A DNA stretch of 64,000 nt, taken from Aquincola tertiaricarbonis (GTDB taxonomy: Bacteria; Pseudomonadota; Gammaproteobacteria; Burkholderiales; Burkholderiaceae_C). The notes under the pieces are model-generated. The model did not search any database and was not told the DNA's origin. It saw nothing but the letters and a program-made list of their open reading frames with translations. Below, one piece after another: positions 1 through 64,000 of the stretch (the stretch's first letter is position 1; each line of letters begins with the position of its first letter). The DNA lies in the NCBI RefSeq assembly GCF_023573145.1, contig NZ_CP097636.1:3767860-3831859 (forward strand). The letters run 5' to 3'. Position numbers and translations under genes: made by a program.

Positions 1-77
1 CGCTGCACGTCGGCCAGGCTGCGCACCGGCGGGCCGGCGCGGAAGGGGGCTTGCACGGTGTCGGCGGGGTGGATCAT
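1..77 (-). CDS. 5' end of an unidentified gene, cut by the window edge
   Basis: An ATG at 75-77 on the minus strand opens a frame that runs off the left edge after 25 codons (begins MIHPADTVQAPF). A Shine-Dalgarno sequence (GGAG) sits about 9 bases upstream. It follows the nitronate monooxygenase gene by 45 bases on the same strand, so it is probably the last visible member of the acyl-CoA operon. An acyl-CoA ligase would fit that context, because the operon otherwise lacks one. That is inference only: 25 residues do not identify the family. Confidence 0.5.
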   Translation of the reverse strand, partial: MIHPADTVQAPFRAGPPVRSLADVQ

Positions 78-122
78 GGCGTTGTCTCCTGCCCGGGTCG
101 GACGCCCGGTGTGCGTGAAGGT

Positions 123-1112
123 TCAGGCCGGCACGGCCTGCGGCGGGGCGATGCGTTGCACGGCGGCCTGCATCTCGGCCTGCAGTCGCTGCACGATGGC
201 GGCCAGCGGCTCGATGCGGTCGGTGAAGGCCAGCGCATGGCCGGCCGACAGCACGCCGTGGCGGGTGTCGCCGGTCTCGTAGGCCTGGCGGCCGATGCGG
301 CCGGCCACCAGCGGCAGCAGGTCCTGGATGGTGACGCCGGGCTGGCTGGCCTCGATGGCCTGCACCGCATCCGTCGTCTCGTTGCGCAGCGCACGCACGG
401 TGTTGCGCACCGTGTGCATCAGCAGCGTGGTGTCGGTGGGCTCGGCCTGCACCAGGCGGCGCTTGTAGTCTTCGTGCGCCCAGATTTCTTCGGCCACGGT
501 GAAGCGCGTGCCCACCACCACGCCGGCCGCGCCCATGGCCAGCGCGGCCGTCACCTGCGAGCCGCAGCCGATGCCGCCGCCGATGAGGTAGGGGATGTGC
601 AGCTGCTCGCGCGCCCAGGCCGCATTGACCAGGCTGCCGACCATGTCCATGCCCGGGTGGCCGCCGCACTCGGCACCCACGATGGCCACCGCATCCACGC
701 CCAGCGACTGGGCCTTGACCGCGTAGCGCACCGCCGGCACCTTGTGCAGCACCTTGATGCCCGCCGCCTTGAGCGTGGGCAGGTAGGCCTCGGGGCTGCG
801 GCCCGAGGTCTCGACGAAGCGCACGCCTTCTTCGGCGATCAGCTCGAACACCGCCTGCGTGCGCTCACCCGGCACCAGCTTGGGCAGCATCGACACGTTG
901 ACGCCGCAGGGCCCGCCTTCGCACAGGTCGCGGCAGCGGCGGATCTCGTCGCGCAGCGCCTGCGGCTCGGGGAAGCTGGCCGCGGTGATGAAGCCCAGGA
1001 TGCCCGCGCGCGAGGCCGCGGCCACGTAGCGGGCATCGGACAGCCACATCAGACCGCCGGCCACGATGGGCAGGCGGATGCCGAACATCTCGGTGATCGC
1101 AGTTGAAAGCAT
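123..1112 (-). CDS. Nitronate monooxygenase family flavoprotein (2-nitropropane dioxygenase-like)
   Basis: The 329-residue protein is an FMN-dependent TIM-barrel enzyme of the nitronate monooxygenase/enoyl reductase-like family, cytoplasmic. Visible signatures are the N-terminal PIVAGG segment, the GAECGGHPG motif near residue 155 that carries the family's histidine, and a glycine-rich GGIGCG followed by GVVVGTRF, which bind the flavin phosphate. I start it at the ATG at 1112 (MLSTAITEMFG), because the longer frame would run into the preceding gene, which stops 8 bases upstream. Members of this family often sit in acyl-CoA operons without acting on nitronates, so the substrate here is open. 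A role as an accessory oxidoreductase of the operon is inference. Confidence 0.82.
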   Translation of the reverse strand: MLSTAITEMFGIRLPIVAGGLMWLSDARYVAAASRAGILGFITAASFPEPQALRDEIRRCRDLCEGGPCGVNVSMLPKLVPGERTQAVFELIAEEGVRFVETSGRSPEAYLPTLKAAGIKVLHKVPAVRYAVKAQSLGVDAVAIVGAECGGHPGMDMVGSLVNAAWAREQLHIPYLIGGGIGCGSQVTAALAMGAAGVVVGTRFTVAEEIWAHEDYKRRLVQAEPTDTTLLMHTVRNTVRALRNETTDAVQAIEASQPGVTIQDLLPLVAGRIGRQAYETGDTRHGVLSAGHALAFTDRIEPLAAIVQRLQAEMQAAVQRIAPPQAVPA

Positions 1113-1120
1113 GGCAGTGC

Positions 1121-2119
1121 TTACTCGATCGACACGCCCTTGTCGCGGATGACCTTGCCCCACTTCTCGTCATCGCGGCGGATGCGCTCGGCCGTGTCCT
1201 TCGGCGATTGCCAGGCGGCGTAGGTGCCGGCGTTCTTCAGCTTCTCCTGGATCTCGGGCTCGGCCAGGGTCTGCTTCAGCACTTCGCTGAGCTTGTTGAT
1301 CACCGGTGCCGGCGTGCCGGCCGGCGCCAGCAGGCCGCCCCACGACACCGCGTCGAAGCCGGGGAAGCCTTGCTCGGACACCGTCTTCACGTCGGGCAGG
1401 TAAGGCACGCGCTGCGGCGAGCCGACGGCAATGGCGCGCAGCTTGCCGGATTTGATGTGCGGCAGCGCAGCCACCATGTCGGCGTACATCACCGGCACCT
1501 GGCCGCCGATCACGTCGGTCACCGCCGGCGAGCCGCCGCGGTAGGGCACGTGGCTCATCTCGAACTTGCCCAGCGTCTTCAGCGATTCGGTGGTCAGGTG
1601 GCCGAAGCTGCCCTGGCCCGAGCTGGTGTAGTTGAGCGGCGGGTTGGTCGCCTTGGCCTTGGCGATCAGCTGCGGCAGCGTGGTCACGTCGGGCAGCGAC
1701 TGCGGATTGACCACCATCACGATGGGCAGGTCGTAGGTGGTGCCGACGGGCGTGAAGTCCTTCTGGATGTCGTACTTGGCCGTCTTGTACAGGTGCGGCG
1801 CCAGCAGCGTGGGCGTGGCCAGCATCATCAGCGTGTAGCCGTCGGGCGCGGCCTTGGCCACGGCAGCGGCGGCGATGGCGCCCGAGGCACCAGCGCGGTT
1901 TTCCACGATGACCTGCTGCTTGAGCAGCTCGCTCATGCGCTGGCCCACGATGCGCGAGGCGGTGTCGGTGGGGCCGCCGGGCGGGAAGGGCACGACGATG
2001 GTGATCATCTTCGCGGGGTAGGCCTGCGCCATCGCGCCCAGTGCAGGCACGACCAGCGCCAGGGCGACAAGGCTGCGGCGAAGGGCACTGGCGGGGCGAA
2101 GGGCGGTACGAGGTTGCAT
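1121..2119 (-). CDS. Bug-family tripartite tricarboxylate transporter substrate-binding protein
   Basis: The 332-residue protein is a periplasmic solute-binding protein of the Bug/TctC type, which are abundant in Burkholderiales and bind small carboxylates. A signal peptide is clear: an Arg-rich start, then a hydrophobic run ending ALGAMAQA. The mature protein opens with YPAKMITIVVPFPPGGPTD, the typical first ligand loop of the family. The start at 2119 is chosen for the AGGAG eight bases upstream. No TctA/TctB membrane partners lie nearby, so it is an orphan binding protein, as is usual for Bug proteins. Its place in the acyl-CoA operon suggests it binds the acid, or a relative of the acid, that the operon degrades. 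Confidence 0.88.
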   Translation of the reverse strand: MQPRTALRPASALRRSLVALALVVPALGAMAQAYPAKMITIVVPFPPGGPTDTASRIVGQRMSELLKQQVIVENRAGASGAIAAAAVAKAAPDGYTLMMLATPTLLAPHLYKTAKYDIQKDFTPVGTTYDLPIVMVVNPQSLPDVTTLPQLIAKAKATNPPLNYTSSGQGSFGHLTTESLKTLGKFEMSHVPYRGGSPAVTDVIGGQVPVMYADMVAALPHIKSGKLRAIAVGSPQRVPYLPDVKTVSEQGFPGFDAVSWGGLLAPAGTPAPVINKLSEVLKQTLAEPEIQEKLKNAGTYAAWQSPKDTAERIRRDDEKWGKVIRDKGVSIE

Positions 2120-2227
2120 GCGGAACTCCTGGCTATGCAAGGTAGGAAGCAGCGTGCCGCGCACGGCGGCCGGCACGCATCGAAGAGGACGGCACCAACA
2201 GGATCGGCTGGCCAGGTGGGATCGGAT

Positions 2228-3415
2228 TCAGCTGCGGCCCGGCCGCTGGTCGCCCAGCAGCTCCTGCAGCACGGCCTCGGTATCGGCGCCCAGTTGCGGC
2301 GGCGGCCGGCGCACCGGCAGCCGTTCGCCGTCGATGCGGTAGGGCGGCGCCAGCACATGGGTGCTGCCGGCCACCGGGTGCGGCTGCACCGTGACCAGGC
2401 CGCCTTCCACCGCGCGCGGTGAGGTCAGCGCCTCATGCAGGCCCAGCACCTCGCCACAGGGAATGCCGGCGGCCGACAACGCGGCCAGCAGTTGCGCGCG
2501 CGGCCTGCGGGCCAGCTCGGCATGCAGCACCGGCAGCAACTCGGCACGGTGGGCCGAGCGGCCGAGGTTGGTCTTGAAGCGCTCGTCGGCGGCCAGCTCG
2601 GGCCGCTCGATCACCTCGGTGCAAAAGCGCTGGAACTGCGCGTTGTTGCCCACGGTGATGACGATGGGACCGTCGGCCGCATCGAACACGCCGTAGGGCA
2701 CGATGGACGGGTGCGCATTGCCGTAGCGCGGCGGGTCTTCGCCCATCAGCAGCGCTTCCAGGCCGTAGTAGGCGGTGATCATCAGCCCGCAGTCGAACAG
2801 TGCCATCTCCACATGGCGGCCGGTGCCGGTGCGCTCACGCTGGTACAGCGCGGCCAGCACGGCCTGCGCCGAGTACATGCCGGTCATCAGGTCGACCGCG
2901 GCCACGCCGAACTTCAGCGGCGGCTGGGTGGCCTCGCCGTTGAGCGCCATCAGGCCCGCCTCGCCCTGCACCACCAGGTCGTAGCCGGGGCGTGCAGCCT
3001 CGCTGCCGCCGCGGTTGTAGCCCGAGACCGAGCAGTAGATCAGCCGCGGGTTGTCGGCCTTCAGCTGCTCATAGCCCAGGCCCAGCTTCTCCATGCCGCC
3101 GAACTTGAAGTTCTGGATCACCACGTCGCACTGCGCGGCCAGCGCCTTGGCGGTGGCCTGGCCTTCGGGCGTCTGCAGGTCGAGCGCGATCGACCGCTTG
3201 TTGCGGTTCATGCTGTTGAAGTAGGCCGTCTCGGTCTGGCCCACGCGCAGGCCCCAGTCGCGGGTGTCGTCGCCACGGCCGGGATGTTCGACCTTGATCA
3301 CGTCGGCGCCGAAGTCGCCCAGCACCATGCCGCACAGCGGGCCGGCCAGCACGCGGGAAAAGTCCAGCACTCGCACGCCGGCCAGCGGCAATCCAGGCAT
3401 CGCGTTCATCGTCAT
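2228..3415 (-). CDS. CaiB/BaiF-type (family III) CoA-transferase
   Basis: The 395-residue protein has the full length of family III CoA-transferases, which move CoA between acyl-CoA thioesters and free acids through an aspartyl intermediate. The start region GVRVLDFSRVLAGPLCGMVLGDFGADVIKVEHP is characteristic (quoted here as motifs, residues about 10-45). The RPGYD segment carries the likely catalytic Asp near residue 150. The start overlaps the stop of the upstream enoyl-CoA hydratase gene by four bases (ATGA), indicating translational coupling. In the operon it most likely activates the acid substrate, using an acyl-CoA such as succinyl- or acetyl-CoA as donor. The exact acid cannot be read from sequence. 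Confidence 0.9.
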   Translation of the reverse strand: MTMNAMPGLPLAGVRVLDFSRVLAGPLCGMVLGDFGADVIKVEHPGRGDDTRDWGLRVGQTETAYFNSMNRNKRSIALDLQTPEGQATAKALAAQCDVVIQNFKFGGMEKLGLGYEQLKADNPRLIYCSVSGYNRGGSEAARPGYDLVVQGEAGLMALNGEATQPPLKFGVAAVDLMTGMYSAQAVLAALYQRERTGTGRHVEMALFDCGLMITAYYGLEALLMGEDPPRYGNAHPSIVPYGVFDAADGPIVITVGNNAQFQRFCTEVIERPELAADERFKTNLGRSAHRAELLPVLHAELARRPRAQLLAALSAAGIPCGEVLGLHEALTSPRAVEGGLVTVQPHPVAGSTHVLAPPYRIDGERLPVRRPPPQLGADTEAVLQELLGDQRPGRS

Positions 3416-4218
3416 CCGCGGCGGCGCAGGGCCGTGAAATCGGCGCGGCGCTTTTGCAGGAAGGCACCGATGCCTTCGGCCGCCTCATCGTCGCCCTGGC
3501 TTTCCACCATGGCGCGGGCTTCGAGTTCGAGCTGCTCGTCCAGCGAGCGCATGTGCGCGCCGCGGCACAAGGCCTTGATGCGCGCGGTGGCGCGGTCGGG
3601 CCCTTCGGCGATGCGCTGGCCCAGCGCGATGGCTTCGGCCTCGGCGCTGCCTGGCTCCACCAGGCGGTTGACGGCGCCCAGCGCATTCAGCCGCTCGGCG
3701 GTGATGCGGTCGCCGGTCAGGCACAGCTCGGTGAGCACCTGGCGCGAGACGAACTCGGCCAGGAAGGAGGTGATGCCGCCATCGGGCGTCAGACCCACCT
3801 TGATGTAGCTGACGCCGAAGAAGGCCTCGCGCGAGCTGACCAGCAGGTCGCAGGCCAGCGCCAGCGACATGCCGGCACCGGCCGCGCCGCCTTCCACCGC
3901 GGCGATCACCGGCTTGGCGGTGTCGCGCAGCCGGCGCACGAAGGTGTGCAGCAGCTCCAGCCGCTCGCGCCGGTCTTCGGGCGCCATCTCGCGCCGGGTG
4001 GCCAGCTGGTTCAGGTTGCCGCCGGCGCAGAAGAAGCCGCCTGCGCCGGTGAGCACGATGGCGCCCACGGTGGGGTCGGCATCGGCCTCGGCCAGGGCCT
4101 GGGTGGCGGCGGTGTAGAACTCGGCGCTGAGCGCATTGCGGGCCGCCGGGTTGTTGTTGACCAGCACCAGCACCGCGCCTTCACGGCGCTGCAGCAGCAC
4201 GTCCTGCGGGGCGCTCAT
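3412..4218 (-). CDS. Enoyl-CoA hydratase/isomerase family protein
   Basis: The 268-residue crotonase-fold enzyme probably hydrates or isomerises enoyl-CoA intermediates. Visible are NNPAARNALS near the start, the oxyanion-hole segment FCAGGNLNQLA near residue 65, and EGGAAGAGMSLALACDLLVSS around residues 105-125 (GAG oxyanion Gly). The position usually held by the first hydratase Glu is occupied by Met-Ser here, so isomerase or another crotonase chemistry is possible. I start it at 4218 rather than at the longer frame, because its ATG overlaps the upstream acyl-CoA dehydrogenase stop as ATGA. The stop likewise overlaps the CoA-transferase start. It is additional to the hydratase domain of the fused protein at 7807-9945. 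Confidence 0.88.
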   Translation of the reverse strand: MSAPQDVLLQRREGAVLVLVNNNPAARNALSAEFYTAATQALAEADADPTVGAIVLTGAGGFFCAGGNLNQLATRREMAPEDRRERLELLHTFVRRLRDTAKPVIAAVEGGAAGAGMSLALACDLLVSSREAFFGVSYIKVGLTPDGGITSFLAEFVSRQVLTELCLTGDRITAERLNALGAVNRLVEPGSAEAEAIALGQRIAEGPDRATARIKALCRGAHMRSLDEQLELEARAMVESQGDDEAAEGIGAFLQKRRADFTALRRRG

Positions 4219-5357
4219 GCCGCCTCCTGCCCCAGCGCGATGTAGCGCGCCAGGTGGAAGTCTTCGTCGCCCAGCTGGTGGTCGATCATCACCAGGCGCT
4301 TGGCGTAGTGCGACAGCGGCAGCTCCCAGGTCATGCCGATGCCGCCGTGCAGCTGGATGGCTTCTTCCGCCACCAGCGTGCCCACGCGGCCGATGGTGAA
4401 CTTGGCGGCCGACAAGGCCTTCTCGCGCGCCAGGCGGTCGTCGCCGTCCACCGCGGCGGCGGCGTTGATCACCGCCGAGCGGGCCTGCTCGATTTCCAGC
4501 AGCACATCGGCCATGCGGTGCTGCAGGGCCTGGAAGCTGCCGATGGGCACGCCGAACTGCTTGCGCGTCTGCAGGTATTCCAGCGTGGCCTGGCGGGCCA
4601 CGTCCATCGCGCCCAGCGACTCGGCGCACAGCGCCAGCACGCCGCGGCCCATGGCATGTTCCAGCGTGGTCAGGGCCGCGCCTTCGGTGCCCAGCAGCGC
4701 ATCGGCCGGCACGGTCACATGGTCCAGCGTGACGGTGGCCACGCGGCCGCCGTCAACGGCGGTCTGGCCGCGCACGGCCAGGCCCGGGGCATCGGCCGGC
4801 ACCAGGAACAGCGACAGGCCTTGCGCATCGTCCACGCCACCCGCAGTGCGGGCCGAGACGACAAACAGCGTGGCAGCTTCGCCCTGCGGCACCACGGCCT
4901 TGGCACCGTTCAGTTCCCAGCCGTTGTCGGTGCGGCGGGCGGTGGTGGACACCTGCGTCAGCGAGTACAGGCTGTCGGCCTCGCCATGCGCCAGCGCGGC
5001 GATGGTGCTGCCGTCGATCAACTTGTCTAGCCAAGTGCGCTGCTGCTCATTGCCGGCGTGGCTGATGGCGCTGCCGGCCAGCACCGCGCTGCCCAGCAGC
5101 GGCTCGACCACCAGGCCGCGGCCCAGGGCTTCGAAGACCACGGCGATGTCGAAGCCGGCGCCGCCGTAGCCGCCATCGGCCTCGCTGAACAGCGCACCGA
5201 TGGCGCCCAGCTCGGCGAACTGCGCCCATTGCTGCGGGCTGTAGCCTTCGGCCGAGTGGGCGATGCGGTTGCGGGTCTCGAAGCCGTACTGCTCGGCGAT
5301 GTAGCGGTTCAGCGTGTCCGCCAGCATGCGGCGGTCTTCGGTGTGTTCGAAGTTCAT
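4215..5357 (-). CDS. Acyl-CoA dehydrogenase, small subunit (pimeloyl-CoA dehydrogenase PimD-like)
   Basis: The 380-residue FAD enzyme has the acyl-CoA dehydrogenase fold: an N-terminal helical domain (MNFEHTEDRRMLADTL), a middle beta domain, and a C-terminal helical domain with LHGGIGMTWELPLSHYAKR near residues 335-355. It lacks the usual FAD-contact motif SGAGSD seen in its partner. It sits 13 bases downstream of a second, larger acyl-CoA dehydrogenase. A large/small pair in this order is the arrangement of pimC-pimD in Rhodopseudomonas palustris and of the heteromeric FadE pairs of actinobacteria. I infer that the two products form one heteromeric enzyme that introduces the double bond into a dicarboxylyl- or branched acyl-CoA. 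Confidence 0.88.
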   Translation of the reverse strand: MNFEHTEDRRMLADTLNRYIAEQYGFETRNRIAHSAEGYSPQQWAQFAELGAIGALFSEADGGYGGAGFDIAVVFEALGRGLVVEPLLGSAVLAGSAISHAGNEQQRTWLDKLIDGSTIAALAHGEADSLYSLTQVSTTARRTDNGWELNGAKAVVPQGEAATLFVVSARTAGGVDDAQGLSLFLVPADAPGLAVRGQTAVDGGRVATVTLDHVTVPADALLGTEGAALTTLEHAMGRGVLALCAESLGAMDVARQATLEYLQTRKQFGVPIGSFQALQHRMADVLLEIEQARSAVINAAAAVDGDDRLAREKALSAAKFTIGRVGTLVAEEAIQLHGGIGMTWELPLSHYAKRLVMIDHQLGDEDFHLARYIALGQEAA

Positions 5358-5370
5358 GTCTGCTCCGGTC

Positions 5371-6579
5371 TTACAGCCCGAGGATCATCTTGGAGATGAT
5401 GTTGCGCTGGATCTCGTTGGAGCCGCCGAAGATCGACAGCTTGCGGTTGTTGAAGTAGCTGGCCGCGGCGCTGGCCGCTTCTTCCGGCGCACCCACTTCG
5501 CCTTCGTACGGGCCTTCCAGCCAGTCGGCATTGAAGGGCCGCGCATGCGGGCCCATGGCGCGACGCAGCAGCGAGGTCAGCTCCTGGCGGATCACCGTGC
5601 CGCGGATCTTCAGCATCGAGCTTTCCGCGCCCGGCGCGCCGCCACCGGCCACCGCCGCGATCACGCGCAGGTTGGTGGTCTTCATGTTCTCCAGGTCGAT
5701 CTCGACCTTGGCCAGGCGGGCCGCGAACAGCGGGTCTTCCAGCAGCGGGCGGCCGTTCTTCTGCACGCGGGCGGCGGCCTTCTTCAGCTTGGCCAGCGCC
5801 GCCACCGAGAAGCCCACGCCCGCGATGTTGGTGCGCTCATAGGTCAGCAGGTACTTGGCGCAGTCCCAGCCGCGGTTCTCTTCGCCCACCAGGTTCTCGG
5901 CCGGCACGCGCACGTCGGTGAAGAACACCTCGTTGACCTCGTGCGCGCCATCCAGCGTGATGATGGGGCGCACTTCCACGCCGGGGCTCTTCATGTCCAC
6001 CAGCAGGAAGCTGATGCCCGACTGCTTCTTGGCCGCGGGGTCGGTGCGCACCAGGCAGAAGATCATGTTGGCGTGCTGGCCCAGCGTGGTCCAGGTCTTC
6101 TGGCCGTTGACCACGTAGTGGTCGCCCCGTTCGTCCGATCTACGCACTGCCGTGGTCTTGACGCTGGCCAGGTCCGAGCCGGCACCCGGCTCTGAGTAGC
6201 CCTGGCACCACCAGTCGGCACCGCTGAGGATGCGCGGCAGCCAGTGGCTCTTCTGCGCCTCGTTGCCGTACTTGATGAGCACCGGGCCCAGCATGTTCAC
6301 GCCGAAGGGCACGATGCGCGGCGCATGGGCGATGGCGCATTCATGCTCGAAGATGAACTTCTGCACCGCGTTCCAGCCCGGGCCGCCGTAGGCCTGCGGC
6401 CAGTGGTTGGCCAGCCAGCCGCGGGCGTTGAGGATGGCGTGCCATTCCTCCATGTCGGCCTTGCTCAGGTGCTGGCCGTTGGCCACCTTGGCCGACAGCC
6501 GCTCGGGCAGCTGCTCGGCCAGGAACTGGCGCACTTCGTCGCGGAAGGCCAGTTCTTCTTGGGTGAAGCTCATGTCCAT
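5371..6579 (-). CDS. Acyl-CoA dehydrogenase, large subunit (pimeloyl-CoA dehydrogenase PimC-like)
   Basis: The 402-residue protein starts MDMSFTQEELAFRDEVRQF. It contains WWCQGYSEPGAGSDLAS near residue 130 and the C-terminal FGGSNEIQRNIISKMILGL. These are hallmarks of the large subunit of pimeloyl-CoA-type dehydrogenases. The start at 6579 is preceded by GGAG. In medium-chain acyl-CoA dehydrogenase the C-terminal motif reads YEG and supplies the catalytic Glu; here it reads FGG, so the base must come from elsewhere in the protein or from the partner subunit at 4215-5357. It probably passes electrons to ETF. The gene lies 14 bases after the thiolase stop. Confidence 0.9.
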   Translation of the reverse strand: MDMSFTQEELAFRDEVRQFLAEQLPERLSAKVANGQHLSKADMEEWHAILNARGWLANHWPQAYGGPGWNAVQKFIFEHECAIAHAPRIVPFGVNMLGPVLIKYGNEAQKSHWLPRILSGADWWCQGYSEPGAGSDLASVKTTAVRRSDERGDHYVVNGQKTWTTLGQHANMIFCLVRTDPAAKKQSGISFLLVDMKSPGVEVRPIITLDGAHEVNEVFFTDVRVPAENLVGEENRGWDCAKYLLTYERTNIAGVGFSVAALAKLKKAAARVQKNGRPLLEDPLFAARLAKVEIDLENMKTTNLRVIAAVAGGGAPGAESSMLKIRGTVIRQELTSLLRRAMGPHARPFNADWLEGPYEGEVGAPEEAASAAASYFNNRKLSIFGGSNEIQRNIISKMILGL

Positions 6580-6593
6580 GAGGCTGTCTCCGA

Positions 6594-7784
6594 TCAGTAG
6601 ATTTCGAACAGGCCCGCAGCGCCCATGCCGCCGGCGATGCACATCGACACCACGGCGTAGCGGGCCTTGCGGCGGCGGCCTTCCAGCAGGATGTGGCCGG
6701 CCAGGCGCGCGCCCGTCATGCCGAAGGGGTGGCCGATGGAGATGGCGCCGCCGTTGACGTTGAGCTTGTCGAGCGGGATGCCCAGCTGCTGCTGGCAGTA
6801 CAGCGCCTGCGAGGCGAAGGCCTCGTTCAGCTCCCACAGGTCGATGTCTTCCACCTTCAGGCCATGGCGCTTGAGCAGCTTGGGCACGGCGTACACCGGG
6901 CCGATGCCCATCTCGTCGGGCTCGCAGCCGGCCACCGCCAGGCCGCGGAAGGCGCCCAGCGGCTGCAGGCCCAGGCGCTCGGCCTCGCCCGCTTCCATCA
7001 GCACGCAGGCCGACGCGCCGTCGGACAGCTGCGAGGCATTGCCCGCGGTGACGAACTGGTCGTCGCCACGCACCGGGGCCAGCTTGGCCAGCGCCTCATA
7101 CGTGGTGCCGGGGCGGTTGCAGTTGTCGGCGGTGGCGGTCACCTCGCGGTGGGTCACGGCCTTGGTTTCCTTGTCGGTCACCGCCATCACCGTGGTGCAG
7201 GGCACGATCTCGTCGGCATAGCGGCCGGCCTTCTGCGCTTCTTCGGTGCGGCGCTGGCTCTCGGCGCTGAAGCGGTCCTGCGCCTCGCGGCTGATGTTGT
7301 AGCGGCGGGCCACGATGTCGGCGGTCTCGATCATCGCTATGTACAGCTCGGGCTTGTGCTCGACGATCCACGGGTCCATGCCCGAATCGCCGCTGTCGGT
7401 GGCGCTGCGGGTGCGGATCTGCGAGATGCTTTCCACGCCGCCGGCGATCATGGCCGGGGCGCCGTCCACCACGATGCGGCCAGCCGCCATCGCGATGGCC
7501 TGCAGGCCCGAGGCGCAGAAGCGGTTGACCGTGGTGCCGGCGATGCTGATGGGCAACCCGGCGCGGATGATGGACTGGCGCGCCACGTTGCGGCCGGTGG
7601 TGCCTTCGGGGTAGCCGCAGCCGAGGATGGCGTCTTCGATCAGCGTGGGGTCGATGCCCGCGCGATCGACCGCCGCCTTGACGGCGAAGGCGGCCAGCGT
7701 GGGGCCGGGGGTGATGTTGAACTCACCGCGGTGCGCCTTGGTGAGCGGCGTGCGGGCGGTGGACACGATGACGGCTTGGCGCAT
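6594..7784 (-). CDS. Thiolase (acetyl-CoA C-acyltransferase)
   Basis: The 396-residue enzyme cleaves 3-ketoacyl-CoA with CoA to give acetyl-CoA and a shortened acyl-CoA. All three thiolase landmarks are present: the nucleophilic Cys in NRFCASGLQA near residue 90, the His of GHPFGMTGAR near residue 350, and the second Cys in SMCIAGGMGAAG near residue 382. The length is normal for degradative thiolases. The start ATG at 7784 has GGAG about 10 bases upstream and follows the fused hydratase/dehydrogenase gene by 22 bases. In the operon it completes the beta-oxidation spiral, corresponding to pimB in the pim comparison. Confidence 0.93.
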   Translation of the reverse strand: MRQAVIVSTARTPLTKAHRGEFNITPGPTLAAFAVKAAVDRAGIDPTLIEDAILGCGYPEGTTGRNVARQSIIRAGLPISIAGTTVNRFCASGLQAIAMAAGRIVVDGAPAMIAGGVESISQIRTRSATDSGDSGMDPWIVEHKPELYIAMIETADIVARRYNISREAQDRFSAESQRRTEEAQKAGRYADEIVPCTTVMAVTDKETKAVTHREVTATADNCNRPGTTYEALAKLAPVRGDDQFVTAGNASQLSDGASACVLMEAGEAERLGLQPLGAFRGLAVAGCEPDEMGIGPVYAVPKLLKRHGLKVEDIDLWELNEAFASQALYCQQQLGIPLDKLNVNGGAISIGHPFGMTGARLAGHILLEGRRRKARYAVVSMCIAGGMGAAGLFEIY

Positions 7785-7806
7785 GGTGATTTGTCTCCGG
7801 GGGATG

Positions 7807-9945
7807 TCAGGCGGCGGCCTTGTTCAGGCTCTCGAAGTTCTTGCCTTCTTCGACCAGCTGCACCAGCAGCGGCGAGGGCTGCCAGAACAGCGGGTCTTCC
7901 TTGGCGAACTCGCGGATGTCGGCCAGCACCTTGTCCAGGCCCACCATGTCCGCGTACTTCATCGGGCCGCCGCGGAAACGCGGAAAGCCGTAGCCGTACA
8001 AGAAGGTCACGTCCACGTCCAGCGGCCGCAGCGCGATGCGCTGGTGCACGACGTTCGCGCCCTCGTTGATCATCGCGGCCATGTAGCGGCGGATGATCTC
8101 GTCCGAGCTGAAGCTGCGCGGCGTGATGCCGGCGCGCTGGCGCTCGGCGTCGACGATGGCCAGCACCTCGGGGTCCTGCTGGCCGCTGCGCGAGCCTTGC
8201 GGGTACTGGTACCAGCCGCGCTGCGTCTTCTGGCCGAACCAGCCGCGTTCGCAGATGCGGTCGGCGATCTGCACGTAGCGCGCGGCCGGGTTGCGAGTGG
8301 CGGCCTTGCGCTTGCGCGTGGCCCAGCCGATGTCGCCGCCGGCCAGGTCGGACACCTGGAACGGACCCATCGGATAGCCGAACTCGCGCACCGCGGCGTC
8401 GATCTCGTAAGGCGATGCGCCGTCTTCCATCAGGTAGTCGGCGGCCTGGCGGTACACGGCCAGGATGCGGTTGCCGATGAAGCCGTCGCACACGCCGGCG
8501 CGCACCGGCACCTTCTTGAGCTTCTTGGCCAGCTCGAAGGCGGTGGCCACCACGTCGGCGCTCACCTTCGCAGGCACCACGATCTCGAGCAGCTTCATGA
8601 TGTTGGCCGGCGAGAAGAAGTGCAGGCCGATCACGTCCTGCGGCCGCGAGATGCTGGCCGCGATGGCGTCGATGTCCAGGTAGGAGGTGTTGGTGGCCAG
8701 CACGGCGCCGGGCTTGCACACGCGGTCGAGTTCGGCGAACACGGCCTTCTTGACCTCGATGTCCTCGAACACCGCCTCGATCACCAGGTCCACGTCCTTG
8801 AAAGCCGCGTAGTCGGTGCTGCCCGTGAAGCGGGCCATCACCGCGGCCTGACCTTCGACCGTCATGCGGCCCTTGGCCACCAGGCCGTCGTACACCTTCT
8901 CGACGTTGGCACGGCCGCGGTCGATCGACACCTGGTCGCGCTCGACCATGGTCACCGGCAGGCCGGCGTCCAGCGCCGCCACCGCGATGCCGGCGCCCAT
9001 GGTGCCGCCGCCCACCACACCGATGGTCTTGAAGGGCCGAGGCTGCGCCGCTGCGGCCTCGGGCACCTTGGCCACTTCACGCTCGGCGAAGAAGGCGTGG
9101 ATCAGGCCGGCGCGCTGCGGGCTGTCCAGGCACTGCATGAAGAACTGGCGCTCCAGCTTCAGTGCTTCGTCGAAGGGCTTGTCCAGCGCAGCCTGCACCG
9201 CCTCCACGATCTTGTGCGGCGAGAACAGGTGGCGCTGCTTCTTCTGCACATCGGCGCGTGCGGCGTCGATGGCCGCTTGCGCGGTGGCGCGGTCCGCCAG
9301 CGCCTGCGCGTCGCGGCTGCGGCGCGGGCCGGCCTGCGCGGCCAGCAACTCCTGCGCATAGGCCAGGCCCTCGGCCAGCGTGTCGTCGCTTTGCGCCACC
9401 CGGTCGATCAGGCCCAGCTTCAGCGCCTCGGCTGCGCCCACGTGGCGGCCGCTGAGGATGATGTCCAGCGCCGCCGCCGCGCCCACCAGGCGCGGCGCGC
9501 GCTGCGTGCCACCGGCGCCCGGCAGCAGGCCCAGCGCCACTTCCGGCAGGCCCAGCTTGGCGCTGGCCACGGCGATGCGGTAGTGCGCGCCCAGCGCCAC
9601 TTCCAGCCCGCCGCCCAGCGCAGCGCCGTGGATGGCGGCAATCACAGGCTTGCGGCTGGCCTCGATGCGGCTGCACACCTCGGTCAGCAGCGGCGGTTGC
9701 GGCGGCAGGCCGAATTCGCGGATGTCGGCCCCGGCGATGAAGTTGCGGCCAGCACCCACGATGAGCACCGCGCCCACGGCAGGGTTGGCGTCGGCGGCCT
9801 CGATTGCGGCCATCAGGCCGCGGCGCACGGCCACGCCGAGGGCGTTGACCGGCGGGTTGTCGACCGTGACCAGCAGGATCTTGCCGCGCAACTCGGTGCT
9901 GACCGGGTTGGCTTCTGCGGCGGACGAAGTGGCTTCTTGCACCAT
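7807..9945 (-). CDS. Bifunctional enoyl-CoA hydratase/3-hydroxyacyl-CoA dehydrogenase (FadB/PimF-like)
   Basis: The 712-residue multifunctional beta-oxidation protein has an N-terminal crotonase domain (residues about 15-200). Its oxyanion segment is IAGADIREF and the two hydratase glutamates are in GGGLEVALG and [15 protein letters not shown] Rossmann domain starts at [13 protein letters not shown] near residue 313 and binds NAD. The catalytic His is in [17 protein letters not shown] near residue 440, followed by the duplicated C-terminal dehydrogenase domains. It is the first gene of the operon, preceded by GAGGAG, and faces the LysR gene across a 129-base intergenic region. Hydration and oxidation of the enoyl-CoA made by the acyl-CoA dehydrogenase pair is the expected role. 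Confidence 0.94.
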
Positions 9946-10035
9946 GTGCGTGTCTCCTCAGGCAGGCCCCGGTCGAACCCCCGGGTGTGGGTTCATTGTT
10001 GGGCGTCGATACTTTCTTGACAATGGCTCAACCGG

Positions 10036-10050
10036 TTGACAGACTGTCAA
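10036..10050. promoter_or_regulatory. Candidate LysR operator between the acyl-CoA operon and its divergent regulator
   Basis: TTGACAGACTGTCAA is a perfect palindrome (6-base arms, 3-base centre) with the T-N11-A form of LysR boxes. It lies 91 bases upstream of the first operon gene and 25 bases upstream of the chosen LysR start. TTGACA is repeated at 10017-10022 and 10058-10063, about two helical turns on either side, so one regulator could contact several half-sites. A -35 function for any of these TTGACA copies is also possible. Confidence 0.55.
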
Positions 10051-10074
10051 GCCGTTTTTGACAACCGCCGCGCC

Positions 10075-10974
10075 ATGGACGTCAACGCCCTCACCTTGCT
10101 GGTGCAGATCCTGGACGCCGGCAACCTCAGCGAGGCGGCCCGCCGGCTCAAGATGAGCCGGGCCAACATCAGCTACCACCTCAACCAGCTGGAGAAGTCC
10201 ATCGGCCAGCAGCTGGTGCGGCGCACCACGCGCCGGGTGGAGCCCACCGAGATCGGGCTCAAGCTGTACGAGCACGGCCTGCGCATCCAGAACGAGCTGA
10301 CGGCCGCGCGCGAATCCATCACCACGCTGGGCCAGCGGCTGCAGGGCCGGGTACGGCTGTCAGTGCCCAGCGGCTACGGGCAGCTGGTGATGTCGCCCTG
10401 GCTGCTGGACTTCAAGCGCCATTACCCCGGCATCGTGCTCGACGTGATGTTCGAGAACCGGGTCGAAGACCTGATGCGCGACGAGGTGGACGTGGCCGTG
10501 CGCGTGCTGTCGGAGCCGCCGCAGAACCTGGTGGCGCGCGACATGGGCGTGGTGCGCTACGTGGCCTGCGCCTCACGCGGCTTTGCCGAGTCGCAGGGCC
10601 TGCCGCAGCAGCTGGACGACCTGCGCACCATGCCGCTGATCACCGCCGCCGTCATCGGCCGCCAGCTGCGCGTGGCGGCCTACTGGCGCGACGAACGGCA
10701 CGAGGTGCTGCTGGAGCCCTCGCTGATCTCCGAGAACTTCCTGTTCCTGCGCCAGGCCATCCAGGCGGGCCTGGGCATCGGCCTGGTGCCCGACTACGTG
10801 GTGCAGGACGAGGTGGACCGCGGCGAGATCGTCACCTCGCTCGACGAATGGCGGCTGTCGATCTTCGGCACCCACATGCACCTGCTGTACATGCCCAACC
10901 GCCACCACACGCGAGCGATGGCGACCTTCATCGACTTCGTGCTGGCGAAGGCGCGGGGGGCGGTGGTGGCTTGA
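10075..10974 (+). CDS. LysR-family transcriptional regulator, divergent from the acyl-CoA operon
   Basis: The 299-residue protein has an N-terminal winged helix-turn-helix (residues 1-60; SEAARRLKMSRANISYHLNQLEKSIGQQLVRRTTRR is the recognition region, given here by residues about 18-53). A LysR substrate-binding domain follows, with GRVRLSVPSGYG as its first strand. I prefer the ATG at 10075 (MDVNALTLL), which fits the family start. The longer frame would begin at 10036, inside the palindrome. The divergent arrangement is typical of LysR proteins that control the neighbouring catabolic operon in response to a pathway intermediate. Which acyl or acid effector it senses cannot be deduced. Confidence 0.9.
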   Translation: MDVNALTLLVQILDAGNLSEAARRLKMSRANISYHLNQLEKSIGQQLVRRTTRRVEPTEIGLKLYEHGLRIQNELTAARESITTLGQRLQGRVRLSVPSGYGQLVMSPWLLDFKRHYPGIVLDVMFENRVEDLMRDEVDVAVRVLSEPPQNLVARDMGVVRYVACASRGFAESQGLPQQLDDLRTMPLITAAVIGRQLRVAAYWRDERHEVLLEPSLISENFLFLRQAIQAGLGIGLVPDYVVQDEVDRGEIVTSLDEWRLSIFGTHMHLLYMPNRHHTRAMATFIDFVLAKARGAVVA

Positions 10975-11008
10975 GCGCATCGCATTGTGTGCGCATCGCA
11001 AACGCGAT
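10975..11008. promoter_or_regulatory. Repeats upstream of the RHH antitoxin gene, candidate autoregulatory operator
   Basis: GCGCATCGCA is present twice, at 10975-10984 and 10991-11000, spaced 16 bases start to start. The second copy overlaps an inverted repeat, ATCGC-AAAC-GCGAT (10995-11008). The repeats end 11 bases before the antitoxin ATG. Ribbon-helix-helix antitoxins usually bind such short repeats to repress their own operon. Confidence 0.45.
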
Positions 11009-11019
11009 ACGCTGCCGGC

Positions 11020-11292
11020 ATGAAGAGCGCCACGCTACCGCCCGTCCGCATCGAGCCCGACTTCCGCGACGAGGTCGAGCAGGCCCTGCAGCCCGGCGAA
11101 ACCTTGACCTCGCTGGTGGAAGCGGCTGTTCGGGCCGAAGTGACACGCCGTAAGGACCAGTCGGAGTTCGTGCGGCGCGGCTTGGCTGCGATCGCCCGCT
11201 CCGAGGCGGCCGGTGACTGGGTTGCAGCGGAGGACGTCATCGCCAAGCTGGAAGCCAAGGTCGCGGCGGCCCGCCAACGCCGCCAGTCGTGA
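11020..11292 (+). CDS. Ribbon-helix-helix-like antitoxin
   Basis: The 90-residue protein has a short N-terminal strand (ATLPPVRIEPDFRDEVEQAL) followed by TLTSLVEAAVRAEVTRRK, which reads as the strand-helix-helix pattern of CopG/ParD-type antitoxins. The charged, Ala-rich C-terminal helix (residues 60-90) would wrap the toxin. It overlaps the next gene by four bases (GTGA), the classic antitoxin-toxin arrangement. A repeated operator candidate lies just upstream. Family assignment rests on size, fold pattern and partner. Confidence 0.75.
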   Translation: MKSATLPPVRIEPDFRDEVEQALQPGETLTSLVEAAVRAEVTRRKDQSEFVRRGLAAIARSEAAGDWVAAEDVIAKLEAKVAAARQRRQS

Positions 11293-11606
11293 CCTACCAG
11301 GTCGTCTTCAGCCGGGAGGCGGAAGAGGATCTGCAGAGGTTGTTCGAGCATGCGTTCGAACGGGAGCTGAACAGCCCCACCGGCGATCTGTCGGTGCCGC
11401 TGCGGGCAATCGAAGCCATCCGCCAAGCTTGCCAGTTCCTCGCGATCAGCCCCTTCAGCTGCCGAAAGGCCGCCGCCAGCGCCTTCGTCCGCGAACTGGT
11501 GGTTTCGTTCGGCGCGACTGGCTACGTCGTGCTGTACGAGGTGAGGGACCGGCACCGCGTGTTCATCGGCGCGGTGCGTCACCAGCGGGAAAGCGACTAC
11601 CACTGA
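11289..11606 (+). CDS. RelE/ParE-family toxin
   Basis: The 105-residue protein begins YQVVFSREAEEDLQRLFEHAFER, the usual first strand and helix of RelE/ParE toxins, and ends with VLYEVRDRHRVFIGAVRHQRESDYH, the C-terminal strands that complete the fold. Translation starts at a GTG at 11289 that overlaps the antitoxin stop. Length and frame are intact, so the module is probably functional. ParE-like members inhibit gyrase and RelE-like members cut mRNA; the sequence does not decide between them. Confidence 0.85.
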   Translation: MTYQVVFSREAEEDLQRLFEHAFERELNSPTGDLSVPLRAIEAIRQACQFLAISPFSCRKAAASAFVRELVVSFGATGYVVLYEVRDRHRVFIGAVRHQRESDYH

Positions 11607-11628
11607 CCAGAGGCAGAGGTGGCCCCGA

Positions 11629-12207
11629 TCACCCCTGCCGCGCCAGCCGCTCGCTCTTCCAGTACACGTCGTCGCCGCCCAGGCCGTCGAGGTTGGCGCG
11701 GTTGAGCACACGAGCCAGCACGAACATCAGGTCGGACAGGCGGTTGAGGTACTGGCGGGCCGCGGGGCGCACGGCGACGGCGTCGGAGGCAGCGAGCGCC
11801 ACCACCATGCGTTCGGCGCGGCGGGCCACGGTGCGGGCCACGTGGGCCAGCGCGGCGCTGCGGGTGCCGGCCGGCAGGATGAATTCCTTGAGCCGCGGCA
11901 GCGTGGCGTTGTAGTGGGCCAGCGCCTCGTCCAGGCGCAGCACGGCCTCGTCCTTCAGCAGCGTGTAGCCGGGGATGGACAGCTCGCCGCCCAGGTTGAA
12001 CAGCTCGTGCTGGATGACCACCAACAGCTCGCGCACGTCCTCGGGCAGCGGCTCGGCCAGCAGCACGCCCAGCTGCGAGTTGAGCTCGTCCACGTCGCCC
12101 AGCGCATGGATGCGCAGATGATCCTTGGGCACGCGCGTGCCGTCGCCCAGGCCGGTGCTGCCGTCGTCGCCGGTGCGGGTCGCGATTTGTGTGAGTCGGT
12201 TTGCCAT
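11629..12207 (-). CDS. PduO-type cob(I)alamin adenosyltransferase
   Basis: The 192-residue enzyme adenosylates corrinoids using ATP to make coenzyme B12. The N-terminal ATP-binding segment TRTGDDGSTGLGDGTRVPKD and the following LRIHALGDVDELNSQLGV are diagnostic of the PduO/MMAB family. The C-terminal ARQYLNRLSDLMFVLARVLN carries the conserved Arg/Asn/Asp residues of the active site. It is a single-gene unit, convergent with the toxin gene (22-base gap), and lies between two toxin-antitoxin loci. Confidence 0.93.
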   Translation of the reverse strand: MANRLTQIATRTGDDGSTGLGDGTRVPKDHLRIHALGDVDELNSQLGVLLAEPLPEDVRELLVVIQHELFNLGGELSIPGYTLLKDEAVLRLDEALAHYNATLPRLKEFILPAGTRSAALAHVARTVARRAERMVVALAASDAVAVRPAARQYLNRLSDLMFVLARVLNRANLDGLGGDDVYWKSERLARQG

Positions 12208-12269
12208 GCGTGGATGCTAGCCCCCAAGAGAAAATGGCAGCCATCGTATCCATTCGGCTACACTTCCGC

Positions 12270-12420
12270 ATGATCACAGTTCGACCGCTTCCGCAGTTCA
12301 TGGACTGGCTGGAAGGCGTCAAGGACGGCGTGACCCGTGCCCTGATCGCCCGCCGGATCGACAGGCTGCGCAGCGGCCTGTTCGGAGACTCGAAGCCTGT
12401 GGGACGACACCTTCAACGAC
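12270..12420 (+). pseudogene. HigB-like (RelE-type) toxin, truncated remnant
   Basis: From the ATG at 12270 the frame reads MITVRPLPQFMDWLEGVKDG..IARRIDRLRSG..GDSKPVG. This matches the first 45 or so residues of the addiction-module killer family that pairs with HigA-like antidotes. The family normally continues with a strand-rich half of about 55 residues (a GPGYR-like segment and a final GGDK motif). Here homology stops near 12405 and the antitoxin gene begins 29 bases later, so the second half is missing, apparently by deletion. The frame stays open into the antitoxin gene, but without family resemblance. A TACACT -10-like hexamer lies at 12255-12260. Confidence 0.65.
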
Positions 12421-12433
12421 CGAAAGGCACGAC

Positions 12434-12754
12434 ATGGCCAGGACGACCCAGGTTGAAAGCATCGATATTGCCCATCTTCCCGAGTTCGATCCTTCCCAGT
12501 TCCTGGACTCCGAAGAGGCGATTGCGGCTTTCCTGACGGATGCGCTGCAGGATGAAGATCCCGGTCAGGTGGCCGTCGCGCTCGGCCATGTGGCCCGTGC
12601 GCGCGGCATGACCGAGATTGCCAAGGCGTCGGGCATGTCGCGTGAATCGCTGTACAAGGCCTTGCGAGAAGGCAGCTCCCCGCGCTTCGACACCGTGAGC
12701 CGCGTATGCGCCGCCTTGGGCGTGCGTCTGGTTGCACAGCCGGTGTCCCAGTGA
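12434..12754 (+). CDS. HigA-like antidote protein, partner toxin truncated
   Basis: The 106-residue protein has the typical composition of the addiction-module antidote family. It contains FDPSQFLDSEEAIAAFLTDAL at the N-terminus, then a helix-turn-helix: VALGHVARARGMTEIAKASGMSRESLYKALREG (residues about 50-82), ending in ALGVRLVAQ. The gene is intact with AAAGG upstream of its ATG. Because the adjoining toxin is truncated, it is now an orphan DNA-binding antidote. It could still neutralise related toxins elsewhere or act as a plain repressor; both are inference. Confidence 0.82.
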   Translation: MARTTQVESIDIAHLPEFDPSQFLDSEEAIAAFLTDALQDEDPGQVAVALGHVARARGMTEIAKASGMSRESLYKALREGSSPRFDTVSRVCAALGVRLVAQPVSQ

Positions 12755-12786
12755 CCGCCGGTCGAGGCGCCCATCGCTTCCGACGG

Positions 12787-13569
12787 ATGTCGACCATCGA
12801 CCGCAGAACTTGCCTGACCGTCCTGGCCGCCTGCCCTGCGGCGCTGGTGGCGGGCACGGCCTGGGCGGGCCCGGTGGAGGTGATCGCGCGCAGCAAGCCG
12901 TCGGTGGTGGCGGTGGGGCGGTACGTGCCCACCGACAACCCGCGCTTCACCTTCCGTGGCACCGGCTTCGCGGTGGACGACGGCACGCTGGTGGTCACCA
13001 ATGCCCATGTGCTGCCCGACATCCCGGCCGAGGCCGTGGGCGCCTATGTGGCGGTGCTGGTGCGCAAGGGCGCAGGTGAAGCGCCCGAGGTGCGCCGCGC
13101 CAGCGTGCTGCAGGTGGTGCGTGGCCACGACCTGGCACTGCTCAAGCTGGAGGGCGCGCCGCTGCCGCCGCTGACGCTGGCACCCACCGCCGCCATCGCC
13201 GAAGGTCAGTCCATCGTGCTGATGGGCTTTCCGCTGGGAGGGGCGCTGGGTTTCACGCCGGTCAGCCACCGCGGGATGATCTCGTCGATCACCCCCATCG
13301 CCGCACCGGTGGCCAGTGCCCGGCAGCTGAACGAGGCCGCCATCTCGCGGCTGCGCCAGGGCAGCTTCGACATCTATCAGCTGGACGCCACCGCCTACCC
13401 GGGCAACAGCGGCGGCCCGGTGCTCGATGCCGACAGCGGCCAGGTGGTGGGCGTCGTCAACTCGGTGTTCGTCAAGGGCAGCAAGGAAACCGCGCTCACC
13501 GACCCTTCGGGCATCAGTTATGCGCTGCCGGTGCGGCTGGTGGCCGAGCTGCTGCGCCAGGGCCGATGA
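12787..13569 (+). CDS. Exported trypsin-like (S1C) serine protease without a PDZ domain
   Basis: The 260-residue protein begins with a signal sequence (DRRTCLTVLAACPAALVAGTAWA); LAAC could also act as a lipobox. The chymotrypsin-fold triad is complete: His in VVTNAHVLPD, Asp in GHDLALLKLEG, and Ser in YPGNSGGPVLD. There is no PDZ domain after the protease fold, unlike DegP/DegQ, so substrate recognition must differ. I start it at 12787, which places the signal peptide at the N-terminus. It follows the antidote gene by 32 bases on the same strand. Confidence 0.85.
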   Translation: MSTIDRRTCLTVLAACPAALVAGTAWAGPVEVIARSKPSVVAVGRYVPTDNPRFTFRGTGFAVDDGTLVVTNAHVLPDIPAEAVGAYVAVLVRKGAGEAPEVRRASVLQVVRGHDLALLKLEGAPLPPLTLAPTAAIAEGQSIVLMGFPLGGALGFTPVSHRGMISSITPIAAPVASARQLNEAAISRLRQGSFDIYQLDATAYPGNSGGPVLDADSGQVVGVVNSVFVKGSKETALTDPSGISYALPVRLVAELLRQGR

Positions 13570-13613
13570 AACCTCCCTGGCGGCATGGCGTGCGGCTGCA
13601 CTAAGCTGCAGTC

Positions 13614-15035
13614 ATGAACGCCCCGCTGTCCCCCATCGCCTTCGACGTCGACTCACGTCGCCCCGTGCCGCCCGAGATGGTGGCCGCGCTCAAGGCCCGC
13701 TTCGGCGATCGCTGCTCCACCGCCCGTGCGGTGTGCGAGCAGCACGGCCGCGACGAATCGCCCATCGACGTGCCGCCGCCCGAGGTGGTGGTGTACTGCG
13801 AAAGCACCGAAGAGGTGGCCGCCGTGGTGCAGCTAGCGCACCAGCACGCGGTGCCGGTGATCCCGTACGGCGTCGGTTCCTCGCTCGAGGGCCACCTGCT
13901 GGCGGTGCAGGGCGGGGTCAGCATCGACCTCTCGCGCATGAACAAGCTGCTGCGCGTGAACCCCGAAGACCTGACGGTGACGGTGCAGGCCGGCGTCACC
14001 CGCATGCAGCTGAACCGCGAGATCAAGGACACCGGCCTGTTCTTCCCGATCGACCCCGGTGCCGACGCCACGCTGGGCGGCATGTGCGCCACCCGCGCCA
14101 GCGGCACGAACGCGGTGCGCTACGGCACCATGCGCGAGAACGTGCTGGGCCTGACCGTGGTCACGGCCAGCGGTGAAGTCATCCACACCGGCACCCGCGC
14201 CCGCAAGAGCAGCGCCGGCTACGACCTCACGCGCCTGTTCGTAGGCAGCGAAGGCACGCTGGGCGTGATGACCGAAGTGACGCTGCGCCTGTACCCGCTG
14301 CCCGAGGCGGTGAGCGCGGCCATCTGCTTCTTCCCCAGCATCGACGCGGCGGTGCAGACCACCATCGCCATCATCCAGATGGGCGTGCCCATCGCCCGCT
14401 GCGAGCTGCTGGACCCCAACGCCGTGCGTGCGGTGAACCGGCACGACAAGCTCACGCTGCGCGAAGCGCCGATGCTGCTGATGGAGTTCCACGGCAGCGA
14501 AGCCGGCGTGGCCGAGCAGGCCGCCACGGTGCAGGACATCGCCCGCGAATACGGCGGCGAAGACTTCGAATGGGCGCGCACGCCCGAAGAACGCACCCGG
14601 CTGTGGACCGCGCGCCACCACGCCTACCTGGCCGCGCTGCAGATGCGCCCGGGCTGCCGCGCCGTGACCTCGGACACCTGCGTGCCCATCTCGCGCCTGG
14701 CCGAGAGCATCAATGCCTCGGTGGAAGAAGCCGAAGGCGCCGGCCTGCCCTACTTCATCGTCGGCCACGTGGGCGACGGCAACTTCCACCTGGCCTACCT
14801 GATCGACCCCCACCTGCCCGAAGAGCGCGAGACCGCCGAGCGGCTGAACCTGCAGATGGTGGAGCGCGCCATCCAGCTGGGCGGCACCTGCAGCGGCGAG
14901 CACGGCGTGGGCCTGCACAAGATGGGCTTCCTGGTCACCGAGGCCGGTGAAGGCGCGGTGGAGATGATGCGCACGCTCAAGCGCGCGCTCGACCCGCGCA
15001 ACATCATGAACCCGGGCAAGATCTTCACGCTGTAG
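13614..15035 (+). CDS. FAD-linked oxidase, D-lactate dehydrogenase (cytochrome)-like
   Basis: The 473-residue protein is of the GlcD/D-lactate dehydrogenase type. The FAD-binding PCMH domain occupies residues about 55-240. It includes the pyrophosphate loop VIPYGVGSSLEGH, followed by GVSIDLSRMNKLL and DPGADATLGGMCATRASGTNAVRYGTMRENVL (residues about 145-177). The C-terminal FAD-oxidase domain contains VGHVGDGNFHLAYL and GTCSGEHGVGLHKM, the conserved His-containing metal and substrate motifs. It is expected to oxidise a 2-hydroxyacid such as D-lactate and feed electrons to the respiratory chain. No glcE/glcF partners are present. Confidence 0.9.
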   Translation: MNAPLSPIAFDVDSRRPVPPEMVAALKARFGDRCSTARAVCEQHGRDESPIDVPPPEVVVYCESTEEVAAVVQLAHQHAVPVIPYGVGSSLEGHLLAVQGGVSIDLSRMNKLLRVNPEDLTVTVQAGVTRMQLNREIKDTGLFFPIDPGADATLGGMCATRASGTNAVRYGTMRENVLGLTVVTASGEVIHTGTRARKSSAGYDLTRLFVGSEGTLGVMTEVTLRLYPLPEAVSAAICFFPSIDAAVQTTIAIIQMGVPIARCELLDPNAVRAVNRHDKLTLREAPMLLMEFHGSEAGVAEQAATVQDIAREYGGEDFEWARTPEERTRLWTARHHAYLAALQMRPGCRAVTSDTCVPISRLAESINASVEEAEGAGLPYFIVGHVGDGNFHLAYLIDPHLPEERETAERLNLQMVERAIQLGGTCSGEHGVGLHKMGFLVTEAGEGAVEMMRTLKRALDPRNIMNPGKIFTL

Positions 15036-15044
15036 GGTTGCGCC

Positions 15045-16268
15045 ATGGCCCGCTTCCTCCTGGCCTGGGAGCTGGGCGGCGGCCTGGGCCATGCCACGCC
15101 GCTGGCGCAGATCGCGCAGCCGCTGCTGGAGGCCGGGCACGAGGTGCAGCTGGTGCTGCGCGACCTTTCGCTGCTGGGGCCGGTGTTCGGCCCGCTGGCC
15201 CGGCATGCGCGGCTGCAGGCCTGGCAGGCGCCGGTGTGGCAACTGCCGCTGGCCGGCCAGCCGCCACCGGCCACCTATGCCGAGCTGCTGGCCCACGCCG
15301 GCTACCTGGACGCCGCACGGCTGCAAGGCCTGGCCCAGGCCTGGCGCACGCTGTTCACCCTGCTCAAGCCCCAGCTGCTGCTGGCCGACCATGCACCCAC
15401 CGCGCTGCTGGCAGCCCGCGGCCTGCCGATGCGCCGCCTGCTGGCCGGCACCGGCTGTTTCATGCCGCCGCCGCGGCAGCCCATGCCGCCCTTCCGCGAG
15501 TGGACGCCGATCGCACCGCACCGCGTGCGCGCCGCCGAAGAACGGCTGCTGGCCACCTGCAACCAGCTGCTCACCGTTTGGGGCGAGCCGCCGCTGGCCG
15601 CGCTGCACGAGTTGCTGGCCGCGGACGAACGCTGCCTGCTCACCTGGCCGTCGCTGGACCCCTATGCGGGCACGTCCAGGCCACGCAGCGACGAGCCCGC
15701 CACGCGGTACTTCGGCCCGCTGCCGGGCCGCGACGACGGCAGCCTGCCCGACTGGCCGGCCAGTGACTTCGGCCGCGTGCTGGCCTACCTGCGGCCCGAG
15801 CCGGCGGCCACGGAAGCCGCGCTGGCCGTGCTGCAGGCCGGCCCCTGGTCCACCGTGGCCTGGGTGCCCGGCCTGGCCGCCAGCCTGAAGCAGCGGCATG
15901 CCTCGGCCCACCTGCAGTTTGCCGACATGCCGCTGAACATGGCGCGCATGGCCGGCCAGGCCGACGCGGTGCTGTGCCATGCCGGCGCCGGCACCGTGCA
16001 TGCGGCGCTGCTGCAAGGCAGGCCGCTGGTGATGCTGCCCACCCAGGCCGAACAACTGCTGACTGCGCGGCGGGTGCAGGCCGCCGGTGCGGGTGTGCTG
16101 CTGCTGGAAGGGGACGTGGCGGCGCAGCTGCATCAGGCGGTGCATGACGCGGTGACAGAGGGTCCGATGCGACAAGCCGCGCAGGCCTTCGCCCGGCAGG
16201 GCCAGGCCGCCCCCGACGTCGCCCTGCAGCTGGCTGGGCGCTGCATCGCGCTGGCCAGCCAGGGCTGA
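15045..16268 (+). CDS. GT-B fold glycosyltransferase (UDP-glycosyltransferase/MGT-like)
   Basis: The 407-residue protein starts MARFLLAWELGGGLGHATPLAQIAQ, the glycine-rich N-terminal loop of GT-B enzymes. Near residue 310 it contains VLCHAGAGTVHAALLQGRPLVMLP, the nucleotide-sugar binding motif of the UGT/MGT family (positions only approximate). No signal peptide or membrane segment is evident. The acceptor is unknown. It starts 9 bases after the flavoprotein gene and is probably co-transcribed with it; no shared pathway is obvious. Confidence 0.8.
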   Translation: MARFLLAWELGGGLGHATPLAQIAQPLLEAGHEVQLVLRDLSLLGPVFGPLARHARLQAWQAPVWQLPLAGQPPPATYAELLAHAGYLDAARLQGLAQAWRTLFTLLKPQLLLADHAPTALLAARGLPMRRLLAGTGCFMPPPRQPMPPFREWTPIAPHRVRAAEERLLATCNQLLTVWGEPPLAALHELLAADERCLLTWPSLDPYAGTSRPRSDEPATRYFGPLPGRDDGSLPDWPASDFGRVLAYLRPEPAATEAALAVLQAGPWSTVAWVPGLAASLKQRHASAHLQFADMPLNMARMAGQADAVLCHAGAGTVHAALLQGRPLVMLPTQAEQLLTARRVQAAGAGVLLLEGDVAAQLHQAVHDAVTEGPMRQAAQAFARQGQAAPDVALQLAGRCIALASQG

Positions 16269-16278
16269 AGCATCCGCC

Positions 16279-17838
16279 TCAGATCGGCGCCGGCACCGTC
16301 CAGCGCTTGGTCACGTCGCCCTTGGCGTTGGTGCTTTCCAGGTGCACGCCAAAGCCCCACAGCCGGGCCACGTGCTTCAGCACCTCCTGCGCGCCATCGT
16401 GCAGCGGCCGGTCGTTGTGCTGGGTGTGGCGCAGCGTCAGCGAGCGGTCGCCACGCAGGTTCACGTTCCACACCTGGATGTTGGGCTCGCGCGAGCCCAG
16501 GTCGTACTGGTGCGACAAGGCCTCGCGCACACGACGGTAGCCGTTGTCGTCGTGGATGGCCGAGACCTCCAGCTCGCTGTCCTTCTCGTCGTCGACGATG
16601 GCGAACAGGCGCAGCTCACGCATCAGCTTGGGGCTCAGGTACTGGCCGATGAAGCTCTCGTCCTTGAAGTTGCGCATCGCATGGTCCAGCGTGGGCAGCC
16701 AGTCGCTGCCCGCGATCTCGGGGAACCACTCGCGGTCCTCGTCGGTGGGCGCCTCGCACACGCGCTTCAGGTCGGTGTACATCGCAAAGCCCAGCGCATA
16801 GGGGTTGATGCCGCTGTACGCCCGGTGCCCCACCGGCGGCTGGAAGATCACGTTGGTGTGCGACTTCAGCCACTCGATCATCACGCCGTCGGTCAGGTAG
16901 CCGTCGTCGTACATGGTGTTGAGCAGCTTGTGGTGCCAGAAGGTGGCCCAGCCCTCGTTCATCACCTGCGTCTGACGCTGCGGGTAGAAGTACTGCGCCA
17001 CCTTGCGCACGATGCGCACGATCTCGCGCTGCCAGGGCTCCAGCAGCGGCGCGTTCTTCTCGATGAAGTACAGCAGGTTCTCCTGCGGCTCATCGGGGAA
17101 GCGGCGCAGCTCGGCGGCCTCCTCGGGCTTGTCGGCCCGCTTGGGCAGCGTGCGCCACAGGTCGTTGACCTGCTGCTGCGCATAGGCCTCGCGGTCCTTG
17201 CGGGCGCGCAGCTCCTCGGCCAGGCTCTTGCGGCTGGGGCGGCGGTAGCGGTCCACGCCGTGGTTGGCCAGCGCGTGGCAGGAGTCGAGGAACTCCTCCA
17301 CCGTCTCCAGGCCATGGCGCTCTTCGCACTCCGCCACGTAGTTCTTGGCATAGACCAGGTAGTCGATGATCGACGACGCATCGGTCCACATGCGGAACAG
17401 GTAGTTGCCCTTGAAGAAGCTGTTGTGGCCGTAGGCCGCATGCGCGATCACCAGCGCCTGCATCGCCATCGTGTTCTCCTCCATCAGGTAGCTGATGCAG
17501 GGGTTGCTGTTGATGACGATCTCATACGCCAGGCCCATGTGGCCGCGCTTGTAGTTCTTCTCGGTGGAGATGAACTCCTTGCCGTAGCTCCAGTGGCGGT
17601 AGTTCACCGGCATGCCGACGGACGCATAGGCATCCATCATCTGCTCGGCGGTGATGATCTCCAGCTGGTTCGGGTAGGTGTCCAGGCCATAGCGCTCGGC
17701 GGTCTGGCGGATCACCTCGTGGTACTGGTCGATCAGCTCGAACGACCAGTCGCTGGGCGCGGGCAGCGGCTGCGCCGGCCGGCTGGCCAGGGGCACCATG
17801 TGACGCAGCGGGGAGCGGGGGGCGAGCACGGCGTTCAT
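16279..17838 (-). CDS. SpoVR family protein
   Basis: The 519-residue protein matches the SpoVR/YcgB family in length. It has the motifs GKEFISTEKNYKRGHMGLAYEIVINSNPCI (residues about 85-115), AHAAYGHNSFFKGNYLFRMWTDA and NEGWATFWHHKLL. Several His and Glu residues in these motifs suggest a metal-binding site, though the biochemical function is unknown. It is the last gene of the prkA-yeaH-spoVR cluster. In enterobacteria the three homologues (YeaG, YeaH, YcgB) act together in starvation and stationary phase. The stop is 10 bases from the convergent glycosyltransferase. Confidence 0.93.
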   Translation of the reverse strand: MNAVLAPRSPLRHMVPLASRPAQPLPAPSDWSFELIDQYHEVIRQTAERYGLDTYPNQLEIITAEQMMDAYASVGMPVNYRHWSYGKEFISTEKNYKRGHMGLAYEIVINSNPCISYLMEENTMAMQALVIAHAAYGHNSFFKGNYLFRMWTDASSIIDYLVYAKNYVAECEERHGLETVEEFLDSCHALANHGVDRYRRPSRKSLAEELRARKDREAYAQQQVNDLWRTLPKRADKPEEAAELRRFPDEPQENLLYFIEKNAPLLEPWQREIVRIVRKVAQYFYPQRQTQVMNEGWATFWHHKLLNTMYDDGYLTDGVMIEWLKSHTNVIFQPPVGHRAYSGINPYALGFAMYTDLKRVCEAPTDEDREWFPEIAGSDWLPTLDHAMRNFKDESFIGQYLSPKLMRELRLFAIVDDEKDSELEVSAIHDDNGYRRVREALSHQYDLGSREPNIQVWNVNLRGDRSLTLRHTQHNDRPLHDGAQEVLKHVARLWGFGVHLESTNAKGDVTKRWTVPAPI

Positions 17839-17886
17839 GTCGAGGCCTTCAGCAATGGGTTGGTCGGTGCGGCAGGCAGCGGCCCG

Positions 17887-19179
17887 TCAGGCGGCCTCCT
17901 GCACGCCCTCCTTCTTGAACAGGTCGCGGAACACGGGGTAGATCTGCGATGCATCGGTGGCCTTGCGCATCGCGAAGCGCCGCTGGCTCTGCGCGAGCTG
18001 CGTGTACTCCTCCCACAGGTTCTGCTCTTCCTCGGCCACCTGCACGTAGGCAAAGTAGCGCACCAGCGGCAGCAGCTTCTCGCTCAGCAGCTCACGGCAG
18101 CGGCCGCTGTCGTGGTGCCAGTTGTCGCCGTCGCTGGCCTGCGCGCCGTAGATGTTCCATTCGCTGGGGTTGTAGCGGGCCTTGATGATCTCTTCCATCA
18201 GCACCAGCGCGCTGCTCACCACGGTGCCGCCGGTTTCGGTGGCATGGAAGAAGTTGTGCTCGTCCACCTCCTGCGCCTGCGTGTGGTGGCGGATGAAGAC
18301 GAGGTCGATCTTCTCGTAGTGCTTGGTGAGGAAGAGGTACAGCAGGATGAAGAAGCGCTTGGCCAGGTCCTTGCGCGACTCGTCCATCGAGCCCGAGACG
18401 TCCATCAGGCAGAACATCACCGCCTTGCTGCTGGGCACCGGCACGCGCACCCGGTTGCGAAAGCGCAGGTCGATCGGGTCCAGGTAGGGGATGCGGCCCA
18501 GGCGGGTGCGCAGCTCCAGGATCTGCGCTTCAACCTCGGCGATGGCGGCAGCCGCCACCGCGTCGCCAGGGGCAGCATCGAGCTTCATCTGCAGCAGCCG
18601 CTCTTCCAGCTCACGCAGCTCTCGCCGCGATTCGCTGCCGATGGCGATGCGGCGGCCGATGGCGCCGCGCATCGAACGCACCACGTGCAGGTTGTTGGGC
18701 GTGCCGTCGCTGGTGAAGCCGGCGCGGTGGCTCTTCCACTCCGGCGTTTCGGCCAGCTGGGTGCGCACCAGGTGGGGCAGTGCCAGGTCTTCGAAGAAGA
18801 CCTGCATGAATTCTTCCTTGCTCAGCGTGAACACGAAGTCGTCGCTGCCCTCGCCCTGGTCGCTGGCCTGGCCGCTGCCCGAGCCACCACCGCCACCGCC
18901 CTTGGGCCGCTCGATGCGGTCGCCGCGCAGGTAGTCCTGGTTGCCCGGGTGCACCATCTCGCGCTTGCCGCCCTGGCCGTGGCCGAAGACGGGTTCGCTG
19001 ATGTCCTTCTTCGGGATGGTGATGTCTTCGCTGCGCTCGATGTCGCGGATGCCACGCTGGTCCACCGCCCGGCGCACCGCATCGCGTATCTGCGTCTTGT
19101 AGCGACGCAGAAAACGCTCGCGGTTGCCGATCGACTTGTTCTTGCCCGATAAGCGCCGATCAATGATCTGCTGAAGCAT
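17887..19179 (-). CDS. yeaH: YeaH/YhbH family protein with a von Willebrand A-like domain
   Basis: The 430-residue protein opens MLQQIIDRRLSGKNKSIGNRERFLRRYK and has a glycine-rich linker near residues 95-110 (PKGGGGGGSGSGQ), both typical of the family. The C-terminal half holds a von Willebrand factor A-like domain with the metal site DVSGSMDESRKDLAKRF and a downstream GGTVVSSAL. It lies between prkA (33 bases upstream) and spoVR (48 bases downstream). YeaH works with the PrkA/YeaG kinase in E. coli, probably as an adaptor; its molecular action is not established. Confidence 0.93.
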   Translation of the reverse strand: MLQQIIDRRLSGKNKSIGNRERFLRRYKTQIRDAVRRAVDQRGIRDIERSEDITIPKKDISEPVFGHGQGGKREMVHPGNQDYLRGDRIERPKGGGGGGSGSGQASDQGEGSDDFVFTLSKEEFMQVFFEDLALPHLVRTQLAETPEWKSHRAGFTSDGTPNNLHVVRSMRGAIGRRIAIGSESRRELRELEERLLQMKLDAAPGDAVAAAAIAEVEAQILELRTRLGRIPYLDPIDLRFRNRVRVPVPSSKAVMFCLMDVSGSMDESRKDLAKRFFILLYLFLTKHYEKIDLVFIRHHTQAQEVDEHNFFHATETGGTVVSSALVLMEEIIKARYNPSEWNIYGAQASDGDNWHHDSGRCRELLSEKLLPLVRYFAYVQVAEEEQNLWEEYTQLAQSQRRFAMRKATDASQIYPVFRDLFKKEGVQEAA

Positions 19180-19212
19180 GTGCCATCCCGTCGGTTTTTG
19201 AAGGCTGATCGA

Positions 19213-21135
19213 TCAGCTGCTCTTGCGAACGCGGAGGTACCACTCGCACAGCAGCCGCACCTGCTTGGGCGTGTAGCCCTTGTCCACCATGCGCGTCACG
19301 AAGTCCTCGTGCTTCTTGGCTTCGTCGGCGCTGGCCTTGGCGTTGAAGCTGATCACCGGCAGCAGCTCCTCGGTGTTGGAGAACATCTTCTTCTCGATCA
19401 CCGTGCGCAGCTTCTCGTAGCTGGTCCACACCGGGTTCTTGCCCTGGTTGTTGGCCCGCGCCCGCAGCACGAAGTTGACGATCTCGTTGCGGAAGTCCTT
19501 GGGGTTGGCGATGCCCGCGGGCTTTTCGATCTTCTCGAGCTCGGCGTTCAGCGCGCTGCGGTCGAACACCTCGCCGGTGTCGGTGTCGCGGTACTCGTGG
19601 TCCTGGATCCAGTAGTCGGCATAGGTCACGTAGCGGTCGAAGATGTTCTGGCCGTACTCGGAGTAGCTCTCCAGGTAGGCGGTCTGGATCTCCTTGCCGA
19701 TGAACTCGGCGTAGCGCGTGGCCAGGTGCTCCTTGATGAAGGCCAGGTACTTCTGCTCCACCTCGGCCGGGAACTGCTCACGCTCGATCTGCTGCTCGAG
19801 CACGTACATCAGGTGCACCGGGTTGGCCGCCACTTCGGTGCTGTCGAAGTTGAAGACCTTGGACAGGATCTTGTAGGCAAAGCGGGTAGAGATGCCGCTC
19901 ATGCCTTCGTCCACGCCGGCGTAGTCGCGGTACTCGGCGTAGCTCTTGGCCCGCGGGTCGGTGTCCTTCAGGTTCTCGCCGTCGTAGATCTGCATCTTGC
20001 TGAAGAGGGACGAGTTCTCCGGCTCCTTCAGGCGCGTGAGCACCGCGAACTGGCTCATCATCTTCAGCGTGCCGGGGGCGCACTTGGCCTCGGCCAGCGA
20101 AGAGCCCTTGATCAGCTTCTCGTAGATCTTGATCTCTTCGCTCACCCGCAGGCAGTACGGCACCTTGACGATGTAGATGCGGTCGAGGAAGGCCTCGTTG
20201 TTCTTGTTGTTGCGGAAGGTCTTCCACTCGCTCTCGTTGCTGTGCGCCAGCACGATGCCATCGAACGGAATGGCGCCGAAGCCTTCGGTGCCCTTGAAGT
20301 TGCCTTCCTGCGTGGCGGTCAGCAGCGGGTGCAGCACCTTGATGGGCGCCTTGAACATTTCCACGAACTCCAGCAGGCCCTGGTTGGCCAGGCACAGGCC
20401 GCCGCTGTAGCTGTAGGCGTCGGGGTCGTCCTGCGCATAGGTCTCGAGCTTGCGGATGTCGACCTTGCCCACCAGGCTGGAGATGTCCTGGTTGTTCTCG
20501 TCACCCGGCTCGGTCTTGGCCACGCCGATCTGCTTGAGGATGGACGGGTGGCGCTTGACCACCTTGAACTTGCGGATGTCGCCGCCGAACTCCTCGAGCC
20601 GCTTGACGGCCCACGGCGACAGGATGCGGTTGAGGTAGCGCCGCGGGATGCCGTATTCCTTCTCGAGGATCGGGCCGTCTTCCGCCGGGTCGAACAGCCC
20701 CAGCGGCGACTCGTTCACCGGCGAGCCCTTGATGGCATAGAAGGGCACTTCCTGCATCAGCTGCTTCAGGCGTTCGGCGATGGAGCTCTTGCCACCGCCC
20801 ACCGGGCCCAGCAGGTAGAGAATCTGCTTCTTTTCCTCCAGGCCCTGGGCGGCATGTCGGAAGTACGACACCACCTGCTCGATGGCGTCTTCCATGCCGT
20901 AGAACTCGGCGAAGGCCGGATAGACCTTGATGACCTTGTTCGCGAAGATGCGGGACAGGCGCGGATCGTTGCGCGTGTCCACCGTCTGCGGTTCGCCGAT
21001 GGCCTTGAGCATGCGCTCGGCCGCGGTGGCATAGGCCAGGGTGTTGCGCTTGCACTCCGCCAAGTACTCTTCCAGCGAGAGCTCTTCTTCTCGGGTGCGT
21101 TCGTAGCGTGCGGCGAAGCTGCTGATCACGTCCAT
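19213..21135 (-). CDS. prkA: PrkA/YeaG-type AAA+ serine protein kinase
   Basis: The 640-residue protein has an N-terminal AAA+ domain with Walker A GPVGGGKSSIAERLK near residue 105 and a C-terminal PrkA kinase-like domain. The start at 21135 (MDVISSFAARYERTREEE) has a near-perfect AAGGAGGT 6 bases upstream. In enterobacteria the homologue YeaG is made under nitrogen starvation and in stationary phase. A candidate sigma-54 promoter at 21346-21361 would place this operon under similar control. The leader between promoter and start is about 200 bases. Confidence 0.95.
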   Translation of the reverse strand: MDVISSFAARYERTREEELSLEEYLAECKRNTLAYATAAERMLKAIGEPQTVDTRNDPRLSRIFANKVIKVYPAFAEFYGMEDAIEQVVSYFRHAAQGLEEKKQILYLLGPVGGGKSSIAERLKQLMQEVPFYAIKGSPVNESPLGLFDPAEDGPILEKEYGIPRRYLNRILSPWAVKRLEEFGGDIRKFKVVKRHPSILKQIGVAKTEPGDENNQDISSLVGKVDIRKLETYAQDDPDAYSYSGGLCLANQGLLEFVEMFKAPIKVLHPLLTATQEGNFKGTEGFGAIPFDGIVLAHSNESEWKTFRNNKNNEAFLDRIYIVKVPYCLRVSEEIKIYEKLIKGSSLAEAKCAPGTLKMMSQFAVLTRLKEPENSSLFSKMQIYDGENLKDTDPRAKSYAEYRDYAGVDEGMSGISTRFAYKILSKVFNFDSTEVAANPVHLMYVLEQQIEREQFPAEVEQKYLAFIKEHLATRYAEFIGKEIQTAYLESYSEYGQNIFDRYVTYADYWIQDHEYRDTDTGEVFDRSALNAELEKIEKPAGIANPKDFRNEIVNFVLRARANNQGKNPVWTSYEKLRTVIEKKMFSNTEELLPVISFNAKASADEAKKHEDFVTRMVDKGYTPKQVRLLCEWYLRVRKSS

Positions 21136-21345
21136 GCGGACCTCCTTGGTGAGGAAGGCGTCGGCGGGTCGCAACCCCACCGTCGTCTGGGAAGTTCTGA
21201 TGGAGTCCCGGCTGGACAGGCCCAGGCGCCATCAGAGCTTTCCGGTCACTGGCGTACGTTTTCGTCGGTGTTCAGCTTCCTCTATGCCGGACAGACATGA
21301 AGCGCTGAGAAGCGGGGAGTTAGCCCGTCAACTCAGCAGGGGTTG

Positions 21346-21361
21346 AGCAAACTCTGTGCCC
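21346..21361 (-). promoter_or_regulatory. Candidate sigma-54 promoter of the prkA-yeaH-spoVR operon
   Basis: Read on the minus strand the site is GGGCACAGAGTTTGCT. It has the invariant GG and GC separated by exactly 10 bases and matches the consensus TGGCACGNNNNTTGCW at all but two of the specified positions. It lies about 211 bases upstream of the prkA ATG in a 400-base gene-free stretch. The remainder of that stretch (21136-21536) shows an inverted repeat at 21382-21427 and no convincing gene. Confidence 0.6.
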
Positions 21362-21381
21362 TGTCCCGTTGAGACACCCTA

Positions 21382-21427
21382 CCAAAGTGCATCGTTCCCT
21401 ACAACAACGCAGCGTGGTGCACTTTGG
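21382..21427. promoter_or_regulatory. Widely spaced inverted repeat upstream of the sigma-54 promoter, possible enhancer site
   Basis: CCAAAGTGCA (21382-21391) and its exact complement TGCACTTTGG (21418-21427) are separated by 26 bases. The repeat is centred about 70 bases upstream of the expected start of transcription, where an enhancer-binding activator could sit. The TGCAC core recalls NtrC half-sites, but the spacing is not that of a standard NtrC dimer site. Confidence 0.4.
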
Positions 21428-21536
21428 CTGACGTCTCGAACACTGTGCGCCCAAATCCGTGCCCGCGCATGCGGGTTGCCCATGTATCCCCGCGATCCAC
21501 GGGGCAACACGGGTCAAGCGCGTGACAGCAATGCCG

Positions 21537-22463
21537 TCAACGGTCGCTGACGCCCAGCTTGTCCAGCAGGCCGTTCAGCTCCTCGAGCGAGCCGAAGGAG
21601 ATGGCGATCTCGCCCTGCTCGCCGCGCGCCGTGCGGCGCTGCACGCGGATCTCGACCGCGGCGGTGAGCTTGTCGGCCAGCGCTTCTTCCAGCCGCACGA
21701 TGTCGCGGGCCTTGTCCTTCTTCGCGCGCGAGGGCGTGCGGCTGCCGCTGGCGCCGCTGGCCGCGCTGCGGGCCACCAGACGCTCGGCTTCGCGCACCGA
21801 GAGCTTGCGCGCCACCACCTCGTTGGCATGCAGGATCTGCTGCGCCGCGTCCAGCGGCAGCAGCGCACGGGCATGGCCCATGTCCAGGTCGCCGGCCATC
21901 AGCAGCTGCTGCACCGGCGGCGCCAGGTTGAGCAGGCGCAGCAGGTTGCTGGCCGCGCTGCGCGAGCGGCCCACGGCCTGCGCCGCGCCTTCGTGGGTGA
22001 GCCCGAACTCGTCGACCAGGCGCTTGAGGCCCTGGGCTTCTTCCAGCGGGTTGAGGTCCTCGCGCTGGATGTTCTCGATCAGCGCCATCACGGCGGCGGC
22101 CTCGTCCGGCACCTCCTTGACGAGCACCGGCACTTCGTCCAGCCCGGCCAGCCGGGCGGCGCGCGAGCGCCGTTCACCGGCGATGATCTCGTACTGCGGC
22201 AGGGCGCCACCGTCGCCCGTGGCGTCGGGGCCCAGCGGGCGCACCAGCACCGGCTGCATCACGCCCTGCGACTTGATGCTCTCGGCCAGCTCGTAGAGCG
22301 AGCCTTCGTCCATGCGCGTGCGCGGCTGGTACTTGCCGGGCCGCAGCTGCGACAGCTTGAGCGAGCGCGGCGCGCCATCGACGGCCGCGGGTGTGTCGCT
22401 CACGCGCGGGCCGAGCAACGCCTCGAGCCCGAGGCCGAGCCCCTTCTGCTTTTTGGTGACCAT
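21537..22463 (-). CDS. parB: Chromosome partitioning protein ParB
   Basis: The 308-residue protein has the family start [15 protein letters not shown]. The N-terminal CTP-binding domain carries [23 protein letters not shown], the C2/C3 motif [12 protein letters not shown] and [19 protein letters not shown] (residues about 55-150). A central helix-turn-helix ([23 protein letters not shown]) binds parS, and the C-terminal dimer domain completes it. It is transcribed 11 bases after the hydrolase gene, in the same direction as parA but separated from it by the GNAT and argC genes. Three near-consensus parS sites are at 32949, 33138 and 34681. Confidence 0.97.
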
Positions 22464-22473
22464 CCGGCGATTG

Positions 22474-23025
22474 TCAGCTACGCGCCGTGGCCATCAGGCC
22501 CCGCAGCAACGACAGGCCGTCCGGCCACTCGCCCAAGCCCGACGCACCATTGATGTGCCCCGCCTCGCCCACTGAAATGGATTGCGCCTCCCAGTCATCC
22601 ACCATGGTGCGTAGGGCCCGCAGGTCGCAGAAGGGATCGTCCTCGCTGTAGACCACCAGCGACGCAAAGGGCAAAGGCTTGCGCTCGATCGGCCGCCAGG
22701 AGTACAGGTTGGGCGGCATGTCGGCCCGCTCGACATCGGGCGGGGCCACCAGCATGGCACCGGCCACGCACTCGGTGTGGCGGCTGTGCGCGGCCCAGGC
22801 CGCCACCAGCAGGCAGCCCAGGCTGTGGGCCACCAGCACGGCCGGCTGCGGCGAGGCCAGCAGTTCCTCCTCCAGGCGCATCATCCAGTCGCCGCGCTTG
22901 GGCCACTGCCAGTCGTCCTGTTCCACGCGCAGGTAGCCGTGGCGCGCTTCCCATCGGCTCTGCCAGTGGTCGGGGCCGGAGTTTTCCCAGCCGGGAAGCA
23001 GCAGTACACGAAATTCCTGCGTCAT
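22474..23025 (-). CDS. RBBP9/YdeN-family serine hydrolase
   Basis: The 183-residue alpha/beta hydrolase begins with VLLLPGWENSGPDHWQSRWEAR, the family's first strand and conserved GW-NS-DHWQ motif. The nucleophile Ser is in VAHSLGCLL, the Asp is probably in YSEDDPFCDL and the His in EAGHINGASGLGEWPDG. Small hydrolases of this family are frequent between parA and parB in Comamonadaceae-type genomes. The substrate is unknown. It is 11 bases upstream of parB and divergent from argC. Confidence 0.9.
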   Translation of the reverse strand: MTQEFRVLLLPGWENSGPDHWQSRWEARHGYLRVEQDDWQWPKRGDWMMRLEEELLASPQPAVLVAHSLGCLLVAAWAAHSRHTECVAGAMLVAPPDVERADMPPNLYSWRPIERKPLPFASLVVYSEDDPFCDLRALRTMVDDWEAQSISVGEAGHINGASGLGEWPDGLSLLRGLMATARS

Positions 23026-23074
23026 GTCCTTGCCTTATCCTTGAGGGCTGTGGATTGTGCGTGAGGGCTCAACA

Positions 23075-24016
23075 ATGGCATACCAGGTTTATGTAGATGG
23101 ACAGGAAGGCACGACCGGCCTGCGCATCCATGAGTACCTCGCAAAGCGCAGCGACGTGGAGTTGCTGCGCATCGACCCCGACAAGCGCAAGGACCCCGCC
23201 GAACGCGCCCGCCTGCTGAACGCGGCCGACGTCGCCTTCCTGTGCCTGCCCGACCAGGCGTCGCGCGAGGCGGCGGCGATGGTGACCAATCCCAACACCT
23301 GCCTGATCGACGCCAGCACCGCGCACCGCATCGACCCGGCCTGGGCCTTCGGCCTGCCCGAGCTGGCCCGTGGCCAGCGCGACAAGCTGCGCCAGAGCAA
23401 GCGCATCGCCAACCCGGGTTGCCATGCCAGCGCCTTCATCCTGCTGGTGCGCCCGCTGGTCGACGCCGGCATCGTGCCGGCGGCGCTGCCGCTGTCGGCC
23501 ACGTCCATCACCGGCTACTCCGGTGGCGGCAAGAAGATGATCGAGCAGTACCAGGCGGGGGGCGACGACAAGCTGCTGTCGCCGCGCCCGTACGGCCTGA
23601 CGCTGGCGCACAAGCACATCCCCGAGATGATGAGCCACACCGGTTTGACGACCAAGCCGGTGTTCCTGCCCATCGTCGGCAACTTCTACAAGGGCCTGGC
23701 GGTGAGCCTGCCGCTGCACTTCGAGCAGTTGGCCCCCGGCACCGATGCCGCCCGCCTGCATGCCGCGCTGGCCGCGCACTATGAAGGCGAGCGCTTCGTC
23801 AAGGTGATGCCGCTGCGCGACCCGGCCACGCTGGAAGCCGGCTTCTTCGACGTGCAGGCCACCAACGACACCAACAACGTCGAGCTGTTCGTGTTTGCCC
23901 ACGACACCCAGGCCGTGCTGATCGCCCGCCTGGACAACCTGGGCAAGGGCGCCAGCGGCGCGGCGGTGCAGTGCATGAACGTGCACCTGGGCGTGGACGA
24001 AGGTCTGGGGCTTTGA
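23075..24016 (+). CDS. argC: N-acetyl-gamma-glutamyl-phosphate reductase, type 2
   Basis: The 313-residue enzyme reduces N-acetylglutamyl phosphate to the semialdehyde in arginine synthesis. The start [23 protein letters not shown] is characteristic of the short class II ArgC proteins found in Ralstonia and relatives. The catalytic Cys is in [12 protein letters not shown] near residue 115, followed by [14 protein letters not shown] start it at the ATG at 23075. It is the only plus-strand gene in the par/gid region, and an unusual hairpin repeat follows its stop. Confidence 0.95.
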
Positions 24017-24193
24017 TGGGGCACCCGGTCCCGTGAGTACACGGGACCACCCTCCAAGAGGGTCCGGGGCCGCTTGGGAGCGGCCCGGCGCTGGCCCCGG
24101 GTATGGAGCACCCGGTCCCTTGAGTACACGGGACCACCCGCCGGGCGGGTTGCGCGGCCGCCTTCGGAGCGGCCGGGCGGCGACCGCGGGGCT
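24017..24193. repeat. Two-copy hairpin repeat between argC and the GNAT gene
   Basis: Two units of about 87 bases lie head to tail. Each opens with CACCCGGTCCC and a stem-loop: arms GGTCCCGTG/CACGGGACC around AGTA at 24027-24048 (perfect), and the same with one mismatch at 24114-24135. Each then has a second small hairpin, CCCTC-CAA-GAGGG in unit 1 and CCCGCC-GGGCGGG in unit 2, where both arms changed together. A third follows, GGCCGCT/AGCGGCC in unit 1 and GGCCGC/GCGGCC in unit 2. The conserved stems with changed sequence suggest a selected structure, for example a REP-like element or a bidirectional terminator between the two convergent genes. Confidence 0.7.
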
Positions 24194-24961
24194 TTAATCC
24201 GCAGCGGTGCTGCGGTAGTGGTAGCTGTACCCGTCGGCAAAGCCCAGGCGGTGGTACACGCGGCGGGCGGCGGTGTTGTTGCCTTCCACCTGCAGGTAGC
24301 CGATGGCAGCGCCTTCCTCGCGGGCCTGCACCAGCAGGCGTGAGCACAGGCTGGCGGCATGGCCGCGGCCACGGTGCTCGGGCGGGGTGAACACGTCGTA
24401 CAGGCCTACCAGGTCACCCTCGCGCGCGAACTGGCCGCAGGCCAGCAAGGCACCATCGTCCTCGCGCACGATGGCATAGGCCTGGAAGGGCACCGGCGAC
24501 AAGGCCAGCCGCTGCGCATGGGCCTGGCGCTGTCCCGGCGGCGAGCCGCGCAGGCCGCCGATCAGTTCCGCGAAAGCGCTGCCGTCCATCGACTGCCAGC
24601 GGCTGCCGGCCGGCAGCGGCAAGGCCCGCAGCGCCGACAGCGACGGGCAGGCCATCACCCGCGTGTCGTCTTCGGTATGCAGGCCCAGCGCTTCGAGCTG
24701 CGCGTCCAGCCCGGCGGGCTGGGTGAAGGGCGTGATGCGCAGCACCAGCGGCAACCCGGCTTCGTCGAACACCGCCTGCGCCTGCCGCAGCTTGTCGGCC
24801 AGCGGCAGCCGGCCTTCGGCCACCGCGTTGATGCAGCGCGCCCGCTTCGCCTTGCCGGGTGAAAAACGGACCAGCCAGCCGTCCATCCAGCGCTGCTGCG
24901 GCGGGGCGCTGGCGTTGAGGCCGGCGTCCTCGATGCGAGAGAGCAGCGTGAGGTCGGTCAC
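24194..24961 (-). CDS. GNAT family N-acetyltransferase
   Basis: The 255-residue protein has a C-terminal GNAT fold. GLYDVFTPPEHRGRGHAASLCSRLL (residues about 190-215) contains the acetyl-CoA-binding RGRGHA loop, followed by YLQVEGNNTAARRVYHRLGF, a classic last motif. The N-terminal half (residues 1-120) is a degenerate second GNAT-like region. The ATG overlaps the parA stop by four bases, so it is coupled to parA. Its substrate is unknown. Confidence 0.88.
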   Translation of the reverse strand: MTDLTLLSRIEDAGLNASAPPQQRWMDGWLVRFSPGKAKRARCINAVAEGRLPLADKLRQAQAVFDEAGLPLVLRITPFTQPAGLDAQLEALGLHTEDDTRVMACPSLSALRALPLPAGSRWQSMDGSAFAELIGGLRGSPPGQRQAHAQRLALSPVPFQAYAIVREDDGALLACGQFAREGDLVGLYDVFTPPEHRGRGHAASLCSRLLVQAREEGAAIGYLQVEGNNTAARRVYHRLGFADGYSYHYRSTAAD

Positions 24962-25734
24962 CGCAGCTTGGCCACGCGGTCGACCAGCTCACGCGCAAAG
25001 GCCACGTAGGCCTGCGCGCCCTTGGACTGCGGATCGAACACCACGCCGGCCTGGCCGTAGCTGGGCGCTTCGGCCAGCCGCACGTTGCGCGGGATCACGG
25101 TGTCGAACACCTTGTCGCCGAAGTGCGCCTTGAGCTGGTCGCTGACCTGCTGCTGCAGCGTGATGCGCGGATCGAACATCACCCGCAGCAGGCCGATGAC
25201 CTGCAGCTCGCGGTTGAGGTTGGCATGCACCTGCTTGATGGTGTTGACCAGGTCGCTCAGCCCTTCCAGCGCGAAGTACTCGCACTGCATGGGCACCAGC
25301 ACGCCGTGGGCGCTGCACAGGCCGTTGAGGGTGAGCAGGCTGAGCGACGGCGGGCAGTCGATCAGCACGAAGTCGTAGTCGTCCTGCACCGCCTTGAGCG
25401 CCTGGCGCAGCCGCAGGTTGCGCTGTTCCAGCGCCACCAGCTCCACCTCGGCGCCGGCCAGTTCGCGGTTGGCGGCCAGCACGTCGTAGCCGCCCTTGTC
25501 GCTGCGCTGGCGCGCCTCGGCCACGCTGCTGCTTTCCAGCAGCACGTCGTACACGCTGGCGGGCAGCGCGCGCTTGTCGATGCCCGAGCCCATGGTGGCA
25601 TTGCCCTGCGGATCCAGGTCGACCACCAGCACGCGCTGGCCCACCAGGGCCAGACCGGCCGCCAGGTTGACGGTGGTGGTGGTCTTGCCGACGCCGCCCT
25701 TCTGGTTGGCGATGCAGAAGATGCGGCAGCTCAT
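24958..25734 (-). CDS. parA: Chromosome partitioning ATPase ParA (Soj)
   Basis: The 258-residue deviant-Walker ATPase moves ParB-parS complexes. Walker A is KGGVGKTTTTVNLA near residue 12, Walker A-prime is VVDLDPQGNAT, and the Walker B-like segment is FVLIDCPPSLSLLTLN. I choose the ATG at 25734 (MSCRIFCIANQKGG), because family members start there; a GTG 33 bases upstream would add 11 residues. No parB follows directly. The downstream gene is a coupled GNAT, and parB is 2.5 kb away. Confidence 0.96.
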   Translation of the reverse strand: MSCRIFCIANQKGGVGKTTTTVNLAAGLALVGQRVLVVDLDPQGNATMGSGIDKRALPASVYDVLLESSSVAEARQRSDKGGYDVLAANRELAGAEVELVALEQRNLRLRQALKAVQDDYDFVLIDCPPSLSLLTLNGLCSAHGVLVPMQCEYFALEGLSDLVNTIKQVHANLNRELQVIGLLRVMFDPRITLQQQVSDQLKAHFGDKVFDTVIPRNVRLAEAPSYGQAGVVFDPQSKGAQAYVAFARELVDRVAKLR

Positions 25735-25844
25735 CGGGCGGGTCGTGGGGTGGTCAGCAAGGGTCACAAGAAAGGCCCGCCAACAGGCGAGGCACGGCGG
25801 CCGATGGTAACTGCCGCCACACCATGTGATGTCATGTCATGTGT

Positions 25845-28800
25845 TCAATGGAAGTCGCGCGAGCTGGTGCTCAGGCCACCCAGCCAGGGCGTCACGTCCA
25901 CCAGGCGGCGCGCCACCATGTTGCGCACGCCATCGGCCGAGACCTGCCACTCGCCGGCCACCGCCAGCAGGCGTGAGCGCAGCAAGGCATTGCGCTGGCG
26001 CTCGCGGATGTGCTTCCACACGATGACGTTGACGCTGCCGGTTTCGTCTTCCAGCGTGACGAAGATGGTGCCCTTGGCGGTCTCGGGCTGCTGGCGCATG
26101 GTGACGATGCCGCAGGCCCAGGCCCGCGCGCCGCCACGCAGCCGGCCCAGTTCTTCGGCGCTGAGCCAGCCGCGGCCCTGCAGCCGGCCGCGCAGCAGCG
26201 CCACCGGATGGCGCCGCAGCGTGAGGCCGGTGGCCGCGTAGTCGAGCAGGATGTCCTCGCCCTCGGGCGCCAGCGGCAGCTGCGGCTGCTCGTGCGCTGC
26301 CTCGCGCACCGGCGCATCGGCCAGCAGCGCGCGGGCCGGCGCCTGGCCGGCGGCCGCCCACAGCTGCTGGCGGCGGTGGCCGGCCAGGCCGCGCAGCGCA
26401 TCGGCCCGGGCCAGTGCCTGCAGCAGCCGTGCGTCCAGGCCGGCGCGGCGGGCCAGGTCGTCCACGTCGGCCGGCGGCTGCTGCTCACGCGCCTGCACGA
26501 TGCGGCGGGCGGCCTCCTCCTGCATGGCCGACACCAGCCGCAGGCCCAGGCGCACCGCGGGGGCGCGGCCACTGTCGCTGCGGGCTTCCAGCGTGCAGTC
26601 CCAGTGGCTGTGCAGCACGTCCACCGGCCGCACTTCCACGTCGTGGCGGCGCGCGTCCTGCACCAGCTGCGAAGGCGGATAGAAGCCCATGGGCTGCGAG
26701 TTGAGCATCGCGGCCAGGAAGATGGCCGGATGGTGGCACTTCAGCCAGCAGCTGAAGTAGGCCAGGATGGCGAAGCTGAAGGCATGGCTCTCGGGGAAGC
26801 CGTATTCGCCGAAGCCGCAGATCTGCTTGAAGATGGCCTTGGCGAAGTCTTCGTCGTAGCCGCGGTCGGTCATGCCCTGCACGATGCGGTGCTCGAAGCG
26901 GTCGACCTGGCCGTCGCGCCGCCAGGCCGCCATCGCGCGGCGCAGCTGGTCGGCTTCACCGGCGCTGAAGCCGGCGGCGATCATGCAGATCTGCATCACC
27001 TGCTCCTGGAAGATGGGCACGCCCAGCGTGCGGCCCAGGGCGTCGTCCAGCGCCGGGTAGCGTGAAGGCGGCAACTGGCCGGCGGCCAGCTGCTCACGCC
27101 GCTGCAGGTAGGGGTGCACCATGCCGCCCTGGATGGGGCCGGGCCGCACGATGGCCACCTCGATCACCAGGTCGTACAGGCGCCGCGGCTTCAGGCGCGG
27201 CAGCATGCTCTGCTGGGCGCGGCTTTCGATCTGGAACACGCCCACGGTGTCGGCCCGGCAGATCATGTCGTAGGTGGTGCTGCAGTCCTGCGGAATGTCC
27301 TGCAGCCGCCAGCGCCGGCCCTGCCAGGCGCCCAGCAGGTCGAGCGCGCGCCGCAGCGCGGTGAGCATGCCCAGCGCCAGCACGTCCACCTTCAAAAGGC
27401 CCAGCGATTCCAGGTCGTCCTTGTCCCACTGGATGACGCGGCGGTCGACCATCGCGGCGTTTTCGATGGGCACCAGCCGCGAGAGCTTGTCGCGCGCGAT
27501 GACGAAGCCGCCGGTGTGCTGCGACAGGTGGCGCGGAAAGCCGCGCAGCGTGTCCACCAGCTCGATCCAGCGGCGGGTGACGGGCGAGTCCATGCGCAGC
27601 CCGGCCTCGGCCACCGAAGCGGCCATGCGGCTGCGGTCGTCGAACCACTGGAAGGAACGGGCCAGCGCGTCCACCTGCGTGGCATCGATGCCCAGCGCCT
27701 TGCCCACGTCGCGCACCGAGCCGCGGGTGCGGTAGGTGGCCAGCGCCGCGGCCAGCGCGGTGCGCTCGGTGCCGTACTTGCGGTAGATGTACTGAATGAC
27801 CTCCTCCCGCCGCTCATGCTCGAAGTCGACGTCGATGTCGGGCGGCTCGTCGCGTTCGCGCGAGATGAAGCGCTCGAACAGCAGCGTGGTCTTGGTGGGG
27901 TCGACCTCGGTGATGCCGAGCGCGAAGCACACCGCCGAGTTGGCCGCCGAGCCCCGGCCCTGGCACAGGATGCCGCGGCTGCGCGCGAAGCGGACCACGT
28001 CGTGCACGGTGAGGAAGAAGGCCTCGTACTTCAGCTCCTGGATGAGGGCCAGCTCGCGGGCCACCTGCGCCTGCACGCCGGGCGGCGCCTGCGGGCCGTA
28101 GCGCTCCTGCAAGCCCTGCGCGGTGAGCGCGCGCAGGTGGTCGATGGGCTCCATGCCGGGCGGCACGATCTCGGCCGGGTATTCGTAGCGCAGTTCGTCG
28201 AGCCGGAACACGCAGCGCGCCGCGATGGCCAGCGTGGCGCCCAGCCATTCGGGCCGGTACAGCTGCGCCAGCCGCAGGCGCGAGCGCAGATGCTGCTCGG
28301 CATTGCGGGCCAGCGCCAAGCCGCATTCGGCCACCGGCGTCTTCAGGCGGATGGCGGTGAGCGTGTCCTGCAGCGGCTTGCGCGAGCGCACGTGCATCAG
28401 CACGTCGCCGGCGGCCACCAGCGCCACGCCGGTGGCGGCGGACACGGCCTGCAGCCGCTCGGCCAGCAGGCTGTCGTCGGCATGCATCAGCAGCTCCACC
28501 GCGATGGCCGGGAACTCGAAGTGCCGGCGCAGCCAGTCGGCCTGGGCCAGCAGCTGCGCGGGGGCCTCGTCGCGGCGCGGGATCAGCAGCGCGGTGCAGT
28601 CGGGCAGACGGTGCAGGCCGCGCAGGTGGCGCGGTGGCCGCGGTGTCGGGCAGCGCGCGCCGCCATCGGCCTCGAAATCGCGCACGGTGAGCCGGTACTG
28701 GCCCTTGTCGGCACGCAGCCGGCCCAGCGTGATGAGCTCGCACAGGTCGCCATAACCTTCGCGGTTGTGGGCCAGCAGCACCAGGCGGCAGCCGGGCGTG

Positions 28801-29120
28801 TCGCCCTCGCCTTCCACCTCGAACTGGCTGCCGATGATGAGCTTGAGGGCACTGCCCGCCTCGCTGTGCTGGCGCTTGAGTTCCTCATGCGCGCGCACCA
28901 CGCCGGCCACCGAACATTCGTCGGTGATGGCCAGCGCCGCATAGCCCAGCTGCGCCGCGCGGGCCACCAGCTCGCCGGGGTGGGAAGCACCGGTGAGAAA
29001 GCTGAAGTTGGAGCGGCAGTGCAGCTCGGCATAACCCGGCATCAGGCTGGCGCCCCAGCCCGGCACGGGGGACGGCAGCGCCTCCGGCACGGCCGGCTGG
29101 GAGGTGGGCAGCGAGGTCAT
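25845..29120 (-). CDS. dnaE2: Error-prone DNA polymerase DnaE2 (ImuC)
   Basis: The 1091-residue C-family polymerase has an N-terminal PHP domain (AELHCRSNFSFLTGASHPGEL). The polymerase active site holds the paired aspartates in EPPDIDVDFEHERREEVIQY, and the region around CGFGEYGFPESHAFSFA is strongly conserved. A C-terminal OB/tail region (residues about 980-1090) follows. It carries out translesion synthesis with ImuA and ImuB after DNA damage. It is the third gene of the cassette, starting 3 bases after the imuB stop. Confidence 0.96.
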   Translation of the reverse strand: MTSLPTSQPAVPEALPSPVPGWGASLMPGYAELHCRSNFSFLTGASHPGELVARAAQLGYAALAITDECSVAGVVRAHEELKRQHSEAGSALKLIIGSQFEVEGEGDTPGCRLVLLAHNREGYGDLCELITLGRLRADKGQYRLTVRDFEADGGARCPTPRPPRHLRGLHRLPDCTALLIPRRDEAPAQLLAQADWLRRHFEFPAIAVELLMHADDSLLAERLQAVSAATGVALVAAGDVLMHVRSRKPLQDTLTAIRLKTPVAECGLALARNAEQHLRSRLRLAQLYRPEWLGATLAIAARCVFRLDELRYEYPAEIVPPGMEPIDHLRALTAQGLQERYGPQAPPGVQAQVARELALIQELKYEAFFLTVHDVVRFARSRGILCQGRGSAANSAVCFALGITEVDPTKTTLLFERFISRERDEPPDIDVDFEHERREEVIQYIYRKYGTERTALAAALATYRTRGSVRDVGKALGIDATQVDALARSFQWFDDRSRMAASVAEAGLRMDSPVTRRWIELVDTLRGFPRHLSQHTGGFVIARDKLSRLVPIENAAMVDRRVIQWDKDDLESLGLLKVDVLALGMLTALRRALDLLGAWQGRRWRLQDIPQDCSTTYDMICRADTVGVFQIESRAQQSMLPRLKPRRLYDLVIEVAIVRPGPIQGGMVHPYLQRREQLAAGQLPPSRYPALDDALGRTLGVPIFQEQVMQICMIAAGFSAGEADQLRRAMAAWRRDGQVDRFEHRIVQGMTDRGYDEDFAKAIFKQICGFGEYGFPESHAFSFAILAYFSCWLKCHHPAIFLAAMLNSQPMGFYPPSQLVQDARRHDVEVRPVDVLHSHWDCTLEARSDSGRAPAVRLGLRLVSAMQEEAARRIVQAREQQPPADVDDLARRAGLDARLLQALARADALRGLAGHRRQQLWAAAGQAPARALLADAPVREAAHEQPQLPLAPEGEDILLDYAATGLTLRRHPVALLRGRLQGRGWLSAEELGRLRGGARAWACGIVTMRQQPETAKGTIFVTLEDETGSVNVIVWKHIRERQRNALLRSRLLAVAGEWQVSADGVRNMVARRLVDVTPWLGGLSTSSRDFH

Positions 29121-29123
29121 GAC

Positions 29124-30713
29124 TCAACCGAAAAGGCCGTGCAAATACCAGGAAGACGACCAGGCGGACGCCGGCTCGCCATCGGCCGTCTGGCGCCGCT
29201 CGCGGAACACCCAGCGCAGCCGGTGGTCACGGCCCTCGGCCACGTGGTAGTCGCGGCAGATCAGCGCTTCGTCGAACCAGCCGCTTTCGATGCGCTCGGC
29301 CCGCGTGCGCAGCACCAGCGGCCCGCCATGCACCGGCCGCCCACCCTGCTCGGCCAGCGGCAGCGGCTGGGGCAGCAGCCAAGTGGGGCGGGTGGGCACG
29401 GGGGGCACGGTGGCCGTGCTGGGGGTGGTGCTGGGGGCGGTGCTGCGCGGCCGTGCGGCGGGCCGCGGCTGGCTGCGCGCCGCCTGCAGCGCAGGTGCGG
29501 CCTGCATCGCCCGCTCGGGGCGGTGGTCGTCCTGCAGCTGCAGGCGGCTCACCCGCTCGGGGCCCAGGCGGGCGCTCAGGCGGTCGACCAGGGCGCTGAC
29601 GGCCAGCGGGTCGGTGTCGGCCAGCTGCCCATCGGCCGCGGCCAGGGCCAGCCGGCCCTCATGGCCGGCCAGCGCCACCGCTTCGTCCAGCTGCAGGCGC
29701 AGGCCGTAGACCGGCGCCGGCAGCTCGGTGCGCTGCAGCCGCTCACGCAGCAGCAGCAGCAGCTGGGCTGCGTCGCGCGTGGGCTCGCCCATGGCCAGGC
29801 GCACCGGCGTGGGCGCCCTCGCCTGCCGGCCGCTGCTTTCATGCTGCAGCCACAGCGTGCAGCGGGCCGCGGCCAGCCACTGGCGCGACAGCCAGCCGGC
29901 CAGCGGCTGCACCAGGCGTTGCGCGGCGAACACCAGCATCGCCGCATCGTCGGCGCGGTGCACCAGCTCGCAGGCCAGCTCGAACTGCAGCGGCGGCTCG
30001 AACCACACCTGCGGATCGGGCGCGTCGCCATAGGCACGGTCCAGCGCCGCCTGCAGCGCAGCACCGCCGCGCCGCTGCAGGCCGGTGCGCGGCAGCGCCC
30101 GCACGTCGGCCAGCGTGTGGCAGCCGATGCCTTGCAGCAGCTCGGCCAGGCGGGGCGGCAAGGCCAGCGACTGCAGCACCGGCGGCAACGGCAGGCCATC
30201 GAGCAGGTGGTGCGCGGCCGGCAGCGTGCGGGCACGGCCCGGCTTGGCGCCCGGCGCCACCACGCGCGCCAGCAGCCAGGCGGCCGCGGCGGTGGGCGCC
30301 ATGCCGATGCGCACATGCGCCCCCACCTGCTGCAGGCTGCGCCGCAGGCGCGCCGCCAGGCCCGGCAGGCCGCCGAACAGCCGCAGCGAGCCGCTGACCT
30401 CCAGCAGCACCGCATCGGGCCGCAGCACCACCTGCGGCGTGTAGCAGGACAAGGCCAGCGCCAGCAGCTGCACGAAGCCGGCCTCGGCCGCCTCGTCGCG
30501 CTGCAGCTGCTGCAGCCCGGGGCACAAGGACAGCGCGGTGGCGGTGCTCATGCCCGGCTCCAGGCCTTGTGCGCGCGCGGCGGCATTCACCGTGCACAGC
30601 CGGTGCTGGTGGATCACCGCGCGCGGCGGCGGCAGGCTGCCATCGGCCGGGGGCGGAAACGGCCCCCGTGCCTCAAGCGGCAACCAGGGCAGGTGCAGCG
30701 CGAGCCACAACAT
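29124..30713 (-). CDS. imuB: ImuB, Y-family polymerase-like translesion protein
   Basis: The 529-residue protein begins MLWLALHLPWLPLEARG, as ImuB proteins do, and has the Y-family palm/fingers and little-finger layout. The catalytic acidic residues of active Y polymerases are not visible, in line with ImuB acting as a scaffold that links DnaE2, ImuA and the sliding clamp. It ends SWYLHGLFG, a typical ImuB tail. I start it at 30713, where GGAGGT lies 7 bases upstream; the longer frame is antisense noise across imuA. Its first 41 bases overlap the end of imuA. Confidence 0.93.
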   Translation of the reverse strand: MLWLALHLPWLPLEARGPFPPPADGSLPPPRAVIHQHRLCTVNAAARAQGLEPGMSTATALSLCPGLQQLQRDEAAEAGFVQLLALALSCYTPQVVLRPDAVLLEVSGSLRLFGGLPGLAARLRRSLQQVGAHVRIGMAPTAAAAWLLARVVAPGAKPGRARTLPAAHHLLDGLPLPPVLQSLALPPRLAELLQGIGCHTLADVRALPRTGLQRRGGAALQAALDRAYGDAPDPQVWFEPPLQFELACELVHRADDAAMLVFAAQRLVQPLAGWLSRQWLAAARCTLWLQHESSGRQARAPTPVRLAMGEPTRDAAQLLLLLRERLQRTELPAPVYGLRLQLDEAVALAGHEGRLALAAADGQLADTDPLAVSALVDRLSARLGPERVSRLQLQDDHRPERAMQAAPALQAARSQPRPAARPRSTAPSTTPSTATVPPVPTRPTWLLPQPLPLAEQGGRPVHGGPLVLRTRAERIESGWFDEALICRDYHVAEGRDHRLRWVFRERRQTADGEPASAWSSSWYLHGLFG

Positions 30714-31470
30714 GGCCCACCTCCGCCGCAGGAACCGCTGCACGCCGCAGCAGGGGCGCCGCAGGCGGCAAGGACAGCAGCACCGGCCCGGCCATGGCCG
30801 GGCCACGCCGCTTGAAGGCATGCACCGACAGCTGGCCGCCGGGTGCCGGCTCGGCCCACAGCCGCAGCGGCGCGGGCGAGGCCTGGTGCCGCGCGGCAGG
30901 CGGGCGCAGCGCCCACAGCGGGCAGCCGCTGTCCTGCGCGGCCAGGTGCAGCCGACGCCACACCGCCGCCGGGGCATCGGCCCACCACAGCACGGCGGCG
31001 CAGCTGCGTGAGCGCAGCGCCTGTTCGGCCGCCCAGGCGGCATCGGTGAGCTGGTCGGGCGTCAGGCAGATCAGGCCGGCCAGCGAGATGCCCAATTGCT
31101 GCAGGGCCGGTGCGTAGGGCTGGGCCGGCGGCGAGATCCACACCACCGGCCGATCGGCGAAGGCGTTGAGCGCCGGCACCAGCAGCCGCAGCTCGCCCGA
31201 GCCGGGCTGGGCCAGCAGCAGCTCGGTCAGGCCCTGGGCGGGCCAGCCGCCGCCGGGCAGCTCGGCATCGAGCACCGGGTAGCCGCTGGGCAAGGTGCGG
31301 CCGGTGGCCTGGGCCAGCTCATCGCCGCGCCACAACAGGCCGGGCGCCAGCGTCGGCAGGCCGCTGCCGGCCGGACGTGAAACAGGCGTGCCCGCCGGTG
31401 CACCCACCGGTGGGCGGTGGGTGGAAACAGAAGGAAAAGCAGCGGCAACGGCGGCGGCGGGCGGGGACAT
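30673..31470 (-). CDS. imuA: ImuA, RecA-like translesion synthesis accessory protein
   Basis: The 265-residue protein is the first gene of the SOS mutagenesis cassette. The region LPSGYPVLDAELPGGGWPAQGLTELLLAQPGSGELRLL (residues about 60-97) is the conserved start of the RecA-fold domain of ImuA/SulA-like proteins. The Walker A region is degenerate. The N-terminal 45 residues are Ala/Pro-rich and probably disordered. A LexA box lies 26 bases upstream of the ATG, so expression should be damage-induced. Confidence 0.92.
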   Translation of the reverse strand: MSPPAAAVAAAFPSVSTHRPPVGAPAGTPVSRPAGSGLPTLAPGLLWRGDELAQATGRTLPSGYPVLDAELPGGGWPAQGLTELLLAQPGSGELRLLVPALNAFADRPVVWISPPAQPYAPALQQLGISLAGLICLTPDQLTDAAWAAEQALRSRSCAAVLWWADAPAAVWRRLHLAAQDSGCPLWALRPPAARHQASPAPLRLWAEPAPGGQLSVHAFKRRGPAMAGPVLLSLPPAAPLLRRAAVPAAEVGHVVARAAPALVAA

Positions 31471-31489
31471 GGCGAGGGGCGACAGCGGG

Positions 31490-31519
31490 AAAATACTGTA
31501 CGTTTATACAGCATTCCAA
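31490..31519 (-). promoter_or_regulatory. LexA-controlled promoter of imuA-imuB-dnaE2
   Basis: CTGTACGTTTATACAG at 31496-31511 is an exact CTGT-N8-ACAG SOS box, with TA on its left flank as in the E. coli consensus. On the minus strand it fills the spacer between TTGGAA (31514-31519) and TATTTT (31490-31495), 18 bases apart. LexA bound here would block polymerase. Confidence 0.88.
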
Positions 31520-31585
31520 CCCCTTTGCCGGGCGCAAACCAGGGCGTGCACCCGGGCTTTTTTCCAGGGATCGCCGCCTCGGAAT

Positions 31586-31918
31586 TCAGTGCCCGCCGGC
31601 CTTGGAAAACAGGTTCAGCACCACCACCCCGGCAATGATCAGCCCCATGCCGACCAGGCCTGCCGCGTCGATGCGCTGGCCGAACAGCAGCCACGCCACG
31701 GTGGTGATGAGCACGATGCCCAGGCCCGACCAGATGGCGTACGCCACGCCCACTGGCACGGTGCGCAGCGTGATCGACAGCAGGTAGAACGCCGCGAGGT
31801 AGCCCACCGCGGTGATGGCGGTGGGCAGCGGCCGACTGAAGCTGTCGGACGCCTTGAGCGCCGAGGTGGCAATCACCTCGGCGACGATGGCCAGGCCCAG
31901 CGCCAGGTAGCCGTTCAA
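31586..31918 (-). CDS. Small multidrug resistance (SMR) efflux transporter
   Basis: The 110-residue inner-membrane protein has four hydrophobic helices. Glu14, in [15 protein letters not shown], is the essential proton/drug residue of SMR proteins. The third helix has [18 protein letters not shown], diagnostic of EmrE/QacE-type members. The ATG overlaps the rsmG stop by four bases, so it belongs to the mnmG-rsmG transcript. It probably exports quaternary ammonium compounds or other lipophilic cations by proton antiport. Confidence 0.93.
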
Positions 31919-32612
31919 GCCGGCTCCGTCGCCGGTGCCATCCAGACCAGGCAGCGCTGGGCGTCCAGGCCCGGCACCACCAGCGGCTGGGTGCCGGTGA
32001 CCGCCACGCCCGGCGGCAGCACGGCCATTTCGTCATCGGGCAGCTTGCCCTTCATCGCCATCCACACGCCACCCGGTGCCAGGTGCTGGCGCGTCAGATT
32101 GATGAAGTCGACCAGCGACGCAAAAGCGCGCGAGGTGACGACGCCGAAGCCCGGCGCCTTCAGGTCTTCGATGCGGGTGTGCTCGGCTTGCAGCCGCCGC
32201 AGGCCCAGCTCGGTGGCCACCTGGCGGATGAAGCGGGCTTTCTTGGCCACCGCATCGACGCACACCACCGACAGCTCGGGCCGCAGGATGGCGATGACCA
32301 CACCAGGCAGGCCGGCGCCGCTGCCCACGTCCAGTACCCGCTGCGCCGCGTCACCTCGCTGGGCGGCCAGCGCCTGCGTCAATGGCGGCACCACGGCGAC
32401 GCTGTCCAGCAGGTGCTGCACCAGCATCTCGGCCGGGTCGCGCACCGCCGTCAGGTTGTAGACGCGGTTCCAGCGGCTGATCAGGTCCAGGTAAGCCAGC
32501 AAGCGCTCGGTCACGCCTTCCGCCTGTGCCTCATCGGCCGGCCAGCAGCCCAGGTCGCGGAGGCCTTGCTGCAGCGGTGCACGCAGCGGCGTCGTGTTCA
32601 CGCTGCCGCTGG

Positions 32613-32616
<4 letters not shown>
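31915..32616 (-). CDS. rsmG: 16S rRNA (guanine527-N7)-methyltransferase RsmG
   Basis: The 233-residue SAM-dependent enzyme contains the motif [21 protein letters not shown] near residue 80 for cofactor binding, and [12 protein letters not shown] upstream of it, both standard for GidB/RsmG. The frame starts at a TTG that overlaps the mnmG stop as TTGA, with CGGAG 8 bases upstream. A GTG five codons in (32601) is an alternative start. It is translationally coupled to mnmG, as in many bacteria. Confidence 0.95.
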
Positions 32617-34571
<1,955 letters not shown>

Positions 34572-34654
34572 AGGACTCAAGCCAGCACCAGCCGGCTTGC
34601 CTTCAGGAATGGGAATGCCTCAATTTTAGGCGACTGCCCTGACCCCGGCACTGC

Positions 34655-34903
34655 TCACGCCACTTCAACCGCGCGGCCTTTGTTCCACGTGAAACACCGG
34701 CTCAACGCTGTACGACGGCGCTGCAACCAGGCCTCCACCTTCTTGTCATCCCAGTGCTTGTCGAAGAAGTAGTGCGCCACCATGTTCACCGTCGGCTCAA
34801 TCAAGGTCACCGCGCTGGCGGCCAGCAGGTTGCCTGTCAGCACATAGGTGACGGTGAAAGCGATGCCCAAGTGCACCACGCCGAATGCAGCGGTCTTGAC
34901 CAT
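34655..34903 (-). CDS. DUF2061 family small membrane protein
   Basis: The 82-residue protein has two hydrophobic helices (residues about 8-25 and 28-45) and the family motif VTLIEPTVNMVAHYFFDKHWD. A basic C-terminal tail follows (LQRRRTALSRCFTWNKGR). It starts at the ATG at 34903. Its function is unknown. The gene's last part carries a parS site. Upstream, TCAATC-TT-GATTGA (34925-34938) is a possible operator. Confidence 0.85.
   Translation of the reverse strand: MVKTAAFGVVHLGIAFTVTYVLTGNLLAASAVTLIEPTVNMVAHYFFDKHWDDKKVEAWLQRRRTALSRCFTWNKGRAVEVA
34681..34696. other. parS: parS centromere site 3 (inside the DUF2061 gene)
   Basis: TGTTCCACGTGAAACA has one mismatch, at the fifth base, to consensus parS. 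It lies near the 3' end of the small membrane protein gene, upstream of mnmG. Confidence 0.85.
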
Positions 34904-34924
34904 GGTTGTGCTCCCAAATGCGAA

Positions 34925-34938
34925 TCAATCTTGATTGA
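34925..34938. promoter_or_regulatory. Palindrome upstream of the DUF2061 gene
   Basis: TCAATC and GATTGA flank TT, giving a perfect 14-base palindrome 22 bases upstream of the start codon. It could be a repressor site; no regulator is assigned. Confidence 0.35.
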
Positions 34939-35016
34939 GAGTGTGCGGGCAAACAGGGGACGCAGGCATCAAACCCACGCATCGCAGCGATAGCCACGGC
35001 CAGGGACAATCGGTGC

Positions 35017-35304
35017 GTGAGTGCCGCGCCACCCTCCCCCCAACCGACGCTGGCCTGCCGCAGTGGCTGCGCCGCCTGCTGCATCGCCCCGTCGATCAGC
35101 AGCGCGATTCCCGGCATGCCGCAAGGCAAGCCCGCCGGCGTGCCCTGTGTGCAACTGCTGCCCGACCTGCGCTGCGCGATCTTCGGCTCACCGCTGCGGC
35201 CGGCCGTGTGCGGCTCCTTGCAGCCCTCGGCCGAGATGTGTGGCAGCGACCGCACGCAGGCGATCCACTGGCTCAGCGCCCTGGAGGCTGCCACCGCCGG
35301 CTGA
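35017..35304 (+). CDS. YkgJ family cysteine cluster protein
   Basis: The 95-residue protein has the family pattern [35 protein letters not shown] (residues about 14-48), then [25 protein letters not shown]. Eight cysteines are thought to bind zinc or an iron-sulfur cluster. Translation starts at a GTG at 35017. It stands alone between the divergent DUF2061 gene and the convergent exporter. Its function is unknown in all bacteria. Confidence 0.9.
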
Positions 35305-35342
35305 GGCGTGCCGCCCCCTGCCGCGGCTGCCACGCACACAGG

Positions 35343-37466
35343 CTAGCCGCGACCCGCCCCCACCGTGCGCAGGTCCTGCACCACCCGCCCCTGCTCCAGC
35401 ACCACCACGCGGCTGGCGCTGGCAATGGTCTCGGGCCGGTGGGCCACGATCACGCGGGTGAGCGGCAGCTGGCGGATGCTCTGGTTCACCGCACGCTCAC
35501 GGTCCACGTCCAGCGCGCTGGTGGCCTCGTCCAGCAGCAGCACCTGCGGTCGCTTGTACAGCGCACGTGCCAGCAGCAGCCGCTGCTTCTGCCCGCCCGA
35601 GATCGCGGCACCCATGTCACCTATCAGTGTGTGGTAACCCATAGGCATTGCCTCAATCTCGTCGTGCACCGAGGCCATGCGGGCGCATTCTTCGATCCAC
35701 GCCGAATCTGGCGCCGCGTCGAAGAAGCAGATGTTTTCACTGATGGAGCCGGCGAACAGCACGTCCTCCTGCATCACCGTGCCGATCATCGAGCGCCAGC
35801 GCGCCAGGCCCAGCTGCGCCAGCGACAGGCCGCCCACGCTCACCTCACCCGCCTGCGGCGCATGGATGCCCAGCATCAGCTTCAGCAGCGTGGTCTTGCC
35901 GCAGCCGGAAGGTCCGACGATGGCCACCGACTCGCCTGGCTCGATCGCCAGCGTCACACCGCGCAGCACCTCGGGCTCGGCGTCGGAATAGCGGAAGCTG
36001 AGCTCGCGCAGCTCGATGCGCGCCGCCGCGGGTAGCGGCCGCTCCGCCGGCAGCTCGGGCTCGGGCGCCGCCAGCACGATGTCGGCCAGCCGCTCGCCCT
36101 GCAGCCGCAGCATCTTCAGCTCCACCGCCTTGTCGATCAGCGCGCTGAAGCGGGTGGCGAACTGCTCCTTGAAGGCGATGAACGCGAACAGCATGCCGAC
36201 GGTGAAGTGCTCATCCATCACCAGCAGCGCGCCCACCCACACCACGGCCACGCGCTCCAGCCCGAACACCAGCTTGTGCAGCACGCTGAACAGCAGGTCG
36301 ATGCGGCGGGTGGCGATGTCGGCGTTCATCGCGTCCACCACCAGGTTCATGAAGCGGCCCTGCCGGTCGGCCTGTCGGTTGAACAGCTTGATGGCCTGCA
36401 CGCCGCGCAGCGATTCGAGGAAGTGGCTGGCCTTGCGCGACTCATGCACCAGCGATTCTTCGGTGGCCTCGCGCAGCGGCCGGAAGAAGGCCCAGCGCAG
36501 CAACGCATACACCGCCACCGCGGCCAGCACGATGGCGGTGAGCCGGCCGCTGTAGGCGGCCATCATCGCCAGCGTGGCCAGCACCATCACGCCGTCCAGC
36601 ACCGCTTCCACGAAGCTGGTGGTCAAGGTCTTCTGGATCTGCTGCACCGCCGAGAAGCGCGACCAGATGTCGCCGGTGTGGCGCTTCTCGAACCAGGCCA
36701 CCGGCAGCCGCATCAGGTGCGCGAACACATTGGACAGCCACTGCAGGTTGAGCGTGGCCGACAGCACCAGCACCGCCCACGAACGCACCGCGCCGGTGGC
36801 CACCTGCAGCAGCACCAGCAGGCCGAAGCCCAGCCCCAGCGTCACCAGCAGGTCACGGTCGCCGCTGACCAGCACGCCGTCCACCACCCACTGCAGCAGA
36901 AAGGGCGACAGCAGCAGAAAGGCTTCCAGCACCAGCGCCAGCACGAACACCTGCGCCATCGCGCGCTTGAGGCCGCTCACGCGGCCCAGCAGCCGCCGCA
37001 GGCTCAAAGGCTGGCGCTCCACCCGCGGCTCGAAGCCGCCGGCCGGCGTCAGCTCCAGCGCAATGCCAGTGAAGTGCCGCGACAGCTCCGCCAGCTTCAG
37101 CCGCCGCACGCCCTGCCCCGGATCGTGGATCACGGCCACGCCCCGCTGCACCGCCACCAGCACCACGAAGTGGTTCATGTCCCAGTGCAGCACGCAGGGC
37201 AGCTGCAGGCCGGCCAGGTGCTCGGGCTCGGCGCGCAGCGCCCGCGGCGCCAGCTGCAGCTCACCCGCGATGCGCACCAGGTCGCCCATCGAAGCGCCCT
37301 TGAGCGACAGCGAAAAGCGCCGCCGCAGCGTCGGCAGGTCGGTGTGCAGCCCGTGCGCCGCGGCCACCATCGCGATGCAGGCCAGGCCGCATTCGGCGGC
37401 TTCGGTCTGCAGCAGCATGGGCACGCGGCGGCGGGCGCGCCACCCGAGGTTCAGGCGGTCCAGCAT
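35343..37466 (-). CDS. C39-peptidase-containing ABC exporter (PCAT) for double-glycine peptides
   Basis: The 707-residue inner-membrane protein both cleaves and exports peptides with Gly-Gly leaders. The N-terminal C39 domain has the oxyanion Gln20, catalytic Cys26 (TEAAECGLACIAMVA), His99 (HWDMNHFVVL) and Asp115 (IHDPGQG), so the protease should be active. Six membrane segments follow (residues about 155-430). The ATPase has Walker A GPSGCGKTTLLKL, signature ISGGQKQRLLLARAL and Walker B VLLLDEATSALD. I start it at 37466, 5 bases after the HlyD stop; the longer frame overlaps hlyD. Its obvious substrate is the peptide encoded at 38757-38924. Confidence 0.95.
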   Translation of the reverse strand: MLDRLNLGWRARRRVPMLLQTEAAECGLACIAMVAAAHGLHTDLPTLRRRFSLSLKGASMGDLVRIAGELQLAPRALRAEPEHLAGLQLPCVLHWDMNHFVVLVAVQRGVAVIHDPGQGVRRLKLAELSRHFTGIALELTPAGGFEPRVERQPLSLRRLLGRVSGLKRAMAQVFVLALVLEAFLLLSPFLLQWVVDGVLVSGDRDLLVTLGLGFGLLVLLQVATGAVRSWAVLVLSATLNLQWLSNVFAHLMRLPVAWFEKRHTGDIWSRFSAVQQIQKTLTTSFVEAVLDGVMVLATLAMMAAYSGRLTAIVLAAVAVYALLRWAFFRPLREATEESLVHESRKASHFLESLRGVQAIKLFNRQADRQGRFMNLVVDAMNADIATRRIDLLFSVLHKLVFGLERVAVVWVGALLVMDEHFTVGMLFAFIAFKEQFATRFSALIDKAVELKMLRLQGERLADIVLAAPEPELPAERPLPAAARIELRELSFRYSDAEPEVLRGVTLAIEPGESVAIVGPSGCGKTTLLKLMLGIHAPQAGEVSVGGLSLAQLGLARWRSMIGTVMQEDVLFAGSISENICFFDAAPDSAWIEECARMASVHDEIEAMPMGYHTLIGDMGAAISGGQKQRLLLARALYKRPQVLLLDEATSALDVDRERAVNQSIRQLPLTRVIVAHRPETIASASRVVVLEQGRVVQDLRTVGAGRG

Positions 37467-37471
37467 CGGCG

Positions 37472-38695
37472 CTACACCCGCCCGGCCATGCCGAGCAGCG
37501 GCTCGAAAATCCACTCGATCAGCCGCCGGCGGTCGAGCTGCACGTCGGCTTCCAGCTGCATGCCGGGCAGCAGCGGCTGCGGCTCGCCATAGGCCTGCAC
37601 CGTCTGCCGCTCCAACGCCACGGTCACGCGGTACATCGGCTCGGCCTCGGGCCGACCGGGCACCGGCGTGCGCGAGACCTGCAGCACCCGCCCCGGCTGG
37701 GCGCCGAACTTCTGGTACGGAAAGGCCTGGTAGCGCATCAGCACCGGCTGCGCCGGGCGCAGAAAGCCGATGGCGCTGGACGGCGCGACCAGCTGCGCCA
37801 GCAGCGGTGCATCGCCCGGCATCAGCCGCGCCAGCACGGAGGCAGCCGCCACCGACTGGCCCGGCTCGGCCGTCAGCGCGCCCACCACGCCGTCCTGCGG
37901 CGCGCGGATCAGCTGCTGGCGGCGGGCTTCGGTCTGCGCCGTGTCGCCGGCCAGGCTGGCGGCTTCGCGTTCGATCTCGCCCAGCTGCGATTCGGCCTGC
38001 AAGGGCAGCTCACGCAGCTCGGCCTGCAGCGCCGCCAGCGTGCGCGCCTGCTGCTGCTTTTCCTGCGCGAGCGCCTGCAGGCGCTCACGCTGGTCCAGCA
38101 CGTCCTGCTGCTTGGCGCGCAGCTGCGCGGGGGCGATGAAATCCTGGTCGCGCAGCGATTCGAACTGCGCCAGCGCCTGCTCGGCCAGCTGCAAGCGCTG
38201 CTGCTGCAGCCCGGTGCGCTCGTCGAGCAGCGCGCGTTCTCGCGTGAGGTCACGGATGCGGCTGGACAAGGCGGCCACGCGTTCGTCGCGCAGCGCCAGC
38301 GTGCGCTCGGCAGCGGCCTGCAGGCTGCGGCGGCGTTCATCCAGGCTGCGGCGCACCGCGGCCTGGGTTTCGCCCTGCCCGCTGCTGCGGTCGAGCGTGA
38401 GCACGAACAACACGTCGCCCCGCCGCACGCGGTCGCCTTCGCGCACGCGGCGCTCCAGCACCACGCCGTCCTGTGGCGTGCGCAGCTCCAGCAGGCCACC
38501 CTGCGGCACCAGCTCACCGGACAGGCGGGCCTTGCGGGTGTAGTGCCCCAGGTACAGGAAGCTGCCGACGGCCAGCGCCGCGGCCACCACCAGCACGGTC
38601 AGCCAGCGCAACGACAAGGGCTGCGCCAGCCGGATGTGACCGATCCATTGGTCGCGCTGATGGTCCAGCGCTTCGCGCCGGAACAGGCTGGACAC
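37472..38695 (-). CDS. HlyD-family membrane fusion protein
   Basis: The 407-residue protein bridges the ABC exporter to an outer-membrane channel. One membrane helix is near residues 33-52 (TVLVVAAALAVGSFLYLGHY). A lipoyl half-domain follows (PQDGVVLERRVREGDRVRRGDVLFVL), then a long coiled coil (residues about 105-240), the second lipoyl half (APQDGVVGALTAEPGQSV) and beta domains. It starts at a GTG at 38695, 61 bases after the peptide gene, on the same strand. No TolC-like gene is in the window, so a chromosomally distant TolC is presumably used. Confidence 0.93.
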   Translation of the reverse strand: MSSLFRREALDHQRDQWIGHIRLAQPLSLRWLTVLVVAAALAVGSFLYLGHYTRKARLSGELVPQGGLLELRTPQDGVVLERRVREGDRVRRGDVLFVLTLDRSSGQGETQAAVRRSLDERRRSLQAAAERTLALRDERVAALSSRIRDLTRERALLDERTGLQQQRLQLAEQALAQFESLRDQDFIAPAQLRAKQQDVLDQRERLQALAQEKQQQARTLAALQAELRELPLQAESQLGEIEREAASLAGDTAQTEARRQQLIRAPQDGVVGALTAEPGQSVAAASVLARLMPGDAPLLAQLVAPSSAIGFLRPAQPVLMRYQAFPYQKFGAQPGRVLQVSRTPVPGRPEAEPMYRVTVALERQTVQAYGEPQPLLPGMQLEADVQLDRRRLIEWIFEPLLGMAGRV

Positions 38696-38756
38696 GGTCA
38701 GGAAAGTCTCAACGAGCGCTGCGGCCGATCAGGCGTGCAGCGCGCGGGGGTGTCGA

Positions 38757-38924
38757 TCACCAGCCGCCGACGCGGGGCAGGCCACCGGTGACTTGGCTCA
38801 GCAGGCGCTCGTCCAGCACGATGGGGGCGGCGGGCTTTTGCGAGGTAGCACCCGTTTGCGGAGCGGGCGTGCGCACTTGCTGGGAAGCCTGGGCGGCAGC
38901 GGCGTTGAATTGCGATTGGGCCAT
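38757..38924 (-). CDS. Double-glycine leader peptide, predicted substrate of the C39 exporter
   Basis: A 55-residue peptide (MAQSQFNAAAAQ...PRVGGW) with AGGAG 6 bases before its ATG. Residues 37-48 read LDERLLSQVTGG. This fits the double-glycine leader rule with Leu at -12, Leu at -7, Val at -4 and Gly-Gly at -2/-1. Cleavage after Gly48 would release only LPRVGGW. The leader itself is long, hydrophilic and Ala/Gln-rich. The gene sits between the LuxR regulator and the hlyD/exporter genes, all on one strand. It could be a bacteriocin-like or a signalling peptide. An upstream GTG at 38960 would add 12 residues, but lacks a good ribosome site. Confidence 0.8.
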   Translation of the reverse strand: MAQSQFNAAAAQASQQVRTPAPQTGATSQKPAAPIVLDERLLSQVTGGLPRVGGW

Positions 38925-38972
38925 GGGTCGACTCCTGGGGTTTAGAAGATGCGTCTTCACAACGACGCGTCC

Positions 38973-39021
38973 CTATTGCAGCAGTCGGGCCCATCACAGG
39001 TAACTGTAAGCTCTTACAGCT
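38973..39021 (-). promoter_or_regulatory. Lux-box promoter of the double-glycine peptide gene
   Basis: AACTGTAAGCTCTTACAGCT (39002-39021) contains the perfect palindrome CTGTAAG-CT-CTTACAG and matches the Vibrio fischeri lux box at 15 of 20 positions. On the minus strand a -10-like CAATAG follows at 38973-38978. That puts the palindrome centre near -43, where LuxR-type activators bind. The half-sites also fit LexA (CTGT-N8-ACAG), so both readings must be kept open. A small palindrome GAAGA-TGCG-TCTTC (38945-38958) lies in the leader. Confidence 0.65.
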
Positions 39022-39029
39022 TGCGCCCT

Positions 39030-39743
39030 TCAATGGATCAAGCCTAGGCGCAGCGCCTTCAGCACCGCCTGGTGCTTGGTGGCGCAATCCAGCTTGTGCA
39101 TGGCATTGTTAATGTGCATGACGGCGGTGCGCTGCGAGATCCCTAGGATGGTGCCCACCTCCCATGCGGTCTTGCCTTCCATCGTCCACTTCAGCGCCTC
39201 GATCTCGCGCACGGTCAGGGCCGGCCGCTCCGGCTGGCGGCTGGGCGGCACGAGGATGCGCAAGGCCGTGTCCTGCGCATGCACGGCAAACAGCTGCAGG
39301 TCGGCCACGATGCGCGTCAGCTCGCGCCTGTCCTCCGGCAGCGGCGCATCCCGGTCCACGCCCAGCAGGAAGTGTTTGCCTTCGGGCAAATGAAGTGCCA
39401 TGGCCACGCCGGTGCGGTAGCCGAAGGCGGCCTGCTCTTCCCACAGGTCGCCCAGGCCGGTCTTCAGGTAGGTGTCCTGCGACCATACCAGCGGCACGCT
39501 CTGGCGCTTCAGGTGCTGCAGCACGGGGTCGCGGCGCGAATCGGCCACACGCTGGTAGGCCTCCTCGTAGCCCGGTGGGGTGTTGCCCACCGCGATGAAG
39601 TCGGCATCCTGGCCGTGCTGTTCCACCACGGTCACCGCGCTGACCGTGTTGAAGCCGATGTCCTGCGTGAAGCGCAGCACCGCGCTCCTGAATTCATCGA
39701 CGTCGCGGGCTTCGAGCACCGCGAGATAGTGGCCCTGCAGCAT
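39030..39743 (-). CDS. LuxR-family regulator with an autoinducer-binding domain (LuxR solo in this window)
   Basis: The 237-residue protein has an N-terminal AHL-binding domain and a C-terminal LuxR helix-turn-helix. Aligning with TraR numbering, the conserved residues Tyr63, Asp72 (in RRDPVLQHL) and Trp87 (in VPLVWSQD) are present. The invariant Trp57 position is Tyr59 (PPGYEEAY). The DNA-binding domain has the invariant Glu180, Leu184 and Gly190 (LTVREIEALKWTMEGKTAWEVG). AGGAAG precedes the ATG. No luxI homologue is visible in the window. It is 106 bases upstream of the Gly-Gly peptide gene and likely activates it. Confidence 0.93.
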   Translation of the reverse strand: MLQGHYLAVLEARDVDEFRSAVLRFTQDIGFNTVSAVTVVEQHGQDADFIAVGNTPPGYEEAYQRVADSRRDPVLQHLKRQSVPLVWSQDTYLKTGLGDLWEEQAAFGYRTGVAMALHLPEGKHFLLGVDRDAPLPEDRRELTRIVADLQLFAVHAQDTALRILVPPSRQPERPALTVREIEALKWTMEGKTAWEVGTILGISQRTAVMHINNAMHKLDCATKHQAVLKALRLGLIH

Positions 39744-39777
39744 CAGACTTCCTGCACCGATCTCTGTGGCACCTGCA

Positions 39778-39797
39778 TCCTGTCAAGGTTTACAGCT
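39778..39797. promoter_or_regulatory. Second lux-box-like site, between luxR and the divergent small gene
   Basis: TCCTGTCAAGGTTTACAGCT shares CTGT-N8-ACAGCT with the site in front of the peptide gene. It lies 35 bases upstream of the luxR ATG and 85 bases upstream of the plus-strand gene at 39882. It may therefore autoregulate luxR, activate the small gene, or both. Confidence 0.5.
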
Positions 39798-39881
39798 TGA
39801 TGCGTCGTGGCCGATGACCAAGACTGCCACCCTGTCGCCAAGCTCCTCCGGCCAGCCCACCTCTCAATTTCCCGAAAGACG

Positions 39882-40262
39882 ATGACACCCTCATGGACGC
39901 TGCATGCCTGGCCCACCGTATTGTGGCAGGCGACTTCCAAGCGCCACCTGCACTTCGTGCACCACGATACCCGCGTGATGTCGACCGGTGATGCGCACGC
40001 GCCACTGAGCGGCCACACCTTGTGGGTCGGCCCGCTGGGCGACGTGGATGCCGGCGTGGCCTGGGACTGGGTGCAGCTGTGTCCGGGCGTGGTGGCGATG
40101 GCCGACCCGATGTGCGTGGTGACCAACCTGCGCCTGGTGGACCCGGCCGGTTCGGTGCTCACGGCCTGGGAATCGGCCCGCCACCTGACCGAGATCGTGC
40201 ACGGCCTGCCCTGGCAGGACGAGGTGGAACGGGCGCTGGGCGCCGCTGCACTGCTGAACTGA
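39882..40262 (+). CDS. Hypothetical protein divergent from luxR
   Basis: I do not recognise this 126-residue protein. It starts MTPSWTLHAWPTVLWQATS, is rich in Trp and His in the first third, and ends in an amphipathic helix (WQDEVERALGAAALL). There is no signal peptide, membrane segment or Cys cluster. A GTG at 39807 would add 25 residues, but the ATG at 39882 leaves room for a promoter after the lux-box-like site at 39778. Its divergent position suggests it belongs to the LuxR regulon. An immunity, adaptor or signal-related function is speculation. Confidence 0.6.
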   Translation: MTPSWTLHAWPTVLWQATSKRHLHFVHHDTRVMSTGDAHAPLSGHTLWVGPLGDVDAGVAWDWVQLCPGVVAMADPMCVVTNLRLVDPAGSVLTAWESARHLTEIVHGLPWQDEVERALGAAALLN

Positions 40263-40267
40263 GGCCC

Positions 40268-41449
40268 TCACCGCACTGCCGCCGGCCGCAGGCGGCGCGC
40301 CACGTCGGCGATGCCCAGCGCGGCCAGCAGGCCGCACACGGCCAGCGGCGCCAGCAGGTCGGTCAGGGGCACCACTTCGGCTGCCAGCACGCGGTTCATC
40401 AAGGTCACCTGCCCCAGCGCCGGCACCCACAGCTGCCAGGGTTGCGGCCCGGCGTCGTTGAACAGTGCCACCAGCGGCAGCACCGAGACCAGCAGCACGA
40501 TGACGGCCGAGTTGGCCTGCGCCTCCTTCACGCTGCGGCAGCGGATGGCCACCGCCATCAGCACCGCCGACACCGCAGCCGCCAGCGGCACCAGCAGCAC
40601 CAGGAACATCAGCGCCTCGTGCCAGCCGTACTGGAACATCGCGGCCAGCGTCTCGCTGCGCAGCAGCCACTGCGCCGGCAGAAAGCTGAACGAGCCCAGC
40701 AGCGCCACGCCCATGGCCACGCTGGCCACCGCGGCCCACTTGCCCAGCACCAGCGCCAGCGGCGGCGCGGGGTTCATCAGCAGCGGCTCCAGCGAGCCAC
40801 GTTCGCGCTCACCGGCGGTGGAATCCAGCGCCGCCGGCAGCGCGCCGTACAGCACCGCCATCAACACCAGGATGGGCACAAAGGCGGAGAGCTGCGCCGC
40901 CCGGCCGCGCGGCGTGGACAGGTCGCGCGGCTGCACGTCCACCAAGTCGAGCACCGCCGGTGAGGTGCCGCGCAAGGCCAGGCCCAGCGTGGCGCGTTCG
41001 TTCACATAGCCGCCCACCAGCCGCGCCAGCCGGGCAGCGGCCGATTGCGAGCGCGGGTTGGCGCCGTTGCTCACGATCTGCAGCTGCGGCCGCTGCGCGG
41101 CGGCCAGTGCGGCGTCGAAGCCCGGCGGCACCACCAGCACCGCATCACCCAGCCGGTTGCGGCGCAGCAGGTCTTCGTAGTCGGCCGGGGCCGGCACCAC
41201 GCGCCAGGTCTGCCGCGCCAGATAGTTGGCCAGGCCGGGGGCCTGGTCGATGCCCAGCACGCGCACCTCGCGCTGCTCGGCCCGCTGCTCCATGTCGGCC
41301 ATCAACACCGACAGCACCACCAGCAGCACCGGCCCCACCGCCACCGAGCTGAGCAGCACCGTGGCCAGCGTGCGCCGGTCGCGCAGCGCGTCCAGCAGCT
41401 CCTTGCCATAGACCACCCAGGCCGCGGCCAGCACGCGCCCCAGCCTCAT
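40268..41449 (-). CDS. ABC-2 type permease (NatB-like)
   Basis: The 393-residue membrane protein has one N-terminal helix (LATVLLSSVAVGPVLLVVLSVL), a large extracytoplasmic domain of about 150 residues, and five or six C-terminal helices (from residue 190). This is the layout of NatB/CcmB-like ABC-2 permeases. The segment ERERGSLEPLLMNP is strongly conserved in NatB. Its ATG overlaps the ATPase stop as ATGA. It works with the ATPase at 41446-42207. NatAB exports sodium in Bacillus, but homologues may export other solutes or peptides. Confidence 0.88.
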   Translation of the reverse strand: MRLGRVLAAAWVVYGKELLDALRDRRTLATVLLSSVAVGPVLLVVLSVLMADMEQRAEQREVRVLGIDQAPGLANYLARQTWRVVPAPADYEDLLRRNRLGDAVLVVPPGFDAALAAAQRPQLQIVSNGANPRSQSAAARLARLVGGYVNERATLGLALRGTSPAVLDLVDVQPRDLSTPRGRAAQLSAFVPILVLMAVLYGALPAALDSTAGERERGSLEPLLMNPAPPLALVLGKWAAVASVAMGVALLGSFSFLPAQWLLRSETLAAMFQYGWHEALMFLVLLVPLAAAVSAVLMAVAIRCRSVKEAQANSAVIVLLVSVLPLVALFNDAGPQPWQLWVPALGQVTLMNRVLAAEVVPLTDLLAPLAVCGLLAALGIADVARRLRPAAVR

Positions 41450-42207
41450 GGCGCCAGGGCCTCCGGCCCGAAGGCCAGGTGCACGAAGGCGTCCTCGAAG
41501 TCCGCCTGGCCGCTGCGCTGCAGCAGCTCGTCCACGCTGCCGTCGGCCACGGTGCGGCCGGCCGACACCACCACGACGCGGTCGCACAGCCGCTGCACCT
41601 CTTGCATGATGTGGGTGGAAAACACGATGCACTTGCCTTCGTCGTCACGCAGCCGGCGCAGGGCCTCGCGCAGCGCGCGGGTGGCCAGCACGTCCAGCCC
41701 GTTGGTGGGTTCGTCCAGGATGATGTTGGCCGGGTCGTGCACCAGCGCACGGGCCAGCGCGGTCTTCATGCGCTCGCCCTGGCTGAAGCCGTCGGTGCGG
41801 CGGTCCAGCAGCGGCACCATGTCCAGCACCTCGGCCAACACCTCCACCCGCTGCAGCGCGGCGGCGCGGCTCACCCCCTGCAGCCGGCCGTAGTACACGA
41901 TGTTCTCGCGCGCGGTCAGCCGCGGGTACAGCCCGCGCGCATCGCTGAGCACGCCCATGCGCGCCAGCGCGCGCTGCGGGTCCACCGCCACGTCGATGCC
42001 ATCCACCAGCACGCGGCCTTCGTCAGGCACCAGCAGGCCGGCCACCATGCGCAGGCTGGTGGTCTTGCCGGCGCCGTTGGGGCCCAGCAGGCCGGTGATG
42101 CAGCCGTCGTCGGCACGAAAGTGCACGCCGTCCACCGCCTGCACCTGGCGGGCGCTGCGGCCACGGCCGCTGCGAAAGCCCTTCTTCAGGCCCTGCACCT
42201 CGATCAT
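41446..42207 (-). CDS. ABC transporter ATP-binding protein (NatA-like)
   Basis: The 253-residue ATPase has Walker A GPNGAGKTTSLRMVAGL near residue 42, signature FSQGERMKTALARALVHDP and Walker B NIILDEPTNGLDVLA. The start at 42207 (MIEVQGLKKGF) overlaps the stop of the peptidase gene by four bases. It is the energy subunit for the permease encoded directly downstream. The substrate is not deducible. Confidence 0.92.
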   Translation of the reverse strand: MIEVQGLKKGFRSGRGRSARQVQAVDGVHFRADDGCITGLLGPNGAGKTTSLRMVAGLLVPDEGRVLVDGIDVAVDPQRALARMGVLSDARGLYPRLTARENIVYYGRLQGVSRAAALQRVEVLAEVLDMVPLLDRRTDGFSQGERMKTALARALVHDPANIILDEPTNGLDVLATRALREALRRLRDDEGKCIVFSTHIMQEVQRLCDRVVVVSAGRTVADGSVDELLQRSGQADFEDAFVHLAFGPEALAP

Positions 42208-43667
42208 CGGCGCGGCTCCGGGGCTGATGCCGGGGACGTCGATGACATAGAGAAAGGCAGCGGCGCCGGCACCTGCACCGCGCAGGCGGCATCGGCCGCC
42301 ACCCGCTCCAGCGCCGCGGCTTCGTCGGCGGTATCGACGAAGCGGTAGAGCACGTCGCGCATGCAGGGCAGCATGGCCACGCCGTGGCCGGCGTTGGGCA
42401 CCACCACATGGCGGGCGCGCGGGCCCAGCGCAGCGGCCACGCGCTCGCCATGGCGGGGCGGCGTGGCCGGATCCAGCCCGCCCGAGAGCAGCAGCACCGG
42501 CACCGGCGCGCGCGGCAGATGGTAGAAGGCGGGGGGCACGCTGCCGCGCGGCCAATCGGCACAGGCGTCGCGGTAGCGGCGCAGCAGCGGGTCTTCATCG
42601 GCAGCGGGGGGTGGCAGGCGCGGGGCGTCCTCGGCGCACACCACCGAGAAGTGCATGCCCATGGCCACGCCGGTGCCGCGACGGCCGGTGGCGGCATGGG
42701 CCAGGCCGGCCAGCGGTTCCAGCCGGCCGCGGGTGGCTTCGTCCATGGCCTGCGGCAGCGCCGAGGCCAGCACCGGCGAATACAGCGGGCCGCGCAGCAC
42801 CGTGTCCAGCACTTCGGCGGTCACGGTCTGGCGCTCCGGCTCGCCCGTCACCGGATGGCGCACCGTCCATTCACGCGGCAGGCTGGCGCGCAGGCTGGCC
42901 CAGCGCTGGCGCAGCTCGGGGTGGCGGCTGCGGCAGTCGGCGTTCTGTTCGCAGCCGCTGAACACCGCTTCCAGCGCGCGCCGCTGGTCGGTGGCAAAGG
43001 CCTGGGGCAGCACCATGTCGGGCGGCGCCACGCCGTCCAGCACCACACGGCGCACCTGCTGCGGGTACTGGCGCAGCACCTCCAGCGCCAGCCGCGTGCC
43101 GTAGGAGGCGCCCACCAGGTTGATGCGGGCAGCACCCAGCTGCCGGCGCACCGCGTCCACGTCGCCCGCCGCGATCGGCGTGGTGAACTGGCGCAGGTCG
43201 CCATAGGGCAACGCCTTCAGCGTGGCCAGGCACTGGGCGATGCGCTGGCGCTGCTCGCCGCGCTCGAACTGCTGCGCCAGCGGCGCGCGGCCTTCATCGT
43301 CGTCGCACAGCAGCGGCGCGCTGCGGCCGGTGCCGCGCTGGTCGATCAGGACCACGTCGCGCCGGTTGAGAAAGCGCGACAGCATGCCGCTGATGGGGCC
43401 GGCCAGCTCGATGCTGCTCTGCCCCGGCCCACCGGCGAAGAAGAACACCGGGTCGGGCTGCTTGTTGCGGGCGAGCGCCGGCAGCACCGCATAGTGCACC
43501 GTGATGCGGGTGCCGCGCGGCTGCTGCGGATCCAGCGGGCGTTCCACCTGGCCGCAGCGGGCCTCGTGCTCGATGCCGTCGAGCCGGCAGGGGGTAAGCG
43601 CGGGCGCCGCGCCCACGATGCTGCAGGCCAGCAGTCCGGCCGCGGCCAGCGCCGCCCGGCGTTTCAT
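42204..43667 (-). CDS. Exported S33-family alpha/beta hydrolase (tripeptidyl aminopeptidase-like)
   Basis: The 487-residue protein has a signal peptide with LLAC, which may be a lipobox. The hydrolase core has FFFAGGPGQSSIEL (oxyanion loop HGGPG-like), DQRGTGRSAPLLC, the nucleophile in LVGASYGTRLALEVL, and the C-terminal LLLSGGLDPATPP (Asp) and PNAGHGVAML (His) motifs. The triad is complete. Such enzymes remove N-terminal residues or tripeptides from small peptides in the periplasm. The gene is coupled on both sides by ATGA overlaps. A link to the neighbouring Gly-Gly peptide system is possible but unproven. Confidence 0.88.
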   Translation of the reverse strand: MKRRAALAAAGLLACSIVGAAPALTPCRLDGIEHEARCGQVERPLDPQQPRGTRITVHYAVLPALARNKQPDPVFFFAGGPGQSSIELAGPISGMLSRFLNRRDVVLIDQRGTGRSAPLLCDDDEGRAPLAQQFERGEQRQRIAQCLATLKALPYGDLRQFTTPIAAGDVDAVRRQLGAARINLVGASYGTRLALEVLRQYPQQVRRVVLDGVAPPDMVLPQAFATDQRRALEAVFSGCEQNADCRSRHPELRQRWASLRASLPREWTVRHPVTGEPERQTVTAEVLDTVLRGPLYSPVLASALPQAMDEATRGRLEPLAGLAHAATGRRGTGVAMGMHFSVVCAEDAPRLPPPAADEDPLLRRYRDACADWPRGSVPPAFYHLPRAPVPVLLLSGGLDPATPPRHGERVAAALGPRARHVVVPNAGHGVAMLPCMRDVLYRFVDTADEAAALERVAADAACAVQVPAPLPFSMSSTSPASAPEPRR

Positions 43668-44050
43668 TCGGCCGCTGGGCGGCCGGCCGCCAGGCGCTGC
43701 TGCAGCGCGCCGCTGGCCATCAGGCGCTTGAGGTCGTCGGCACCCCCGATCAACCGGCCGTGCACGAACACCATCGGAAACGTGGGCCAGCCCGACCACA
43801 TCTTCAAGGCCAGCCGCTCACGCCAGGCGCTGAAGTAGCTGCCGCGCTCGATGTACTGGTAGCGCACGCCGGCCGCCTCCAGCGCGCGGCGGGCGCGCTT
43901 GACGAAGGGGTTCTGCGCCATGCCCACCACCACCACGGGATGGGCGTCGATGGCCTGTTGCACCTGGCTCACCAGCGCATGCTGGTAGCCGGCCACCACG
44001 TCGCGGATGGCGGGGTCCAGGCGGTTGTTGTCGAGCTGCAGGCGGGGCAT
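43664..44050 (-). CDS. Glutaredoxin-fold protein lacking the active-site cysteines
   Basis: The 128-residue protein has a glutaredoxin-like domain (residues about 37-118): HPVVVVGMAQNPFVKRARRAL then WPTFPMVFVHGRLIGGADDLKRL. The first corresponds to the strand and active-site helix, and the second to the cis-Pro and GG glutathione-contact region. Where glutaredoxins have C-P-Y-C, this protein has N47-P48-F49-V50, so neither redox Cys is present. A redox enzyme role is unlikely; a binding or chaperone role is inferred. GGAG precedes the ATG at 44050. It overlaps the S33 peptidase start by four bases. Confidence 0.8.
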   Translation of the reverse strand: MPRLQLDNNRLDPAIRDVVAGYQHALVSQVQQAIDAHPVVVVGMAQNPFVKRARRALEAAGVRYQYIERGSYFSAWRERLALKMWSGWPTFPMVFVHGRLIGGADDLKRLMASGALQQRLAAGRPAAE

Positions 44051-44066
44051 GGGTCTCCTGAATGGT

Positions 44067-45689
44067 TCAGCCACGCGCGTTGCCGCGGCCGGCCAGCTGG
44101 CGGGCGATGCCTTCGCAGGTGGCGCGCTGGCCGTCGGCCGCCTCGCGGCTGGCGCACAGGCCGCTGAGCTGGGCCTGCAGCCGCTGCACCGCGGGCTCGG
44201 CCGCCGGTCGGTCGGCGGCCCAGGCGGCCAGCTTCTGGCCCAGGCGCTGCAGCGAACGGCCGCTGCGCTCATGGAAGGCGGCGCTGTCGCGCGCGGCTTC
44301 GGTGAACAGCTGCCCGGCCACCTGCTCGATGCGGGCCGCATCGGCCGGCGCCAGGTCCACCAGGGCCGACAGGTAGCCAGCGCCCCATTGCAGCCGCGTG
44401 GCCGGGCCTTCGCTGCGTTCGAAGGCCTGGGCGTACCAGCGCAGCGCCTCGTCGCTGCGGCCCTGCTTGCGCGCATTGCCGCCCAGCTGGCTCATCAGGT
44501 AATACGGTGCCGGGCTGCGCTGCAGGTTGGCCTTGAGCAGCGCATCGCTGTCGGCCCACAGACCGGCGCGCGACTGCACATAGGCCACGGTGGGGATGAC
44601 GGCCTGGCGCTCGAACGGGTCCAGCGTCTCGCGGTCCAGCCGGGTGGCGAGTTCACGCACGTCCTTGACCAGCGGCTCGGGCAGGCGTGGCGACAGCGCA
44701 TCGTCGGGCTGGCCGCTGCGGGCCAGCGACACGCGGGCATCGAGTGCGGTCATGCGGTCGCTGCGCGACAGCGTGGCGTCGTTCTGCAGGCGCAGCAGCG
44801 CGGCATCGAAGGCAACCGTCAGCTCGGCCCGCGCCGGACCATCGGCAGGGGTCAGCGCCTTCACCAGCGCCGGGGCGGCATTCACCAGCACGTCCATCTG
44901 GCTGCGCGCAGCGGCGGGGTCGGCCAGCAGGCGTTGCACGCGGCCGCGCATCGTGTCGTCGGGCTTCAGACCGTTCTTGCCGTCGGCGGCAGCGGCCAGG
45001 GCCTTGAGCAGCAGGCGGGTGCGCGCGTCATCTTCGGCGTTCGGGGCGCGCGCCGCGGCGGTGGCCAGCGCCGCCAGCACCGCCGGCCGTTCTGCCGCCG
45101 GCACCAGGCGCGATTCATCGATCTCCCAGCCATAGAAGGCCAGCAGCCGCCATTCACCGGCGCTCAAGGGCCTGCCGGCACGGGCCTCGGCCAGCACCTG
45201 CGCCGCGGGGCGGCCACCGGCCAGGCCGGCCTGCAGCATGGCCATCACCTGCGGCGCGTCCACCTCGCCGGGCAGGCGGGTGATCTCGGTGCGGTCGGGC
45301 TGCAGCAGGATCATGGTCGGGTAGCCGCGCACCTGGAAAGCAGCGCCCAGCTTCTGCGCGCCGGGCCGGTCGCCATCCACATGCACCGCCACGAAGCTGC
45401 GCGACAGCGCGGCGAAGTCCTGGCGGTTGAACAAGGTGGCCTTGAGCTGATTGCAAGGCGGGCACCAGGTGGCGCCCCAGTACAGCAGCACCGGCTTGCG
45501 CCCTTCCCTGGCCTGGGCAAAGGCGCGGTCGATGTCCGCATCGGCCGCCGCGGGCATCCACGCCACCTGGGTGGAAGGCAGGCCGGCAGCCAGCGCGGGC
45601 GCGCCCGGCATGGCCAACGCAGCAGCGCAGGCCAGGGCCAGCCCCGTGGCGCGTGTGATGCGGCAGAACCGTGTGATGGCGACCTTCAT
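44067..45689 (-). CDS. Exported thioredoxin-domain protein with a long helical C-terminal region
   Basis: The 540-residue protein has a signal peptide (ATGLALACAAALAMPGAPALAA). A thioredoxin-like domain (residues about 40-150) carries the active site ATWCPPCNQ, and its YPTMIL supplies the cis-Pro. The rest (residues about 160-540) is Ala-rich and helical with TPR-like spacing; a predicted scaffold. It probably acts in the periplasm as a thiol-disulfide enzyme or reductase. A GTG 21 bases upstream (45710) is an alternative start. It is 16 bases before the Cys-less glutaredoxin gene. Confidence 0.82.
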   Translation of the reverse strand: MKVAITRFCRITRATGLALACAAALAMPGAPALAAGLPSTQVAWMPAAADADIDRAFAQAREGRKPVLLYWGATWCPPCNQLKATLFNRQDFAALSRSFVAVHVDGDRPGAQKLGAAFQVRGYPTMILLQPDRTEITRLPGEVDAPQVMAMLQAGLAGGRPAAQVLAEARAGRPLSAGEWRLLAFYGWEIDESRLVPAAERPAVLAALATAAARAPNAEDDARTRLLLKALAAAADGKNGLKPDDTMRGRVQRLLADPAAARSQMDVLVNAAPALVKALTPADGPARAELTVAFDAALLRLQNDATLSRSDRMTALDARVSLARSGQPDDALSPRLPEPLVKDVRELATRLDRETLDPFERQAVIPTVAYVQSRAGLWADSDALLKANLQRSPAPYYLMSQLGGNARKQGRSDEALRWYAQAFERSEGPATRLQWGAGYLSALVDLAPADAARIEQVAGQLFTEAARDSAAFHERSGRSLQRLGQKLAAWAADRPAAEPAVQRLQAQLSGLCASREAADGQRATCEGIARQLAGRGNARG

Positions 45690-45727
45690 GCGCAACAGCC
45701 CCCGGCACACTCCGGGTGCCGGCCGGG

Positions 45728-46375
45728 CTATTGTGGCGCCAAGGGCACGCTGCCGCTGGGCGCCGTGGCGGCGGCGGGCGCTTCCACCTTCTCCGAGCCA
45801 TCGGGCCGCTCGTAGGTGCCGATCAGGCAGCCCGCGGCCAAGGCCCGCGCCTGCAGCGCGGCCAGCACCTCGTCACGGCCGGGCGTGCTGCTGAAGGGCT
45901 CGCCCGGCCCCAGTGCAAACACCTGGAACACGTAGCGGTGCAAGCCGTGGCCGGGCGGCGGGTCGGGTGGCAACCAGCCGCTGCCCAGGAAGGAATGGCG
46001 GCCGGCATGGGCCTGGGTGCCGTCGTCGTCGGTGGCATCCAGCGCGCCTTCGGCCAGGGCAGTCTGGTCGGGCGGCAGGTCGACCACGATGCCGTGCACC
46101 AGCGGGTGAGGCGTGGGCGCGTCGGCGTCTTCCACGATCAGCAGCACGCTGGTGGCGTTGTCGGGCACGTTGCGCCAGTGAAGCGGTGGCGAGAGGCCCT
46201 CGCCGTCCGCCGTGTAGCGCGCCGGTATCGGCGCATGGTCGGCAAAGGCCAGGCTGCCCACCTCGATGGCGCCCAGGCCGCTGCGCAGCGGCGTGTGGTG
46301 GAAGACGGTCTGGTCCAGGCCGGCGCGTTGGTGGCGCAGCGCATGGCCCAGCATGCCGGGCAGTTTCTCCAACAT
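45728..46375 (-). CDS. YbhB/YbcL-family PEBP-like protein
   Basis: The 215-residue protein contains the phosphatidylethanolamine-binding protein fold. Markers are YTADGEGLSPPLHWRNVPDNATSVLLIVEDADAPTP (residues about 55-90), a VHGIVVDLPP strand and the late HRYVFQVFALG. Bacterial members are sometimes called Raf kinase inhibitor-like but have no known kinase partner. No signal peptide is evident. It lies 38 bases upstream of the thioredoxin-like gene and is probably the first gene of the operon that ends with the NatAB pair. Confidence 0.9.
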   Translation of the reverse strand: MLEKLPGMLGHALRHQRAGLDQTVFHHTPLRSGLGAIEVGSLAFADHAPIPARYTADGEGLSPPLHWRNVPDNATSVLLIVEDADAPTPHPLVHGIVVDLPPDQTALAEGALDATDDDGTQAHAGRHSFLGSGWLPPDPPPGHGLHRYVFQVFALGPGEPFSSTPGRDEVLAALQARALAAGCLIGTYERPDGSEKVEAPAAATAPSGSVPLAPQ

Positions 46376-46490
46376 GGCGAGGGTCCTTGGGGCAAAAGCC
46401 CAGTGGACCCGCGGCGCGCAGTGAGCGGCAGCACGCGCTTGCCCATTCGGGTGTCGGACGGGGCCGACAGGCCGACGCAGGCCCCCGCTC

Positions 46491-47315
46491 TCAGTGCTGG
46501 GTCGGCGCCGCCTCGCGGCCGGCCAACTGGTCGGCCACCTTGCGGGCCGCGCGCAGCATCAGGGTCTCGTCCAGCGGCACCTGGGGCGCCACATGGGCCA
46601 CCACCTCTTCGAGCAGCTCCGGCGTGTTCATCTGCACATGGGCGACGACGGACAGCGCCAACACCGCCGGCCGCGCCAGCTGGGGCGGAAACGGCTCACC
46701 GGCCTGCGCCGCGACGTGGTGGCGCACGCTGGCCACCGCGGGGGCGCCCAGGCCCCAGCTTTCGCACAGCGCGGCACCCAGCGCATCGTGGCTGACGCCG
46801 AAACCCGCCTTCTCCAGCGTACGCAGGTCCACATCGTTGGGGGCGGCACGCAGCATCGCGCCGTAGTGGTCGCTGGCATGGCGCAGCAGCACGGCCTTGC
46901 CGCATTCCTCGAACAGTCCGGCCGAATGCGCGGCCCAGGCGTCCACGCCCAGGAACTGACCCATGCGGCCCATCAGCAGGCCGCGGCGGCCGGCGCGCTG
47001 CCACACCGGCTCCAGCAGCGGATTGGGCGGAAATGCCGCACGCAAGCCCATCTCGAAGGTGATGGCCGCCACCTCGCGCATGCCCAGGTATTGCACCGCC
47101 TGCATCACGGTTTGCACCCGCCCCTTGAGGCCGTACATCGACGAGTTCACCGCCTTCAGCACCGCGGCGGCCAGGGCCATGTCGGACTCGATCAGCTCGG
47201 CCGCGGCGTCCAGGTTGATCTCGTCATCGGCCAGCAGCAGGGACAGCCGCACCAGCGCCTCGGGTTGCGCCGGGATATCGATGTCGAGGTTGCGAAGGGA
47301 AGGATCGACGGACAT
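46491..47315 (-). CDS. HDOD domain-containing protein
   Basis: The 274-residue protein has an HDOD domain (residues about 20-215). LIESDMALAAAVLKAVNSSMYGLKGRVQTVMQAVQYLG is the characteristic helical motif (residues about 45-83). HDOD proteins are signal-output modules of the HD superfamily without the full metal site; they often affect motility or c-di-GMP signalling. I start it at 47315 (MSVDPSLRNLD). An ATG at 47354 would add 13 residues. It is divergent from the chemoreceptor gene at 47497. Confidence 0.88.
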   Translation of the reverse strand: MSVDPSLRNLDIDIPAQPEALVRLSLLLADDEINLDAAAELIESDMALAAAVLKAVNSSMYGLKGRVQTVMQAVQYLGMREVAAITFEMGLRAAFPPNPLLEPVWQRAGRRGLLMGRMGQFLGVDAWAAHSAGLFEECGKAVLLRHASDHYGAMLRAAPNDVDLRTLEKAGFGVSHDALGAALCESWGLGAPAVASVRHHVAAQAGEPFPPQLARPAVLALSVVAHVQMNTPELLEEVVAHVAPQVPLDETLMLRAARKVADQLAGREAAPTQH

Positions 47316-47496
47316 GGGTCGGGCGGCCAGGGGCCTGGCAAGGGTGTGCCCCATCGTAGAAGCCCCCTGCTCCCTGCAAGCACCCGAAAAGCGCGGCGCC
47401 AGGCCGGCATTCCTCATCGGTCCGCATTTGTATCGTTTAAGAAACTGCAGAAATGAGCGATATCGCAAGGGTGCTTGAACCACCGGGATGCCCCGC

Positions 47497-49080
47497 ATGA
47501 AAACTTCCTCTCTCTCCCTGCGCGCAAAGCTGGCTGCGGCCTTTGGCGTGCTGGCCGTGTTGGTGGCCGTGGTGTCTGCATTGGCCGTCACCGCGCTGGG
47601 CCGCAGCGACAGCCACTTCGAGACCTTCGTCACCAGCGACAGCGCCCGTATCCAGCTGGCCAACAACCTGCGCGCAGCCGCGGCCAACCGCGCCATCAGC
47701 GCCCGCAACATGGTGCTGGTGACCAGCGCCGAAGACGGGCGCGCCGAAGCCGCCGCCGTGCAGCAGGCGCATGGGCAGGTGCAGAGCGCTTTGGAAGGGC
47801 TGCGCGAGCGCATGACCGCCGACAGCGACGTGCTGCCCGCCGAACGGGAGCGCTTCGACCGCCTGGCCGATGTCGAGAAGCGCTACAGCCCCGTGGCCCT
47901 GCGCGTGGTGGCGCTGGCCTCCGGCGGCCAGCAGACCCAGGCCGTGCAGGTGATGAACCAGGAATGCCGGCCGCTGCTGGCCGAGCTGCAGCAGGCGGTG
48001 GACGACTACCTGAAGGTGCTGGGCGAAGGTGCGCGCCAGGGTGTGGCCGAGGCCCGCGACAGCTACGCGCACTTCCGCACCGCCCTGATCGCCGCGGGCG
48101 TGGTGGCGCTGGGCAGCGCGCTGGCCTTCCTGGTGCTGATCACGCGCCAGCTGCACCGCGCGCTGGGTGCCGAGCCGGCAGCGCTGGGCGCGGTGGCCGA
48201 GCGCGTGGCCCGCGGCGACCTGGGCGCGATCGAAGGCGCCGAGCAGGCACCGCCGGCCAGCGTGCTGGCCTCGCTGAGCCACATGCAGCGCAGCCTGGCC
48301 GGCCTGGTGGCCGAAGTGCGCAGCGCCTCCGAGGCCATCGCCATCGGCAGCACGCAGATCGCCACCGGCAATGCCGACCTCTCGCGCCGCACCGAGCAGC
48401 AGGCCAGCAGCCTGCAGGAGACGGCCGCGTCGATGGAGCAGATGACGGCCACCGTGTCGCAAAGTGCCGAAACGGCGCACCAGGCCACGCAGTTGGCCGC
48501 CGGCGCCAGCGGGGCCGCGGCCAAGGGCGGCGAGGTGGTGGCGCGCGTGGTGTCGACGATGGAGGACATCAGCAGCAGCTCGCGGCGCATCGGCGACATC
48601 ATCGGCACCATCGACGGCATCGCCTTCCAGACCAACATCCTGGCGCTGAACGCCGCGGTGGAAGCCGCGCGTGCGGGTGAACAGGGCCGCGGCTTCGCGG
48701 TGGTCGCGGGTGAAGTGCGCACGCTGGCGCAGCGCTCGGCCGAAGCGGCCAAGGAAATCAAGACGCTGATCGGCGCCAGCGTCGAGCGGGTGGAAGCCGG
48801 CACGCGGCTGGTGGCCGAAGCCGGCAGCACGATGGAGGACATCGTGGCCCAGGTGCAGCGGGTGTCGGCGCTGATCGGCGACATCAGCCGCTCAGGCCAG
48901 GAGCAGACCACCGGCATCAGCCAGGTCAGCCAGGCGGTGAACCAGCTGGACCAGGTGACGCAGCAGAACGCGTCGCTGGTGGAACAAAGCGCCGCCGCCG
49001 CCGAAAGCCTGCAGCGCCAGGCGCAGCAACTGACCGAGGTGGTGCGGGTGTTCCGGGTGCAAGAGGCGGTGCACGGCTGA
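47497..49080 (+). CDS. Methyl-accepting chemotaxis protein
   Basis: The 527-residue receptor has a membrane helix near residues 15-35, a periplasmic four-helix-bundle sensor to about residue 190, and a second helix ([22 protein letters not shown]). A weakly conserved HAMP region and the cytoplasmic signalling domain follow. The hairpin tip [43 protein letters not shown] (residues about 365-407) binds CheA/CheW. I start at 47497, preceded by GGGA; an in-frame ATG lies at 47488. No CheB/CheR docking pentapeptide is visible at its end. Its ligand is unknown. Confidence 0.93.
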
Positions 49081-49096
49081 ACCCGCGGGACAGCCG

Positions 49097-49114
49097 GCGC
49101 AGCGAGCTTGGGGG
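49097..49114. repeat. 18-base dispersed repeat next to a terminator, copy 1
   Basis: GCGCAGCGAGCTTGGGGG is identical to 60985-61002. In both places it is followed within 15 bases by a run of A and a strong terminator hairpin for the minus strand. The shared context suggests a mobile or selected element tied to 3' ends. Confidence 0.6.
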
Positions 49115-49115
49115 C

Positions 49116-49145
49116 CCAAAAAAAACGCCAGCATCTGCTGGCGTT
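49116..49145 (-). terminator. Rho-independent terminator (minus strand)
   Basis: A perfect 10-base stem, AACGCCAGCA/TGCTGGCGTT with a 2-base loop (49124-49145), is followed on the minus strand by eight T. It ends minus-strand transcription coming from the histidine kinase gene or from a small RNA in 49146-49269. Confidence 0.8.
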
Positions 49146-49152
49146 GTCACTG

Positions 49153-49179
49153 TGGTCTCTCGCCTACCGGGCGGGACCA
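49153..49179 (-). ncRNA. Structured element before the terminator; possible small RNA or 3' UTR
   Basis: On the minus strand TGGTC-CCGCC and GGCG-AGA-GACCA pair around CGGTA to form a stem-loop directly preceding the terminator. Between it and the kinase stop lie about 90 bases without a gene. An independent promoter is not clear, so a 3' UTR-derived structure is as likely as a separate small RNA. Confidence 0.35.
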
Positions 49180-49269
49180 GAATCTTTTATCAATCTTGGT
49201 GTCGGTTGTCTCCTCAGCCCCCGTTCAGCAAACGCGCGCCGTGGCGGCCTTGCTGCGAGAACCGGGACT

Positions 49270-51339
49270 CTATGTGGCCGCTTCGCCAGCGTCATTGGTA
49301 CTTTCCCCCGCGCTGTCGGGGCCTTGCAACGCCCCCCCAAAGTTGAAGTAGAAGCGTGCACCGCCCTGCGCCGGCGCTTCCGCCCGCACGCTGCCGCCGT
49401 GACGCTCGACGATGCGCCGCACGATGGACAGGCCCAGCCCGGTGCCCTGGAACTGGCGCGAAGGATGCAGCCGCTGGAAAGGCTGAAACAGCCGCGCCGC
49501 CCGGCGGGCATCGAAACCGGCGCCGTTGTCTTCCACCACGAAGGTGCCGGGCTGCGGATGCGCCGCCAGCCGCACCAACGGCAGCGGCACGTCGCGGGTG
49601 AACTTGGCGGCGTTGGACAGCAGGTTCATCAGCACCACGCGGGCCAGCGGCGCGCTGCAGGAGGCCTGCAAACCGGGCTGCACCTGCCACTCCACCGGCA
49701 CCGCCCGCTCCAGCCAGGGCAGCTCGGCGATCACCTCGTGCGCCAGCGCGCTCAGGTCCACCCATTCGCGCACCAGCGGCGTGGAGCCGGAGCGCGCCAG
49801 CTCCAGCAGCGCCGTGACGGTGTGCGACATCTCGCGCGCCGCCCGGCCCTGCAGCGCCAGCCATTCACGCTCGTCGTCGGCCAGGCGCTCCCAGGCGCGG
49901 GCACGCAGCATGTCGGCCAGCCCCACCACATGGCCGATGGGCGTGCGCAGCTCGTGCGCCAGCTGGCGCGAGAAGGCTTCCAGGTCGCGGTTGTGCTGCT
50001 CCAGCTCGGCGGTGCGCTCGGCCACCTGGCGCGCCAGCTCGGCATTGCGGCTCAGCAGCATCTTCTCGGTGCGCTTGCGCAGTGTCACGTCGCGGCCCAC
50101 GCCCTGGTAGCCGAGGAAGCGCCCGCTGTCGTCGCGGCGCGGTCGGCCGCTCACCGAGATCCAGCGCACGCCGCGGCCGGGCACCCGCACCGCGTACTCG
50201 AAGTTGCTGAAAGCCTGATGCGCCTGCAGGCAGCGGCGGTGGCGCTGCCATTCCTCTTCACTCGCGCCGTCGGCGTAGGCATGCCAGCGGGTGCGGCCGA
50301 TGTAGCGGCGCGCGCCGGTCTCGCCCAGCAGGTCGGTCAGCATGTCGCCCACTTCCACGAAGCGGTGCTGCTCGTCGGTCTCCCAGTACCAGTCGGCCGA
50401 CAGCTCGTTCATCACCGCATAGCGGCGCTCGCTGGCCCGCAGCCGGCGAAAGGCCAGCCGTTCTTCGGTGATGTCTCGGCCCACGCCTTCATAGCCGACG
50501 AAGTGGCCCAGCTCGTCGCGCCGGGCCGCGCCGGTGAGCGTGATCCACACCGGCGAGCGGCCGGGCCGGCGCACCTCGATCTCCACGTCGCGGAACGGAC
50601 GCCGCATGTGCATGGGCTCCAGCAGCGCCGACCAGCCCGCTTCCGGCGGCTGGAAAAAGGGCAGCGCGTCGTAGCGGTGGCCCAGCAGCTGGTGCGGCTC
50701 CAGGCCCAGCTTGCGGTGCGAGCCCAGGTCGTCCGACAGCCAGCTGATGCGGTGCTGCGGATCGGTCTCCCAGTACCAATCGCCCGACAGGCGCACCCGC
50801 GCATGCCAGCGGCGCTCCCGCTCGCCCAGCAGCTGCTGCACCTCGGCCGCGGCGGCATGCAGGGGCGTGGCGCCGCGGTCGCTGGTGCGGCGAAGGGCCT
50901 GGATCGCGCCGGTGAGGTCGTCATTGCGCAGGCGCTGCACGAACTGCTGCACCGCGGCGGTCGCCATCGACAGCTGGCTCATCACCCGGTACAGCGCCAG
51001 CAGCTGCACGCAGGACGCGCCGGCCAGCGCACACCAGACGGCCACACGCACCGGCGGCGCCAGGGGCGCGGACAGTGCCGCCCAGGTGCCGCCGCCAAGC
51101 ACCGCGGCCCCCGCCGTCATCGCCGCCGCCGGCCAGCGCAGGCCGAGCTGGCGCCAGCGAGAAGGCGCCAGCGGCGCGCGCGGCGGGCGGGTGCGGTAGT
51201 CGAGCAGCGTGTTCAGGCTGTCGCCGTCGGCGGCCAGCGTCTCCTGGGTCGGCAGCGTGGTCAGGTCGGGCTCGCCGGCGGCAGGCCGGCGGCCGGTGGC
51301 ACGGCTGCGCTGGTAGGCGGAATCGGGCAACGCGCACAT
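49270..51339 (-). CDS. PAS-domain sensor histidine kinase (no adjacent response regulator)
   Basis: The 689-residue protein has two close membrane helices (residues about 68-115), then two PAS domains (about 180-300 and 305-430; each has WYWETD and a matching GHFVGYEGVGRDITEER/GRFLGYQGVGRDVTLRK PAC end). The HisKA H-box is FSRQLAHELRTPIGHVVG. The HATPase has the N-box LLSNAAKFTRD and the G-boxes VVEDNGAGFD and GTGLGLSIVRR. It starts 6 bases after the marC-like gene stop, so the two are co-transcribed. No response regulator gene is near; its partner must be elsewhere. Confidence 0.93.
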   Translation of the reverse strand: MCALPDSAYQRSRATGRRPAAGEPDLTTLPTQETLAADGDSLNTLLDYRTRPPRAPLAPSRWRQLGLRWPAAAMTAGAAVLGGGTWAALSAPLAPPVRVAVWCALAGASCVQLLALYRVMSQLSMATAAVQQFVQRLRNDDLTGAIQALRRTSDRGATPLHAAAAEVQQLLGERERRWHARVRLSGDWYWETDPQHRISWLSDDLGSHRKLGLEPHQLLGHRYDALPFFQPPEAGWSALLEPMHMRRPFRDVEIEVRRPGRSPVWITLTGAARRDELGHFVGYEGVGRDITEERLAFRRLRASERRYAVMNELSADWYWETDEQHRFVEVGDMLTDLLGETGARRYIGRTRWHAYADGASEEEWQRHRRCLQAHQAFSNFEYAVRVPGRGVRWISVSGRPRRDDSGRFLGYQGVGRDVTLRKRTEKMLLSRNAELARQVAERTAELEQHNRDLEAFSRQLAHELRTPIGHVVGLADMLRARAWERLADDEREWLALQGRAAREMSHTVTALLELARSGSTPLVREWVDLSALAHEVIAELPWLERAVPVEWQVQPGLQASCSAPLARVVLMNLLSNAAKFTRDVPLPLVRLAAHPQPGTFVVEDNGAGFDARRAARLFQPFQRLHPSRQFQGTGLGLSIVRRIVERHGGSVRAEAPAQGGARFYFNFGGALQGPDSAGESTNDAGEAAT

Positions 51340-51345
51340 CGCGCG

Positions 51346-51987
51346 TCAACGTGCCAGGTGCGAGGCCAGCACGGGGAACAGCTTGATCAGGCCATCCGCC
51401 AGCAGTTCCACCGCCATCGCGGCCAGGATCAGGCCCATCAGCCGCGTCATCACATTGATGCCGGTGCGGCCCAGCACGCGGGCGATGCGCCCGGCCGCCG
51501 AGAACACCACGAAGGTGGCCAGCCCGATCACCACGCCGTAGCCCACCAGCACCGCATGCTCGAACAGTGTGCGGGTCTTCTCGGCGTAGATCACCATCGT
51601 GGAGATGGTGGCCGGCCCGGTGAGCAACGGCACCGTCAGCGGCACCACCGCGATGCTGGCGCCGGCGTCCACCTTCTGCTCGCCTTCGGCCACGTCGCTG
51701 GGTTTGGTCTCGGGCTGCTGGGCATTGAGCATCTGCAGCGAGCTGATCAGCAGCAAGGTGCCGCCGCCCACCTGGAACGACGCGATGCTGATGCCGAAGA
51801 ACTCGATGATCTTGAGCCCGGCGATGGCACTCACGGCGATCACGCAGAAGGCGCTGAAGCTGCTGACGCGGATGGTGTTGCGCCGCTGCGCCCGGCTGAA
51901 GTGCTGGGTGAAGCTGATGAAGAACGGCACCGCGCCGATCGGATTCACGATCGCCAGCAGGGCGATGAGCGGCTTCAGCAGGTCCAT
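51346..51987 (-). CDS. MarC family integral membrane protein
   Basis: The 213-residue protein has six hydrophobic segments and begins LLKPLIALLAIVNPIGAVPFFISFTQHFS, the MarC signature (NPIGAVPFF). VPLLTGPATISTMVIYAE is the repeated half. Some members (SnatA) carry small neutral amino acids; the multidrug role suggested by the name has not held up. It is 24 bases after the preceding membrane protein gene. Confidence 0.92.
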   Translation of the reverse strand: MDLLKPLIALLAIVNPIGAVPFFISFTQHFSRAQRRNTIRVSSFSAFCVIAVSAIAGLKIIEFFGISIASFQVGGGTLLLISSLQMLNAQQPETKPSDVAEGEQKVDAGASIAVVPLTVPLLTGPATISTMVIYAEKTRTLFEHAVLVGYGVVIGLATFVVFSAAGRIARVLGRTGINVMTRLMGLILAAMAVELLADGLIKLFPVLASHLAR

Positions 51988-52011
51988 GGTCGGCCGATCG
52001 TATACGAGCGC

Positions 52012-52974
52012 TTACTCCGCACCCTGGGCCTCGGTCGCCGGCAGTGGCGCCGGCGCATCGGCCGCGACCGCCAGGTACAGCGCGCAAACGCCCCGCAGGT
52101 ACACCAGGCCCGGCAGGGCCAGCGCCAGCACGAACACCAGGCCACCGCCCACCAGCGCCGCGACGCCATGCGGCGTCTGCGTCACCGGCACGCCCGCTGG
52201 CGCCAGGCTGCGCAGCCCGTAGCCGAAGAGGCCCGCCATCAACTGCTGCGGCGGCACGTCGACACCCGTGACCAGCACCGCCATGGCAGACACGGCGCGC
52301 CCGCCGGTGAGCACCACGAAAGTGGAAAGCGCCGCCACCGCCGCCGTGAGCGCGCCCAGCGCCGACACCATCAGCGCCGACAGCAGCAGCCGCTCACGCG
52401 CCTGGCGCAGCAGCATCGCCAACGTCTGCCGCACCGTGCAGCCCGCCCAGATGGCCGGTGCGGCCAGGGGCCCCACCACCGCGCCCATCACCAGCGCCGC
52501 CAGGCCCAGCAGCAGCACGCCCAGGGGCACCGCGAAGGCGAACAGCACCGGGCCGGCGGTGGGCAGTCGCGCCGCGTACAAGGCGGCAGCCACCAGGCCG
52601 ACCGCCACCGCCACCAGGCCGAAGGCCAGCAGCAGCACGGCCAGCAGCCGGTGGCCGAGCGCGAGCGCATCGCGCAATGCGTCGCCCACCTCGCGCACCG
52701 GGCGGCCGAGGGCATGGTCCATCAACAGCAGGCCCGTCGTGTTGCTGCCGTAGAAGGCGACGAACAGCGCCGCACCGCCCTGCACCACCGCCCAGGCGGT
52801 GGCGCCGGCACTGAGCGAGGAGCCGGCCATGGCCAGCAACAGCCCGGCTGCGCAGAAGGTGAATAAGAGCGCGAAGAGGGCGCGCCCCTGCCGAACGGCA
52901 TCGACGCAAGCCAGCAGGCGGGACAGCGCCGCCAGCGGATCACCCTGCGGAAGCCCGCTGGTCGTAGGTCTCAT
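52012..52974 (-). CDS. Polytopic membrane protein of unknown function
   Basis: I do not recognise the family of this 320-residue protein. It has about six to seven hydrophobic stretches (residues about 35-55, 60-80, 108-135, 143-175, 195-235, 270-300) and an Ala/Leu-rich composition. The basic N-terminus (RPTTSGLPQGDPLAALSRLL) is cytoplasmic by the positive-inside rule. Its C-terminus is acidic. It starts at an ATG at 52974, far from the divergent RRM gene, and probably leads the transcript with marC and the kinase. Confidence 0.7.
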   Translation of the reverse strand: MRPTTSGLPQGDPLAALSRLLACVDAVRQGRALFALLFTFCAAGLLLAMAGSSLSAGATAWAVVQGGAALFVAFYGSNTTGLLLMDHALGRPVREVGDALRDALALGHRLLAVLLLAFGLVAVAVGLVAAALYAARLPTAGPVLFAFAVPLGVLLLGLAALVMGAVVGPLAAPAIWAGCTVRQTLAMLLRQARERLLLSALMVSALGALTAAVAALSTFVVLTGGRAVSAMAVLVTGVDVPPQQLMAGLFGYGLRSLAPAGVPVTQTPHGVAALVGGGLVFVLALALPGLVYLRGVCALYLAVAADAPAPLPATEAQGAE

Positions 52975-53043
52975 GACGGGATCGATGATAAGTCCCTGTT
53001 TCGGGGCTCACCCCTCATTGGTGCGTCGCTCAGAAAACAACAG

Positions 53044-53062
53044 TTGACAAGCAAGCGCTTGC
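53044..53062. promoter_or_regulatory. TTGACA and 12-base palindrome upstream of the RRM gene
   Basis: TTGACA at 53044-53049 is followed by the perfect palindrome GCAAGCGCTTGC (53051-53062), about 124 bases before the RRM start. No clean -10 follows at 17 bases, so the TTGACA may not be a -35. The long leader fits the regulation of cold-induced RRM genes. Confidence 0.35.
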
Positions 53063-53185
53063 GCATTTTTCGGAAGTTCTTTGTTAACCTTGCGCTCTCC
53101 GGGTATGGATGCGGCGCCTTCGCTTGAATGTTTCACGACGGGTTGAAGCTCCACATGGTGTTCTGTTAGAAGGAAGGTGTTCCCC

Positions 53186-53680
53186 ATGGGAAACAAGCTC
53201 TACGTCGGAAACCTCGCATACAGCGTGCGCGACGAATCCCTGCATAGCGCATTCGTGCAATTTGGTACCGTGACGTCGGCCAAGGTGATGATGGACCGGG
53301 AAACCGGCCGCTCCAAGGGCTTTGGTTTCGTCGAAATGGCCTCCGACGCCGAAGCGCAGTCGGCCATCAACGGCATGAACGGCCAGGCCCTCGAAGGCCG
53401 CGCCATCGTCGTGAACGAGGCCCGTCCTCGTGAAGAGCGTCCGGGCGGCTTCCGCAGCGGCGGCGGCGGTGGTGGTTACGGCGGCGGCGGCGGTGGTGGC
53501 GGCTACGGCGGTGGTGGTGGCGGCGGTGGCCGCAGCCCCTACGGCAGCGGCGGTGGCCGCGGCGGCTACGGCAGCGGCGGTGGTGGTGGCGGCGGCTACG
53601 GTGGTGGCGGCGGCGGTGGCCGCGGCGGCTACAGCGGCGGTGGCCGTGGCGGCTACGGCGGCAACAGCGGCGGCTACTGA
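53186..53680 (+). CDS. Glycine-rich RRM RNA-binding protein (cold-inducible type)
   Basis: The 164-residue protein has one RRM (residues 3-80) with RNP2 LYVGNL and RNP1 KGFGFVEM. The tail from residue 88 is made almost only of Gly, Tyr, Arg and Ser (GGGGYGGGG repeats). This layout matches plant and cyanobacterial glycine-rich RNA-binding proteins and is common in beta-proteobacteria. Start at 53186 is preceded by AAGGAAGG. The tail DNA (53450-53675) is a tract of GGC/GGT codons, so it is prone to length change. It probably binds RNA and may phase-separate. Confidence 0.93.
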   Translation: MGNKLYVGNLAYSVRDESLHSAFVQFGTVTSAKVMMDRETGRSKGFGFVEMASDAEAQSAINGMNGQALEGRAIVVNEARPREERPGGFRSGGGGGGYGGGGGGGGYGGGGGGGGRSPYGSGGGRGGYGSGGGGGGGYGGGGGGGRGGYSGGGRGGYGGNSGGY

Positions 53681-53714
53681 TCCATCCGGCCCCTTCGCGG
53701 GGGCCACACGCAAG

Positions 53715-53747
53715 AAGGGCGCAGGTGACTCACCGGCGCCCTTTTTT
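53715..53747 (+). terminator. Rho-independent terminator of the RRM gene
   Basis: AAGGGCGC (53715-53722) pairs with GCGCCCTT (53736-53743), with an inner GGTGA/TCACC extension, and is followed by a run of six T. A shorter GGCCCC/GGGGCC hairpin precedes it at 53688-53705. Confidence 0.85.
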
Positions 53748-53780
53748 CATGGCCGCGCATGCCCCACGCGGGGGCGCGGC

Positions 53781-54587
53781 TCAGCTGCCCTGGCGCGGCT
53801 TGCGGCCCCTGCCTGCCACAAGCCGATCGAAAAGCCCATTGGGCAAAATCCGCATCAGCTTGGCCACGACGCCCATCTGCCAAGGTATGACGCGATAACT
53901 GACACCGTCTTTGATCGCCTCGTACGCACGATCGGCAAAATCGTCCGGGCTCATCAAAAACGGCATCGAATAGGGATTGCGCTGCGTCAACGGGGTATCG
54001 ATGTATCCCGGCGCCACCGTCACCACCTTGACACCAAAGGGCCGGCAATCCCCGCGAAGGCTTTCGCAATAGCTGACGACTGCCGCCTTGCTGGCGCAGT
54101 AGGCGCCATGTCCGGGTAAACCCCTGATTGCCGCCACGCTGGCAATGCCCACCAGCGTGCCGCTGCGCCGCTCGCACATCGGCGCGATGAACGGGTGGAA
54201 GGTGGCAGCCATCCCCAGGTTGTTGGTTTCCAGCGTCGCCCGCATCACCTCCAGGTCGGCCTCGATCGCCGAATCCATGCCGATGCTGATGCCGGCGTTG
54301 GCAATCACCACATCGGGCAGGCCCTGCTGCGCGATGCAGGCCTTGCCCGCCGCCACGATGTCGGTGGTCTGCCGCACGTCGGCGGCGTAGACGGCCCAGG
54401 TGCCTTCGGCCAGCCCTTGCGCCCGTGCCCAGGCGGCGGTTTCTTCGGCGCGCCGCGCCACCAGCGCCAGCCGCCAGCCCGCGGCATGGAAGCGCCGGGC
54501 CAGCGCCTGGCCGATGCCGCTGGAGGCACCGGTGATGAAGACGAGCGGCGGCTGCCGGCTGTCGACCCGAGGCGCGGCGCCTGCCAT
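53781..54587 (-). CDS. SDR family NAD(P)-dependent oxidoreductase
   Basis: The 268-residue protein has the Rossmann cofactor motif FITGASSGIGQALARRF, the NAG motif VVIANAGIS, a Ser in the VGIASVAA strand and the YxxxK active site in GAYCASKAAVV, followed by VAPGYIDTPL. The substrate is unknown. I start at the ATG at 54587; a GTG at 54596 overlaps the lptC stop (GTGA) and is equally plausible. It occupies the place after lptC where lptA and lptB normally lie. Confidence 0.9.
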   Translation of the reverse strand: MAGAAPRVDSRQPPLVFITGASSGIGQALARRFHAAGWRLALVARRAEETAAWARAQGLAEGTWAVYAADVRQTTDIVAAGKACIAQQGLPDVVIANAGISIGMDSAIEADLEVMRATLETNNLGMAATFHPFIAPMCERRSGTLVGIASVAAIRGLPGHGAYCASKAAVVSYCESLRGDCRPFGVKVVTVAPGYIDTPLTQRNPYSMPFLMSPDDFADRAYEAIKDGVSYRVIPWQMGVVAKLMRILPNGLFDRLVAGRGRKPRQGS

Positions 54588-54592
54588 CGCGC

Positions 54593-55258
54593 TCACCGGC
54601 GCGCACCGCCAGCCGCGGGGGCAAAGCGGGCGCGCACCGGCGGCTTGAAGGTGGCCTGCTGGTCGAGGTGGCTGTATTCCATGCCACCGGCGCGGATCTC
54701 GCTGCCGCCCTGGCGCAGCACCACCGGCAGGTGCGAGCGCAGCTGCTCGGTGCGCAGGAAGGCATGCAGGAACTCGCCCTCGAACTGCAGCGGCGGCGCG
54801 CCTGAAGGGCCGCCACTGCGCTCGATGCGGGCGCCGCCCAGCAGCTGCACTTCGCTGGCGTCGGCATTGCTGAGTGCACGCCGCGCGGTGGCGTTGGTCA
54901 GCGAGCCATCGGTGGAAAACGCCTGGATGCGCACCGTGTCCACCTCCAGCGTGTCGGTGTCCGGAAAGTGCCTCAGCTGGTCGCCCTGCAGTTGCACCGT
55001 CAGCCGACCATCGCTGCCGAAGCGCTGCAAGGTGAAGCCCTGCATCGTGTAGTCGGGGTCGTGCCGCACCGGCGCTTGCGCATTGCCGGCAGGCGCGCCG
55101 GGCGTGTTGTTGACCAGCCACCAGGTGGCCAGCGCCAGCAGACCCATCAACAGCAGCGGCAGGTACGAAGACAGCGCCTCACGCAGCCGCCAGTGCCAGG
55201 GCAGGGTCGGCGTCATCGGCACCGGCGCGGCAGGCGGGGGCAGCGGCGCGGTCGCCAT
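54593..55258 (-). CDS. lptC: LPS export periplasmic protein LptC
   Basis: The 221-residue protein has one N-terminal membrane helix (YLPLLLMGLLALATWWLV) and a periplasmic beta-jellyroll: HDPDYTMQGFTLQRFGSDGRLTVQLQGDQLRHFPDTDTLEV (residues about 65-105) is the conserved LptC opening. It bridges the LptB2FG transporter to LptA in lipopolysaccharide transport. Its start overlaps the kdsC stop (TGATG). Confidence 0.9.
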   Translation of the reverse strand: MATAPLPPPAAPVPMTPTLPWHWRLREALSSYLPLLLMGLLALATWWLVNNTPGAPAGNAQAPVRHDPDYTMQGFTLQRFGSDGRLTVQLQGDQLRHFPDTDTLEVDTVRIQAFSTDGSLTNATARRALSNADASEVQLLGGARIERSGGPSGAPPLQFEGEFLHAFLRTEQLRSHLPVVLRQGGSEIRAGGMEYSHLDQQATFKPPVRARFAPAAGGARR

Positions 55259-55848
55259 CAGGCGGCGTCCAGCGTGGTGAGCTGGCCGTGCAACAGGCGG
55301 GCGTAGGCGCCGCTGGCAATCAGCAGCAGGTCGCACAGCTCGCGGGCGGCGCCTTCACCGCCTTGCAGCGCGCTCACATGGTGAGCCACGGCCTTCACCT
55401 CGGCATGCGCGTTGGCGGGCGCGCAGGCCAGGCCGGCCCGCACCAGCAGCGGCAGGTCGGGCCAGTCGTCACCGATCACGGCCAGGTCGGCCCAGTCCAC
55501 GCCCAGCGCGCTGATGGCCTGCTGCACCACGGCCAGCTTGTCCTTCACGCCGTAGTGCGCATGCTGCAGGCCGAGGTCGGCCACGCGGCGGCGCACCGCC
55601 GGCGAATCGCGGCCGGTGCAGATGATGGGCACGATGCCGGCCTGGGCCAGCAGCTTCAGGCCATGGCCGTCCAGGCTGTGGAAGGCCTTGAACTGTTCGC
55701 CCGACTCGGCGATGTAGAGGCGCCCATCGGTCAGCACGCCATCGACGTCGAAGACCGCGGCCTTCATGCCCAGGCCGCGGCCCTGGGCCTTGAGCAACAG
55801 CTCGGGGGCGAAGCGCAGCGCCGGCTGCAGGATCGACAGGTCGGTCAT
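55258..55848 (-). CDS. kdsC: 3-deoxy-D-manno-octulosonate-8-phosphate phosphatase KdsC
   Basis: The 196-residue HAD phosphatase carries motif I AAVFDVDGVLTDGRLY (nucleophile Asp). The Thr motif is in IICTGRDSPAVRRR, motif III is HYGVKDKLAVV, and motif IV is VIGDDWPDLPLL. It makes Kdo from Kdo-8-phosphate for lipid A-core assembly. The start overlaps the kdsD stop as TGATG. Confidence 0.95.
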   Translation of the reverse strand: MTDLSILQPALRFAPELLLKAQGRGLGMKAAVFDVDGVLTDGRLYIAESGEQFKAFHSLDGHGLKLLAQAGIVPIICTGRDSPAVRRRVADLGLQHAHYGVKDKLAVVQQAISALGVDWADLAVIGDDWPDLPLLVRAGLACAPANAHAEVKAVAHHVSALQGGEGAARELCDLLLIASGAYARLLHGQLTTLDAA

Positions 55849-56849
55849 CAGATCACCTTGGCCCGCATCAGGTCGTTGCTGTTGATGGCGCCGACCAGCC
55901 GGTCCTGCGCATCGACCACCAGCACGCTGGTGACGCGGTGTTGTTCCATCACGGTGGCGGCCTCCACCGCCAGCACGTCGTCGCGCACGCGGCGTGGCGC
56001 GGTGTGCATCACCTCGTGCGCGCGGAAGGCACGCAGGTCGGTGCCGCGTTCGATCAGGCGGCGCAGGTCGCCATCGGTGAAGATGCCCTGCACCACGTCG
56101 TCGGGGCCCACCACCACGGCAAAGCCCAGGCCCTTGGCGCTCATCTCGTGCAGCATCTGCAGGAACTCGGCCTCGGGCGCCACGCGCGGCAGGTCGTCGC
56201 CCGAGCGCATCAGGTCGCGCACATGCATCAGCAGCTTGCGGCCCAGCGCGCCGCCGGGGTGGGAGCGTGCGAAGTCCTGTTCGTGGAAACCGCGTGCGTC
56301 CAGCAGCGCCACGGCCAGCGCATCGCCCATGGCCATCTGCGCAGTGGTGCTGGTGGTGGGCGCCAGGTTCAGCGGGCAGGCCTCGCGTTCCACCTTGCAC
56401 AGCAGCACTTGGTCGGCATGCCGGGCCAGCGTGGAGCCGGCGCGGCCGGTCATCGCCACCAGCGGCACACCCAGGCGCTTGAGCACCGGCAGGATGACGT
56501 TGAGCTCGTCGCTCTCACCTGAATTGGAGATGGCCAGCACCACGTCCTGCAGCGTGACCATGCCCAGGTCGCCATGGCTGGCCTCACCGGGGTGCACGAA
56601 CATCGCCGGCGTGCCGGTGGAAGCCAGCGTGGCCGCGATCTTGCGGCCGACGTGGCCGCTCTTGCCCATGCCCATCACCACCACGCGGCCGCGGCAGGCC
56701 AGCACCAGGCGCATGGTGTCGATGAAGGCCGAGGACAGCTCGGAGCGGATGGCCAGCAGGGCCTCGGCCTCGATCTCGAAGGTTTGGGCGGCCAGCCGCA
56801 GCGCACGCTCGGCGTCGAAGCTGGCGGCCGCTTGGGGCTCGATGGTCAC
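55848..56849 (-). CDS. kdsD: Arabinose-5-phosphate isomerase KdsD (KpsF/GutQ family)
   Basis: The 333-residue enzyme turns ribulose-5-phosphate into arabinose-5-phosphate, the first step to Kdo. The SIS domain has VVVMGMGKSGHVGRKIAATLASTGTPAMFVHPGEASHGDLG (residues about 56-97) and ISNSGESDEL. Two C-terminal CBS domains follow (residues about 210-330). It is the first gene of kdsD-kdsC-lptC and is divergent from the Kef-type antiporter. Confidence 0.95.
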   Translation of the reverse strand: MTIEPQAAASFDAERALRLAAQTFEIEAEALLAIRSELSSAFIDTMRLVLACRGRVVVMGMGKSGHVGRKIAATLASTGTPAMFVHPGEASHGDLGMVTLQDVVLAISNSGESDELNVILPVLKRLGVPLVAMTGRAGSTLARHADQVLLCKVEREACPLNLAPTTSTTAQMAMGDALAVALLDARGFHEQDFARSHPGGALGRKLLMHVRDLMRSGDDLPRVAPEAEFLQMLHEMSAKGLGFAVVVGPDDVVQGIFTDGDLRRLIERGTDLRAFRAHEVMHTAPRRVRDDVLAVEAATVMEQHRVTSVLVVDAQDRLVGAINSNDLMRAKVI

Positions 56850-56921
56850 GTGATCGGTCGCTCACTTAGGATCGGGCATTCTAGGTTGGCAGGCATGCCG
56901 CTTGCGCTGGGTCCACGCCGC

Positions 56922-58919
56922 ATGGCTACAACGCTTGAACTGGTATTGCTTTACTTGGTGGCCGCGGTGGCCGGTGTGGTGGCCTGCCGCTCCTTGCGGC
57001 TGCCGCCCATGCTCGGCTACCTGGTGGTAGGCGTGGTCATCGGCCCCAATGCGCTGGCGCTGTCGCGCGAGAACGGCGGTGTCGAATACCTCGCCGAGTT
57101 CGGCGTCGTGTTCCTGATGTTCGTCATCGGGCTCGAGTTCAACCTGCCCAAGCTGCGCAGCATGCGCACGCTGGTGTTCGGCCTCGGGCTGTGGCAGGTG
57201 GCGCTGACCATGCTGGCCGCCATCGTCGGCAATGCGCTGCTGGGCGCCGCCTTCAGCCTGGCGGGCCGCAGCTACGGCCTGAGCTGGCAGCATGCGGTGG
57301 TGCTGGGCGGTGCGCTGGCCATGAGCAGCACCGCCATCCTCGGCAAACTGATGGCCGAGCGGCTGGAGCTGGAAACCGAACACGGCCGCCGCGTGATGGG
57401 CGTGCTGCTGTTCCAGGACCTGGCCGTGGTGCCGCTGCTGGTGCTCATCCCCGCCCTCACTGCGCCGCCCGAAGTGCTGTTCACCGAACTGCTGTTCGCG
57501 GTGCTCAAGGCGGCGGCGCTGCTGGCCCTGCTGCTGGTGGGCGGGCAGAAGCTGATGCGCTGGTGGCTCACGCTGGTGGCCCGGCGCAAGAGCTCGGAGC
57601 TGTTCGTGCTCAACCTGCTGCTGGTCACGCTGGGCCTGGCCTGGCTCACCGAACATGCCGGCCTGTCGCTGGCGCTGGGCGCCTTCGTGGCCGGCATGCT
57701 GATCGCCGAGACCGAGTACAAGCACCAGGTGGAAACCGACATCCGGCCCTTCCACGACGTGCTGCTGGGCCTGTTCTTCATCACCATCGGCATGAAGCTG
57801 AACATGTCGCTGGTGGTGGCGCAGTGGCCGCTGGTGCTGGCGCTGGCGGTGCTGCCGGTGCTGTTCAAGTTCGCCCTGGTCACCGGCCTGTCGCGGGTGT
57901 TCAACGCCACGCCCGGTGTGGCGCTGCGCACCGGCCTGTACCTGGCGCAGGCCGGTGAGTTCGGCTTCGTGCTGCTGACGCTGGCCCGCCAGCATGAACT
58001 GCTGACGCCGCGGCTGGAAAGCCCCATCCTGGCCGGCATGGTGATCTCGATGATCGCCACGCCCTTCATCGTGATGTACAGCAACCGCATCGTGATGCGG
58101 CTGTCGGCCACCGACTGGCTGATGCAGGCGGCGGCGCTCACCACCATCGCCAAGAAGTCCATCCGCAGCGAGGCGCACGTCATCATCTGCGGCTACGGCC
58201 GCAGCGGCCAGAACCTGGCCCGCCTGCTGGAGACCGAGCGCATCCCCTACATGGCGCTGGACCTGGACCCCGACCGTGTGCGCCAGGCCGCGGCCGCCGG
58301 CCAGAGCGTGGTGTTCGGCGACGCCGCCAAGCTGCGCAGCCTGATGGCCGCCGGCCTGGCCCGTGCCAGCGCGGTGGTGGTGACGTACCACGACACCGCT
58401 TCGGCGCTGAAGATCCTGCGGCTGGCCCGCGAGCATGCGCCCAAAGTGCCGGTGGTCATCCGCACCATCGACGACACCGACCTGGAGTTGCTGCGCAATG
58501 CCGGCGCCACCGAGGTGGTGCCCGAGGCCATCGAAGGCTCGTTGATGCTGGCTTCGCATGCGCTGGCGCTGGTGGGCGTGCCGATGCGCCGCGTGATCCG
58601 GCTGACGCAGGACGCCCGCAACGCGCGCTACGGCCTGCTGCGCGGCTACTTCCATGGCGCCGACGACGATGGTGCCGAGGAGCGCCAGCAAGCGCGGCTG
58701 CTGACGGTGAGCCTGCCCACCGCCGCCGCCAGCCTGGGCCAGTCGCTCGGCGCGCTGGCCTTGCATGCGGTGGGCGTGCAGGTGGTGTCGGTGCGGCTGG
58801 GCTCGGGCCAGGTGGTGGCCGCCGAAGACGGCCTGGTGCTGGGCCCGGGCGACACGCTGGTGCTCTCGGGCCTGCCGGAGCCGCTGTCGCTGGCCGAAGA
58901 AAAACTGCTGAAAGGCTGA
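56922..58919 (+). CDS. Kef-type monovalent cation:proton antiporter (CPA2) with TrkA domains
   Basis: The 665-residue protein has a CPA2 membrane domain of about 12 helices (residues 1-390). LEFNLPKLRSM and the GAFVAGMLIAETEYKHQVETDIRPF region hold the ion-path acidic residues. A TrkA-N/RCK domain follows (HVIICGYGRSGQNLARLLE, NAD-binding GYGRSG), and a TrkA-C domain at the end. It is similar to KefB/KefC and probably moves K+ out in exchange for protons. I start at 56922 (MATTLELVLLY); an ATG at 56895 would add 9 residues. The gene is next to kdsD, as in many beta-proteobacteria. Confidence 0.92.
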   Translation: MATTLELVLLYLVAAVAGVVACRSLRLPPMLGYLVVGVVIGPNALALSRENGGVEYLAEFGVVFLMFVIGLEFNLPKLRSMRTLVFGLGLWQVALTMLAAIVGNALLGAAFSLAGRSYGLSWQHAVVLGGALAMSSTAILGKLMAERLELETEHGRRVMGVLLFQDLAVVPLLVLIPALTAPPEVLFTELLFAVLKAAALLALLLVGGQKLMRWWLTLVARRKSSELFVLNLLLVTLGLAWLTEHAGLSLALGAFVAGMLIAETEYKHQVETDIRPFHDVLLGLFFITIGMKLNMSLVVAQWPLVLALAVLPVLFKFALVTGLSRVFNATPGVALRTGLYLAQAGEFGFVLLTLARQHELLTPRLESPILAGMVISMIATPFIVMYSNRIVMRLSATDWLMQAAALTTIAKKSIRSEAHVIICGYGRSGQNLARLLETERIPYMALDLDPDRVRQAAAAGQSVVFGDAAKLRSLMAAGLARASAVVVTYHDTASALKILRLAREHAPKVPVVIRTIDDTDLELLRNAGATEVVPEAIEGSLMLASHALALVGVPMRRVIRLTQDARNARYGLLRGYFHGADDDGAEERQQARLLTVSLPTAAASLGQSLGALALHAVGVQVVSVRLGSGQVVAAEDGLVLGPGDTLVLSGLPEPLSLAEEKLLKG

Positions 58920-58947
58920 ACGTCGGGGGTTAATGGGGGGCCGGGCC

Positions 58948-59415
58948 TCAGCTCAGCGGCACCGCGCGTTCCAGGTTGGCGCGCGTGCGCACGGCCAGCA
59001 CACCGGCGGCGCCACGCACCAGTTCCAGCGCCAGCGCCGGTGACCGGACCGCCAGTTCATCGAGCCGGGCTGCGCGCAGGCCCCACACCACGCAGTTGCT
59101 CATCGCTTCCACGTTGGCCATGCGGGGCGTGCGACCGAACAGGCCCGCTTCACCCACCACCGAGCCCGAACGCAGGATGGCCACGCGATGCGTGCCCGGT
59201 GCGCTGCGGGTGACGAAGACCTGCAGGCTGCCGCGTTCGAGGAAGTACATGGTGGCGTCCACCTCGTCCTGCTTGAGCAGCAGGTGGCCGACGCGGATTT
59301 CATGGCGGGTGAGCAGCGGCGCCAGGGCCTCCCAGGCCTCGTCGCTCAGCCGCGGGCCGAAGGCGTCGTCCGCGTTCAATGTCGCGACCGCTTCCTTCAA
59401 TGCGCTCAAGTCCAT
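58948..59415 (-). CDS. Cyclic nucleotide-binding domain protein
   Basis: The 155-residue protein is a single cNMP-binding fold (residues about 28-150). It has LLKQDEVDATMYFLERGSLQVFV and the phosphate-binding cassette GSVVGEAGLFGRTPRMANVEA. There is no helix-turn-helix, so it is not a Crp-type regulator by itself and may act by protein contact. It lies between the Kef antiporter, with which it converges, and mnmE. Confidence 0.85.
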   Translation of the reverse strand: MDLSALKEAVATLNADDAFGPRLSDEAWEALAPLLTRHEIRVGHLLLKQDEVDATMYFLERGSLQVFVTRSAPGTHRVAILRSGSVVGEAGLFGRTPRMANVEAMSNCVVWGLRAARLDELAVRSPALALELVRGAAGVLAVRTRANLERAVPLS

Positions 59416-59494
59416 CCAGGCTCCCAGTCACCCCTGGCGCATTATGGGCAAGCGCTAAGCGGGCCCCCCTGCCATGGGCCGCTTTGGTGCAGAT

Positions 59495-60886
59495 TCACTT
59501 GCCGATGCAGAAGCGGCTGAAGATCTCGCCCAGCAGGTCGTCGGCGCTGAAGGCGCCGGTGATCTCGCCCAGCGCGTTGTGCGCCAGCCGCAGTTCCTCG
59601 GCCAGCAAGTCCAGCGCGGCATCGGCCGACTGGCCTTGCGCCTGCGCCAGCAGCAGATGTTCACGGGTGCGGCGCAGCGCCTGCACATGGCGTGTACGGG
59701 CGATGAACACGCCTTCCGGCGAGGCATGCCAGCCGGCCCGCTGCAGCAGCGCCTGGCGCAGGCCGCCCAAGCCGGCACCGGTGGCGGCCGACAGCTGCAG
59801 CGCATCGGCTGCCAGTGGGGCTGGTGCCGGCGCCGCCGCATCGGCCTTGTTGTACACGTGCAGCACCCTCGCCTGCTGGCGCGGATCGGCACCCAGCAGG
59901 CGCTGCGCGATCTCGGCATCACCGGCGTCGTAGTCGGGCTGCCCCAGCCGCGTGAGGTCGTGCAGGAAGATCACGGCATCGGCCTGCTCGATCTCGCTCC
60001 AGCTGCGCGAGATGCCGATGCGCTCCACCTCGTCGGTGGCCTCGCGCAGGCCGGCGGTGTCGATCACGTGCAGCGGCACACCTTCGATCTGGATGGTCTG
60101 CTGCACCTTGTCGCGCGTGGTGCCCGGGATGGGCGTGACGATGGCCAGCTCGGCCCCGGCCAGCGCATTGAGCAGCGAGCTCTTGCCCACGTTGGGCTGG
60201 CCCGCCAGCACCACACGGATGCCTTCGCGCAGCAACGCGCCCTGCTTCGCACGATCCAGCACCTCGTCAACGGCGCTGATCAGCCGCTCCAGCTGGCCGC
60301 GGGCATCGGCCTTTTCCAGGAAGTCGATCTCTTCCTCGGGAAAGTCCAGCGTGGCTTCCACCAGCATGCGCAGGTGCACGATGCGGTCGCGCAGCGTGTC
60401 GATCTCGTGCGAGAAGGCACCGCTGAGCGAACGGCTGGCCGAACGGGCCGCCGCCTCGGTGCTGGCGTCGATCAGGTCGCTCACCGCCTCGGCCTGCGCC
60501 AGGTCGAGCTTGTCGTTCAGGAAGGCGCGCTGCGTGAACTCACCCGGCTCGGCCAGGCGCAGGCCGATGCCCTCCCCCACCGCCAGGCAGCGCGCCAGCA
60601 GCAGCTGCAGCACCACCGGCCCGCCGTGGGCCTGCAGCTCCAGCACATGTTCGCCGGTGTAGGAATGCGGCGCCGGAAAGTACAGCGCCAGGCCATGGTC
60701 GATGGGCTGGCCATCGGCATCACGCAACGGCAGGTAGGTGGCGTGGCGCGGCTGCAGCACGCGGCCACAGACCGCGGCCATCAGCGGGCCGAGGTCCTGG
60801 CGGGCAGACACGCGCACGATGCCCACGGCACCGCGGCCGGGTGCGGTGGCGATGGCAGCGATGGGGTCTTCATGACGGGACAGCAT
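59495..60886 (-). CDS. mnmE: tRNA modification GTPase MnmE (TrmE)
   Basis: The 463-residue protein works with MnmG to make 5-carboxymethylaminomethyl uridine in tRNA. It begins [28 protein letters not shown], the folate-binding domain, with the helical domain around [14 protein letters not shown]. The G domain carries [21 protein letters not shown] and DTAGLRE. It ends FCIGK, the family signature with its Cys. I start at 60886; the longer frame would run through a GC-rich repeat. Confidence 0.97.
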
Positions 60887-61002
60887 GGGCGGGATTGTCG
60901 CGGCAACCACCCGCCGGGCCGCCCCAAGGGCGGGTGCGCCCCAAGGGTCCGAAGGGCCCTCTAAAAGGGCCCAGGGGGCCGCGAGCGCAGCGAGCTTGGG
61001 GG
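60887..61002. repeat. GC-rich hairpin and dispersed repeat region between yidC and mnmE
   Basis: This 179-base gene-free stretch (60887-61065) holds several G/C hairpins, for example GGGCCC/GGGCCC around a 7-base loop at 60954-60972. It ends with the 18-base repeat GCGCAGCGAGCTTGGGGG (60985-61002), identical to 49097-49114. The yidC terminator follows. Confidence 0.6.
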
Positions 61003-61011
61003 TGGCCATCC

Positions 61012-61047
61012 AAAAAAAAGCCCCGGCGCAAAGGCATGCGCCGGGGC
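61012..61047 (-). terminator. Rho-independent terminator after yidC
   Basis: GCCCCGGCGCA (61020-61030) pairs with TGCGCCGGGGC (61037-61047), an 11-base perfect stem. On the minus strand it is followed by eight T. It ends the rpmH-rnpA-yidD-yidC transcript 18 bases beyond the yidC stop, separating it from mnmE. Confidence 0.88.
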
Positions 61048-61065
61048 CTGTTCAGCAGTCGGTCG

Positions 61066-62724
61066 TCAGACGCCGAGCCGCTTGTTGATGAACCACTGCT
61101 GCGCGATGGTCAGCAGGTTGTTGGTGATCCAGTACAGCACCAGGCCAGCCGGGAAGAAGAAGAACATCACGCTGAACACCAGCGGCATGATCCACATCAT
61201 CTTGGCCTGCATCGGGTCCGGCGGCGTGGGGTTCAGCCACACCTGGAACAGCGAGGTCGCCGTCATGATCAGCGGCAGGATGAAGTACGGGTCCTTGGCC
61301 GACAGGTCGGTGATCCACAGGATCCAGGGCGCATCGCGCATCTCGACCGTGGACAGCAGCACCCAGTACAGCGCGATGAAGAAGGGCATCTGCAGGAAGA
61401 TCGGCAGGCAGCTGCCCAGCGGATTGACCTTCTCCTCGCGGTAGATGCGCATCATCTCCTGCTGCATCTGCTGCGGCTTGTCCTTCAGGCGCTCGCGCAT
61501 CTCCTGGATCTTCGGGTTGATGGCCTTCATCTTGGCCATCGAGCGGTAGGCGCTGGCGTTCAGCCAGTAGAAGGCGATCTTCAGCAGCACCACCAGCGCC
61601 ACGATCGCCCAGCCCCAGTTGCCCAGCACGCCGTGCAGCTTGGTCAGCAGCCAGAACAGCGGCTTGGACAGGATGTGGAACCAGCCGTAGTCCTTCACCA
61701 GGTCCAGGCCCGGCGCCAGCGCTTCCAGCTTCTTCTCTTCCTGCGGACCGGAGAACAGCACGGCCTGCTGCGTCTTGGTCTGGCCGGGGGCCACTTCGCC
61801 CAGCGGAAGCACCATCGCGATCGAGTACAGGTTGTTGCCCACCTTCTCGGCGCGGAACTCGCGCAGCTGCTGGGTGTTCACCAGCCAGGCCGAGGCGAAG
61901 TAGTGCTGCACCATCGCGATCCAGCCGTTGTCCGCCTTGCGGTCGTACTCGGCGTCGTTCTTCTCGATGTGCTTGAACTCGATCTTCCGGAACTTGCTGT
62001 TCTCGGTGTAGGCCGCCGGGCCGGTGAAGGTGGAGTAGAACGACGACTCGCCCGGGGGCGGGTTGCCGTCGCGCACCAACTGCAGGTACAGCTCGGGCTG
62101 GATGGGCTGCGCCGAACCGTTGACGACGTCGTGCTGCACGCCGATGGTGTACTGGCCGCGGCTGAAGGTGTAGGTCTTGACCAGCTTCACGCCGTCCACG
62201 GCCTGCGACTCGAAGCGCACCTGCACGTCGTTCGTGCCGTCGGCCAGCGTGCGCGGGCCCGGCACCGCCGTCATCGCGGTGAAGTGGTTGGGCAGCTTGG
62301 CGCCCGCGGTGGCGCTGATCAGGCCGGTCTGCGCCAGGTACACGCGCTGCGCGCTGCGGTCGAACAGCACGACGTTGCGGCTGTGGTCGTTCTGGTCGCG
62401 CTGGCCCAGCAGCTCCAGGTACACCAGCTCGCCACCCTGGCTGTCCAGCACCGCCTTCACCTTGTCGGTGGTGACGGTGATCTGTTCACCCTTGGGTGCG
62501 GCAGCGCCGGGTGCGCTGGGCACCGCGCCGGCGGCGGCTGCCGTGGCCGTGGGCGCCGGCACGCCGGAGGCGCCGACCGCAGGGGCCGAACCGGCCGCGG
62601 CCGGCTTGGCGGCCGGAGGGCTGAAGAACGACGGCTGGCCGGTGTGCTTGTTCCACGCGTCCCACAGCAGGACGAGGGACATCGTGAACACCACCCAGAG
62701 CAGGGTACGGCGAATATCGGTCAT
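61066..62724 (-). CDS. yidC: Membrane protein insertase YidC
   Basis: The 552-residue inner-membrane insertase has an N-terminal helix (LLWVVFTMSLVLLWDAWNKHTG), an Ala/Pro linker and a periplasmic domain of about 280 residues. The C-terminal core of five helices follows, with SAYRSMAKMKAINPKIQEMRERLKDKPQQMQQEMMRIYREEKVNPLGSCLPIFLQMPFF (residues about 397-456). The start at 62724 overlaps the yidD stop by four bases. Confidence 0.97.
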   Translation of the reverse strand: MTDIRRTLLWVVFTMSLVLLWDAWNKHTGQPSFFSPPAAKPAAAGSAPAVGASGVPAPTATAAAAGAVPSAPGAAAPKGEQITVTTDKVKAVLDSQGGELVYLELLGQRDQNDHSRNVVLFDRSAQRVYLAQTGLISATAGAKLPNHFTAMTAVPGPRTLADGTNDVQVRFESQAVDGVKLVKTYTFSRGQYTIGVQHDVVNGSAQPIQPELYLQLVRDGNPPPGESSFYSTFTGPAAYTENSKFRKIEFKHIEKNDAEYDRKADNGWIAMVQHYFASAWLVNTQQLREFRAEKVGNNLYSIAMVLPLGEVAPGQTKTQQAVLFSGPQEEKKLEALAPGLDLVKDYGWFHILSKPLFWLLTKLHGVLGNWGWAIVALVVLLKIAFYWLNASAYRSMAKMKAINPKIQEMRERLKDKPQQMQQEMMRIYREEKVNPLGSCLPIFLQMPFFIALYWVLLSTVEMRDAPWILWITDLSAKDPYFILPLIMTATSLFQVWLNPTPPDPMQAKMMWIMPLVFSVMFFFFPAGLVLYWITNNLLTIAQQWFINKRLGV

Positions 62725-63029
62725 GGAGCAGTCTTCTTGGGAGAATCGGAGGCAGCGCGGTCGGACGACAGGAACGCGAACAGCCGCGGCGGCCGCTCGG
62801 GCACCGGGTCGCAACCGGCTTCACACCAGGGATGGCAACGCAGGATGCGGCCCGCGGCCAGCGCACCGCCGGCCAGCGCGCCGTGGCGTTCCAGCGCCTG
62901 CAGAGCATAGAGCGAGCACGTGGGCTCGTAGAGGCACCGGCCGCCGATCCAGGGACTCAGCAGCAGGCGGTAGGCGCGCACCGGCAGCATCAGCGCACGG
63001 CGCGGCAGCAGCGCGAGCCAGTCAGGCAC
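62721..63029 (-). CDS. yidD: Membrane protein insertion efficiency factor YidD
   Basis: The 102-residue protein has the family core RAYRLLLSPWIGGRCLYEPTCSLYALQALERHGALAGGALAAGRILRCHPW (residues about 19-68), with three conserved Cys. It aids YidC-mediated insertion. Translation starts at a GTG 6 bases after the rnpA stop. The C-terminal tail is longer and more polar than usual. Confidence 0.94.
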   Translation of the reverse strand: MPDWLALLPRRALMLPVRAYRLLLSPWIGGRCLYEPTCSLYALQALERHGALAGGALAAGRILRCHPWCEAGCDPVPERPPRLFAFLSSDRAASDSPKKTAP

Positions 63030-63035
63030 GGCAGC

Positions 63036-63545
63036 TCAGCGCGGCGCCGAGGCGGCCGCGCGAATCATGCGTTGGAGTTCGGCACGCGCAGCATCACGCA
63101 GCGCCTGCGAAGCAGCGCTGCGGAACTGGCGAGCATCGAACGGTGCGCGCAAGCGCACCACCCACAGGCCGGGCGGCAGCTGTTCAGCCTGCTCACCCAC
63201 CACGGCACGGATCTGCCGTTTCAGCAGCGTGCGGGTGACCGCGCGGCGCGCATGGCGCTTGGGCACCACCAGGCCGAGCCAACGGCCTGCGGGGGCCTCG
63301 GCCGGCAAGTCATCCACAGGCGCGGTCGGTGCGTCAACAACATCTGTTGACAACTTGTCGCCAGACGTTTCAGCACCGGCCGCCGCCGCTGAATCAACCG
63401 CCGGGCGGCGGGGTGAACGGCGAGCAGGCTGCGCCGCGACGAAGTGCATCGCGAAATGCGGACTGCGCGCCTTCTGAGGCGCGCCGAGCACACGCTCGAA
63501 GTCAACGGATTGCACGAGACGTTGCACGCGCGTGGGCAGTGACAT
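63036..63545 (-). CDS. rnpA: Ribonuclease P protein component RnpA, with an internal insertion
   Basis: The 169-residue protein is longer than the usual 115-140. It has the N-terminal VQRLVQSVDFERVL and the C-terminal VVPKRHARRAVTRTLLKRQIRAVV RNA-binding motif typical of beta-proteobacteria. Residues about 40-87 form an Ala/Pro/Asp-rich insertion with no family match. It is the second gene of the rpmH transcript. It binds the RNase P RNA to mature tRNA 5' ends. Confidence 0.93.
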   Translation of the reverse strand: MSLPTRVQRLVQSVDFERVLGAPQKARSPHFAMHFVAAQPARRSPRRPAVDSAAAAGAETSGDKLSTDVVDAPTAPVDDLPAEAPAGRWLGLVVPKRHARRAVTRTLLKRQIRAVVGEQAEQLPPGLWVVRLRAPFDARQFRSAASQALRDAARAELQRMIRAAASAPR

Positions 63546-63572
63546 GCTGCGTGAGCTCGCAGCCCGCGGGGC

Positions 63573-63707
63573 TTAGACCGCCAGGCGCTTGCGGCCCTTG
63601 GCGCGGCGTGCCTTGATCACGGCGCGGCCACCGCGGGTCTTCATGCGCACGAGGAAACCGTGGGTGCGGGCGCGGCGGGTCTTGGAAGGCTGGTAGGTAC
63701 GCTTCAT
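63573..63707 (-). CDS. rpmH: 50S ribosomal protein L34
   Basis: The 44-residue protein reads [19 protein letters not shown] and ends [11 protein letters not shown], with every residue typical of beta-proteobacterial L34. It is the first gene of the rpmH-rnpA-yidD-yidC transcript and lies 27 bases upstream of rnpA. dnaA is expected to the right, outside the window. Confidence 0.98.
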
Positions 63708-64000
63708 GATGACGTGCTTTCGGTGATGACCCGCAGGATCAGGCGCTCTGTCGGAGTCTGTGGCAACGGTTGGGTTGCCTGAGGTTGCAGCCGGGGTCTG
63801 GCCTGATCGCTGCTGGCCCGGCGTCCGGGGCTTGGAAGCCGCGGACTCTCGACCGTTCCGCGGTCTTGCGCGGCCACGCGAGCTCTGTCTTGCTGCGCGC
63901 GGCGCGACCTTCTCGCGTCCGGAAAACCCGTGATTACAGCAAAAAGCCACAGCGCGGTCAATTCAGGGGCCGCAGGTGTACCACGGCGGCGCGCTCCGGC
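63708..64000. other. Gene-free stretch between rpmH and the window edge
   Basis: This 293-base region carries the rpmH leader and promoter. I see no DnaA box (TTATNCACA), AT-rich unwinding element or gene here, so the origin probably lies beyond the right edge. Confidence 0.6.
63933..63961 (-). promoter_or_regulatory. Sigma-70 promoter of rpmH-rnpA-yidD-yidC
   Basis: On the minus strand TTGACC (63956-63961) and TGTAAT (63933-63938) are separated by exactly 17 bases, a strong match to the housekeeping consensus. The resulting leader is about 220 bases long, longer than needed for ribosome binding. Confidence 0.8.

Follow-up and report, generated by a model that had tools for sequence, protein, structure and literature searches.

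A candidate peptide-reading LuxR circuit with its own double-glycine exporter in Aquincola tertiaricarbonis and related bacteria

Introduction

LuxR receptors are textbook sensors of acyl-homoserine lactones (AHLs), and peptide pheromones are textbook signals of Gram-positive bacteria. Double-glycine/C39 systems, whose exporters form the class named PCAT, share with the locus described here the leader consensus, the HlyD partner and the Cys-His-Asp peptidase, but here the cargo is a core of 5-7 residues, or tandem copies of it, and lies behind a lux box. In the LuxI/LuxR systems with RsaM, which use AHLs, an rsaM-type gene adjoins the LuxR gene, lux boxes are present and the signal gene is controlled by LuxR, as is probably also the case here; the difference is that our locus has no luxI and that a short-peptide gene follows luxR. 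In the accessible text of a review on RsaM (PMC10710839), topology type 6 is an rsaM gene divergent from a LuxR solo, with examples from Albitalea, Kinneretia, Pelomonas, Thauera and Xenophilus, and neither "peptide" nor "transporter" is used anywhere. This type may include members of the unit analysed in this study.

In the Gram-positive Rgg-SHP/RRNPP systems, according to the accessible part of PMC7595303, a short peptide gene adjoins the gene of a cytoplasmic receptor-activator, which is also the arrangement here, and the export, trimming and re-import that we propose are known there. Our locus differs in its LuxR-type receptor, Gram-negative host and Pro-Trp core, and also in that many of the precursors have a GG leader, an adjoining C39 exporter and tandem cores. 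Because its receptor has the Autoind_bind and GerE domains instead, an RRNPP-like way of working is proposed here and no membership. The LuxR solos PipR and OryR are also LuxR homologues with a reported response to compounds resembling peptides, among them the tripeptide Ser-His-Ser, through an ABC importer (PMC4981722, accessible part), but their signal is external (plant or hydrolysate) and is not encoded next to the receptor; the available portion of a LuxR solo review (PMC10134790) gives the PipR ligand as the ethanolamine derivative HEHEAA. Among the titles and abstract openings searched in the open-access journal literature, none reports a LuxR whose peptide ligand is genetically encoded. 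Based on comparative genomics, we propose that the locus is probably a quorum-sensing circuit whose signal, read by LuxR, is a ribosomal peptide instead of an AHL.

Results

The locus was found in a 64,000-nucleotide stretch of the A. tertiaricarbonis genome (hereafter the window) and is a five-gene unit that consists of a divergent rsaM-type gene, luxR, a double-glycine precursor gene, hlyD and a C39 ABC exporter gene. Its features, in window positions, are:

35343..37466, minus strand: C39-peptidase ABC exporter, 707 aa (Pfam Peptidase_C39, ABC_membrane and ABC_tran)
37472..38695, minus strand: HlyD-type membrane fusion protein, 407 aa (Pfam HlyD_3, E 8.6e-18)
38757..38924, minus strand: putative pheromone precursor, 55 aa (translation; double-glycine leader up to residue 48)
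38760-38780, minus strand: core LPRVGGW, C-terminal to the leader LDERLLSQVTGG of the window precursor
39004..39019: lux box CTGTAAGCTCTTACAG, ~80 nt upstream of the peptide start codon (genome scan)
39030..39743, minus strand: LuxR-type receptor/activator, 237 aa (Pfam Autoind_bind and GerE)
39780..39795: lux box CTGTCAAGGTTTACAG in the luxR-rsaM intergenic region (genome scan)
39882..40262, plus strand: RsaM-type regulator gene, divergent from luxR (PF16245, PDB profile and predicted fold)

The initial annotation had placed four genes on one strand, which is borne out by the coordinates, translation and Pfam matches; it named these four correctly and overlooked the divergent RsaM-type gene, the two lux boxes and the core sequence family. 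The LuxR protein belongs to its family with both domains, Autoind_bind (E 2.3e-20, 73.0 bits, cut-off 23) and GerE (E 8.5e-13, 48.2 bits, cut-off 23.5), its PDB profile matches are RhlR, LasR and QscR, and its predicted model has a pLDDT of 86. The divergent gene, for which an alternative GTG start is open at 39807, encodes a protein whose PF16245 score (E 0.0026, 18.1 bits) lies under the cut-off of 25 and whose sole PDB profile match is 4o2h (E 0.006). Since its predicted fold (pLDDT 90) matches 4o2h, the RsaM homologue BCAM1869 (E 2.8e-5, TM 0.71), while the Pfam score is below the cut-off, we call it RsaM-type and not a Pfam member; among 17 homologues, 12 match PF16245 at E <= 0.01 (best 1.1e-5). 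The exporter matches Peptidase_C39 with an E of 3.7e-31, and no other protein of the genome matches PF03412 at E <= 0.001. Its residues 26, 99 and 115 are C, H and D, so the catalytic triad that had been described as intact is indeed so. Its best NCBIfam match is a bacteriocin-export model (498.6 of 853.3 bits, far under the cut-off).

In relatives selected by LuxR alone, HlyD and ABC genes lay downstream of luxR in 65 of 80 loci, which is above chance; rsaM was present in 79/80 and HlyD in 66/80 of these LuxR-selected loci. HlyD homologues at E <= 1e-20 were found in 108/298 family genomes. The cluster occurs in many related soil and water bacteria. LuxR homologues at E <= 1e-40 numbered 3997 proteins in the protein collection, a count that does not imply how many bear a peptide, and at E <= 1e-35 across the class LuxR was recovered from its own genome alone (1/321, a sample whose own-family share was seen in part). 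A plasmid DNA similarity search matched 575 records, none of which reached 80% query cover, and the annotated plasmid matches among those listed were exporter and HlyD genes. Viral contigs held zero relatives of LuxR.

The 55-residue Gly-Gly leader peptide that had been claimed is confirmed as the leader LDERLLSQVTGG followed by LPRVGGW, and it lies beside an exporter with the Cys/His/Asp triad. The core is identical across four close relatives (window included), and the leader is variable; between the window and locus L034, the core shows 1 synonymous and 0 nonsynonymous differences and the leader 13 and 12. Across the precursor family the core is short (5-7 residues), mostly of the form xPxxxW, with LPKGTW, APKGTW and GPNGGW among the relatives, and is repeated exactly in 30/79 precursors, in up to five copies that are separated by variable spacers, with residues trailing the Trp in several precursors. 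A GG-type leader (consensus L-12, L-7, V-4, GG) was recognised by motif in 72/79 precursors, of which 67 have GG itself; in this count L109 is a false positive and L053 a near miss. A Gly-Gly peptide is thus kept beside homologous exporters, so the objection foreseen by the initial annotation, that no such conserved peptide would be found, falls away. Among the plus-strand ORFs located 60-500 nt past luxR, 58 of 343 end in PxxxW-stop; the frequency is 46 of 9651 elsewhere, and on the opposite strand of the same post-luxR region it is 0 of 333. Neither Pfam nor NCBIfam gave a family over the cut-off for the window precursor and eight further precursors, and a search with the window precursor alone returned close relatives only (2/299 genomes; 3 proteins). 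The leaders diverge fast, and the precursor family therefore becomes visible via synteny.

A short leaderless ORF that keeps only the core was found in 7 of the 11 loci truly without an exporter (L035, L051, L054, L062, L100, L107 and L109) and in further, more distant loci; such genes can be as short as nine codons, e.g. MICLPRVGW. In some exporter-less loci, a terminator-like sequence, judged by eye, lies downstream of the mini-ORF. The leaderless and GG forms are connected by four changes on the LuxR tree, three of which are forced by well-supported branches, and one clade of 10 is wholly leaderless and is the deepest under midpoint rooting. These repeated changes, together with leaderless cores without an exporter, make LuxR and core the constant pair and not exporter and core.

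The pattern CTGTN8ACAG was taken by us to be the lux box. A box upstream of the peptide gene was present in 73/80 loci (seven of 80 are without it), with a counterpart in 18/20 whole genomes searched, and 18 of the 29 whole-genome matches in these 20 genomes lay at the peptide promoter. Of the ten off-locus matches in 21 genomes, five were inspected by eye, and these have no visible target in common. The luxR-rsaM intergenic box occurs in only 2/80 relatives; the CTGTMARNNYTKACAG pattern has 3 matches in the 7.1 Mb genome, 39780..39795 among them, compared to 0 for the reversed control. Because of the box upstream of the peptide gene, LuxR likely controls the peptide promoter.

The residues of the core covary with the LuxR columns that align to the LasR AHL pocket, and do so more strongly than with the exporter or the remaining LuxR columns. 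Core distance tracked the LuxR ligand domain (partial Mantel 0.215, p 0.002, 500 permutations), and the RsaM-type protein as well (partial 0.144, p 0.008), but not the LuxR DNA-binding domain, HlyD or the exporter. With the pocket columns taken from the list of PMC9654057 (PMC10613653 was likewise consulted for LasR pocket residues), they exceeded the other ligand-domain columns with p 9e-5 (50 sequences), 2.6e-4 (32) and 4.7e-7 (78). At core positions 1, 3 and 4, the bias towards the pocket was equalled by 0, 0 and 1 of 220 control features; core position 5 and the last residue fell within the controls (26 and 50 of 220), and leader residues, used as a control, had little bias. The garbled entries in the LasR list are presumably Leu39 and Leu40, and both were left out of the main test. 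For LuxR 126-128 two LasR alignments disagree, and the one placing 126 on LasR 127 was adopted. The core strings for 96 LuxRs were chosen by eye (automatic rules find 58/78 loci when strict and 71/78 when loose), and the pocket hypothesis came from the same data before the literature list was adopted. The covarying LuxR residues are 39, 49, 63, 104, 114 and 126. With near relatives counted, core Ala1 was paired with LuxR Cys114 in 15/17, and a C-terminal Trp with Phe49 in 80/84 compared to 0/12 for other C-termini; main-group non-Trp C-termini are confined to one part of the tree. For each core position, ABC columns account for 9 to 14 of the 25 highest-ranking columns, and the combined top 20 include ABC and HlyD columns. 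In 32 disjoint pairs, differing cores did not go with a significantly higher share of substitutions in the pocket (Fisher p 0.28), although in these pairs core edit distance tracked pocket substitutions beyond those elsewhere in the ligand domain (partial rho 0.63, p 1.2e-4).

No LuxI (PF00765) match was found in the own genome, and hence no LuxI/LuxR AHL system. The 14 control genomes gave no match either, so the matches in 30/298 family genomes served as the positive control. Of the 69 family genomes whose LuxR orthologue is strong (E <= 1e-80), 9 carry a LuxI-family match, which in two is weak and partial; of the other 229, 21 do. The nearest match lies ~17 kb from luxR and is weak and partial. 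At the position of LasR Trp60, an AHL contact, 74/79 members have Tyr or Phe and 5/79 have Trp, and at that of Tyr56 there is Thr in 41, Ala in 22 and Cys in 9 of 79. Asp72 and Trp87 (LasR Asp73 and Trp88, which are used for AHLs) are kept in 79/79, so LuxR may still bind an AHL.

Discussion

The gene order, lux boxes, precursor family, core-only mini-genes and core-pocket covariation, established at the level of sequence, are consistent with the following circuit. The C39/HlyD exporter would secrete the precursor and cut it after Gly-Gly, which alone would free LPRVGGW in the window, and the exported product would be trimmed to a short xPxxxW peptide. Trimming would halt at the X-Pro bond; such bonds generally resist common aminopeptidases. 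The peptide would then return into cells via a general peptide importer and occupy the LuxR pocket that in LasR holds AHLs, and LuxR would activate the lux box ahead of the peptide-hlyD-abc genes, giving positive feedback, which is probably held back by the RsaM-type protein. No export route is obvious for the products of the leaderless genes, which counts against the circuit.

According to the initial annotation, an AHL triggers LuxR-driven secretion of the peptide. The lux box makes LuxR control likely, but the trigger is unsupported: the own genome has no LuxI, although the same search matched 30/298 family genomes, the Trp60 position is Tyr or Phe in 74/79, and the pocket covaries with the peptide, which is unexpected for a peptide that acts elsewhere. 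A LuxR that responds to a small molecule, be it an AHL of own or foreign origin or a different compound, and that only induces secretion of a peptide with some other target, is improbable, even with the Autoind_bind domain, the lux boxes, the invariance of Asp72, Pro73, Trp87 and Gly112 in the main set, and LuxI-family matches, two of them weak and partial, in 9/69 strong-orthologue genomes. One signal, the peptide acting on LuxR, is the more economical reading. Unlikely, too, is an intracellular role, in which the peptide is a ligand or co-factor of LuxR (or RsaM) and export a disposal or timing step instead of cell-to-cell signalling. It would suit the exporter-less mini-genes and the tracking of the core by RsaM, but HlyD and ABC genes are kept after luxR in 65/80 loci and GG-type leaders by motif in 72/79 precursors; since it shares its receptor with our preferred explanation, the probabilities of the two overlap and do not sum to one.

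Bacteriocins are a common cargo of C39 exporters, and the best NCBIfam match of this exporter, although far under the cut-off, is to a bacteriocin-export model. That the peptide is an antimicrobial such as a bacteriocin, and LuxR the switch that responds to cell density, is nevertheless very improbable, given a core of just 5-7 residues that is retained in leaderless genes without an exporter and the nine precursors without a family over the cut-off. Less probable still is control of the operon in cis, with the conserved Pro...Trp-stop end acting as a ribosome-arrest or attenuator peptide: the ORFs are short, end in a conserved Trp-stop and sit upstream of the operon, but cores occur up to five times per precursor with variable spacers, residues follow the Trp in several, a GG leader and exporter accompany them, and terminator-like sequence (by eye) follows the mini-ORFs of some exporter-less loci. 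Both readings were set aside, the pocket covariation being among the evidence against each.

Conclusions

With the peptide-reading LuxR circuit as the preferred explanation, we consider it reasonably likely that these loci form an undescribed quorum-sensing class throughout the Sphaerotilaceae and their kin, in which the AHL pocket of LuxR has been re-tooled for encoded xPxxxW peptides. The class would come in two formats, one with a GG leader on the precursor and a dedicated exporter, the other with leaderless genes. Its cores would be specific to lineages and evolve together with the pocket, so that the sequence would reveal a pherotype code. If true, a LuxR that reads a ribosomal peptide would unite the worlds of AHL receptors and peptide pheromones and could account for some of the LuxR solos whose ligand is not known. 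Moreover, the signal could be bought as a synthetic peptide and put to the test straight away, and the loci would offer natural receptor-peptide pairs for studying the evolution of signalling specificity. It would be a new way of bacterial communication, in which a receptor family for small lipid signals works with a short gene-encoded peptide.

Organisation and recurrence of the locus

The window locus comprises five genes:

35343-37466, minus strand, C39-peptidase ABC exporter
37472-38695, minus strand, HlyD
38757-38924, minus strand, precursor of 55 residues
39030-39743, minus strand, LuxR
39882-40262, divergent from luxR, RsaM-type gene

The four minus-strand genes lie where the initial annotation had placed them, and the exporter, the sole C39 match across the 7.1 Mb genome, carries the Cys26, His99 and Asp115 triad ascribed to it. 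The fifth gene was absent from that annotation. Its product matched PF16245 weakly, below the cut-off, the model was matched by 12 of its 17 homologues (E ≤ 0.01), and its predicted fold matched the RsaM homologue BCAM1869 (4o2h, E 2.8e-5, TM 0.71). According to PMC10710839, rsaM genes adjoin luxI and/or luxR; the present unit is laid out like rsaM-luxR-luxI, with a peptide gene in place of the synthase. An ABC-2 transporter pair adjoins rsaM in the window (40268-42555), and ABC ATPase matches about 2 kb beyond rsaM recur in exporter-less loci such as L054, L079 and L100 (L-numbers denote single loci around relatives of the window LuxR); these genes are perhaps an old chromosomal neighbourhood.

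Scanning species genomes with a LuxR alignment yielded 168 relatives, and the best 80 of the 168 loci, from Rubrivivax, Roseateles, Ideonella, Methylibium, Piscinibacter, Rhizobacter, Leptothrix and others, were retained. By both LuxR and precursor, the nearest relatives that carry a name are Aquincola, which is probably also the genus of the window. An rsaM homologue was found in 79 of these 80 (the exception being L112), HlyD downstream of luxR in 66, and HlyD with ABC in 65, so that the synteny proposed for checking recurs in loci selected by LuxR. Among the 14 loci that lacked HlyD, the sequence of L065, L089 and L111 ends at most ~530 bases from luxR, which therefore leaves 11 true absences. 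In L112, L116, L117 and L118, three to five LuxR matches stand side by side next to the peptide locus, a pattern suggestive of receptor multiplication.

The precursor and its core

The window precursor ends in LDERLLSQVTGG-LPRVGGW, and a cut after Gly-Gly would therefore free a seven-residue peptide. In nearly all loci the luxR-hlyD interval holds a precursor in which a short core follows a GG-type leader, which bears out the expectation of a Gly-Gly peptide beside homologous exporters. Among the cores chosen by eye (78 loci with sufficient sequence and the window, n=79), 68 fit xPxxxW and 71 end in Trp; the remaining eight, in related LuxRs, are LPRVS, LPRVG or LPRxGGL. By rule, an ORF ending in PxxxW-stop was present in 58 of 78 loci, or 71 under a looser and less specific rule (403/9651 elsewhere); such PxxxW-stop ORFs made up 58/343 in the region versus 46/9651 elsewhere and 0/333 on the opposite strand. 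A motif rule found the leader in 72 of 79 precursors (L109 being a false positive and L053 a near miss), with Leu at -12 in 67/72, Leu at -7 in 66/72 and Val at -4 in 67/72. Two or more exact core copies with variable spacers occur in 30 of 79 precursors, e.g., four of LPRGTW in L042 and five of GPNGGW in L099. Three close relatives share the core of the window unchanged while the leader varies; against L034, the core shows one synonymous and no nonsynonymous difference and the leader 13 and 12. Two slightly different cores per precursor were seen in L038, L050, L095 and L106 (e.g., LPHRTW with LPHGSW, APKSFW with APKSYW), possibly giving mixed signals. No Pfam or NCBIfam model was above cut-off for the window precursor and eight others; the names given at source are hypothetical or uncharacterized protein, and the precursor alone as a search query would overlook the family.

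Covariation of the core with the LuxR pocket

Distances were compared across 64 loci with all four proteins, the window included. Core distance correlated best with the LuxR ligand domain (0.306) and RsaM (0.258), and less with HlyD (0.174), the exporter parts (0.157-0.204) and the LuxR DNA-binding domain (0.025). When controlled for the other proteins, the ligand domain retained 0.215 (p 0.002, the smallest value that 500 permutations allow) and RsaM retained 0.144 (p 0.008); the C39 domain gave p 0.09. In a test of 948 columns from 50 non-redundant loci, the ligand domain topped each of five core positions, and ABC columns made up 9 to 14 of the top 25 per position.

The idea of a pocket arose from these same column data, and the residues came independently from the LasR list in PMC9654057, shifted by one because the LasR alignment requires it. 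Combined z was higher in the 17 variable pocket columns than in the remaining 98 of the ligand domain (medians 4.60 vs 0.89, p 9e-5). This held when redundancy was set at 80% (p 2.6e-4, 32 sequences) and when leaderless loci were included (78 LuxRs, p 4.7e-7); the non-pocket ligand domain showed no excess over other proteins (p 0.78). Since columns and sequences are non-independent, 220 HlyD, ABC and RsaM columns were used as mock features. For core positions 1 and 3 none of these reached the pocket bias and for position 4 one did, but for position 5 and the last residue 26/220 and 50/220 did. The bias of leader residues was small (-0.47 to 0.57 vs 2.19, 1.87 and 1.88 for positions 1, 3 and 4). 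In 32 disjoint ABC-matched pairs, core edit distance followed pocket substitutions (rho 0.71; other ligand-domain 0.58) with a partial correlation of 0.63 (p 1.2e-4); a pooled Fisher test on these pairs was not significant (p 0.28).

With near relatives counted, core Ala1 occurs with LuxR Cys114 in 15/17, Gly1 with Phe126 in 6/6 and Asn3 with Lys100 in 7/8; C-terminal Trp occurs with Phe49 in 80/84 and never with Met39, whereas non-Trp C-termini occur with Phe49 in 0/12 and Met39 in 9/12. The pairings look chemical in kind. The LasR Trp60 position (n=79) holds Tyr in 54, Phe in 20 and Trp in 5, and those of Asp73 and Trp88 are invariant in the main LuxR set.

Lux boxes and LuxI

In 73 of 80 loci, CTGTN8ACAG, typically CTGTAAGAGYTGACAG, lies no more than 500 bases past the stop codon of luxR; outside the luxR flanks, four matches occurred in 0.92 Mb. 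The form CTGTMARNNYTKACAG has three matches in the own genome of the window (none for the reversed control):

39004-39019, before the peptide gene
39780-39795, between luxR and rsaM
elsewhere in the genome, near a LuxR paralogue

Twenty LuxR-bearing relatives gave 29 matches (control 2; two genomes without any), 18 at the peptide promoter, two between luxR and rsaM and nine elsewhere. As read from sequence, the boxes are placed as in an autoinducing loop. In L121, L122 and L128, another palindrome (CTACAAG...TGTAG type, by eye) occupies the position after luxR that the CTGT...ACAG box has in the main group.

A search for LuxI in the own genome found none. LuxI-family matches were present in 30 of 298 family genomes and in nine of the 69 with a strong LuxR orthologue (E ≤ 1e-80), two being weak and partial; the nearest lay ~17 kb from luxR.

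Leaderless genes and further receptors

Seven of the 11 exporter-less loci have a leaderless peptide gene (longer starts are open in some), and leaderless ORFs also stand beside more distant LuxRs that have an rsaM homologue:

L035, MQVFTQAQAVALLPRNGW
L051 and L054, MQATHQTQTTTLLPRNGW
L062, MQAVKTVSTRPVQLPRAGW
L100, MIATTTRQANTTTELPRAGW
L109, MTAIARRIDTAPQLPKQGW
L107, five TPRGGSW-like units
L120 (distant LuxR), MSQAAIAVRTSFPRTGW
L121 (distant LuxR), MICLPRVGW
L128 (distant LuxR), MLCAHFDAVVLIPRIGPW
L115 (second copy in the own genome), MTQSHSIAPAFPRVGF

Between L051 and L054 there are three synonymous differences and no nonsynonymous one; distant L122, L123 and L125 have a less clear core. 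The Rhizobacter loci L079, L103 and L104 keep a GG leader with no adjacent exporter, as does L095 with a GS variant; the three showed no HlyD match within the 12.7 kb locus. In a tree of 96 LuxRs, the leaderless and GG forms need four changes, three of them forced by well-supported branches, and one all-leaderless clade of 10 is deepest under the midpoint root (this part of the tree has several long branches). Across these loci, LuxR and the core are the partners that stay constant, joined by RsaM in nearly all.

At L115 (G000:C1:2978700-2983500) the second LuxR is 46% identical and is accompanied by an rsaM homologue of its own and by the mini-ORF; L124, in a same-genus genome, carries MQHPTNQAPGFPRVGF and an ORF that ends in MTSFPRVGF. 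One cell may have two peptide channels. A third LuxR (L114, G000:C1:670500-675500), 52% identical, had no rsaM match and no clear peptide at its locus; the genome's only other lux-box match lies there (at 3381, 641 bases downstream), followed by ORFs of which one resembles a LuxR-HTH protein by eye.

Proposed circuit

Most likely, the trimmed core would be bound in the AHL-type pocket of LuxR, which would then activate the peptide-exporter operon. The C39 exporter would mature the precursor and release the product, and peptidases would shorten it to the xPxxxW unit. An X-Pro end would be expected to stop aminopeptidases, and trimming would halt there; the peptide is assumed to re-enter cells through a general peptide importer. 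The weakest step concerns the leaderless loci, from which the peptide may exit by another route or may act within the producing cell, the latter being the main rival.

In Rgg-SHP, too, the gene for a short peptide adjoins that of a cytoplasmic receptor, and export, trimming and re-import of the peptide are described (PMC7595303); these steps are proposed for our unit, which falls outside that class because its receptor is LuxR-type. PMC4981722 reports PipR as a LuxR homologue responsive to a tripeptide, and a later review gives HEHEAA as the ligand (PMC10134790). In that account of PipR (PMC4981722) the signal is not encoded beside the receptor, whereas here the peptide gene adjoins luxR. No description of a LuxR with an encoded-peptide system was found in the open-access literature.

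The initial annotation had AHL or cell density acting on LuxR to switch on peptide secretion. With no LuxI found in the own genome and with the covariation of core and pocket, that reading shifts: the peptide is probably the signal of LuxR and not its AHL-triggered output. The parts belong to known families; the pairing of receptor and signal appears new.
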